Positions 1 through 35,162 of a stretch of DNA of 35,162 bases are shown piece by piece. Each line of letters starts with the position of its first letter. The first letter of the stretch is position 1. A program made the position numbers and the translations under genes. Under the pieces are notes generated by a model. The model worked only from the letters and a program-made list of their open reading frames with translations, was not told the DNA's origin and ran no database searches. Source of the DNA: Oscillospiraceae bacterium (GTDB taxonomy: Bacteria; Bacillota; Clostridia; Oscillospirales; Ruminococcaceae); the NCBI GenBank assembly GCA_016291435.1, contig JAEEXH010000024.1, forward strand, positions 1-35,162. The letters are read 5' to 3'.

Positions 1-36
1 GCAGACGTCAACGACATCGTGATCACGCTCGGCTGA
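1..36 (+). CDS. 3' end of an unidentified gene
   Basis: The window opens inside an open frame that encodes about 11 residues, ending DIVITLG, and stops at TGA 34-36. A strong terminator follows at 49-90, which supports a real gene end here. Too little is present to name the product. Confidence 0.45.
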   Translation, partial: ADVNDIVITLG

Positions 37-48
37 TTCTATGAAAGC

Positions 49-90
49 CATCGGCGCACAGCGGAATTTCACCTGTGCGCCGATGTTTTT
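49..90 (+). terminator. Rho-independent terminator
   Basis: A perfect 12-bp stem (49-60 with 74-85, arm CATCGGCGCACA) has a 13-nt loop and is followed directly by five T residues. It ends the upstream gene before the tRNA promoter. Confidence 0.9.
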
Positions 91-111
91 CAATTATTTT
101 TCGGAAAAGGC

Positions 112-140
112 TTGACAAACCGCGGGAAATATGCTATAAT
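112..140 (+). promoter_or_regulatory. Consensus promoter of the tRNA cluster
   Basis: TTGACA (112-117) and TATAAT (135-140) are separated by exactly 17 bp, a full sigma-A consensus about 50 bp ahead of the first tRNA. Such a strong promoter fits stable RNA synthesis. Confidence 0.93.
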
Positions 141-190
141 AATCAAGTCGTGATGCTGGAGCGACGGAACGCAATCGCATCCGTGATCAT

Positions 191-261
<71 letters not shown>

Positions 262-281
262 TTGCTGCATCCGCAGCTTAT

Positions 282-355
282 GCGCCTTTAACTCAGCTGG
301 ATAGAGTAACTGCCTTCTAAGCAGTAAGTCAAAGGTTCGAATCCTTTAAGGCGCG
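282..355 (+). tRNA. tRNA-Arg (anticodon TCT)
   Basis: The acceptor stem GCGCCTT (282-288) pairs with AAGGCGC (348-354), and the discriminator is G. The anticodon loop CTTCTAA gives TCT, which reads AGA/AGG arginine codons. The T arm is AAAGG-TTCGAAT-CCTTT. CCA is not encoded. Confidence 0.95.
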
Positions 356-398
356 TTCTGCTGATTCCGGGGGAAACTCCGTTTCATAAATTGAATAT

Positions 399-473
399 GG
401 TGGGTATGGCTTAGTTGGTTAAAGCGTCGGATTGTGGTTCCGAAGATCGTGGGTTCGACCCCCACTACCCACC
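399..473 (+). tRNA. tRNA-His (anticodon GTG)
   Basis: The anticodon loop TTGTGGT gives GTG. The stem GTGGGTA (400-406) pairs with TACCCAC (466-472). An extra G at 399 opposite C 473 supplies the G(-1):C73 pair that is diagnostic of histidine tRNA. The T arm is GTGGG-TTCGACC-CCCAC. Confidence 0.95.
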
Positions 474-488
474 CGCTCTAATAATTAG

Positions 489-525
489 GCAGATGCGTGG
501 TTTACGCATCTGCTTATTTTATTTA
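489..525 (+). terminator. Terminator of the tRNA operon
   Basis: A 10-bp stem, GCAGATGCGT (489-498) with ACGCATCTGC (504-513), has a 5-nt loop and is followed by the T-rich tail TTATTTTATTT. It lies between tRNA-His and the UbiA-family gene. Confidence 0.85.
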
Positions 526-567
526 CAGATATAGAAATGAACCGTATCATATAATAAGGTGACGGAA

Positions 568-1443
568 ATGGCTGAAAAAATCAAATCATGCACCATACTG
601 CTGCGCGTGAAGCACTGGATCAAGAATTTCATCGTCCTTCTGCCGGCGTTTTTCGGCGGCGTGTTTTTGCAGAGGGAGATTCTGCTCCGGCTGATCGGCG
701 GCTTATTTGCGTTTGCGCTCTGTTCCTCCGCGATTTATGTGATCAATGACCTCTGCGACATCGAGAAAGACCGCATGCACCCGGTCAAGTGCAAACGCCC
801 GCTTGCAAGCGGCGCTGTCACAAAAACAGAAGGCATCATCCTCTGTGCGGCGGTCACAGTGCTCGGACTGGCGCTGGATCTTGCCGTCTGCGGCATTACG
901 CCCGGCGCGCTGATTCCTGTGATCTATCTGCTGCTGAATCTTCTTTACAGCAAATCCTGGAAAAACAAGCCCGTCATTGACATCGTGATTCTCGTCTCGG
1001 GCTTTGTGCTGCGGCTCTATTACGGCTCCTGCATCACGGGCGTCCGCATCTCGAGCTGGCTCTATCTCACACTCGCGGCGCTCTCGCTCTTCATGGCGTT
1101 CGGCAAGCGGCGCAACGAAAAGCGGGCGTGCGGCGACACGACGCGCTCTGTGCTCGCGCTCTATACGGAAAGCTATCTCAGCAGCAGCATGTATATGTAT
1201 CTCGGGCTGTTCCTCGTGTTCTATGCGCTCTGGAGCGTGGATGCGGGCGCTCTGCCCGGCATGATCTACACGACGCCCTTCGTGAGCGTGATGACCATGC
1301 GGTATACTTATGATCTTGAAAATGACACGCACGGCAACCCGGTGGATATGATCCTCGGGGACAAGCTGCTGCTGCTGCTCGGTGCGGTCTATGCCGCACT
1401 CATCTTTGTGCAGATCTATCTTCCGGGGGTGACGGCAAGGTGA
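568..1443 (+). CDS. UbiA-family polyprenyl-phosphate transferase (DPPR synthase-like)
   Basis: This 291-residue integral membrane protein has about eight hydrophobic helices. UbiA enzymes join a polyprenyl chain to an acceptor through Mg-bound diphosphate. The first Asp-rich motif reads NDLCDIEKDRMHPVKCKRPL, and the H-P-x-K-x-x-RP extension is typical of decaprenyl-phosphate 5-phosphoribosyltransferases, which use PRPP as donor, rather than of quinone or heme enzymes. A second Asp-containing motif is YDLENDTHGNPVDMILGD, near residues 248-265. ATG 568 is preferred because AAGGTGA lies about six bases ahead; an in-frame GTG at 559 would add three residues. The stop overlaps the start of the HAD phosphatase gene by four bases (GTGA), so translation is probably coupled. 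The subfamily comes from motif reading and the lipid and sugar specificity are inferred. Confidence 0.85.
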   Translation: MAEKIKSCTILLRVKHWIKNFIVLLPAFFGGVFLQREILLRLIGGLFAFALCSSAIYVINDLCDIEKDRMHPVKCKRPLASGAVTKTEGIILCAAVTVLGLALDLAVCGITPGALIPVIYLLLNLLYSKSWKNKPVIDIVILVSGFVLRLYYGSCITGVRISSWLYLTLAALSLFMAFGKRRNEKRACGDTTRSVLALYTESYLSSSMYMYLGLFLVFYALWSVDAGALPGMIYTTPFVSVMTMRYTYDLENDTHGNPVDMILGDKLLLLLGAVYAALIFVQIYLPGVTAR

Positions 1444-2009
1444 ATGTCTACGACTTTGACGGTACAGTCTACCGCGGAGACAGCACTGTCGATTTTTATT
1501 TATTTTCGGTAAAGCGGCATCCGGCAGCGCTCCGGCATGTGCCCGCCGTATGCCTTTGGGCACTCAAAAAGAAATGCGGGAAATGCACCACACGGGAATG
1601 GAAAGAGGTTTTTTTCCGTTTTCTCGCCGATATTCCCGATCTGCAAGCAGAGCTCCGGCTCTTCTGGGAGCGGCATTTCTGCAAGATCTACCCCTGGTAT
1701 CATGCACAGAAGCGGCCGGACGATGTGTTCATTTCCGCATCGCCGGAATTCCTGCTGGCGATTCCCGCGGAAAAGCTCGGGATCGGCAGGCTCATTGCCT
1801 CGCGGGTCGATGAAAAAACCGGGCGCTTCGACGGAGAAAACTGCAAGGGGGCTGAAAAGGTCTCACGGTTCCGTGCGCTGTACCCCGATGCTCAGATCGA
1901 GCGCTTTTATTCCGATACACATTCCGACCTGCCGATGGCAAGGCTTGCAGAAAAGGCATATCTCTGCAAAAAAGGACAGCTTCTTGACTGGGACATAAAG
2001 AAAGGATAA
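1440..2009 (+). CDS. HAD-superfamily phosphatase (HAD-IB, SerB-like)
   Basis: This 189-residue soluble HAD hydrolase starts at GTG 1440, inside the stop of the upstream gene. Motif I is YDFDGTVYRGDS, with Asp5 the nucleophile and Asp7 the acid/base. Motif II is the serine of FISASPEF near residue 99. A lysine follows near residue 140, and motif IV is FYSDTHSDLPM with the Mg-binding acidic pair. The cap is small, as in the HAD-IB class. The gene sits between a DPPR synthase-like UbiA protein and a polytopic membrane protein. By analogy with lipid-linked ribose pathways it could remove the 5-phosphate from polyprenyl-phosphoribose-5-phosphate. That substrate is inferred from context only. Confidence 0.82.
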   Translation: MNVYDFDGTVYRGDSTVDFYLFSVKRHPAALRHVPAVCLWALKKKCGKCTTREWKEVFFRFLADIPDLQAELRLFWERHFCKIYPWYHAQKRPDDVFISASPEFLLAIPAEKLGIGRLIASRVDEKTGRFDGENCKGAEKVSRFRALYPDAQIERFYSDTHSDLPMARLAEKAYLCKKGQLLDWDIKKG

Positions 2010-2011
2010 TT

Positions 2012-3646
2012 ATGATGGCTGACACAAAAGCAAACGCATCACAAGCAAATGATACCGCTCCGCAGGCAAATGTTACGGCATCGCAGACAAAACAGAAGGC
2101 AGAAGCCGTACAGAAACCCGCAGCATCCGGCTTCCTCGGCAAATGCAGATCCGGAATCGCTGCACTCCGCGGCACAACGGAATCCCGTCTGCCGGTTCAG
2201 ATCGCATATGTGTATCTGACGCTGCCGATGCTCATTTTCTTCCTCGGCTGGCTCAAGGCGCCGTTCTCGTATCTCATGGAAATTGTGCTGGTGATCGGAG
2301 CATGTCTCGCGATCCGCCATGCTCCGAAAATCGACGTCTCCAGGCTGACACGCGCAGGTCTCCCGAAGATTCTCCTGATGGCAGTGCTCTGCGTCGTGTG
2401 GGTCTATCTCTCCGGCATCGGCAAATTCGCCTTCCAGAATTTCGACCACAAGTGGCGCAATGCCCTCCTCGAAAAGCTCGTGAACAACGACTGGCCTGTG
2501 ATCATCCCTGACGCATCGCCGCACTTTGAAAAGCCGATTGCGATGATCTATTACTTCACGCTCTGGCTCCCCGCAGCCTGCGCCGGCAAGATCTGGGGAC
2601 TCGAAGCAGCGCATACCTTCCTCTTCTACTGGTGTGTCATCGGCGTCATGATCGTGATGACGCTGCTCTGCGGCAAGCTGAAAAAGTGGTCGCCGTGGAT
2701 CATGCTCGCATTCATCCTGTTCAGCGGTCTCGACACAGTCGGCGATTTCATCCTGCACAACAGCGGCGATTTCACATGGTTCAACACCAATCACATTGAG
2801 CACTGGGCGACCGGCTTCCAGCTTTCGTCCATGTCCACACAGCTCTTCTGGGTTTACAATCAGGCGATTCCTGCATGGATCATCACACTGCTGCTCCTGC
2901 ACCAGAAGGACAACCGCTCGCTCATCTTTATCTACGCATTCAGTCTCATGGGCTGCACGCTGCCTGCGATCGGGCTTGTGCCTGTGGTCGCATTTCTGGG
3001 CATCTCCCGCGTCGTGAAGACCTATGACCTGAAAAAGCCGCTGAAAGAAAACGCGGTGCCGATCCTGAAAGAAGCACTCACCTTTGAAAATGCCGCAGCA
3101 GGTGTCCTCACCGCACTGATCTCCTATCTCTTCCTGAAAGCAAATTCCGCAAGCACAGGCGGCTTCCGCATGACCGATATGCGCAGATTCCTGATGTCCT
3201 ATCTGCTGATGATCCTGCTGGAATTCCTCGTCTACTATTTTGCGATCTACTCGCGCAAGAAGCGGGATCCGCTCTACTGGCTCTCGCTGATCTCACTGCT
3301 GATCGCCCCGATGATCCGTGTCGGCACTTCGATCGACTTCGTGATGCGCGCTTCGATCCCCGCACTCGTGATTCTCTTCATTCTGATTATGGAGACGCTG
3401 CTCGAATCGCGCAAGGCGAAGACACATATGCAGACCGCTGTGATCACCGTGCTGCTCGCCCTCGGCAGTCTGACCGCCTATCACGAAATCTCGCGCTCTG
3501 TTTGCAAAACGATTGATCACATCAACCACCCGGAGAATGCGATCGTCGCCTCAGAGATCGACCTTGTGGAGGACGCATGCAGAAGAAACTTCTTCGGCGA
3601 ATACGAAGATTCCTTCTTCTTCAAGTATCTCGCAAAAAAGCCGTAA
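2012..3646 (+). CDS. Polytopic membrane protein, GT-C glycosyltransferase-like
   Basis: This 544-residue protein starts two bases after the HAD stop; ATG 2012 and 2015 are both possible, with AAAGGA upstream. Residues 1-60 are Ala/Gln/Lys-rich, cytoplasmic and low in complexity. The rest carries about eleven or twelve membrane helices. The first large external loop holds FDHKWRNALLEKLVNNDWPV and then PHFEKP. An acidic/charged motif after an early helix, followed by WPV, recalls the catalytic first loop of GT-C enzymes that use polyprenyl-phosphate sugars. The C-terminal tail near residue 505-544 is soluble. Its place after UbiA and HAD genes suggests that it uses their lipid-linked sugar. I recognise no named family with certainty; a transporter or flippase role remains possible. 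Confidence 0.7.
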   Translation: MMADTKANASQANDTAPQANVTASQTKQKAEAVQKPAASGFLGKCRSGIAALRGTTESRLPVQIAYVYLTLPMLIFFLGWLKAPFSYLMEIVLVIGACLAIRHAPKIDVSRLTRAGLPKILLMAVLCVVWVYLSGIGKFAFQNFDHKWRNALLEKLVNNDWPVIIPDASPHFEKPIAMIYYFTLWLPAACAGKIWGLEAAHTFLFYWCVIGVMIVMTLLCGKLKKWSPWIMLAFILFSGLDTVGDFILHNSGDFTWFNTNHIEHWATGFQLSSMSTQLFWVYNQAIPAWIITLLLLHQKDNRSLIFIYAFSLMGCTLPAIGLVPVVAFLGISRVVKTYDLKKPLKENAVPILKEALTFENAAAGVLTALISYLFLKANSASTGGFRMTDMRRFLMSYLLMILLEFLVYYFAIYSRKKRDPLYWLSLISLLIAPMIRVGTSIDFVMRASIPALVILFILIMETLLESRKAKTHMQTAVITVLLALGSLTAYHEISRSVCKTIDHINHPENAIVASEIDLVEDACRRNFFGEYEDSFFFKYLAKKP

Positions 3647-3656
3647 CCCAAAAGCA

Positions 3657-3690
3657 CCGCACAGACGCATTTCATCTGTGCGGTTCTGCT
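3657..3690 (+). terminator. Terminator-like hairpin after the UbiA operon
   Basis: A 9-bp stem, CCGCACAGA (3657-3665) with TCTGTGCGG (3675-3683), is followed by TTCTGCT. The tail is weak, but a second, stronger hairpin follows within 20 bases. Confidence 0.6.
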
Positions 3691-3700
3691 GTCTGCAAAG

Positions 3701-3748
3701 AAGCCGCGTATCACGGGATTTCCGATGATACGCGGCTTTTGTAATCTT
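3701..3748. terminator. Bidirectional terminator between convergent genes
   Basis: A 13-bp stem, AAGCCGCGTATCA (3701-3713) with TGATACGCGGCTT (3726-3738), has T-rich sequence on its 3' side on the plus strand and AAG/CTTT on the other. It separates the convergent UbiA operon and the orphan dockerin gene. Confidence 0.8.
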
Positions 3749-3959
3749 ATGCGAGGAGATGGCGCTTGACCAGTGTGAAGTCGGCAGCGGTCAGCTTGCC
3801 GTCCTTGTTCATGCCGCCCGCTTCCCAGTCTGCCAGCGTGACATCCTCTTTCAGCAGCCAGCCCATCAGCAGCACGGCATCCGACATATCGCATGCACCG
3901 TCCTTGTTGATGTCGCCGATGACGGGATCATCGCCCGGCTCATGCCCGGTACTGCACAC
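3747..3959 (-). CDS. Orphan type I dockerin fragment
   Basis: This 70-residue frame is almost entirely a type I dockerin: two Ca-binding segments joined by a short linker. Repeat 1 is DINKDGACDMSD followed by a hydrophobic helix. Repeat 2 is GMNKDGKLTAAD followed by LVKRHLL, and the usual first Asp of its loop is Gly. Dockerins anchor enzymes to cellulosomal cohesins, so a dockerin normally sits at the end of a larger secreted protein. Here there is no signal peptide and no catalytic or binding module. The short lead PGDDPVIG looks like the end of a linker. The frame is closed upstream by TAA and the chosen ATG has no clear ribosome-binding site. It is probably a remnant of a larger gene, although an intact promoter lies immediately upstream. 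Confidence 0.65.
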   Translation of the reverse strand: MCSTGHEPGDDPVIGDINKDGACDMSDAVLLMGWLLKEDVTLADWEAGGMNKDGKLTAADFTLVKRHLLA

Positions 3960-3977
3960 GCTTTACGGTACAATTTC

Positions 3978-4006
3978 ATTATAGCTCTGCGAATCTGCAA
4001 TGTCAA
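3978..4006 (-). promoter_or_regulatory. Perfect consensus promoter ahead of the orphan dockerin
   Basis: Read on the minus strand, TTGACA (4006-4001) and TATAAT (3983-3978) are separated by exactly 17 bp. Transcription should begin near 3971, only about 12 bases before the dockerin ATG at 3959. The transcript would therefore be almost leaderless, or could be a small RNA. Confidence 0.8.
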
Positions 4007-4082
4007 TCAAAATGCAGAAAAAGGCAAGAATCAGGCGGAAAATCACGGTTCTGCACGCGGAGCTGCCGCTTTTGCACGGAAA

Positions 4083-6440
4083 TCATCGCACCCGAATATC
4101 TGTGAGCGCGACCTGATCGCCGGTCAGTGCCGCAAAGATTGTATCGTTTCCGTCCAGAATGACGGTAGTATGCTCGATCGCGATGCCGAGCGTCTCTGTA
4201 CTGACATAGATCCTGCCGCCCTTTTTCACAATGCGCACAGAGCATTCAAGCCCTTTCTTGAGCAGGCGCTTCCATGCCTCCCAGCCGGGGAAATCACCGT
4301 TTCTTTTCACTGTGAGTGTGTTCTCGGCATGGTCGTTGCTGCCGGAATTTTCGCCGTTGAGCTTGATCAGCGCATATTCCCGATAGCGCTTGCCGCCGAC
4401 CTGATTATCCTCCGCGCTGTAAATCACGAGATAGGGGCAGTGCCATATAAGATCCGCAGAGGGCAGGCTCATCGTGTGGAAATCGACGATGATCTCACCG
4501 CGCAGCGGAATGCCCGCAGATGAAGCACTGCGCGGGTGGTCGATCTGCACATTCGGCAGATCGGATTCCAGACGGTCGGTATAGCTGACCCTGCTGATGA
4601 TCTGCCGGATCGTGCCCGCATTTGTCTGCTCGCCGGTCTTCTGCGCGGAAAGACCGCAGATGCGGCAGTGCTCGCCGGTGATGCCGATATAAGATGACTT
4701 GGAGCTGTCCGAAATCACAAGGATGAATACGACAGTGCGCTCCGGGCTGATCATGCGGACAGAAACATGATCCTCATAGCGCCCTGTGATGATCTCATAG
4801 CCCGGCGCAGGCTGCTTGTTCTCCGTCACCTCGACCGCAAGATTCCGGGTGTTGGTGGAGACATAATGCCCGTCGAACCAGAGCTCGCAGAATTCCATAT
4901 AGTGATAGGCTTTGATGGTCTTGGGATCGCTGTGTACATGCCGGTCATAGGAATCGAACACAATCACGGACGGCGCAGAAAAGCCGTTTTTGCCGGGATC
5001 GGCAGGCTCCGCCGTGAAGGTAATCCGCGTGACTGCCTGCTCTGCGGGAATGCCTGCGGAGACAGTCTCTCTGTAATCCCGGCAGATGATCTCAGGCTCC
5101 AGACGGGTATTATCCGCCTGCTCCTGCTCTGCATGGTCGCTGTCCATCAGCTGCACCATGATCTCGGCATAGACCGGGTCAAACTGCGTGCCGGACTGCT
5201 TGACAAACTCCTCCCGCACGACCTGATAGGAGAGCGGGTCGTGCGTGCTGCTGCCGGAAATCATCGTGTCATAGGCCTCTGCGACTGCGATGATGCGTGC
5301 GATCTCAGGGATCGCCTTTTCACGCAGCCCGGAAGGATAGCCGCTTCCGTCATACCACTCATGGGCGGCACGGGCACACGCGCTGAGATACGGGAATTCG
5401 GTGATGCCGGAGAGGATCTCTGCGCTCAGCACAGGCTTCTGACGGAGCTGCTCCTCCTCTTCCTCGGTAAATCCCTCCGACTTCCGCAGCACGGCATCCG
5501 GCAGGGCGATCCTGCCGACATCATGCAGCAGCGCCGCATAGTAGACCTTCTCGCATTCCTCGGGGGTCTTCCCTGTGCGCTCGGCGAGCTGCCGCGCAAG
5601 CACAGCGACACGGACGGAATGTCCTTCTCTGTCTGCGTCCCGCTTTTCGGCCGCCGCGACAAATGCCGAAGCAGTCTGATCGAACAGGCGCCGCATGCTC
5701 TGCCGCTCCTTCCGAAGGCTCCCGACCTCTGCCGCATGCGAGCGCTCGGCTGCATCGTTGATATCGAGATAGCAGAAAATATAGAGCGAGATCGACACCA
5801 GCACAATCGCCATATTGACAATCGAGAGACCGTAAGTGAAGATCTGGATGATGCCGACGGTGATGGGGAAGAAGATATACAGCACCAGAGAAGTGTAGAT
5901 CAGCTTGCTGAACGCGGTTTTGTACTGCCGGATGACGGTATACTGCACAATCGGCAGAAGCACAGGGACGGCGTAGCTCAGCAGAAAGCCGGGACCCCGG
6001 TGATAGACGCTGTGCTCGTCGATGTAATAAAAGAACCCGGTGAAATGCGACAGAATGACAAGCACCATGCCGAACGCAGCAAAGAGATTCACAGCCTTCA
6101 GCCGCCTCGGAATCTCTTTCAGCCCCGCTTCATTTTGCAGCAAGTCGGTCAGATAGAAATTGAATGTGAGCACAACACCGGGTGTCAGGAAGAACACCAT
6201 GAAATTGGAGAAGCGCACCATAAACCCGCCAAGCGCGCTTTCATCGCCGCGGCAGCTATATGCTGTGCGGTCAAACGCGAGGAGCGATGCCGCGATCAGC
6301 TCCATGAGGAACAGAATCCATTTTCTGCGCTTCGAGAGGAAGCGTGTGAAAAGGAGCAGTCCCGCGATCATAATACAGATCGCACAGAGCGCCAGCATAA
6401 TATTCATCTGATGCTCTCTGATGATCTCAAACACGGTCAC
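4083..6440 (-). CDS. Membrane HD-GYP protein with altered active site and extra C-terminal domain
   Basis: The protein has 785 residues. Residues 1-225 hold about seven membrane helices, a short linker follows, and an HD-GYP domain spans about 250-435. Glu265, His274 and His306-Asp307 of the metal site are kept and GYP is at 367-369. However, HDxGK reads HDVGR, HHE reads AHE (359-361), the mid-domain metal His aligns with Lys335, and VAD reads VAE. These changes make full cyclic-di-GMP phosphodiesterase activity doubtful. Residues about 470-785 form a long domain that I do not recognise, rich in predicted strands, with AIEHTTVILDGNDTI near its end. The gene starts nine bases after the histidine kinase stop. 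AAAGGAG lies upstream, so GTG 6440 or GTG 6434 could be the start. It is the last gene of a three-gene signalling operon. Confidence 0.82.
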   Translation of the reverse strand: MTVFEIIREHQMNIMLALCAICIMIAGLLLFTRFLSKRRKWILFLMELIAASLLAFDRTAYSCRGDESALGGFMVRFSNFMVFFLTPGVVLTFNFYLTDLLQNEAGLKEIPRRLKAVNLFAAFGMVLVILSHFTGFFYYIDEHSVYHRGPGFLLSYAVPVLLPIVQYTVIRQYKTAFSKLIYTSLVLYIFFPITVGIIQIFTYGLSIVNMAIVLVSISLYIFCYLDINDAAERSHAAEVGSLRKERQSMRRLFDQTASAFVAAAEKRDADREGHSVRVAVLARQLAERTGKTPEECEKVYYAALLHDVGRIALPDAVLRKSEGFTEEEEEQLRQKPVLSAEILSGITEFPYLSACARAAHEWYDGSGYPSGLREKAIPEIARIIAVAEAYDTMISGSSTHDPLSYQVVREEFVKQSGTQFDPVYAEIMVQLMDSDHAEQEQADNTRLEPEIICRDYRETVSAGIPAEQAVTRITFTAEPADPGKNGFSAPSVIVFDSYDRHVHSDPKTIKAYHYMEFCELWFDGHYVSTNTRNLAVEVTENKQPAPGYEIITGRYEDHVSVRMISPERTVVFILVISDSSKSSYIGITGEHCRICGLSAQKTGEQTNAGTIRQIISRVSYTDRLESDLPNVQIDHPRSASSAGIPLRGEIIVDFHTMSLPSADLIWHCPYLVIYSAEDNQVGGKRYREYALIKLNGENSGSNDHAENTLTVKRNGDFPGWEAWKRLLKKGLECSVRIVKKGGRIYVSTETLGIAIEHTTVILDGNDTIFAALTGDQVALTDIRVR

Positions 6441-6449
6441 ACACTCCTT

Positions 6450-9400
6450 TCACGTTGCTGTATCTTCTGCCTGACGGAGTCCGGCCAGCTTCTCCCTGAA
6501 TGCAGTGTACTCCGTCAGCAGCCGCTCTGTCTCTGCGCTGATCACCGCGGTGTCCTCCTGTCTGCCTGCCTGCTCCAGCTTCCCGGCAAGCTCCGCAAGA
6601 GCCGCTGCACCGATCAGATGCGCGGAGGTGCGCAGCGCATGTACCTTGACGGTATACAGCCGGAGATCGCCGGTGCTGTAAGCTTCCCGGATGATCTTTG
6701 CATTGCCCTCGATCGTATCATAGAACAGATTGAGCCCGAAGAGATAGCTGGAGACGCCGCCCGCATTCCGGATGCCTTCTTCCGCGGAAATTTCCGGGAT
6801 GTCATAGAGCCAGCGCAGGCGCGCAGGGATCTCGGTCAGCTCCTCTGCGCTCTCGGCGAGAATCGGCTTTTCGCGCATCTCAGCGGGGATATGCTGCATG
6901 ACAGTCCGCTCAAGCAGAATGCCGTCCAGCGGCTTTGGAAGAAATCCGCTGAAGCCCTTTGCGCGGTAATAGGCTTCATCCTCCGCAGAGCTTGCCGAGA
7001 CCGCATAGACCGGCAGCAGCGGGGCAATCTCACGGATCCGCTCAATGAGCTCGATACCGTCTGTTCCGGGCATGATAATATCCAGCAGCACAACATTGAA
7101 ATGCGTATCCCGGATTTTATCAAGCGCATCCTCTGCATTCTTCGATGTAGTGACAAATACTCTCGTCGCACGGAGAAGCCCCTTGATCAGGCTCAGGCTG
7201 ACGGAATCGTTATCGACCACAAGGATATTCGCGTCCGGCGCAAGAAACTGCGGGACATACGGTCCCTTTGCGATGTGCTTCTCCTGCTCGGAGAAGGTGC
7301 CGAGCGGCGTGCTGTCCGCGATCTGCTGCGGCAGCGTCAGGATGAATTCGCTTCCCTTTTTGTATACGCTTTCGCAGCGGAGCGTGCCGCCCATGAGATC
7401 GGCAAACCGGCGGGAGATATCGAGCCCGAGCCCCGTTCCCTGAATACGGGTGTTCAGTTCCTCATCCAGCCGCTCATATGCCGTGAACAGCTTGTCGATA
7501 TCCTCTGCCTTGATGCCCATGCCGGTATCCTTCACGGAGAAGCAGATGACTGCGTTTCCGCCGCTGCGCTCCTGCATGAATACGCTGAGCGTGACGCCGC
7601 CGATGTTTGTGTATTTTACCGCATTGGTCATGAAATTCAGAAGAATCTGACGGATCTTCTCCGAATCGCCGAACAGACGGCGGGGCAGCATCTCGTCGAT
7701 CTCGGTATCGAAGGTCAGCGCTTTCTCACTGCACCGCATCCGCCCCATCGCAGCAACCGAGCGCAGAAGCTCCTGCACATCGTATTCCCGCTCGTCCAGA
7801 TGCATCCTGCCGGATTCGATCTTGGAAATATCCAGCAGATCGTTGATGAGGCTCAGCAGTGATTCCGACGCGCTGCGGATATCGAATGCGTAGTTCATCA
7901 TCGACATAAAATAGCCCTGCGGCACGCCGGCAGCATCCTCACGCATCGCCATCTCGTTCATGCCCATGATCGTATTGATCGGCGTGCGGATCTCGTGCGA
8001 CATATTTGCGAGGAAGCGGGACTTTGCCGAATTCGCGTGCTCTGCCTCCTCCTTTGCCTGCCGGATCTCGTTAATCTGCTTTGCGACGACGGTCTGCCGC
8101 ATCGTCCGCCAGACGATGAAACCGACCGCGAGTGCCAGCAGCACTGCCAGAATTGCACGGAAAACCACGAGCTCGGTGAGTCTTGCCGCCTTTGTGAGAT
8201 GATAGCTGTCATCCTGGAGCACACTGCCGGATCTCCCGTCCGTGATCTGAATATGCAGCGTATAATCGCCGTAGCGCAGATTGGTGTATTCCAGCGGTGT
8301 CAGGGCACTCCGCTCAACCGTGATGCCTTCGTCGGGACCGCCCTCCAGATAGACGCGCACCTGCGGATTCAGCAGCGTAAAATCTATGACAGAGGGCGCG
8401 ATCTGGATGCGTCCGCGTGTGGCAGGGAGCTGATATACGCCGTCTGCATCGGGATAGATCCTGTTGTCATCGCAGTAAACTGCACGAACGCCTGTGCGGA
8501 ATTTCTCGCGCTTCTCATAGAACCGCTCGATATTGACCTTGATGACCCCGTTTCTGCCGGGAATATAAAGATTGCCGTCGCTGTCCTTTGTGCTGAAGGA
8601 ATTTGCTGTAATCGCATAGGGCAGCCCGTTTTCCACGGTATAGAGACTGTATTCGCTGATGCTGTCATTCAGCAGCGCATTGACATCAATGCAATAGATG
8701 CCATAGGAAGAAAGAATCCATGCGTGGTCGCTGCTGTCAAAATACATGTCGTAATTATTATTGTACGGGAAGGAGCTCACATGCCGGATCTTCCCGTCCT
8801 GCATGTATTCAATAGAATTCGATGTGACAATCCAAGAGACGCCGTGTGCCGGATCGGGCACGATACGCATGATGACATCGCTGGTGAGACCGTCCTCTCT
8901 GCCGAGATGCGTGATGCCGTCCTTCGCGATCACATAGAGTCCGCCGCCGTCCGTTCCGGCGAGAAAGGTTCCGTCTGCACCCTCTGCTGCGGTCAGGATC
9001 ACCGTGTTTGCAAGGCCCTCTTTCACGCCGACAGAGCGCATCACGCGATCCTCCCTGAAAACAGCAAAGCCGTTGTTTGTGCCGACGATCATACTGCCGT
9101 CGGAGGCAGGCACCGCACAGCGGATCTGATTGTCAGGCAAGCCGTCCGACACGGTGAAAGCGGAAATGCTGCCGTTCGCACCGCAGCGAATCAGTCCCGT
9201 TTCACCCGAATAGGTGCCGACCCAGAGATTTCCGCTGTCATCTTCTGTGATACAGCGCACACGCGCATTTCCGACATATCGCGTAAGGGCATTTTCCGCC
9301 GGCTCGCCTTCCGCGCTGATCAGACGCAGACCGTTGTCCGTGCCGATATAGAGCGCATCGCGGAAGAAGCATGCCGCATTGGAAACCTCGCCGGAGACGC

Positions 9401-10454
9401 CCGCCTTCCGTGTGACATCGACAAAATTGTTTGTGACAATCTTCATCACCCCCTGCGTGGAGGAAGCGATCCAGAGATTGCCCTGATAATCCGCAGTCGT
9501 CATTTCGATGCCGCTGTTTATGGGGAGATCATCCAGCAGATGAAATTTGCGGTGGCTGTCGAGCCAGCCCGCCGCAGAAGCGGAGGATGCCCAGACCTTG
9601 CCGCAGTCATAGCTCAGCCAGTGAATGCTGCCGTTCAGCGCTTCGGCATGCACCTGCTCCATGCTTCCGAACGCTGCGCCGAAATCGCCGCGGCAGATAT
9701 AGCCGAATTCCGTGCCGAGATAGACCTTGCCCGCTTTGTCAGGATCCGCCATGATAGTCGTGATCCTGCCCGCAGCGGTATTCTCATAATTGCAGGTCCC
9801 GGTCACAGCGCAGCCCTCGATCGAGAAGATGATGCCGCTTGCCGTCTGCCCGTAGATCGTGCCGTCAGAATCGGCATCGAGTTTCAGGACACGCTCCTCG
9901 GAAAGATCGGCGCCGGGAACCTCGTGCAGCTTCATTCTCGGGTCCGCATAACAGATGCCCGCAGTCGTGCCGATGAACACATTGCCGTCTGCGTCCTCCT
10001 CAAAGATGCGGATAGACGAAGAAGGCAGACCGTCTGCATAGGTCAGATGCGTCCGCGTGTGCCCGTCAATCACGACAACACCGTTGTCATTTGTGCCGAC
10101 CCAGATCCGCCCGCTGCTGTCCTCGAAGAGTCCGCGTGCGCTTGTCAGTCCCCCGAACGTATCGAGCCGCTCAAAGACAACGCCGTCATAGCAGATCACA
10201 CCGCTGTAACCGCCGATCCACATTTTGCCGTCGCTCGCGCTCAGCAGGAACATCGCATCGGAGGTCGGGAGCCCGTTTCCGGCGTCATAGATCTCTGTCG
10301 TGCAGCCGACGCCCTCAATCTGCCCGACTGCCGCATAGCCGCCGCCGTAAGCCGAATAATCGGTTTCCGCCGATGCAGCGCAGAATCCCGGCAGGATCAT
10401 GCCCAAAGCGGTCAGGAGTGCAGCCGCACAGCAGATGTTTCGCCTTTTGTTCAT
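6450..10454 (-). CDS. Hybrid histidine kinase with propeller sensor, receiver and HPt domain
   Basis: The protein has 1334 residues. It starts at ATG 10454, with AAGGAGG eight bases ahead. A signal peptide (1-30) precedes an extracellular region (about 50-680) of Reg_prop-type propeller repeats with recurring IWVGT and DGLP motifs. A Y_Y_Y-like domain (about 690-755) and one membrane helix (760-783) follow. The HisKA domain carries His820 in FLANMSHEIRTPINTIMG. The ATPase domain has Asn944, DTGMGI and GTGLGL. The receiver has Asp1125 (VVLLDIIMPG) and Lys1174 (LPKP). A C-terminal HPt domain has His1272 in VHALRTSAHLIGA. This is a full phosphorelay without a DNA-binding output. Family members with this architecture often sense polysaccharides. 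The HD-GYP genes on both sides are plausible partners or outputs, by position only. Confidence 0.92.
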   Translation of the reverse strand: MNKRRNICCAAALLTALGMILPGFCAASAETDYSAYGGGYAAVGQIEGVGCTTEIYDAGNGLPTSDAMFLLSASDGKMWIGGYSGVICYDGVVFERLDTFGGLTSARGLFEDSSGRIWVGTNDNGVVVIDGHTRTHLTYADGLPSSSIRIFEEDADGNVFIGTTAGICYADPRMKLHEVPGADLSEERVLKLDADSDGTIYGQTASGIIFSIEGCAVTGTCNYENTAAGRITTIMADPDKAGKVYLGTEFGYICRGDFGAAFGSMEQVHAEALNGSIHWLSYDCGKVWASSASAAGWLDSHRKFHLLDDLPINSGIEMTTADYQGNLWIASSTQGVMKIVTNNFVDVTRKAGVSGEVSNAACFFRDALYIGTDNGLRLISAEGEPAENALTRYVGNARVRCITEDDSGNLWVGTYSGETGLIRCGANGSISAFTVSDGLPDNQIRCAVPASDGSMIVGTNNGFAVFREDRVMRSVGVKEGLANTVILTAAEGADGTFLAGTDGGGLYVIAKDGITHLGREDGLTSDVIMRIVPDPAHGVSWIVTSNSIEYMQDGKIRHVSSFPYNNNYDMYFDSSDHAWILSSYGIYCIDVNALLNDSISEYSLYTVENGLPYAITANSFSTKDSDGNLYIPGRNGVIKVNIERFYEKREKFRTGVRAVYCDDNRIYPDADGVYQLPATRGRIQIAPSVIDFTLLNPQVRVYLEGGPDEGITVERSALTPLEYTNLRYGDYTLHIQITDGRSGSVLQDDSYHLTKAARLTELVVFRAILAVLLALAVGFIVWRTMRQTVVAKQINEIRQAKEEAEHANSAKSRFLANMSHEIRTPINTIMGMNEMAMREDAAGVPQGYFMSMMNYAFDIRSASESLLSLINDLLDISKIESGRMHLDEREYDVQELLRSVAAMGRMRCSEKALTFDTEIDEMLPRRLFGDSEKIRQILLNFMTNAVKYTNIGGVTLSVFMQERSGGNAVICFSVKDTGMGIKAEDIDKLFTAYERLDEELNTRIQGTGLGLDISRRFADLMGGTLRCESVYKKGSEFILTLPQQIADSTPLGTFSEQEKHIAKGPYVPQFLAPDANILVVDNDSVSLSLIKGLLRATRVFVTTSKNAEDALDKIRDTHFNVVLLDIIMPGTDGIELIERIREIAPLLPVYAVSASSAEDEAYYRAKGFSGFLPKPLDGILLERTVMQHIPAEMREKPILAESAEELTEIPARLRWLYDIPEISAEEGIRNAGGVSSYLFGLNLFYDTIEGNAKIIREAYSTGDLRLYTVKVHALRTSAHLIGAAALAELAGKLEQAGRQEDTAVISAETERLLTEYTAFREKLAGLRQAEDTAT

Positions 10455-10467
10455 ACAGGCTGCCTCC

Positions 10468-12600
10468 TTAACTGTTCTGATATTTTTGCAGGATCGCCTT
10501 GACCTCCGGCAGTGCTTCCAGAAATACCTCCACGCACTTCGGGTCGAACTGCGTGCCTGCACCCTCACGAATGATCGAAAGCGCCTGATCCAGCGGGAAG
10601 GCAGGCTTATAGATACGCGGCGATGCCAGTGCATCGAACACATCCGCGACCGACATAATGCGCGCAGAGAGCGGGATCACCTCGCCGTGCAGCCCCTCGG
10701 GATAGCCTCTGCCGTCCCAGCGCTCATGGTGATATGCCGCCATATTCAGCGCTTCCTTCAGATAGTTCTCGCCCTCGACCGTGCTGATTGCCTTTTCCAT
10801 GATCATTCTGCCTGCGGTCGTGTGTGTCTTGATAATCTCATATTCCTCGTCGGTGAGCTTGCCGGGCTTGTTCAGCACGCTGTCGGGGATATTGATTTTT
10901 CCGACATCATGCAGCGGTGCACTGCGCACGCAGTCCGAGATGAACTTCGGCGTGATCTTCTCCGCGTAATAGCCCTTGCGCAGCAGCCCCTCGACAATGA
11001 TCTTCACATAAGCCGCGGTCTTCTGAATATGCGCACCCGTATCGGAATCTCTGTTTTCAACAAGGTCTGCCATCGTGATGATCAGACCCTCCTGCATGCG
11101 CTGTGTATTCTCGGAGAAGCGGCGGAGTGTCCGGAGCTGCTCTGTCTGGTTCGCAGCCATGTCGCAGATCGCGTGATACAGCTTCTCGACCTCATCGCCT
11201 GTATGAACGTCGATCGCACGCAGCGCACGGACAGATTCGTCGAGCGCCTCCTGATCGGCGCCTGCACGGATGAAGCTCTCCACGCCCGCAACAACTGTGT
11301 TGATCGGATACACCATGTAGATGCCCGTGACCCAGAGCGCATACGCAAGCACCAGCAGGAAGAAGCCCGCAAGCGTCAGAATCACCCGCACAAGGAAATC
11401 GCCCATATAGTCCGCCATGTAGGAGAGGGAAACATCCGCGCCGGCATAAGCCACACATCTGCCGGAAGCATCCCGGATCGGGCAATATGCCGTCAGCACC
11501 CAGCCGGAAATGTCGTTGCTCTCAATCGGTTCGATCTCCTCGCCGGCAAAGAGCGCCGGCAGATACGGCTCAAACGCCGCCTCAAACTCGATCTTGTCGC
11601 CGTTTTCATAGGCAGGTGTATCCTCCGAGTCCAGATCAAACGCAACATAGCAGCCGTCTGCGCGGATCTGCGTCACATAGAGATACTGCACACCGGCAGC
11701 ATTGCTGCGAATCTTATACAGCATCTCCTCCGTCTGCCGGTAGCCGGGAATCTTCTCGCCGTATTTGATGTAATCATCCACCTTCTGCGGATCGACCACA
11801 TCGGCGGCAAATTGCGCCGCGGCGACTGCAATCTCCGTTTTCTCATGCTTGACATTCCGAAAATACAGCCGAATGCCGATCCAGCCCATGATGACGGTCA
11901 GCGTGAAGGAAACCAACAGAAACATGAGCGTCAGCCGCCGCTTGAGCGAGACACGGCTGTCTTCGCTCAGGGAATCCATCGCACGGATCTCCTCGCGCGT
12001 CAGCGGGCGCTGCCGCCATCCGCTGTTTCGGATCTGGGAAAGCATGTCAGCCGGGAGCAGATGCAGCAGAATCTGCGTCAGAATGCAGGACAAGCCCTTG
12101 TCGATCAGATTGAGCACGATATTGATGCCGACAAACAGGACAGGCTTTGATGCGCCCCATGTTTCTTTGACCTGCTCCAGCATCAGATTCAGAAAGCCAT
12201 TCTGCGGACCGCCGAGCAGCCCCCACTGAATCGCGGCACTCGCGCCGCCGCTGATCACGCCCGCAATCACGGTGAAGCCGATGTAATGCCGGATCTTTCG
12301 GAACGACCGCTCCCGGGTATACCACGCAGTGAAGCACGCGATCAGCGCGTTGACAATGCCGAAATAGACTGCATTGCTGTTGAAAAGCGTGCAGATCGCA
12401 TTCGTCGCAATCGCGCACATGATGCCGGGAAAGAGTCCGCCGATCGACGCCACGCCGATCGTGCCGATGGTATCCAGATAAATCGGCAGCCCTGTCTGAT
12501 ATGAGAGAAAAGACAGCAGGACATTGACTGCCGTGCCGATCAGAACCAGAAGCACGCGAAGCATGCTGCCGCGGTTGGATCTGTGTGCATATCGTTTCAT
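10468..12600 (-). CDS. Membrane HD-GYP cyclic-di-GMP phosphodiesterase with extracellular sensor
   Basis: The protein has 710 residues and starts at ATG 12600, with GGAGGT seven bases upstream. Residues 1-185 form a multi-helix membrane domain, glycine-rich and similar in pattern to ECF-transporter S components. A second membrane helix (about 222-245) leads to an extracellular Cache-like domain (about 250-400) containing VQYLYVTQI and SGWVLTAYCPI. A helix follows (400-430), then a short linker. The HD-GYP domain spans about 505-705. Its key residues look intact: Glu516, HD 564-565 within LHDVGKINIPD, THTTAG, HHE 624-626, GYP 632-634 and VADVFDAL. It should hydrolyse cyclic-di-GMP in response to an external ligand. 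It is first in the operon, 13 bases before the kinase. No GGDEF synthase occurs in the window. Confidence 0.9.
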   Translation of the reverse strand: MKRYAHRSNRGSMLRVLLVLIGTAVNVLLSFLSYQTGLPIYLDTIGTIGVASIGGLFPGIMCAIATNAICTLFNSNAVYFGIVNALIACFTAWYTRERSFRKIRHYIGFTVIAGVISGGASAAIQWGLLGGPQNGFLNLMLEQVKETWGASKPVLFVGINIVLNLIDKGLSCILTQILLHLLPADMLSQIRNSGWRQRPLTREEIRAMDSLSEDSRVSLKRRLTLMFLLVSFTLTVIMGWIGIRLYFRNVKHEKTEIAVAAAQFAADVVDPQKVDDYIKYGEKIPGYRQTEEMLYKIRSNAAGVQYLYVTQIRADGCYVAFDLDSEDTPAYENGDKIEFEAAFEPYLPALFAGEEIEPIESNDISGWVLTAYCPIRDASGRCVAYAGADVSLSYMADYMGDFLVRVILTLAGFFLLVLAYALWVTGIYMVYPINTVVAGVESFIRAGADQEALDESVRALRAIDVHTGDEVEKLYHAICDMAANQTEQLRTLRRFSENTQRMQEGLIITMADLVENRDSDTGAHIQKTAAYVKIIVEGLLRKGYYAEKITPKFISDCVRSAPLHDVGKINIPDSVLNKPGKLTDEEYEIIKTHTTAGRMIMEKAISTVEGENYLKEALNMAAYHHERWDGRGYPEGLHGEVIPLSARIMSVADVFDALASPRIYKPAFPLDQALSIIREGAGTQFDPKCVEVFLEALPEVKAILQKYQNS

Positions 12601-12743
12601 ATCTCTGACCTCCGCGCAATCCAGCGATCGGCTTTCAGCACGCGCTTCCTTTCAAATAGTCTGTGATCTGCCGTGCTTTCTTCGGAAAAAGCAGACTCCT
12701 CATGTTCACACATCTGCACAAAGAAAAGGCACTTATTTCTTTC

Positions 12744-12772
12744 ATTATAGCACAGAGCAGGGGAAAAAGCAA
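12744..12772 (-). promoter_or_regulatory. Promoter of the HD-GYP / kinase operon
   Basis: On the minus strand, TTGCTT (12772-12767), 17 bp, TATAAT (12749-12744). The start near 12738 leaves a leader of about 135 bases before ATG 12600. I see no known riboswitch in this leader. Confidence 0.55.
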
Positions 12773-12841
12773 GAAGCAGATGCAGCATTTCCCTGTGCAA
12801 ATCACACAGATTCCCGCATGCAGATTTCTCCGTGCGGCATC

Positions 12842-12870
12842 TTGATTTCGTGCGGTGTTTCTGGTATAAT
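12842..12870 (+). promoter_or_regulatory. Promoter of the DUF4422 gene
   Basis: TTGATT (12842-12847), 17 bp, TATAAT (12865-12870), placed 30 bp before ATG 12900. It is divergent from the HD-GYP operon promoter. Confidence 0.8.
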
Positions 12871-12899
12871 AGAAGCAATACGCGGAGGGCGAAAACGAT

Positions 12900-13658
12900 A
12901 TGAAAATACGGATGATTGTGGCGGCGCATAAGCCATACAGAATGCCGGAAGACAGCATCTATCTCCCGGTGCAGGTCGGCGCAGAGGGAAAGGCACCGAT
13001 CGGCTTTCAGCGGGACTGCACCGGCGAAAACATCAGCGCAAAAAACCCGCATTACTGCGAGCTGACCGGGCTTTACTGGGCGTGGAAGAATCTCGACGCT
13101 GACTGCATCGGGCTCGTGCATTACCGCAGACACTTCTCAAACGGCAGATGCACCCCCGATAAATGGGCAAGGGTCATCGGGGCGCGGGCGCTCTCAGCAC
13201 AGCTCCGGGACTGCCCCGTTCTGCTGCCGAAGCCGCGGCATTACTGGATTGAAACGACCTACGGGCAGTATGTTCACGCGCATCACGCGGAGGATCTCGA
13301 CACAACGCGGGCGATCCTCGCGGAGAAATATCCGGCGTATCTCCCCGCATTCGACAGGGTGATGGCATGCTCGGCCGGACATCGCTTCAACATGTTTGTG
13401 ATGCGGAAACGCTATTTCGACCGCTGGTGCGCATTTCTCTTCGATGTGCTCTTTGAACTGGAGCAGCGGCTCGACATCAGCGGGTATTCGCCCTATGACG
13501 CCCGCGTGTTCGGCTTTGTCGGCGAGCGGCTGCTGGATGTCTGGCTGCGGACAAACCGCATCAGATACCGCGATCTGCCGTATGTCTTCATGGAGCGACA
13601 GAACTGGCTTACGAAGGGCGGGCGCTTTGTTTTGCGGAAGCTCCGCGGTTCAAAATAA
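12900..13658 (+). CDS. DUF4422 glycosyltransferase-like protein
   Basis: This 252-residue soluble protein starts at ATG 12900 after GGAGGG. The N-terminus (IRMIVAAHKPYRMPED) and the segment NPHYCELTGLYWAWKNLDAD, followed by IGLVHYRRHF, match the DUF4422 family found in capsule and exopolysaccharide loci and believed to be glycosyltransferases. The C-terminal half holds GHRFNMFVMRK, YDARVFGFVGERLLDVWL and YVFMERQNWL. It is monocistronic, with its own promoter and a terminator four bases after the stop. The sugar donor and acceptor cannot be read from the sequence. Confidence 0.82.
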   Translation: MKIRMIVAAHKPYRMPEDSIYLPVQVGAEGKAPIGFQRDCTGENISAKNPHYCELTGLYWAWKNLDADCIGLVHYRRHFSNGRCTPDKWARVIGARALSAQLRDCPVLLPKPRHYWIETTYGQYVHAHHAEDLDTTRAILAEKYPAYLPAFDRVMACSAGHRFNMFVMRKRYFDRWCAFLFDVLFELEQRLDISGYSPYDARVFGFVGERLLDVWLRTNRIRYRDLPYVFMERQNWLTKGGRFVLRKLRGSK

Positions 13659-13661
13659 CAA

Positions 13662-13689
13662 AAAAGGCACGCAGAATCGCGTGCCTTTT
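13662..13689. terminator. Bidirectional terminator
   Basis: The stem AAAAGGCACGC (13662-13672) pairs with GCGTGCCTTTT (13679-13689). T runs arise on both strands, so it serves the DUF4422 gene and the convergent secreted-protein operon. Confidence 0.88.
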
Positions 13690-13710
13690 CGTTTTGCAGT
13701 TTATGCGGGA

Positions 13711-14700
13711 TTACTGTGCAGCAGCAGTGGTGTCAGCCGCAGCAGCGGTGGTATCTGCCTCAGCAGCAGCGGTGGTATCAGCCGCAGCAGCAGTGGTATC
13801 TGCCGGAGCATCGGTGGTGTCGCCCTCAGCAGCCGGAGCAGCAGCCGGATCAAAGATCACATCCATTGCATTGCCGTCCTTGTCGAAGAAGGTGAGGTTG
13901 TCGATATAGAAATCAACAGAGTTCTTCTGACCCCATCTCATGATAAAGAGGTTCTGACCCTCGCAGACCTTTGCTGCGTCGAGTGCGTTGCCGTCCTTGT
14001 CATAATATTCGCCGTCGAGAGAAGCATAGCCGTTTGCCGGGAGCAGAGCCGGGATATCGGTCTCGATTCTCCACTCATGGGTCGGGTTCTCCCAGTCGTC
14101 GCATGCGAACTCATAGTGGTTTGCCCAGTTGTTCTGGATCAGGTTGCCGGCCTTGTCGTAAGCCTTGTCGCTTGCGATGTTGCCGCCGAATGCGCCGAGG
14201 AAGTTACCGACGACCAGAGACTCAGAGCCGTCATCGTTCTTCCAGGTCTCGAGCGCGTTGCAGTAGAAGTCAGCGGAGATGTGGCCGATCTTGCCGACAT
14301 TCTCTGCGCCGAGCAGAGCCGGGAGATCAAACTTGATCTTCGGGACTTCATAATCTGCATCTTCCTTGCCCTCAGCCTTCAGGACATGCACCTTCAGCTT
14401 CTTGTTGCCGTTCACCTCTTCGATGCTCATCTCGATCGGAGCAGCGCCGTTGTCCATAACAGCCTCAGCGGTGTAGAGCGAATCGGTGTCAAAGGTGATT
14501 GCCTTTGCATCCGCAGCCGGGATCGGCTCAGCGGTGGTGGTGGTAGCAGCCGTGGTGGTTGCCTCGGTGGTTTCCGCAGCAGCAGTGGTGGTCTCCGCAG
14601 TGCTGGACGAATCCGCAGTGCTGGAATTGCCGCCGCAGGATGCGAGGCAGCCCATCATTGCGATTGCGGAAAGGATTGCGAGAATCTTCTTGGTACGCAT
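13711..14700 (-). CDS. Secreted lipoprotein with carbohydrate-binding-like domain and Thr/Ala tails
   Basis: The protein has 329 residues and starts at ATG 14700 with AGGAGG ahead. The signal peptide ends in the lipobox LASC (Cys22), so it should be lipid-anchored outside the membrane. Residues 23-60 are a Thr/Ala/Ser/Glu linker. Residues about 65-285 form a strand-rich domain ending in VDFYIDNLTFFDKDGN, a pattern common at the end of galactose-binding-like or carbohydrate-binding modules. The C-terminus (about 290-329) is a low-complexity DTTAAA repeat. It is last in an operon with two other Thr/Ala-tailed proteins. The function is unproven; binding of plant polysaccharide is a reasonable guess in a fibre degrader. 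Confidence 0.75.
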   Translation of the reverse strand: MRTKKILAILSAIAMMGCLASCGGNSSTADSSSTAETTTAAAETTEATTTAATTTTAEPIPAADAKAITFDTDSLYTAEAVMDNGAAPIEMSIEEVNGNKKLKVHVLKAEGKEDADYEVPKIKFDLPALLGAENVGKIGHISADFYCNALETWKNDDGSESLVVGNFLGAFGGNIASDKAYDKAGNLIQNNWANHYEFACDDWENPTHEWRIETDIPALLPANGYASLDGEYYDKDGNALDAAKVCEGQNLFIMRWGQKNSVDFYIDNLTFFDKDGNAMDVIFDPAAAPAAEGDTTDAPADTTAAAADTTAAAEADTTAAAADTTAAAQ

Positions 14701-14737
14701 TTTTCAATTCCTCCTAAAACGTAAAGGGTTTCATAGG

Positions 14738-14768
14738 GAATGCCCCCTACTTTTCGCAGAGGGCATTC
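14738..14768 (-). other. Intercistronic hairpin
   Basis: GAATGCCC (14738-14745) pairs with GGGCATTC (14761-14768) in the 94-base gap between two genes of the secreted-protein operon. There is no T tract, so it may be a processing or partial-attenuation site rather than a terminator. Confidence 0.5.
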
Positions 14769-14794
14769 TGAATTAGCATGTTGTCAGACTGAAA

Positions 14795-15526
14795 TCAGTC
14801 CTTCTTGCGTGCAGCGAATGCAGCAGCGCCTGCGAGAGCCAGAGTTGCAGCAACAACAGCAACGCCTGCATCGCCAGCAGCAGCACCGGCAGCAGCAGTC
14901 GTGGTGGTAGCAGCAGCGGTGGTGGTGGTGCCAGCAGCAGCACTGGTGGTGGTAGTTGCAGCAGCAGCGCTGGTGGTAGTGGTTGCAGCAGCGGTGGTGT
15001 CAGCAGAAGCAGTGGTTCCGAGGCCTGTGATCGTGAAGGTCACAGAAATCTCAGACTCAGCAGCAGTGCTGGCAATATCGCTGACAGAATTGCCCCATGT
15101 GTTCAGAATGTTCATACGGAGCGTAGTGCCGTCATCGTTGGTGGTAAAAGCGCCTTCGGACGGTCCGTTGTAAGCGATCGCATTGCCGTCAACCTTAACG
15201 GAATCAACCTTCAGGTTCAGTCCGGAGCCGGCGAGACCGGTACCGTCGCCGTATGCGAAAACATCAATATCAGTGGAAATCAGAATCAGCTCGATAGAGC
15301 CGGTTGCTTCCGCGAGTTTAGCAGTGACAGTGTACTGACCGTCGCCTGTGATGGTCGCGTCAGTAGAACCTGCAAGATCCCCGGCCTTCCACTGCTGATT
15401 GGTGCCGGCAGCAACGCACAGCACAGCTGTGTTGGAATCCTTTTTCTCAGCAGACGCAGTCACAGCGAGCATCGAAATGCTCATTGCAGCAGCTGCGCAA
15501 GCCGCAAAAATCTTACCAAATTTCAT
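14795..15526 (-). CDS. Surface protein with signal peptide, strand-rich domain and C-terminal anchor helix
   Basis: The protein has 243 residues. Residues 1-26 are a signal peptide (AVTASA cleavage region). Residues about 30-170 are a strand-rich domain holding ATITGDGQYTVTAKL and VDSVKVDGNAIAYNG, a pattern seen in carbohydrate-binding-like modules of Ruminococcus. A Thr/Ala/Ser linker runs from about 172 to 215. The C-terminus GDAGVAVVAATLALAGAAAF then ARKKD is a hydrophobic helix with a positive tail, like a cell-wall sorting signal, but there is no LPxTG. It is a paralogue of the gene just upstream, with a near-identical C-terminus, and lies 29 bases from it. The ligand is unknown. Confidence 0.72.
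   Translation of the reverse strand: MKFGKIFAACAAAAMSISMLAVTASAEKKDSNTAVLCVAAGTNQQWKAGDLAGSTDATITGDGQYTVTAKLAEATGSIELILISTDIDVFAYGDGTGLAGSGLNLKVDSVKVDGNAIAYNGPSEGAFTTNDDGTTLRMNILNTWGNSVSDIASTAAESEISVTFTITGLGTTASADTTAAATTTTSAAAATTTTSAAAGTTTTAAATTTTAAAGAAAGDAGVAVVAATLALAGAAAFAARKKD
14871..15020 (-). repeat. Thr/Ala low-complexity coding repeat, copy A
   Basis: GCAGCAGC and GGTGGTGGT triplet runs (plus-strand view) encode alternating Thr and Ala blocks such as ATTTTSAAA. The segment is close to identical to copy B in the neighbouring gene, so slippage or recombination between them is likely. Confidence 0.75.
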
Positions 15527-15555
15527 ATGGCAATAACCTCAACAATCTTTATATA

Positions 15556-16224
15556 TTAGTCCTTCTTGCGTGCAACGAAAGCAGCAGCGCCTGCGAGTGC
15601 CAGAGTAGCAGCAACAACAGCAACGCCTGCATCGCCAGCCGGCTGAGCAGCACCGGAAGTGGTGGTGGTAGCAGCAGCGGTGGTTGTAGTGCCGGCAGCA
15701 GCAGAGGTGGTGGTGGTTGCAGCAGCAGCAGAGGTGGTGGTAGCAGCAGCGGTGGACTCGGTCTCAGCCGGAGCATTGCCGCCGAGCTCTGCGCCAGTTG
15801 CATCATACAGCTTAACAGAATTCAGAGTAGCGGTGCCGGGATTGCCCTCAGAAACATCGTTGACCCACCAGAACTGAACCTCCATAGTGGTGCCCTCATC
15901 GACCTTACCAGCAAGACCAGACAGAACAACCTCGCCCGAAGCATTCACCTCAAACTGATTCGCGCCATTCGGGCCATGGTTCACCCAAGCGCCGCCCTCG
16001 TTAAAACCAATACAGCCATTAACGTAGTCAGAATCCAGAGCGATGTCAGCGACGATCTTATCAATCTTGGTCACATCAATGCCATCCAGCGGAACGGAAT
16101 AGTTCTCTGAGTTTTTCTCATTTCCCTTCTTGCTCATCAGAGCATCAGCAGAAACGGAGACAGCCATTGCGGAGATTGCGATTGCGCAAGCAGCGACGCT
16201 TGCCAGAACAGACTTGATTTTCAT
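15556..16224 (-). CDS. Surface protein paralogue with Thr/Ala linker and C-terminal anchor helix
   Basis: The protein has 222 residues and starts at ATG 16224, with GGAGG eight bases ahead; upstream in-frame codons lack a binding site. Residues 1-31 are a signal peptide. Residues about 35-150 form a strand-rich domain with IDKIVADIALDSDYVNGCIG and GTTMEVQFWWVND, which looks like a carbohydrate-binding-type fold. The linker (about 155-195) is a Thr/Ala repeat. The tail QPAGDAGVAVVAATLALAGA followed by RKKD matches the next gene nearly residue for residue. QPAGD sits where a sortase motif would be but is not canonical. It is first in the three-gene operon. Function unknown. Confidence 0.72.
   Translation of the reverse strand: MKIKSVLASVAACAIAISAMAVSVSADALMSKKGNEKNSENYSVPLDGIDVTKIDKIVADIALDSDYVNGCIGFNEGGAWVNHGPNGANQFEVNASGEVVLSGLAGKVDEGTTMEVQFWWVNDVSEGNPGTATLNSVKLYDATGAELGGNAPAETESTAAATTTSAAAATTTTSAAAGTTTTAAATTTTSGAAQPAGDAGVAVVAATLALAGAAAFVARKKD
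15646..15762 (-). repeat. Thr/Ala low-complexity coding repeat, copy B
   Basis: This is the same Thr/Ala block structure as copy A in the paralogous gene, made of GCAGCAGC and GGTGGTGGT triplets on the plus strand. Confidence 0.75.
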
Positions 16225-16281
16225 GTTACATTCCTCCATTATAAAGCGTGCCTGCCCAATGCGGCACAATTTTATACACTT

Positions 16282-16290
16282 ATTATAGCA
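16282..16290 (-). promoter_or_regulatory. Extended -10 promoter of the surface-protein operon
   Basis: On the minus strand the sequence TGCTATAAT combines the TGN extension with a perfect -10. No good -35 lies 17 bp upstream (TAGCTT). The leader to ATG 16224 is about 50 bases. The rest of 16300-16392 holds no clear terminator for mfd. Confidence 0.6.
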
Positions 16291-16392
16291 TTATTCTCAT
16301 AAAAAAGCTATTCACGTGAGTGCCAAACATGTTAAGAATAAATACTGTTTCTTTGAGCACAATGCACAAACAAAATGCAATTATTCCTTAAA

Positions 16393-19300
16393 TTATCCAT
16401 TTTCGGCAGCATTTTCCTCGAAGATGCCGATGACCGCCCGCATGAGATCCACGGAATATTCTCCCTTCACAAGCCGCACTGCGACGTAATAAGGCGGCTT
16501 CTTGTCGTTGAACGCAATACGGTCGTAATACTTCACCATAAGCGCGCGGAGCTGGTTTGCGTTCGGGTGCGTGATGAAGAAGAACAGTGCGCCGCGCTTC
16601 TGCGAAATCTCCGTGATGCCGAGCCGCCCGGCGGTGTTGCGCAGGAGCGATGCGTCAATGAGATTCAGAAGGCTCTGCGGGGGCTCGCCGAAGCGGTCGA
16701 TCAGCTCATCCACAAGGTCGGATTTGTCCTCGGGCGTACCGACCAGCGCAATGCGGCGGTAGATCTCAAGCCGCGAGGTCATGCTGCCGATATAATCCTC
16801 CGGAATATGCGCCTCGACCTGAATATCGACGGTGCAGGCAGGCGGCACGGGCGGTGCTTCGCCCTTCTCCTCCGCGATGGCTTCATTGAGGAGCTTCAGA
16901 TACATCTCATAGCCGACCTGCTCCATCTGACCGTGCTGCTGCCCGCCCAGAATGCTGCCGGCGCCGCGGATCTCCAGATCGCGCATTGCAATGCGGAAGC
17001 CGCTGCCGAACTGCGTAAACTCGCGCATGGCCGCAAGGCGCTTCTCCGCAACCTCTGTCAGCGAGCGGTTCGGCTGATAGGTGAAATAGGCATAGGCACG
17101 GCGGGAGGAGCGCCCGACACGCCCGCGGAGCTGATAGAGCTGCGAGAGTCCGAAGCGGTCTGCCTGCTCCAGAATCAGCGTGTTGACATTCGGCACATCG
17201 ACACCGGTCTCTATGATGGTCGTACAGACGAGAATGTCAATCTCATGATCGACCAGACGCCGCCAGATCTCGCTCAGCTCCTGCTCGGACATTTTGCCGT
17301 GTGCAAAGCCGATGCGGGCGTCCGGCAGCATTTCCTGCAATTTCGCCGCACACTGGATGATCGTCTCGACGCGGTTGTGCAGATAATAGACCTGTCCGCC
17401 GCGTTTCAGCTCGCGCTGGATCGCCTGCACGATCAGCCCCGCATTGTATTCGAGCACGAAGCTCTGCACGGGGTATCTGTCCTGCGGCGGCTCCTCGATC
17501 ACGCTCATGTCGCGGATGCCGGAGAGCGCCATATTCAGCGTGCGCGGGATAGGCGTTGCCGAAAGCGTCAGCATGTCAACGCCGTGGAACAGCTCCTTGA
17601 AGCGTTCCTTGTGCGCGACGCCGAAGCGCTGCTCCTCGTCGATGATCGCAAGCCCGAGCGCCGCAAATTTCACATCCTTAGAAAGCATGCGGTGCGTGCC
17701 GATCAGCAGATCGACCGTTCCTTTTTTCAGTTTCTCCAGCACTTCCGTCTGCTGCTTTTTCGTGCGGAAGCGCGAGAGCAGCTCGATGTTGATTGGGAGC
17801 GGTTCAAAGCGCCGCAGTGCGGTCTCATAGTGCTGATTCGCAAGCACGGTCGTCGGGGCGAGCAGCACGCACTGCTTCCCCGAAAGAATACATTTCAGTG
17901 CTGCACGGAATGCGACCTCTGTCTTGCCGAAGCCCACATCACCGCAGAGCAGCCGGTCCATCGGCGTGTCGCGCTCCATGTCGCGCTTGATCTCCTCGAT
18001 GCTGCGGAGCTGATCGTTCGTTTCGATATAAGGGAAGCGCTCCTCAAATTCCCGCTGCATGTCGTCGTCGGGCGAGAAGCGGAAGCCCTCCGCCTTCTGC
18101 CGCGCCGCATAGAGCCGGATGAGCTGCGCCGCCATATCCTTGACAGCCTTTTTGACGCTGGTGCGCGTTTTCTGCCACTCAGCCGACCCGAGCTTGTTGA
18201 GCTTCACCGCGCCGTCATCCTTGCCGCCGATATAGCGCGAGACCATATCAAGCTGCGTCACGGGAACATAGAGCTCATCGCCGCCCGCGTATTCAATCGT
18301 GATATAATCCTTGGTGATGCCCTCCATCTCGAGCTTGCGGATGCCCGCAAACCGCCCGATGCCGTGGCTCTGGTGCACGACCAGATCACCCTCGGAAATC
18401 TCAGAGAGCGCACGGATCTCCTGCCCCTTCTTGAAGCGCCGCTTCTTGAGCACAGTGCTCTGTGCCTTGCTCTGCGCGATACATGCGCATCGGATGCCGG
18501 GGTAGTCAAATCCGCCGGAGAGGCCGCTGCGCATCAGCAGCACCTTGCCCTCCTCAGGCAGAGAATCCTGCGCGGCAATGCTGCACGGGATGCCGCTCCC
18601 CTGCAAATCTGCCATGAGAATCGGGAGGGTCTTCTCGGTGCCGCCGCAGACTGCAACTGCATAGCCGCGCTTCAGAAGCTCCGAGAGGTCATCTGCGAGA
18701 ATGCGCGTACTGCCGCCCCACGGTGCGGTCTGTGCCGCCTCGACCGAGAGCATCTTCTGATAATTGAACACATTTGCGCTCGCCATGAACGCATTGAGGC
18801 AGGTAAGCGGCGATTCCTGCGCCTTTCTGAGCACCGCCGGCGCATCGAGATAATACTCCGCGAGCTTCCGCGAGAAGATGCCGTCTTCCAGCATGAGCTT
18901 CACATCTTCCAGATAACGCGCCGCAATGCCGCGCAGTGCTTCGATCACATTTGTCGATTCGCAGAGCATCACGCCGCGGAATCCGTAGTCAAAGACAGTC
19001 GCGGGCGTCTTGTAGATCAGCGGGAAATAGAGATCCAGATCGGAGAGCGACACGCCGTTTTCAAGGTGATCTGCCGCCTCCGCATATTTCATTTTCAGCT
19101 TTTCGGCATGCTTGCCGCGGACAGCCTTTGCCAGCGCACGGATCTGTTCGGCGAGGTCTGACGCATCGGGCAGTGCTTCGACCGCAGGCGCCAGCAGGAT
19201 TTCGCTGACGGGGTCCGTTCTGCGCTGAGTCTCCGGCTCAAACCATGTCATCGAATCAATGTCATCGCCCCAGAACTCAATGCGCACCGGCATCAGCTCC

Positions 19301-19854
19301 TGCGGCGGAAAAATATCAAAGATCGCACCGCGCACCGAAAACTGACACGGCGCATCGACCTGATCGCAGCGGCGGTAGCCCATCGCGACAAGCTGCTCCG
19401 CAAGATCGCTCTGCGGAATGCTGTCCTCCGCACGCAGATGCAGCGTGTGCGATTCGAGCACATCCCGCGGGACCGTATACTGCATCACAGCCTCCGCCGA
19501 TGCAGCCACAACCTTGCAGGTGCCGCTGCACACCGCCGAGAGCGCGGCAATGCGCAGCTGCTCGTATTCACGCGAAATATTCGCTTCCGAGAGGAAGTTC
19601 CGCTCCTTTGCAGGGTACGGGTATGCCGCCCGCTCCCCTGCCATAAAGTTGATGTCCTCACAGAGCATCCGTGCGGATGCTTCATCGGCAGTGACCGCCA
19701 GAAGCGGACCGTCCTGCGAGAGCGTCAGCAAAAGCTGCGCCTTGTGCAGCGCCGATGCGCCGGTCAGCGAGACCGGAGAAATGCCCTTGTCCAGACAGCG
19801 CCGCAGCTCCTTTACCGCCGGGAGCCTGGCGCCTGTCTCAGTGAAAAAACGCAT
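16393..19854 (-). CDS. mfd: Transcription-repair coupling factor Mfd
   Basis: The protein has 1153 residues, the usual length of Mfd. It releases RNA polymerase stalled at DNA damage and recruits UvrA. The N-terminal UvrB-like part precedes an RNA-polymerase interaction domain near residues 470-540. The RecG-like translocase follows, with Walker A GDVGFGKTE near residue 640, DEEQ in IIDEEQRFGV near 738, and TLSATPIPRTLNM. It also has the TRG region and a C-terminal UvrA-binding domain. The start ATG 19854 has GGAGG ahead, and a very stable hairpin lies just upstream of that site. It is the last gene of an operon behind pth, an order common in Firmicutes. Confidence 0.97.
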   Translation of the reverse strand: MRFFTETGARLPAVKELRRCLDKGISPVSLTGASALHKAQLLLTLSQDGPLLAVTADEASARMLCEDINFMAGERAAYPYPAKERNFLSEANISREYEQLRIAALSAVCSGTCKVVAASAEAVMQYTVPRDVLESHTLHLRAEDSIPQSDLAEQLVAMGYRRCDQVDAPCQFSVRGAIFDIFPPQELMPVRIEFWGDDIDSMTWFEPETQRRTDPVSEILLAPAVEALPDASDLAEQIRALAKAVRGKHAEKLKMKYAEAADHLENGVSLSDLDLYFPLIYKTPATVFDYGFRGVMLCESTNVIEALRGIAARYLEDVKLMLEDGIFSRKLAEYYLDAPAVLRKAQESPLTCLNAFMASANVFNYQKMLSVEAAQTAPWGGSTRILADDLSELLKRGYAVAVCGGTEKTLPILMADLQGSGIPCSIAAQDSLPEEGKVLLMRSGLSGGFDYPGIRCACIAQSKAQSTVLKKRRFKKGQEIRALSEISEGDLVVHQSHGIGRFAGIRKLEMEGITKDYITIEYAGGDELYVPVTQLDMVSRYIGGKDDGAVKLNKLGSAEWQKTRTSVKKAVKDMAAQLIRLYAARQKAEGFRFSPDDDMQREFEERFPYIETNDQLRSIEEIKRDMERDTPMDRLLCGDVGFGKTEVAFRAALKCILSGKQCVLLAPTTVLANQHYETALRRFEPLPINIELLSRFRTKKQQTEVLEKLKKGTVDLLIGTHRMLSKDVKFAALGLAIIDEEQRFGVAHKERFKELFHGVDMLTLSATPIPRTLNMALSGIRDMSVIEEPPQDRYPVQSFVLEYNAGLIVQAIQRELKRGGQVYYLHNRVETIIQCAAKLQEMLPDARIGFAHGKMSEQELSEIWRRLVDHEIDILVCTTIIETGVDVPNVNTLILEQADRFGLSQLYQLRGRVGRSSRRAYAYFTYQPNRSLTEVAEKRLAAMREFTQFGSGFRIAMRDLEIRGAGSILGGQQHGQMEQVGYEMYLKLLNEAIAEEKGEAPPVPPACTVDIQVEAHIPEDYIGSMTSRLEIYRRIALVGTPEDKSDLVDELIDRFGEPPQSLLNLIDASLLRNTAGRLGITEISQKRGALFFFITHPNANQLRALMVKYYDRIAFNDKKPPYYVAVRLVKGEYSVDLMRAVIGIFEENAAENG

Positions 19855-19867
19855 AGAAACGCCTCCG

Positions 19868-19892
19868 GGGGCGATCCGCGAACGGACGCCCC
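19868..19892 (-). other. Stable UUCG-loop hairpin ahead of mfd
   Basis: On the minus strand GGGGCG-TCCG-TTCG-CGGA-T-CGCCCC forms a 10-bp GC-rich stem with one bulge and a UUCG tetraloop. It fills the gap between the pth stop and the mfd ribosome-binding site (CGGAGG at 19867-19862). There is no T run, so it is more likely a translational or processing element than a terminator. Confidence 0.7.
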
Positions 19893-19896
19893 TCTG

Positions 19897-20526
19897 TTAT
19901 TTATTGTTAAATTGATTCATCGCCTTGTCGGTCTGCCCCTTGAGCATCAGCTCCAGCGCCTCAGTGACCTTCTTTGCGGTCTCTGAAAGCACGCCCCGCT
20001 CCTCCTCGCTGAATGCCGAAAGCACCCAGTCTGCAAGCGGATAATCGGGATGCGGCTTCTTTCCGATCCCGACGCGGATACGCGGGAACTGGTCGGAGCC
20101 GGAGAGATAGATGATATTCTTGATGCCGTTGTGACCGCCGTCGCTTCCCTTCTTGCGGATGCGCAGCCCGCCGACCGGCAGCGTGATGTCATCGTATATG
20201 ATAATGGTACGCTCGGGCGGGATCTGATAGAACTGCATCGCTTCCGTGACCGCCTGCCCGCTGAGATTCATGAAGGTCTCAGGTTTCAGGAGCAGGCAGC
20301 GCGTCTCACCGCACTGCGCATCGGCGGTGTGCGATTTGAAGCGGTGCTTCTGAAACTGCGCGCCGCAGTGCTCCGCAAAGGCGTCGATCATGAGAAAGCC
20401 TGTATTATGCCTTGTGTTTGCATACTTGGATTCGTAGTTGCCGAGCCCCGCGATGATATATTCCGGCGGACCGGCGGGCGCGGGCGTCTGCGATTCCAGC
20501 TGCTTGAAAAGATCGAATATACTCAT
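19897..20526 (-). CDS. pth: Peptidyl-tRNA hydrolase
   Basis: The protein has 209 residues from ATG 20526, which has GAGG seven bases ahead; an in-frame GTG at 20541 overlaps the previous stop and is an alternative. The enzyme cleaves peptidyl-tRNA released during translation. The core is typical: IIAGLGNYESKYANTRHNTG with Asn30 and catalytic His40, KPETFMNLSG, YDDITLPVGGLRIR and GSDGGHNGIKN. About 20 residues precede the usual N-terminus (MSIFDLFKQLESQ, then Pro/Ala). It lies between a PHP phosphoesterase gene and mfd. Confidence 0.95.
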   Translation of the reverse strand: MSIFDLFKQLESQTPAPAGPPEYIIAGLGNYESKYANTRHNTGFLMIDAFAEHCGAQFQKHRFKSHTADAQCGETRCLLLKPETFMNLSGQAVTEAMQFYQIPPERTIIIYDDITLPVGGLRIRKKGSDGGHNGIKNIIYLSGSDQFPRIRVGIGKKPHPDYPLADWVLSAFSEEERGVLSETAKKVTEALELMLKGQTDKAMNQFNNK

Positions 20527-20537
20527 TATTTGCCTCG

Positions 20538-21419
20538 TCACAGCACCAGCGGGATGAGCCGCGGCTGATGCTTCTCAAAATAGGTCAGATTGGAAAATCC
20601 CGCATCCGATGCCATTCTCAGGAGCTGAGACATGCCGTATGCCAGATGCTTGGTATCATGCGCATCGGAGCCGATCGTCAGGAGCTCGCCGCCGAGCTGC
20701 CGGTAACGCCGGAGCAGCGTCAGGTCGGGATCGGTGAACGGCACGGCAGATTTCAGCCCGGAGCCGTTCAGCTCAAGTGCCTTGCCGTTTGCGATCAGCG
20801 TGCGGAAGATCTCGTCAATCACAGGATAATGCTGCGTGAGATCATAGCCGAAGCGGTCAGGGATATAACGCAGAGCATAGGTCAGATGGCCGAGCGTGTC
20901 AAAGGAGCCGGACGCTGCCAGCCGCAGCTCCTCCTCAAAATACATGCCGAGCAGAAGCGGGATGCTGAGACTGCCGTAATCGAGAAAATAGAAATCCGGC
21001 ATGCCCGGGAGCTCATGCACCGAGCCGATGACGATGTCGAGCCGCGGGTCATCGTAGACGGCGCGGGCAAGCTCCGGCGCCTGCGGGATCTGCCCGACCT
21101 CCGAGCCGCAGAGCACCTTCACCGGCGAGCCCGCATTGTTCGCACGGGCAGTCAGCGTTTCGGAGACAGAGCCCTCGTAAACGCGCGCGGAATCGTAGAG
21201 AAACTCCTCCGTTTCCTCCGCGTGATAATGCTCCGCCGGATACCAGCGGTTGATCTCAACATGATCGGTGACTGCCATGATGCGGAGCTGCATCTTCTCT
21301 GCCGCACGGATGCGGTCTTCGACCGTCTGCTGCGTCGCATCGGGTGAATGCCATGTATGCGTATGCAGATCCATCGGGATATCGGGATACCGCTTGTCAC
21401 TCTGTGTCGCTTGGGACAT
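20538..21419 (-). CDS. PHP-domain phosphoesterase (histidinol-phosphatase-like)
   Basis: The protein has 293 residues. Motif I is MDLHTHTWHSPDAT (residues 16-29), followed by VTDHVEIN, then GSEVGQ, IGSVHELPG and TIGSDAHDT. These are the metal-binding blocks of the PHP family, close to HisJ-type histidinol phosphatases. No other his gene is nearby, so the natural substrate could be another phosphomonoester. The start ATG 21419 lies inside the preceding gene, whose stop is at 21397-21399, so translation is probably coupled. A TTG three bases earlier is possible. The next gene, pth, follows within about 12 bases. Confidence 0.85.
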   Translation of the reverse strand: MSQATQSDKRYPDIPMDLHTHTWHSPDATQQTVEDRIRAAEKMQLRIMAVTDHVEINRWYPAEHYHAEETEEFLYDSARVYEGSVSETLTARANNAGSPVKVLCGSEVGQIPQAPELARAVYDDPRLDIVIGSVHELPGMPDFYFLDYGSLSIPLLLGMYFEEELRLAASGSFDTLGHLTYALRYIPDRFGYDLTQHYPVIDEIFRTLIANGKALELNGSGLKSAVPFTDPDLTLLRRYRQLGGELLTIGSDAHDTKHLAYGMSQLLRMASDAGFSNLTYFEKHQPRLIPLVL

Positions 21420-21975
21420 CAATCATCACCCATCTTCCGTTGATTTTGTAAACGCGGATATACTGCGTAAGGCTCACAGGCTCGCCGCTGCTCTTGATGC
21501 GCACCGAAACCGAAAGCGTGTAGCCCTTTGTAACCTTCACATCCATGCCGTATGCCGTCTTGATGCCGGATGCGATCTTGTCAAGACGCTCCTGCTCCAC
21601 GGGAGTCTTTGTACGGAGCGATGCCTTGTAGTCTGCCTGCATCCCGTATGAAAGCTGCCCCGCAGCGATCACGGCACCGCAGGTCTCATAGACAGACTGC
21701 CCCGTGTCATCGGTGTTCTGAATGAGCCATGCCGGGAACGCTTCGCACATCCCGGCGGCGCTCTGCCGGCTCATGCCCTTGTAAAAGGTCCGCACGGGCT
21801 TCATGAAGGGATCCTTCAGCACAAGGTACACGCAGACGCACGCGATCAGCACGAGGATTGCGGCGATCAGGCGCTCTGATTTCTGCTTGCCCGAGAGCGG
21901 CAGATCCGCAGGCTGAAACTCCTTCCGCTCAAAGATGCCGCTTTCGCCAAGCTGTTCCTTTTCCTGCTCCGGCAT
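21397..21975 (-). CDS. Single-pass membrane protein of unknown function
   Basis: This 192-residue protein has a charged cytoplasmic N-terminus (1-35), one membrane helix (about 36-52, LIAAILVLIACVCVYLVL) and an extracellular domain of about 135 residues with LTQYIRVYKINGRWVMIDV near the end. That end resembles small lipoprotein or NTF2-like domains, but I cannot name a family. The ATG lies one base after the stop of the upstream gene, and its 3' end overlaps the PHP gene, so it is co-translated with both. Confidence 0.7.
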   Translation of the reverse strand: MPEQEKEQLGESGIFERKEFQPADLPLSGKQKSERLIAAILVLIACVCVYLVLKDPFMKPVRTFYKGMSRQSAAGMCEAFPAWLIQNTDDTGQSVYETCGAVIAAGQLSYGMQADYKASLRTKTPVEQERLDKIASGIKTAYGMDVKVTKGYTLSVSVRIKSSGEPVSLTQYIRVYKINGRWVMIDVPSDTE

Positions 21976-21976
21976 A

Positions 21977-22933
21977 TCACTCTGCTCCCTCCTGCATCAG
22001 CTCCGGCACGAGCTGATCGAGCAGCTCCTTCGCCTGATCGAATGCAATCTGATTCTTTTCCTTCGTTTCCATATTCTCATAGGGCTGACGGATCGCGAGA
22101 TAAGTGCCCGCATTGAGCGGCTTTTCGAGCCCCAGACGCTTCGCAAACTGCGTCCCGCTGAGCATCAGCTTGTAGCCGTCCACAGCCGCACAGTCGGGAT
22201 AGAGCTCCGTGAGATCCGCGAAGATCTCTGCGCCCTTGCCCTCGGGCGTCAGATACGCCTCCGACGCATCGTCTGCAATCACGAGCATGCAGTTCGCCGT
22301 CTCAAACTGCACCATGAGCTGCGTATTTGCCGATGCCGAATCCGCAGAGCCGGTTTCCAGCGTGCCCTGCGAGACCGGCACATAGACCAGCCCGACCTCC
22401 TGCTTCTCGTTGCCGTTATAATCCGGGCAGTGCTCTGCCGCCCAGCCGGTCAGCTCAGGCGTGTGCAGATAAATTTCGTCATTTGCGGAGATCACAAGGA
22501 TCCGCAGATCGGGATCTTCGCGCGTCACATAGTCATAGATCAGAAACGCGCCGACAAACGCGACAAATACTGCCATGCCGAGCCACCACTTCGAGTGATA
22601 GAGCCAGTTTCCGAATCGCTCGCCGAGCGAATATTTCTTCTCAGGGTCGCGCCCGCGGAGCTTGTCGCTCTCCTCAATGACGCCCTGTCTGAGGCGCATG
22701 AGCTCGACCTTCTCCTCCTGAAGCTCCCGCGCATATTCCTCGCGCTCGCGGTATGCAGCTTCCTCGGCATCCGCCTGCCGCTTCCGTTCACGCAGCTCTG
22801 CTTCGCGGCGCGCCTGCGCCTGCATCTCCCACGCATTGCGGAACGCAGACGCCTCACGCGGGGTCTGTGCCTCATGCGGGTCAGGCTGCGCCTGCTCCGG
22901 AATCTTCTTTTCCTCGTCGCTCAAGCTGTTCAC
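21977..22933 (-). CDS. Coiled-coil single-pass membrane protein of unknown function
   Basis: This 318-residue protein starts at GTG 22933, with GGAAGG only two to three bases ahead. Residues 1-40 are acidic and Pro/Gln-rich. Residues about 40-95 are a charged Arg/Glu/Ala coiled coil. A membrane helix spans about 117-136. The outside part has LRILVISANDEIYLHTPELTG and a C-terminal helix rich in Glu. No enzyme motif is seen. It is first in the operon with the next single-pass protein, PHP, pth and mfd. The two membrane proteins may form a complex, judged by order and shared topology only. Confidence 0.7.
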   Translation of the reverse strand: MNSLSDEEKKIPEQAQPDPHEAQTPREASAFRNAWEMQAQARREAELRERKRQADAEEAAYREREEYARELQEEKVELMRLRQGVIEESDKLRGRDPEKKYSLGERFGNWLYHSKWWLGMAVFVAFVGAFLIYDYVTREDPDLRILVISANDEIYLHTPELTGWAAEHCPDYNGNEKQEVGLVYVPVSQGTLETGSADSASANTQLMVQFETANCMLVIADDASEAYLTPEGKGAEIFADLTELYPDCAAVDGYKLMLSGTQFAKRLGLEKPLNAGTYLAIRQPYENMETKEKNQIAFDQAKELLDQLVPELMQEGAE

Positions 22934-22947
22934 ATCCTTCCGGTACT

Positions 22948-22976
22948 ATTGTAACATATTTTTGCAGAGAATGCAA
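22948..22976 (-). promoter_or_regulatory. Promoter of the coiled-coil to mfd operon
   Basis: On the minus strand TTGCAT (22976-22971), 17 bp, TACAAT (22953-22948). The start would fall near 22941, only about eight bases before GTG 22933, giving a very short leader. Confidence 0.55.
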
Positions 22977-22999
22977 GGGAGCACGCAAGATTTCACGCA

Positions 23000-23035
23000 G
23001 ACAGCAAAGAACCGGCAGCATTTCTCTGCCGGTTC
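23000..23035 (-). terminator. Terminator of gmd
   Basis: GAACCGGCAG (23009-23018) pairs with CTGCCGGTTC (23026-23035). On the minus strand the stem is followed by TTTGCTGTCT. It lies 17 bases after the gmd stop. Confidence 0.75.
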
Positions 23036-23051
23036 AGCTTCACATTCCGTT

Positions 23052-24095
23052 TTATGCGTTCTGCATTGCCTTCTCGCGCTTTGCGAGCGCTCTGTCGTGC
23101 TCTGCCATAATGCGGATCAGTTCCTCGTAGGAGGTCTTCTGCGGATTCCAGCCGAGGACAGTTCTCGCCTTGGTCGGGTCGCCCCAGAGATTGTCCACAT
23201 CCGTCGGACGGAACCATGCGGGATTGACGCAGACGAGCATTTTGCCGGTCGCGGCGTCATAGCCCTTTTCGTCCACACCGGTACCCTCCCAGCGGAGCGT
23301 GATGCCGTTTGCGGCAAATGCCTTCTCGGTGAAGTCGCGGACAGTATGCTGCACGCCCGTCGCGATGACGAAATCATCCGGCGTCTCCTGCTGCATGATC
23401 AGCCACATGCACTCGACATAGTCCTTTGCATAGCCCCAGTCGCGCAGGGAATCCATGTTGCCGAGCTCAAGATGATCCTGCAAGCCCTCGGCGATGCGTC
23501 CGGCGGCAAGGGTGATCTTGCGCGTGACGAAATTCTCGCCGCGGCGCTCCGATTCGTGGTTGAAAAGGATGCCGTTCACGCAGAACATGCCGTAAGCCTC
23601 GCGGTATTCCTTCATCATCCAGAAGCCGTACTGCTTTGCAATCGCATAGGGGCTGTACGGATGGAAAGGCGTGGTCTCGCGCTGGGGGATCTCCTCGACC
23701 TTGCCGTAGAGCTCAGAGGTCGATGCCTGATAGATGCGGGTCTTCTTTGTGAGGCCTGCGATGCGCACAGCCTCCAGAATGCGCAGCACGCCGAGCGCAT
23801 CGACATCGCCGGTGTACTCTGCCGCGTCAAAGGAGACCTGCACATGCGACTGTGCCGCAAGATTATAGATCTCATCGGGCTGTGTCTCAAGCACGATGCG
23901 GATGATCGCGGACGAATCCGAGAGATCGCCGTCGTGCAGCTTGATTTTATCGAGAATATGCTCGATTCTGCCGGTGTTTGCGATGGATGCACGGCGGACG
24001 ATGCCGTGAACCTCGTAGCCCTTTTCGAGCAGCAGCTCCGCGAGATAGGAGCCGTCCTGCCCGGTGATGCCGGTGATCAGTGCAACCTTTGCCAT
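23052..24095 (-). CDS. gmd: GDP-mannose 4,6-dehydratase
   Basis: The protein has 347 residues, the usual size, starting at ATG 24095 with GGAGGT seven bases ahead. It converts GDP-D-mannose to GDP-4-keto-6-deoxy-D-mannose, the precursor of GDP-fucose and GDP-rhamnose. The Rossmann motif is [12 protein letters not shown] and the active site is [29 protein letters not shown] and [20 protein letters not shown] are strongly typical of Gmd. The next enzyme, such as GDP-fucose synthase, is not adjacent. It has its own promoter and terminator. It probably supplies a deoxysugar for surface glycans. Confidence 0.95.
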
Positions 24096-24162
24096 AGGTA
24101 ATACCTCCGTTGTTGTGATGATCCTCCCGCGGCAATCCTGCGCGGAAAGGTACCTGTCATGT

Positions 24163-24191
24163 ATTATACCACATATTCGGAAGAAATGCAA
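24163..24191 (-). promoter_or_regulatory. Promoter of gmd
   Basis: On the minus strand TTGCAT (24191-24186), 17 bp, TATAAT (24168-24163), with a leader of about 60 bases to ATG 24095. Confidence 0.82.
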
Positions 24192-24200
24192 GCCGGGCAG

Positions 24201-24241
24201 AACACAATCGGCGCACCGCAGCAGAAACCGCAGTGCGCCGT
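24201..24241 (-). repeat. 41-bp direct repeat, copy 1 (terminator-like)
   Basis: This copy is identical base for base to 25960-26000. The ends form CGGCGCA/TGCGCCG stems, and on the minus strand the hairpin is followed by ATTGTGTT, so it can terminate the SDR-GNAT operon, whose stop is at 24248-24250. Confidence 0.85.
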
Positions 24242-24247
24242 TCACTG

Positions 24248-24985
24248 TTATTCCGCGTGACGGACAAATACCGACACACATTCCCGTATGGAATATCCGA
24301 ACAGGGAACGCAGACGAAGCATCGGCAGATTGTTGGACGAAACCTTCACAAGCAAAGCCCGGTCCCCCGCTTCAAGCGTGTACTGCTCTGCCGCATACGG
24401 CACAGTAAAACCCATCCCGCGCGCGGATTCCTGATCCAAAAGCCCGCCGAGCAGATCGTCCTGCACGCCGTTCCCGGCAGATCTCAGAATGTCGAACGCG
24501 ACCGGCTGATCCTTCACAGTCACAATATGCACGCGGCAGCCGCCCTCCCGCAGGAGATCGGAGATCCAGTTTGCATAGCGGATTCCGGCAATCTGCGGTG
24601 AAAAATGCGGATCCAGCGCAATGCGATCGGTCTGAAACACGGCGCCGCTCCGCACGCGCATCAGGATATCGCCGATCTCTGCTTCATCCGGCGTGTGTAC
24701 GCCGATCTGCGGCGCATATCTCTGCCAGATGCCGGGCAGCTCCGGCTCTGTCCGCAAACGCTTCTCCATCGTGATCATCGTTTCTGCATACCGGAAGCCG
24801 TACTCCTGCACCGTGAGACTCAGCGCAGGCATATTCTCCGGGAGCTTGACCACACAATAAGGGCTGTCGAGACAACCGAGCGCTTCTTTGAGTACTTCAG
24901 GGCTGTCTGTGCGCTCTGCCTCCAGCTCCTGCACGCGCATCCCGAGATTGCGCTGCTCCCATACCGCATCAATGATCTTTGCCAT
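24248..24985 (-). CDS. GNAT-family N-acetyltransferase, dTDP-fucosamine acetyltransferase-like
   Basis: The protein has 245 residues and starts at ATG 24985 after GGAGGA. The segment [15 protein letters not shown], then YANWI, is the signature region of the WecD/RffC type of GNAT enzymes that acetylate amino-deoxysugars on nucleotide carriers. The last third, with a beta strand [15 protein letters not shown], then [23 protein letters not shown] near the C-terminus, fits the acetyl-CoA fold; N-x-P-M-L-R-L is the usual late GNAT helix. It follows the SDR gene by twelve bases. The likely role is in surface-sugar or antigen modification. The exact substrate is uncertain because no WecE-like aminotransferase is present. 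Confidence 0.75.
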
Positions 24986-24997
24986 ATTCTCCTCCGT

Positions 24998-25756
24998 TCA
25001 CATAAGCGCGGCACCGTCCACGCCGAGCACCTGCCCGGTCACATAGGACGAGAGGTCAGAGCCGAGAAAGACGGCAGCATCTGCAACATCCTCCGGCTCA
25101 CCGATGCGCCCCATGCCGACAAGAGAAAGCCGCTCCTGCTGGTGTTCCTCGCTGACCGAGCGGAATATGTCAGTATTGATCATGCCGGGTGCGATCGCAT
25201 TGACACGGATGTGATGCGGCGCAAGCTCCTTTGCGGCGGTTTTCGTCAGCGCAATCACTGCGCCCTTGGACGCAGAATACACAAGCTGCCCTGCATTTCC
25301 GTTTCTGCCGACTATGCTTGCAAGATTGATGATGCTTCCGCTCTGCTGCCGCGTCATTACGCGTGCCGTCAGCTGCAGCAGCTCCATCACTGCAAACACA
25401 TTGACATTGAATGTATCGTGCATCGCCTGCTCCGAGATCATCCCGATCCGCTCATCGAGCATCACACCGGCATTGTTGACGAGAATGTCGATCTGCCCTG
25501 CCTCCTTGCGGATCTGCATGACCGCACGCTTGTCTGCGTCTCTGTCGGTAACATCAAAATAGAGCGGGCGAAGCGTCTGCCCGCACGCTGCCGCCTCTGC
25601 GGCAAGATCATCCAGAGACCCCGCTGTTCTGGCATTTGCATAGACGGCCGCGCCGCATTCCAGATACCGCCTGACGATCGCCCTTCCGATACCTCTGCCC
25701 GCGCCTGTGACAAGTGCGGTTTTTCCTTGCAGAAGCAGTCTTTCCGTGTCAGCCAT
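24998..25756 (-). CDS. Short-chain dehydrogenase/reductase (FabG-like)
   Basis: The protein has 252 residues and starts at ATG 25756, with GGGGGA seven bases ahead; the open frame extends further upstream but crosses the promoter. The cofactor motif is TGAGRGIG, followed by NNAGV, the catalytic Ser in INLASIVGR, YSASKG, and NAIAPGMINTDI. The C-terminus ends in VTGQVLGVDGA, typical of 3-oxoacyl-ACP reductase-type SDRs. It is not in a fatty-acid cluster but ahead of a sugar acetyltransferase, so a sugar or acyl-sugar substrate is as likely as a fatty acyl one. Confidence 0.85.
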   Translation of the reverse strand: MADTERLLLQGKTALVTGAGRGIGRAIVRRYLECGAAVYANARTAGSLDDLAAEAAACGQTLRPLYFDVTDRDADKRAVMQIRKEAGQIDILVNNAGVMLDERIGMISEQAMHDTFNVNVFAVMELLQLTARVMTRQQSGSIINLASIVGRNGNAGQLVYSASKGAVIALTKTAAKELAPHHIRVNAIAPGMINTDIFRSVSEEHQQERLSLVGMGRIGEPEDVADAAVFLGSDLSSYVTGQVLGVDGAALM

Positions 25757-25801
25757 ACCGTGATCCCCCTTTGCCTTGACGAATGCGTGAATTTCGATAT
25801 G

Positions 25802-25830
25802 ATTATAACACATATCCTCCCGATTGTCAA
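25802..25830 (-). promoter_or_regulatory. Consensus promoter of the SDR-GNAT operon
   Basis: On the minus strand TTGACA (25830-25825), 17 bp, TATAAT (25807-25802). The leader to ATG 25756 is about 40 bases. Confidence 0.88.
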
Positions 25831-25893
25831 CTGCATCGGTACATGCGGATACCTGTTTGATACTCAATGGATGTATATTAAAATAAGGTCGGA

Positions 25894-25959
25894 GTGGATT
25901 TTGGAAACAGGCGAAAAGACCTGCGCAGGCAGAACGGGATGACACAAAAGCAAAGCGAT
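25894..25959 (+). pseudogene. Truncated XRE-family HTH regulator (N-terminal 22 codons)
   Basis: A GTG start (25894) with AAGGTCGGA just upstream encodes M/V-DFGNRRKDLRRQNGMTQKQ, a very good match to the opening helix of XRE/Cro-type DNA-binding domains (pattern LRxxxGxTQxQ). Two codons later the reading runs straight into copy 2 of the 41-bp repeat at 25960, and no HTH residues follow. The gene therefore looks cut off at the repeat junction. Confidence 0.6.
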
Positions 25960-26000
25960 AACACAATCGGCGCACCGCAGCAGAAACCGCAGTGCGCCGT
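25960..26000 (-). repeat. 41-bp direct repeat, copy 2 (terminator-like)
   Basis: This copy is identical to 24201-24241 and in the same orientation. Together the two copies bracket the SDR-GNAT operon and the XRE fragment. On the minus strand it is also a plausible terminator, behind another hairpin. Confidence 0.85.
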
Positions 26001-26007
26001 CTATCTC

Positions 26008-26104
26008 CAAAGCGAAAAGGGACAGCTCCCGGCGGGGGGAGCTGTTCTTCGGGCATCAAGCCACTTCCCTCTCCGATGCGGAGCGCCGTTGTCGCTTGAT
26101 GCTA
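26008..26104 (-). ncRNA. Structured non-coding element ending in a terminator
   Basis: Read on the minus strand, GCATCAAGC (26102-26094) pairs perfectly with GCTTGATGC (26061-26053). Between them is an inner stem CTCCG-CAT-CGGAG (26083-26071) flanked by two purine-rich internal loops. It is followed by a 10-bp terminator stem (26046-26037 with 26030-26021) and CCCTTTTCGCTTT. A TATACT at about 26110-26105 could be a -10, but there is no good -35. It may be a small RNA, a structured 3' region of the PfkB transcript, or an intergenic palindromic repeat. I do not recognise an Rfam family. Confidence 0.4.
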
Positions 26105-26148
26105 GTATATGCAGTTTTTCCGAAAATGAAACAGGGAATTTCGCGCAC

Positions 26149-27114
26149 TCAGATGAGCTCTGTCGGCTGCGGGAGACGGCTGAGCAGTTCCCGGATCTCA
26201 GGGAGATTCGCGATCCACTCGCTGAATGCGGTCGCAGAGCCTGCCGCGATGCCGTAGCGCAGGGCTTCCGTCAGGGGCTTGCCGTGGGCACATGCCGCAA
26301 GGAAGCCGCCGAGCATCGAATCGCCCGCGCCGACTGCATTGCGTACAGTGCCGTGCGGCGCGGAGAGATGCCAGACACGGTGCTCCGAGGTAAAAAGCAG
26401 TGCGCCGTCGCCGCCGAGCGACATCAGCACATTCTCAGCGCCGAGGTCGATGAGCTGTCTGCCGTAGGGCAGTGCATCCCACCATGTGTCGATCGCGGTG
26501 TCAAAGAAGGCGCATACCTCCGGCAGATTCGGCTTGATCACAAAGGGCTTGCAGGCAAGCGCTTCGCGCAGCGGCTCTCCGGACACATCCACGGCAAAGC
26601 GGATACCCTTGCCCTCCAGTGCGCGCATCACATCGGCGTGATAGGATGCCGGTGCGCCCGCGGGAATGCTGCCCGCCAACACGATATAATCGCCGTCGCC
26701 GTATTTTTGCAGCTTTTGCAGAAGCAGATCGGTCTCGGGCGCCGCAACGGACACGCCCTGTCCGTTCAGCTCCGTGACGGTGTCTCCCGATTTGATCTTG
26801 AGATTGATGCGGCTCATCTGGTTCGGCACATTGATCCAGTCGGTCGGGATCTGCGTGCGCTGGATGCGTTCCGCGATCATGGAGCCGGTCGCGCCGGCAA
26901 GAAAGCCGTAGACGGTCGTCGGAACGCTGAGCTGATGCAGCACCAGCGAGACATTGACGCCTTTGCCGCCTGCTGTGACATGCTCCGCGGCGGTGCGGTT
27001 GACAGCGCCCTGCCGAATCGGTGCATCAAGCGTGACAGTGTAGTCCACGGCGGGATTCGCGGTGACGGTCGCAATCATCGGAACATGCTTCCCGGCAGAT
27101 GAATTCTGACTCAT
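26149..27114 (-). CDS. PfkB-family sugar-phosphate kinase (1-phosphofructokinase-type)
   Basis: The protein has 321 residues and starts at ATG 27114 with AAGGAG six bases ahead. It would phosphorylate fructose-1-phosphate or tagatose-6-phosphate with ATP. Family motifs are VTANPAVDYTV at the N-terminus, AGGKGVNVSLVLHQLS, VLAGSIPAG, IKPNLPE, and NAVGAGDSMLGGF with the catalytic Asp in GAGD near residue 265. No PTS gene or fruR-type repressor is next to it, so the sugar cannot be assigned. It is probably co-transcribed with the small membrane protein gene 30 bases upstream. Confidence 0.88.
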   Translation of the reverse strand: MSQNSSAGKHVPMIATVTANPAVDYTVTLDAPIRQGAVNRTAAEHVTAGGKGVNVSLVLHQLSVPTTVYGFLAGATGSMIAERIQRTQIPTDWINVPNQMSRINLKIKSGDTVTELNGQGVSVAAPETDLLLQKLQKYGDGDYIVLAGSIPAGAPASYHADVMRALEGKGIRFAVDVSGEPLREALACKPFVIKPNLPEVCAFFDTAIDTWWDALPYGRQLIDLGAENVLMSLGGDGALLFTSEHRVWHLSAPHGTVRNAVGAGDSMLGGFLAACAHGKPLTEALRYGIAAGSATAFSEWIANLPEIRELLSRLPQPTELI

Positions 27115-27144
27115 ATAAAACTCCTTGAATCTATAAATATGTGT

Positions 27145-27651
27145 TCACGAAGGAAAACAGAAGTGCATGGCAAAGAGGAATACGCCGAGCGCAGCGCCGA
27201 CAAGCAGCAGCTCCCGGATCAGCACCCGCAGAAGCGTGCGCCGGAGCCATGCGCGGTGCTCTGCGCGGAGAAGCACCTTGCCGTCATTTTCGTGTGCGGC
27301 GGCGGGATTCCCGGCATAGCTGCCCGCGGCAAAGACCTCCGAGCGCAGCGCAATCACGGTCTCGTCGCCGGGATGCAGCGATTTTGCATCCGGGTGCTCC
27401 GTATAAAATGCTGCGGTATGCGCAAGGCGGCGGCTGTCCTGAAACGAGACGGTCAGCAGCGTTCTGCCGTCCGCTTCGGAGACTGCTTCGCAGGTGCTTG
27501 TGAATCTGCGCCACATGCCGAAGGGCTCCGCGAGCTTCCCGAGCGCACGGACAATCAGACCGAGCAGCACGGCGAGCGGAAGTCCCGTGAGGAAATAGCG
27601 CCATTTGCCGAGTGAAAGACCGAGAGTGCGGGAATCCGGCAGCATGAGCAT
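27145..27651 (-). CDS. Small membrane protein of unknown function
   Basis: The protein has 168 residues and starts at ATG 27651, with AAAGGAG eight bases ahead. A helix at about 21-40 and a second at about 148-165 bracket an outside or cytosolic domain containing LLTVSFQDSRRLAH and HPGDETVIALRSE, the latter resembling an OB-like or NfeD-like beta segment. I do not recognise a family. It is first in the operon with the PfkB kinase and has its own good promoter. Confidence 0.65.
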   Translation of the reverse strand: MLMLPDSRTLGLSLGKWRYFLTGLPLAVLLGLIVRALGKLAEPFGMWRRFTSTCEAVSEADGRTLLTVSFQDSRRLAHTAAFYTEHPDAKSLHPGDETVIALRSEVFAAGSYAGNPAAAHENDGKVLLRAEHRAWLRRTLLRVLIRELLLVGAALGVFLFAMHFCFPS

Positions 27652-27683
27652 CGCGGCTGCTCCTTTCGATTGATACTGTATTT

Positions 27684-27712
27684 ATTATATCACACTTTCC
27701 GCCGGAATGCAA
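27684..27712 (-). promoter_or_regulatory. Promoter of the small membrane protein / PfkB operon
   Basis: On the minus strand TTGCAT (27712-27707), 17 bp, TATAAT (27689-27684), 33 bases before ATG 27651. Confidence 0.82.
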
Positions 27713-27734
27713 GGTTGCGGAATAAATCCAATCT

Positions 27735-27779
27735 GAAAACGAAACTGCCGCGCACCGGTCCGGTTCCGATGCGCGGCAG
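27735..27779 (-). terminator. Terminator of the sodium symporter gene
   Basis: CTGCCGCGCA (27745-27754) pairs with TGCGCGGCAG (27770-27779). On the minus strand the stem is followed by TTTCGTTTTC. It lies six bases after the symporter stop. Confidence 0.88.
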
Positions 27780-27785
27780 GCGATC

Positions 27786-29378
27786 TTATTTCTGATATGC
27801 GGAGAAAGCGTTTTCGACGGTCTTCTCGTCGCACTTGCCCGTGAACGCGGAGACCAGCGGCGTGACGATCAGCGAGAGGAGCATCAGCACCGCACCCGCA
27901 TTGATCGGGGATGCCAGATTCAGCGGAAGACCCGCTGCCCAGCTCACGATCCCCGCGCAGCTCTCGCGGAAGAACGTGAAGATGCACATATGGCCGACGG
28001 TCAGCAGAACGCCCATTGCGAAGCTCACCCAGACAGCCGCCTTCGTGGTCTTCTTGCTGTAAAGACCCCAGAGGAACGGTCCGAGGAAGGAGCCGGAGAG
28101 CGCACCCCAGCTATAGCTCATCAGCGTAGTGATCGCGGCGTTCTTATTCATCGCGATGACAACGGAGATCAGCAGGAAGACAAGGATCAGCACACGCATG
28201 ACCGTGAATTCCTTTTTGTCGTTGAGCTTGCCCTTCGAGGCAGGACGGATGAGGTCATGCGCCATTGTAGTCGAGGAGGTCAGCACCAGCGCGGAGAGCG
28301 TCGAGAGCGAGGCGCTGAGCACCAGCACGACGACCAGACCGATCAGCAGCGGCGGGAGCGCGGTTTCCAGCATCGCCGGAACCATCGCGTCAAATTCGAG
28401 CTTGCCGTTTGCGAGCTTCTGAATCACATTGCTGCCAAGCCCCGTGCCCGCTTCGGTGGTGTTGAAAAGACGGGTGAAGCCGCCGAGCAGGTAGCAGCCG
28501 CCGGAGACGATCAGACAGAAGACGGTCGAGATGACCAGACCGCGCTTAATGTCCTTCTCATCGCGGATCGCATAGAACTTGTGCACCATCTGCGGGAGAC
28601 CCCATGTGCCGAGCGAGGTGAGAATCACGACGCCGAAGAGATTGATCGGATCGGGACCGAACGCCCACGAGAGCGAGCCCTGCGGGATGCTCTCATCCTT
28701 GACGGACGCGAGCTGATCAACCGCTGCGGAGAAGCCGCCCTGATTGTTCAGCACGCAGATCACGACTGCTGCGATGCCGACAAGCATGATGATGCCCTGA
28801 ATGAAATCGTTGACTGCGGTTGCGGAGTAGCCGCCGAGCACAACATAAATCGCGCTCAGGACTGCCATTGCGATCATGACATACTGATAGGCGTTGTCGG
28901 ATTTCAGCTCAAATGCCATCGCAAACAGACGGGAAAGCCCGTTGTAGACCGATGCGGTATACGGGATCATGAAGAGGAACACGACAACCGCGGATGCGAG
29001 CTTGAGCGCATGGCTGCCGTAGCGCTTCTCGAAGAAATCGGGCATGGTCTTTGCGTCGAGATGCTTGGTCATCTGGCGGGTGCGCTTGCCGAGCACCGCC
29101 CATGCGAGCGTGGCGCCAATGATCGCATTGCCGATGCCGATCCATGCGGCGGAGATGCCGTAGCCCCAGCCGAACTGCCCCGCGTAGCCGATGAACACGA
29201 CTGCGGAGAAATAGGCGGTGCCGAAGCCGAAGGCGGTCATCCAGGGACCGATCTTGTTGCCGGCGAACACGAAGTCATTGACGCTCTTTGTCTGCTTCGA
29301 GGTGATGATGCCGATTGCCACCATCAGCACGGCATAGAGCACAACGACGACTGTCGTAATGATCTGCGAGGTTGACAT
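27786..29378 (-). CDS. Sodium:solute symporter (SSF/PutP family)
   Basis: The protein has 530 residues and about 13 membrane helices, starting at ATG 29378 with GGAGGA ahead. SSF proteins use the sodium gradient to import sugars, proline, pantothenate or other solutes. Family features include VNDFVFAGNKIGPWMTAFGF, YGISAAWIGIG, the TM5-6 segment LGGYSATAVNDFIQG, and the sodium-site helix ASLSTLSALVLTSSTTMAHD. The C-terminal region SWGALSGSFLGPFLWGLYSK is also typical. The substrate cannot be read with confidence; the overall pattern is nearer to proline/PutP-like than to SGLT sugar members. It is monocistronic, with a perfect promoter and a leader hairpin. Confidence 0.9.
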   Translation of the reverse strand: MSTSQIITTVVVVLYAVLMVAIGIITSKQTKSVNDFVFAGNKIGPWMTAFGFGTAYFSAVVFIGYAGQFGWGYGISAAWIGIGNAIIGATLAWAVLGKRTRQMTKHLDAKTMPDFFEKRYGSHALKLASAVVVFLFMIPYTASVYNGLSRLFAMAFELKSDNAYQYVMIAMAVLSAIYVVLGGYSATAVNDFIQGIIMLVGIAAVVICVLNNQGGFSAAVDQLASVKDESIPQGSLSWAFGPDPINLFGVVILTSLGTWGLPQMVHKFYAIRDEKDIKRGLVISTVFCLIVSGGCYLLGGFTRLFNTTEAGTGLGSNVIQKLANGKLEFDAMVPAMLETALPPLLIGLVVVLVLSASLSTLSALVLTSSTTMAHDLIRPASKGKLNDKKEFTVMRVLILVFLLISVVIAMNKNAAITTLMSYSWGALSGSFLGPFLWGLYSKKTTKAAVWVSFAMGVLLTVGHMCIFTFFRESCAGIVSWAAGLPLNLASPINAGAVLMLLSLIVTPLVSAFTGKCDEKTVENAFSAYQK

Positions 29379-29409
29379 GTAAACTTCCTCCTGATGTGAT
29401 TACTTTTAC

Positions 29410-29451
29410 GCTTTGCTGCTTTTAGGTTATAAAGCTTTAACGCAGCAAAGC
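29410..29451 (-). promoter_or_regulatory. Hairpin and palindrome in the symporter leader
   Basis: GCTTTGCTGC (29410-29419) pairs perfectly with GCAGCAAAGC (29442-29451) around a loop that itself contains the palindrome TAAAGCTTTA (29429-29438 region). It begins right after the -10 at the expected transcript 5' end. No T run follows. It could be an operator or an mRNA-stabilising or control hairpin. Confidence 0.65.
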
Positions 29452-29452
29452 T

Positions 29453-29481
29453 ATTATAGCATGCTTTCCGGGATTTGTCAA
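29453..29481 (-). promoter_or_regulatory. Perfect promoter of the symporter gene
   Basis: On the minus strand TTGACA (29481-29476), 17 bp, TATAAT (29458-29453), also with TGC before the -10. Confidence 0.92.
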
Positions 29482-29514
29482 GCGGTTTTCAGGAAGAAAT
29501 TTGCCCCCTGTGCC

Positions 29515-29543
29515 TTGTGTTTTTGTGCAGTGTGTGCTATAAT
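29515..29543 (+). promoter_or_regulatory. Promoter of the small unknown gene
   Basis: TTGTGT (29515-29520), 17 bp, TATAAT (29538-29543), with the extended -10 TGC. It is divergent from the symporter promoter. Confidence 0.78.
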
Positions 29544-29567
29544 AGTGTCACGGAAGGAGTGTGCAGC

Positions 29568-29909
29568 ATGAAAGTGATCGACATATATTTGCAGTATTTC
29601 TCGGCAGAATGCGAATTCGCAGGCACTCTGCGCAAAGGCGCCGCCGTGCGGCTCACGGCAGAATCGGACGCGGGAACGATCCGTTACAGCGTGAGCGTGA
29701 GCTTTTTCCCGCATGCAGACGCCGGGGATTTCGGCATCTCCGGGGACGCCTTCGCCGAGCGGGAGCTTTACTCCGGCAAGGGCAGGCGCTCGAAAAAGCG
29801 TGAGCAGACCTATCTTGCGGCGCTGCGGGAGCATGCCGATGCCGCCGCGCAGTCGCTCGGGGGCGTCATTCACTGGGATGCGCCGCTCATCGAAGCGCGA
29901 TACGCATAA
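29568..29909 (+). CDS. Small protein of unknown function
   Basis: The protein has 113 residues and starts at ATG 29568, with AAGGAG in front; the longer open frame upstream crosses the promoter. It is a soluble alpha/beta protein with no signal peptide. Visible segments are VRLTAESDAGTIRYSVSVSF, then a Lys/Arg cluster RRSKKREQTYLAALREHADA. I do not recognise a family. The DegV gene follows after 74 bases with its own promoter, and no terminator lies between them. Confidence 0.7.
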   Translation: MKVIDIYLQYFSAECEFAGTLRKGAAVRLTAESDAGTIRYSVSVSFFPHADAGDFGISGDAFAERELYSGKGRRSKKREQTYLAALREHADAAAQSLGGVIHWDAPLIEARYA

Positions 29910-29914
29910 ATCTG

Positions 29915-29943
29915 TTGACAATTTCCGCTGAATATGGTATAAT
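29915..29943 (+). promoter_or_regulatory. Perfect promoter of the DegV gene
   Basis: TTGACA (29915-29920), 17 bp, TATAAT (29938-29943), starting six bases after the previous stop codon. Confidence 0.93.
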
Positions 29944-29983
29944 ATATCTACAGAAAAAATATACGGAAAGAGGATGATCTCCC

Positions 29984-30859
29984 ATGGCTGACTACATCAT
30001 CGCATGTGCTTCAACGGCAGATCTGCCGGATACCTATTATAAAGAGCACAATATCCCCGTGATCCGCTACACCTACGCCATCGGCACAGATGTCTTTGAG
30101 GATGACTGCAAGGAGGAATCCCGCGCAAAGGCATATGCCGACATGCGCAAGGGCACGGTCTATTCCACCTCCATGATCAACACGGCGACCTATGCCGATT
30201 TCTTCACAAAGCTCATGGAGACCGGCAAGAATGTCATTTTCCTCGATATGTCAAAGGAAATGTCGAGCTCTTACCGCTCCTCGCACACCGCGGCGGAATC
30301 CGTGCAGCGGAAATTCCCCGATCAGGTGCTGTGCCTCATGGACACGCGCTGCATCTCGGGCGGGCTCGGACTGCTCGTCACGGAGATGGTGCGGCGGATG
30401 GAAGACGGCATGTCCTTTCAGGATGTGATCGACTGGGGCGAGGCGAACAAGCTGCACATCATGCACCGCTTCACCGTCGATGACCTTGGCTATCTGAAAC
30501 GCGGCGGCAGAGTTTCCAATGCGTCGGCGCTGATCGGCGGGCTGCTCTCCATCAAGCCGGTGCTCTATGTGCCGGACAGCGGTGAGCTCAAGGTCGCGCA
30601 GAAGGTGCGCGGGCGCAAAGCTGCTTTGCAGGCGCTGCTCGACGGCATCGAGCGGGACATGAAGGAGCCGGACGGTCAGCATATCCGCATCAATCACGCG
30701 GACTGCCTTGCAGATGCCGAGTGGCTCAGAGACCGCATTCTCGAGAAATACCCGACCGTTGCGGAGGTGGCGATCTCCGGGCTCGGCGTGATCATCGGGT
30801 CGCACTGCGGCCCCGGGCTGCTGACGGTCTTCTACTTCGGCGAGAGCCGCCGCCCATAA
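29984..30859 (+). CDS. DegV-family fatty-acid-binding protein
   Basis: The protein has 291 residues and starts at ATG 29984 after AGAGGATG. DegV/FakB proteins bind a fatty acid and present it to the FakA kinase for phospholipid synthesis. Motifs include CASTADLP at the N-terminus, the loop YSTSMINTATY, FLDMSKEMSSSYRSS, DTRCISGGLGLLV, and LGYLKRGGRVSNASALIGGL with IKPVL. The end has GVIIGSHCGPGLLTVFYFG, which matches the conserved G-x-H-x-GPG of the family. FakA is not in the window. The gene is monocistronic with a strong terminator. Confidence 0.92.
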   Translation: MADYIIACASTADLPDTYYKEHNIPVIRYTYAIGTDVFEDDCKEESRAKAYADMRKGTVYSTSMINTATYADFFTKLMETGKNVIFLDMSKEMSSSYRSSHTAAESVQRKFPDQVLCLMDTRCISGGLGLLVTEMVRRMEDGMSFQDVIDWGEANKLHIMHRFTVDDLGYLKRGGRVSNASALIGGLLSIKPVLYVPDSGELKVAQKVRGRKAALQALLDGIERDMKEPDGQHIRINHADCLADAEWLRDRILEKYPTVAEVAISGLGVIIGSHCGPGLLTVFYFGESRRP

Positions 30860-30861
30860 GC

Positions 30862-30904
30862 AAAAAAAGCGCGGGACAGATCCGATCTGCCCCGCAATTT
30901 TTTA
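30862..30904. terminator. Bidirectional terminator
   Basis: The stem GCGGGACAGAT (30871-30881) pairs with ATCTGCCCCGC (30885-30895) with one mismatch. T runs follow on the plus strand (TTTTTT) and on the minus strand (CTTTTTTT). It serves the convergent DegV gene and the dockerin operon. Confidence 0.9.
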
Positions 30905-30933
30905 TGCTAAGGATGGAACACAGTCAGTTTGCA

Positions 30934-31812
30934 TCATGCGCCTGCGAGCACACGCAGCAGGGCATTGAGGTCGTTCTGGTCAACGTTCAGGTCGCCGTTC
31001 AGGTCGGCTTCGCGGCGGGATGCTGCGGAGAGCTCATAGGTGCCGCCGATCGCGCGCGCCAGAAGCACCGCATCGGTGAGGTCGGCTTCGCTGTTGCCGT
31101 TGATATCGCCGGAGCCGGAGAGCACATAGGTCAGAAGCGAAGAACACGCCTCATTAGAGAGACCGGCGTCATTGTAAGAAACATTGACAGTGGAGCCCTC
31201 TTTTTCATAGACAACCGTTGGAAACATAATTCCGCTGCTCCCATACTGCTTCTGCGTAGCTGGCAGAACTTCTGAGAATTCTTCCCAACTGTGCGGATAA
31301 TTTTTATCCCCATCCGGGCTACCGAAGTGCGCCAAATCCAATACATACTCTTCAGAGAGCACACGATGAACAACATCTTCGGGCAGTGTACCGCCCTCTG
31401 CAACCGTCTGAATATAGGAGTCTCTTTCCTCGTCCGTATAATAGCCCATTGCCCACGCAGATACAAAACGGAATACTGCGGTCTGTACGCTGTCCTCAAA
31501 TCTGTAAGTTTTCAGATTTTTGACAGCCTGCTTCCACACTTCGTTTATATCATCGACGAAGGGGTCATAATCCGGCGAGTTCAAAATCTCATCCTGTATT
31601 GCAAGAAATTCCTCTGACTTCACGCCAAAGGTGAGATAATATCTGTTGTCCGTCTCTTCAAAATAAAAGATCTGACCAGACTTCATAAAAGTGGTCATAT
31701 CCGGCGCAGTATCTGTGATATCAGAAGCTGCTGCCGGGAGCATTGCCGTGCCGAGCATCACGGAAGCGATCAGGGCACTGACTGCGGATTTCAGTACATT
31801 CAGCTTTTTCAT
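30934..31812 (-). CDS. Secreted dockerin-bearing protein with a module shared with the anti-sigma-like protein
   Basis: The protein has 292 residues and starts at ATG 31812, with AAGGAGG ahead. A signal peptide spans 1-29. The body (about 35-225) matches no family I know. A type I dockerin spans 235-290, with loops DINGNSEADLTD (236-247; the fifth position is Asn, not Asp) and DLNGDLNVDQND (270-281). Residues 103-214 (YRFEDS to VSYND) align with residues 243-355 of the neighbouring anti-sigma-like protein: YRFEDS with YRLDDS, TVAEGGTL with TIADGGRL, and SSGIMF..STVNVSYND with SSNITF..SETISVHYVD. The spacing is nearly the same. It is last in the sigma operon and probably docks to cohesins outside the cell. 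The anchor class is clear; the biochemical role is unknown. Confidence 0.82.
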   Translation of the reverse strand: MKKLNVLKSAVSALIASVMLGTAMLPAAASDITDTAPDMTTFMKSGQIFYFEETDNRYYLTFGVKSEEFLAIQDEILNSPDYDPFVDDINEVWKQAVKNLKTYRFEDSVQTAVFRFVSAWAMGYYTDEERDSYIQTVAEGGTLPEDVVHRVLSEEYVLDLAHFGSPDGDKNYPHSWEEFSEVLPATQKQYGSSGIMFPTVVYEKEGSTVNVSYNDAGLSNEACSSLLTYVLSGSGDINGNSEADLTDAVLLARAIGGTYELSAASRREADLNGDLNVDQNDLNALLRVLAGA

Positions 31813-31857
31813 AACTATTACCTCCTTGTAAGATATAAGATCTGGTGTTACATTATA

Positions 31858-32940
31858 TTATCGCTCAGTAAAAAGATCAACATAGTGAACGCTAATTGTT
31901 TCACTATCCGGCTGCAACATCAAAATTGCAATTCTAAATGTTATATTACTGCTTTGAAGCGCAAGTGTCGGGTAAACTGTTCTAAAGTATAATGCCAGTG
32001 AAAGATCAACGTCATTTCCTTTGTATTTCAAGTAGTCCATACATGTCTTAAGTACTTCCGGGCTGCCGGCATAGTCAATGAACGAATCGGAAAGCCGCCC
32101 CCCGTCTGCGATTGTACGCATACTGTCAAGCACTTCTGTCCGAGAAATCAGATCATTGGCATACATCACCTCCAGCCATTCTTCAGCAACACCCAGGCTG
32201 TCATCCAGACGGTAGGGCTCGCCCGCTGTCATCCGGGAAACGGTTTCAAGGAACTCCGTTTTTGTGATAGTTTCCCCGAATTTCGCAAGCTCCGAAACAA
32301 CATCCTTCGGCAGGATCATCATCCGGTATTCGGGTTCTGCTTCGGGTGCTTCCGTTTCTGTCTGCGTGGTTTCTTCTGTGCTGACCGCCGCTTCACTGCC
32401 CGAAGTCGCTGCGGCTGTGTCTTGTAAGATCGTTGCGGAGGATATGAATGAAACTTGCGGTTCGACGGTTGTGATAATCGTTTCGCCTGTTGTGGTGACG
32501 GTGTCCGCGGCAGCGGTTATGATTTCCGCCGCGGCTGTTGTGACGAACAGCGGAGCGCGGTCAGCGTCTTCGGAAAGTGTTGTCTGATAGGCAATCCCCT
32601 CTTTCTCCCTGTCAGCCGTGCCGGTCGCCTCGGCAGCCTGCACGGTGCTCGTTTCAGCGGAATGCTGTGTGTGTTCTGCGGTGGTCTGCGCCTCGGAGGC
32701 TGTCTGCATCTCCAGACGCTTTTCCCGCAGCCCGCTCAGGAGAATTCCGCCGCACGAGAGCAGAATCAGGCAAGCCGCAGCGCCGGTCAGCGCCGGAAGC
32801 GCCCGGTCAAGCATGATCACGCGGCGGGATTCGCGCGGCTGTTCGCCCGCTGCCGCAGCACGCAGCAGCTCCTCGCGGCACCGCCCGCTGATATGAACAC
32901 GCCCGAGCACCCGGTTATAATCCTGCATATTCTTCTTCAT
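31858..32940 (-). CDS. Transmembrane anti-sigma-like protein with extracellular sensor module
   Basis: The protein has 360 residues. Its ATG (32940-32938) overlaps the sigma stop as ATGA; the frame is open further upstream, but that part is a shadow of the sigma gene. Residues 1-43 are cytoplasmic and helical (YNRVLGRVHISGRCREELLR). One helix spans about 46-70. Residues 75-200 are a long Thr/Ala/Glu/Ser stalk. Residues about 205-358 form a domain whose part 243-355 resembles the body of the dockerin protein encoded next. The layout matches that of membrane anti-sigma factors such as RsgI: inside sigma-binding tail, helix, outside sensor. I see no zinc-binding ZAS motif (HxxxCxxC), so the sigma-binding mode would be non-classical. 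The role is inferred from gene order and topology. Confidence 0.75.
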   Translation of the reverse strand: MKKNMQDYNRVLGRVHISGRCREELLRAAAAGEQPRESRRVIMLDRALPALTGAAACLILLSCGGILLSGLREKRLEMQTASEAQTTAEHTQHSAETSTVQAAEATGTADREKEGIAYQTTLSEDADRAPLFVTTAAAEIITAAADTVTTTGETIITTVEPQVSFISSATILQDTAAATSGSEAAVSTEETTQTETEAPEAEPEYRMMILPKDVVSELAKFGETITKTEFLETVSRMTAGEPYRLDDSLGVAEEWLEVMYANDLISRTEVLDSMRTIADGGRLSDSFIDYAGSPEVLKTCMDYLKYKGNDVDLSLALYFRTVYPTLALQSSNITFRIAILMLQPDSETISVHYVDLFTER

Positions 32941-33413
32941 GGCGTAAACTCTTCTCCCAGCATTTTTTGCAGACGCTTCCTTGCACGGGCGAGGCGTGTC
33001 TGCACAGCCGTCTCGCTCGCATCTGTGATCTCTGCGATCTCCCGCACGGTATACCCCTCGAAATAGTACAGGTGGATGATCACACGGTATTGCTCCGGCA
33101 GTGCGTTCACAGCCTCCCAGACCGCGAGCTCGGCTTCGGTCTTCGCGGGGATCTCCCCTGCCTGCTCCAGCGAAACGGTATCCCGCCGCCGGAACCTGCG
33201 GAACAGATCTCTGCTTCGGTTGATCGCGACACGCAGCATCCAGGCTTTTTCCGCCTCCGCGTCCGGAAACGGCTCTTCGCGCTGAAAGCGTATCAGAAAC
33301 ACATCGTGGGTCACATCCTCGGCGTCCTGCACATTCCGGCAGCATGTCAGCGCGACGCGGTAGACATCGTCGTGCAGCCGATCGTAGATCTCTGCCATTT
33401 GCGCTTGTTCCAT
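32937..33413 (-). CDS. ECF-type RNA polymerase sigma factor
   Basis: The protein has 158 residues from ATG 33413, with AAGGAG nine bases ahead. Region 2 is YDRLHDDVYRVALTCCRN followed by QDAEDVTHDVFL and KAWMLRVAINRSRDLFRR. Region 4 is LPEQYRVIIHLYYFEGYTVREI, then AEITDASETAVQTRLARARKRL, the HTH that recognises the -35 box. The size is standard for ECF sigma factors. Its last codons overlap the anti-sigma-like start. The operon promoter looks like sigma-A. I could not find a clear ECF-type site that would show autoregulation. Confidence 0.93.
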   Translation of the reverse strand: MEQAQMAEIYDRLHDDVYRVALTCCRNVQDAEDVTHDVFLIRFQREEPFPDAEAEKAWMLRVAINRSRDLFRRFRRRDTVSLEQAGEIPAKTEAELAVWEAVNALPEQYRVIIHLYYFEGYTVREIAEITDASETAVQTRLARARKRLQKMLGEEFTP

Positions 33414-33553
33414 GGAATGAAGCTCCTTGTATGAAGTTCCTTCACTATACACACGTTTGAGAAGGGCAAAATATCACACCCCTTCTGAAAAAAATTCAGA
33501 ATTTACAATTTGTTCATATTTTGCCCCGCGTGCCGTGCTATTATGATAGTAGT

Positions 33554-33582
33554 ATTATACCGTATCGCGCAGGGAAACGCAA
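33554..33582 (-). promoter_or_regulatory. Promoter of the ECF sigma operon
   Basis: On the minus strand TTGCGT (33582-33577), 17 bp, TATAAT (33559-33554). The leader to ATG 33413 is about 130 bases and AT-rich. Confidence 0.72.
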
Positions 33583-33592
33583 GGAATCTGCC

Positions 33593-33632
33593 GTTCACAG
33601 TTTGTTCATAATATGTTCATGCTGAGTTCATA
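33593..33632 (+). promoter_or_regulatory. Four phased direct repeats, PhoP-box-like
   Basis: TTCACA (33594), TTCATA (33604), TTCATG (33616) and TTCATA (33627) repeat in the same direction with starts 10, 12 and 11 bp apart. Three of the four fit TT[ACT]A[CT]A, the PhoP half-site known from Bacillus. The last copy lies over the place where the poor -35 (ATAGGT) of the rpsO promoter would be. A further TTCATA is at 33513-33518. The binder is inferred, not known. Confidence 0.5.
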
Positions 33633-33649
33633 GGTTTGCACGCGATATA

Positions 33650-33658
33650 TGGTATAAT
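33650..33658 (+). promoter_or_regulatory. Extended -10 promoter of rpsO
   Basis: TGGTATAAT combines the TGN extension with a perfect -10 (33653-33658). No consensus -35 sits 17 bp upstream, which fits activator dependence through the repeats just upstream. Confidence 0.75.
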
Positions 33659-33671
33659 AGAATCGCCGTTT

Positions 33672-33736
33672 ACTCGGATATAGGGTCTATGCCCGCGCTC
33701 GATCTGCGGGAATGTTCACCGTGCCTATACCTGAGT
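33672..33736 (+). promoter_or_regulatory. Structured rpsO leader, possible S15 autoregulatory site
   Basis: In the 105-base leader ACTC (33672-33675) can pair with GAGT (33733-33736), TATAGG (33679-33684) with CCTATA (33724-33729), and CCCGC (33692-33696) with GCGGG (33706-33710). The nested fold ends 34 bases before ATG. Ribosomal protein S15 is known to bind its own leader in many bacteria, using different structures; this one is a candidate. Confidence 0.55.
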
Positions 33737-33769
33737 TCATCGGTAAATTTCAAGAAAGAGGTGAATCAC

Positions 33770-34036
33770 ATGCTTCGTAAGGAGGAGAAGACAGAGGTCA
33801 TTCTCGCGAACGCGACCCATGAGGGCGACACCGGTTCCCCTGAGGTCCAGATCGCGATCCTGACCCGTCGGATCAACGACCTGAATGCGCACCTGAAGAC
33901 CCACAAGCACGATCATCATTCGTACCGCGGTCTGCTCAAGATGGTCGGCCGCCGCCGTAACCTGCTCGCATACCTGAAGAAGAAGGATATCGAGCGTTAC
34001 CGCGCGACCATCGAGAAGCTCGGTCTGCGTAAGTAA
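33770..34036 (+). CDS. rpsO: 30S ribosomal protein S15
   Basis: The protein has 88 residues, the standard length, from ATG 33770 with AAAGAGGTG ahead; the frame is open further upstream but that part is leader. S15 binds 16S rRNA helices and helps to organise the small-subunit platform. Conserved parts are [20 protein letters not shown], the [16 protein letters not shown] loop that contacts rRNA, and [14 protein letters not shown]. Codon use is biased to GAG, AAG and CTG, as expected for a highly expressed gene. pnp follows, as in most Firmicutes and in E. coli. Confidence 0.98.
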
Positions 34037-34055
34037 GCATCCCCGAAGAGAACAG

Positions 34056-34086
34056 GAGGGAGCAGGCAACTCGCTCCCTCTCTGTG
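34056..34086 (+). terminator. Weak terminator or attenuator after rpsO
   Basis: GAGGGAGC (34056-34063) pairs with GCTCCCTC (34073-34080), followed by TCTGTGC. The T tract is poor, so partial read-through to pnp is expected. Confidence 0.55.
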
Positions 34087-34152
34087 CATCTTCCAGAAGT
34101 ACCAGAGGAACCATGCTGCATACGGCGCTTTCGTTTCAGTCTCCGAAGGATG

Positions 34153-34210
34153 TTAGCATGAAATTCTGCTCTGCACCTTTCCTGCACGGCATGGCAGAAT
34201 TTTATGCTAA
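34153..34210 (+). promoter_or_regulatory. Long hairpin between rpsO and pnp, RNase III-site-like
   Basis: A 17-bp stem (34153-34169 with 34194-34210, one G-U pair) closes a 24-base loop. No T run follows, so it is not an ordinary terminator. It ends 67 bases before the pnp start. In E. coli a long stem at the same place is cut by RNase III and controls pnp; the parallel is inferred. Confidence 0.7.
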
Positions 34211-34277
34211 ACCCTTTGGATTTGGGAGCGGAATGCCGCCGCATCGCAGACACACGAAAAAAGGAGGCTATTCCAGA

Positions 34278-35162
34278 ATGTTCGACAATCACAAGATCTT
34301 CAAAACGACCTTCGCCGGAAGAGAGCTGACCATCGAAACAGGCAAGACCTGTGAGCTCTCGAGCGGCTCCTGCTGGGTGCGCTACGGCGACACCGTTGTC
34401 ATGGCGAATGTCACCGCAAGCGAGAAGCCGCGCGAGGGCGTGGACTTCTTCCCGCTCTCCGTGGACTACGAGGAGAGACTCTACTCCGTCGGCAGAATCC
34501 CCGGCAGCTTCATGAAGCGCGAGGGCAAGCCCTCTGAGCACGCGATCCTCACCTCCCGCTGCGTTGACCGCCCGATCAGACCGCTGTTCCCGAAGGACAT
34601 GCGCAATGATGTCGCGGTCGTCATGACCGTGCTCGCAGTCGATCAGGACTGCATGCCCGAGATCTGCGGCATGATCGGCACCTCTGTCGCAATCTCCATT
34701 TCCGATATTCCGTGGAACGGTCCGATCGGCGGCTGCGAGGTCGGTCTCGTCGACGGCGAGATTATTCTCATGCCGGACAAGGAGCAGAGAGCAAAGTCTG
34801 ATCTGAAGCTGACCGTCGCTGCAACTGCCGAGAAGATCGTCATGATCGAGGCAGGCGCAAATGAGGTCCCTGAGGATCTGATGCTCGAGTGCATCCTCAA
34901 GGCACATGAGGAGATCAAGAAGCTCGTCGCATTCATCTCTGACATTCAGAAGGAGATCGGCAAGCCGAAGTTCACCTTTGAGTCTCAGGAGGTCGATCAC
35001 GATCTCTTTGACGCGATCGCTGCATTCGCACGCAAGGATGTGGAGTTTGCACTCGACACCAACGACAAGAATGTCCGCGAGGCAAGACTCTCCCCCATCA
35101 AGAACGCAATTCACGAGAAGTTTGACCCGGAGAACGAAGCGCGCATCGGCATGATTGACGAG
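34278..35162 (+). CDS. pnp: Polyribonucleotide nucleotidyltransferase (PNPase), 5' part
   Basis: The first 295 codons are present; the gene runs off the window. The start ATG 34278 has AAGGAGG ten bases ahead. PNPase degrades RNA phosphorolytically from the 3' end and acts in mRNA turnover. The first RNase PH-like domain is clear: GRELTIETGKTCELSSGSCW, VRYGDTVVMANVTAS, VDFFPLSVDYEERLYSVGRI, PGSFMKREGKPSEHAILTSR and DRPIRPLFPKDMRNDVAVVM. Residues from about 225 enter the helical linker domain before the second PH domain. Together with rpsO and the long hairpin, this suggests autoregulation. Confidence 0.97.
   Translation, partial: MFDNHKIFKTTFAGRELTIETGKTCELSSGSCWVRYGDTVVMANVTASEKPREGVDFFPLSVDYEERLYSVGRIPGSFMKREGKPSEHAILTSRCVDRPIRPLFPKDMRNDVAVVMTVLAVDQDCMPEICGMIGTSVAISISDIPWNGPIGGCEVGLVDGEIILMPDKEQRAKSDLKLTVAATAEKIVMIEAGANEVPEDLMLECILKAHEEIKKLVAFISDIQKEIGKPKFTFESQEVDHDLFDAIAAFARKDVEFALDTNDKNVREARLSPIKNAIHEKFDPENEARIGMIDE

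Follow-up and report, generated by a model that had tools for sequence, protein, structure and literature searches.

An ECF sigma factor, an anti-sigma-like membrane protein and a dockerin protein encoded side by side in an Oscillospiraceae bacterium, with an outer module that is probably shared

The window analyzed in this study is a stretch of 35,162 nucleotides from an Oscillospiraceae bacterium (contig JAEEXH010000024.1 of assembly GCA_016291435.1). Three genes of its minus strand stand in the order of an ECF sigma factor (33413-32937, 158 aa), a single-pass, anti-sigma-like membrane protein (32940-31858, 360 aa) and, after a gap of 45 bases, a secreted dockerin protein (31812-30934, 292 aa). 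The genes of the sigma factor and of the membrane protein overlap by the four bases ATGA. The co-directional arrangement, the strands, the overlap and the gap had all been described in an initial annotation of this DNA, and we confirmed them from the coordinates. Pfam recognizes Sigma70_r2 and Sigma70_r4_2 in the sigma factor, both above cut-off; these two regions of sigma-70, and no other, place it in the ECF group. The presence of both domains, the 4-base overlap and a conserved N-terminus of the partner protein support the proposed pairing of an ECF sigma factor with an anti-sigma-like protein.

At its N-terminus the membrane protein has a tail of about 45 residues, after which come one TM segment, a Thr/Ala-rich stalk up to about residue 204 and an outer module in residues 205-360 (31861-32328, minus strand); the tail, the TM segment and the stalk were assigned by reading the sequence. 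Its predicted layout is that of a membrane anti-sigma factor, with a gene directly behind that of the sigma factor, a single TM segment and a co-conserved N-terminal tail. No Pfam family, RsgI_N included, matched the protein up to an E value of 1, the only NCBIfam match was GltJ at E 0.16, and PADLOC gave no match. The dockerin protein is made up of a signal peptide (residues 1-30, approximately), an outer module (residues 31-232; 31117-31722, minus strand) and a dockerin (residues 233-292), where Pfam Dockerin_1 matches residues 235-287 with an E value of 5.6e-7. The signal peptide and the two calcium-loop repeats of the dockerin were likewise assigned by eye. A signal peptide together with a type I dockerin having two such repeats is what is expected of a cellulosomal protein, and the dockerin would presumably bind a cohesin. 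Dockerin_1 has 107 matches in the whole genome at E 0.001. The PADLOC match of this protein, BrxD at E 0.046, lies over its dockerin part.

The sigma factor and the N-terminal part of the membrane protein belong to a family that is widespread in the genus. Our genus sample consists of this genome and 29 congeners. Orthologs of the sigma factor, with 64-70% sequence identity, are found in 13 of the 29 congeners, and the wider sigma family comprises 38 genes in 21 of the 30 genomes. The 4-base overlap between the sigma and anti-sigma genes is present, by coordinates, in all 14 loci, and the N-terminal 72 residues of the membrane protein are matched in each of the 13 orthologs (14/14 with our own protein). 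Ectodomains of 11 of the 14 proteins are connected in one related net, and those of our genome (G000), G007 and G010, the last one truncated by the end of its contig, are not matched by any other ectodomain at E 1e-3. The N-terminus is thus constant and the ectodomains are varied, and the family therefore appears to keep the switch and to exchange the part outside the cell. DUF4179-type anti-sigma factors stand beside ECF sigma genes. Weak matches to DUF4179, below the cut-off, were obtained for two of the eight net ectodomains scanned (two of nine orthologs scanned), whereas the ectodomain of our protein has no DUF4179 match and is dissimilar to the ectodomains of that type.

An ECF-type promoter-like motif, TGTGATATTTTGCC-nnn-CTCA-nn-YGT, is located at 33453-33478 on the minus strand, 40 nt before the start of the sigma gene. 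With up to three mismatches allowed, it occurs 32 times, in 21 of the genus sample's 30 genomes. Twenty-seven of these sites precede a sigma gene of the family, at a distance of 40-123 nt, and the reversed pattern, used as a control, has no site. The motif stands before 27 of the 38 family sigma genes, including all 14 orthologs. Since the pattern was read off the upstream regions of these same genes, its rarity elsewhere is the informative part of the result. Such a conserved motif in front of the sigma genes would fit an autoregulated sigma factor.

Whether transcription from this promoter would extend to the dockerin gene is a separate matter. The dockerin gene follows the pair directly, as had been noted before, and no terminator-like site was detected on the operon strand between 31812 and 33413. 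Behind the dockerin gene there is a terminator-like stem-loop, with 12 pairs and a T-run (30870-30896, minus strand); terminator-like sites number five in this region against 3.0 expected, two weaker ones being inside the dockerin gene. It is therefore possible that the dockerin protein is a product of the sigma factor's own promoter, although this is unproven. A possible sigma-70-like promoter, TTGATC-17-TATAAT with 10 of 12 positions matching, is present before the dockerin gene (31852-31880, minus strand), and two further sigma-70-like matches (9/12) are found at 31931-32015; the first, a match to the consensus, lies in a patch of AT-rich sequence. Given these three matches, the dockerin gene could be transcribed independently of the ECF promoter.

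The initial annotation regarded the three genes as a unit whose absence from related genomes would speak against it. Among the genomes examined the triad was indeed seen in our own only, and its conservation as a unit is not supported. Behind the pair, at least 700 nt could be read in 10 of the 13 orthologous loci (the contigs of G010, G017 and G013 end there or within 356 nt). None of these 10 loci has a dockerin gene in operon position, and neither do 12 paralogous loci or 80 loci of named genomes. For these searches we used a dockerin model built from four sequences. Among the 13 orthologous and 12 paralogous loci it matched three times at E 1e-3. Each of these matches is on the other strand than the sigma operon: G003 has one 2.1 kb past the operon, G001 has one 2.4 kb past it, and the third, in G010, is close to a paralogous pair. 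On the 80 loci of named genomes it gave two matches, both likewise on the other strand, and one is the G010 gene again. In G002 and G015 the place of the dockerin gene behind the orthologous pair is taken by a GH11 gene (L023:2691-4187 and L027:3041-4369, respectively), identified in G002 by Pfam as GH11 with CBM_4_9 and in G015 by similarity.

The outer modules of the membrane protein and of the dockerin protein had been proposed to be copies of each other. The aligned stretch was reproduced by BLASTP, which pairs residues 243-355 of the membrane protein with residues 103-215 of the dockerin protein at 22% identity over 116 columns. The spacing from YRxxDS to TxAxGG is equal in the two proteins, as claimed, but it measures 33 residues from start to start, and the previously given 37 is where the GG pair begins. 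One could object that these are two unrelated small helical domains, each with a C-terminal beta hairpin, whose likeness in adjacent genes arose by chance: the E value of the BLASTP alignment is 0.13, not significant alone, and a profile of the two lacks a third member as an anchor. However, the Smith-Waterman score of the pair, 56, is matched by only 8 and 12 of 10,000 shuffles (about 0.1%) and is reached by none of 349 unselected protein segments, for which the maxima were 49 and 54. These segments come from loci that were not fetched for similarity to the modules; a set including the similarity-fetched loci, in which 3 and 21 of 426 segments reach 56, was not used. The profile comparison that had been suggested as a check came out partly in favor. 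Comparing single sequences, hhalign aligned 110 columns at 26% identity with a P value of 5.4e-4 and a score of 29.2, against a maximum of 19.9 among 200 shuffles of one partner, but its probability was 30% without predicted secondary structure and reached 74% only with it.

Structure prediction, the other suggested check, was similarly mixed. The two modules were folded separately by AlphaFold in single-sequence mode, with five models each. The best models are of low confidence, with a mean pLDDT of 56.0 and a pTM of 0.49 for the membrane module and 58.7 and 0.57 for the dockerin-protein module; the remaining four models of each module have pLDDT values of 37.5-46.5. In both of these low-confidence best models the order of elements is one strand, seven helices and two strands. 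The exceptions are a 3-residue strand in the model of the membrane module and additional elements at either end of the dockerin-protein model. At an offset of 140, set beforehand by the sequence alignment, the secondary structure of the low-confidence models is identical at 80.5% of 113 positions, which argues against a chance likeness. The value for the next offset is 77%, and the mean for offsets further than 4 away is 44%, with a standard deviation of 6%. In view of the shuffles, the segments, hhalign and the models we consider a chance resemblance improbable and the homology of the two modules quite probable, though unproven; the duplication of the outer module put forward by the initial annotation is to be read at that strength.

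What the module itself might be was approached through its relatives. Neither module matched a known family or fold in Pfam, NCBIfam or the PDB: Foldseek found nothing at E 0.001 for either model (best E values of 3.3 and 0.081), and the best E value of a sequence profile search against the PDB was 0.014. We also searched three overlapping samples of genomes, namely the genus sample, a family sample of 347 and an order sample of 394, in part with a two-row profile of the two modules (A1). In the genus sample the dockerin-protein module has one weak foreign match (G020, E 0.0027), the matches of the membrane protein in other genomes all fall within its residues 1-170, ahead of the module, and A1 found below E 0.4 only its own two rows. 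In the family sample 46 genomes, our own among them, give matches of the dockerin-protein module with E values up to 0.1, and the best of those from other genomes has E 7.9e-5; the membrane module has 12, its own included, with a best foreign E value of 0.02. A1 has a single foreign match in the order sample (E 0.0095), and the open frames of the 80 loci around related sigma genes in named genomes gave it no match with an E value of 1 or less. A scan of genome contigs with the dockerin protein confirmed no relative. Because the genus, family, order and 80-locus searches gave no confident relative, we call the outer module an apparent orphan in these samples.

Most of the family-sample matches of the dockerin-protein module are due to one stretch of about 40 residues in proteins of roughly 1000 aa, which, judging from their sequences, we take to be ABC sugar-binding-like. 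The stretch is a helix-strand segment in the C-terminal part of the module (window 31156-31296, dockerin protein residues 173-219, approximately), and in genomes of the family its Smith-Waterman score reaches 91 over about 46 residues, higher than the 56 between the two modules. An origin of the dockerin-protein module from an ABC sugar-binding protein was considered but not adopted. The best E value per genome is 7.9e-5, and the motif is absent from the membrane copy; the likeness of this stretch to the 1000-aa proteins may be due to chance or mark a fragment. The central helices also resemble DUF4214, but Pfam has no such match in the module, the one DUF4214 match of the genome lies elsewhere and is below cut-off, and the idea was discarded.

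Both modules fall within one AT-rich patch (31117-32328), which also contains the spacer and the signal peptide. Within it the GC content is 0.459 in each module and 0.544 in the spacer plus signal peptide, and it is 0.59 in the stalk and 0.66 in the dockerin that flank it. GC3 is 0.48 in the membrane module and 0.495 in the dockerin-protein module; outside the modules the values are 0.715 for the sigma gene, 0.74 for codons 1-70 of the membrane protein, 0.60 for the stalk and 0.78 for the dockerin, and 40 reference windows in 13 genes of the analyzed stretch have a mean of 0.73 (sd 0.047, minimum 0.635). Such a composition suggests transfer but does not prove it. A foreign AT-rich segment carrying two related modules could have come to lie between stalk and dockerin and given two fusions, in which case the modules would share descent but no linked function. 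The native GC of the flanks and the want of confident relatives of the modules are in keeping with this. On the other hand, low GC need not mean transfer, because AT-rich ectodomains also occur in some other anti-sigma proteins of the family and a GC3 of 0.38 was measured for a different open frame of this genome; moreover, no convincing repeats flank the patch. We regard common descent without linked function as rather unlikely.

The reading that we favor, at a probability of about one half, is that of a positively autoregulated ECF sigma/anti-sigma operon from a genus-wide family with exchangeable outer domains, the outer module being present here on the dockerin protein as well. The membrane protein would hold the sigma factor by its short N-terminal tail. 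The outer module would read a signal, which would lead to proteolysis of the membrane protein, and the freed sigma factor would activate its own promoter; read-through would then yield the dockerin protein, by which the cellulosome would receive a diverged copy of the module. With one ligand or partner common to both modules, the sensor would report what the cellulosomal copy handles, much as the ectodomains of RsgI proteins mirror domains of the cellulosome. Weighing against this reading are the occurrence of the triad in one genome only, the BLASTP E value, the low confidence of the models, the sigma-70-like matches before the dockerin gene, the higher score of the ABC-like stretch and the small number of motif sites in this genome. 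The second copy could also act on the sensor itself if, once the operon is on, it bound the same ligand or paired with the membrane module, and so either turned the sensor off or presented the ligand to it. The three genes are likely one operon with a probable shared module, and an autoregulated operon of this kind would presumably need a shut-off, yet a shared ligand or a pairing is not assured because the identity is only 21-26%, and the arrangement is found in one genome only. A decoy or feedback role of this kind seems to us improbable.

The favored operon reading has precedents in part. In the accessible text of PMC4711584, the SigI/RsgI systems of Clostridium thermocellum likewise have a sigma factor beside a transmembrane anti-sigma factor, autoregulation, and outer domains that differ from member to member, one of them shared with a dockerin-bearing target: the GH10 ectodomain of RsgI6 shares 57% identity with Xyn10D, a xylanase of the cellulosome, and sigma-I6 recognizes the Xyn10D promoter. 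The earlier statement that no system of this form has been described was therefore too strong, as RsgI6 and Xyn10D already have a module in common between an anti-sigma factor and its cellulosomal target (PMC4711584, same text). Our system differs in its ECF-type sigma factor, which has regions 2 and 4, in its probably shared module, an apparent orphan that is neither a CBM nor a GH, and in the place of the dockerin gene directly behind the pair. The membrane protein would work like an RsgI but is not one, because its sigma factor is ECF and it has no RsgI_N match. The sigV-rsiV-oatA operon of Bacillus subtilis also combines an ECF sigma factor, an anti-sigma factor and an output gene under autoregulation, and the ectodomain of RsiV binds an outside ligand, after which site-1 and site-2 cleavage follow (accessible text of PMC5014341). 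However, RsiV is a lysozyme receptor, and the third gene there does not encode a secreted copy of the sensor module.

According to the accessible part of a 2024 survey, a dedicated suite of RsgI receptors exists only in bacteria with Acetivibrio-type cellulosomes (PMC11557425); how cellulosomes of the Ruminococcus type are tuned to their substrate would still have to be explained. The titles and abstract openings of the literature we found, a search outside of which most subscription papers lie, do not name such a Ruminococcus system. The sigma family described here, with its 38 genes, is a testable candidate for this tuning, and a sensor and a dockerin protein with what is probably the same outer module hint at how such bacteria might sense plant fiber. 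A further-reaching speculation, which we think unlikely, is that cellulosomes of the Ruminococcus type have their missing biomass-sensing regulator in this family: the switch would be fixed and its sensor heads exchangeable, and in this species the head would have been exchanged for an orphan module, which the operon would also export on a cellulosomal protein, and this would close a feedback loop between cell and cellulosome. At this locus one could test directly whether the sensor and the dockerin protein have a ligand in common.

A wider cellulosome regulon was not found in this genome, where the motif occurs, besides the sigma operon, at only two further places, one before a paralogous sigma gene (C86) and one before the gene of a 111-aa protein (C118). 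The latter site (G000:C118:17972-17997, L139) has three mismatches, and the function of the 111-aa protein is unassigned. About 2 kb further on in C118 a 751-aa Thr-rich dockerin protein is encoded, for which Pfam gave only Dockerin_1. Overall, five of the 32 sites have no sigma gene of the family behind them. Sites G003:C80:2366-2391 and G029:C91:4779-4804, away from the listed family sigma genes, have the same three-mismatch variant of the motif and are a possible further target.

One more dockerin was observed in the window, at 3753-3917 on the minus strand, where a 71-aa open frame has a Dockerin_1 match of 39.7 bits. The frame follows the gene at 4083-6440, which from its sequence we take to be HD-GYP-like, at a distance of about 165 bases with stop codons in between, and looks like an isolated dockerin remnant.
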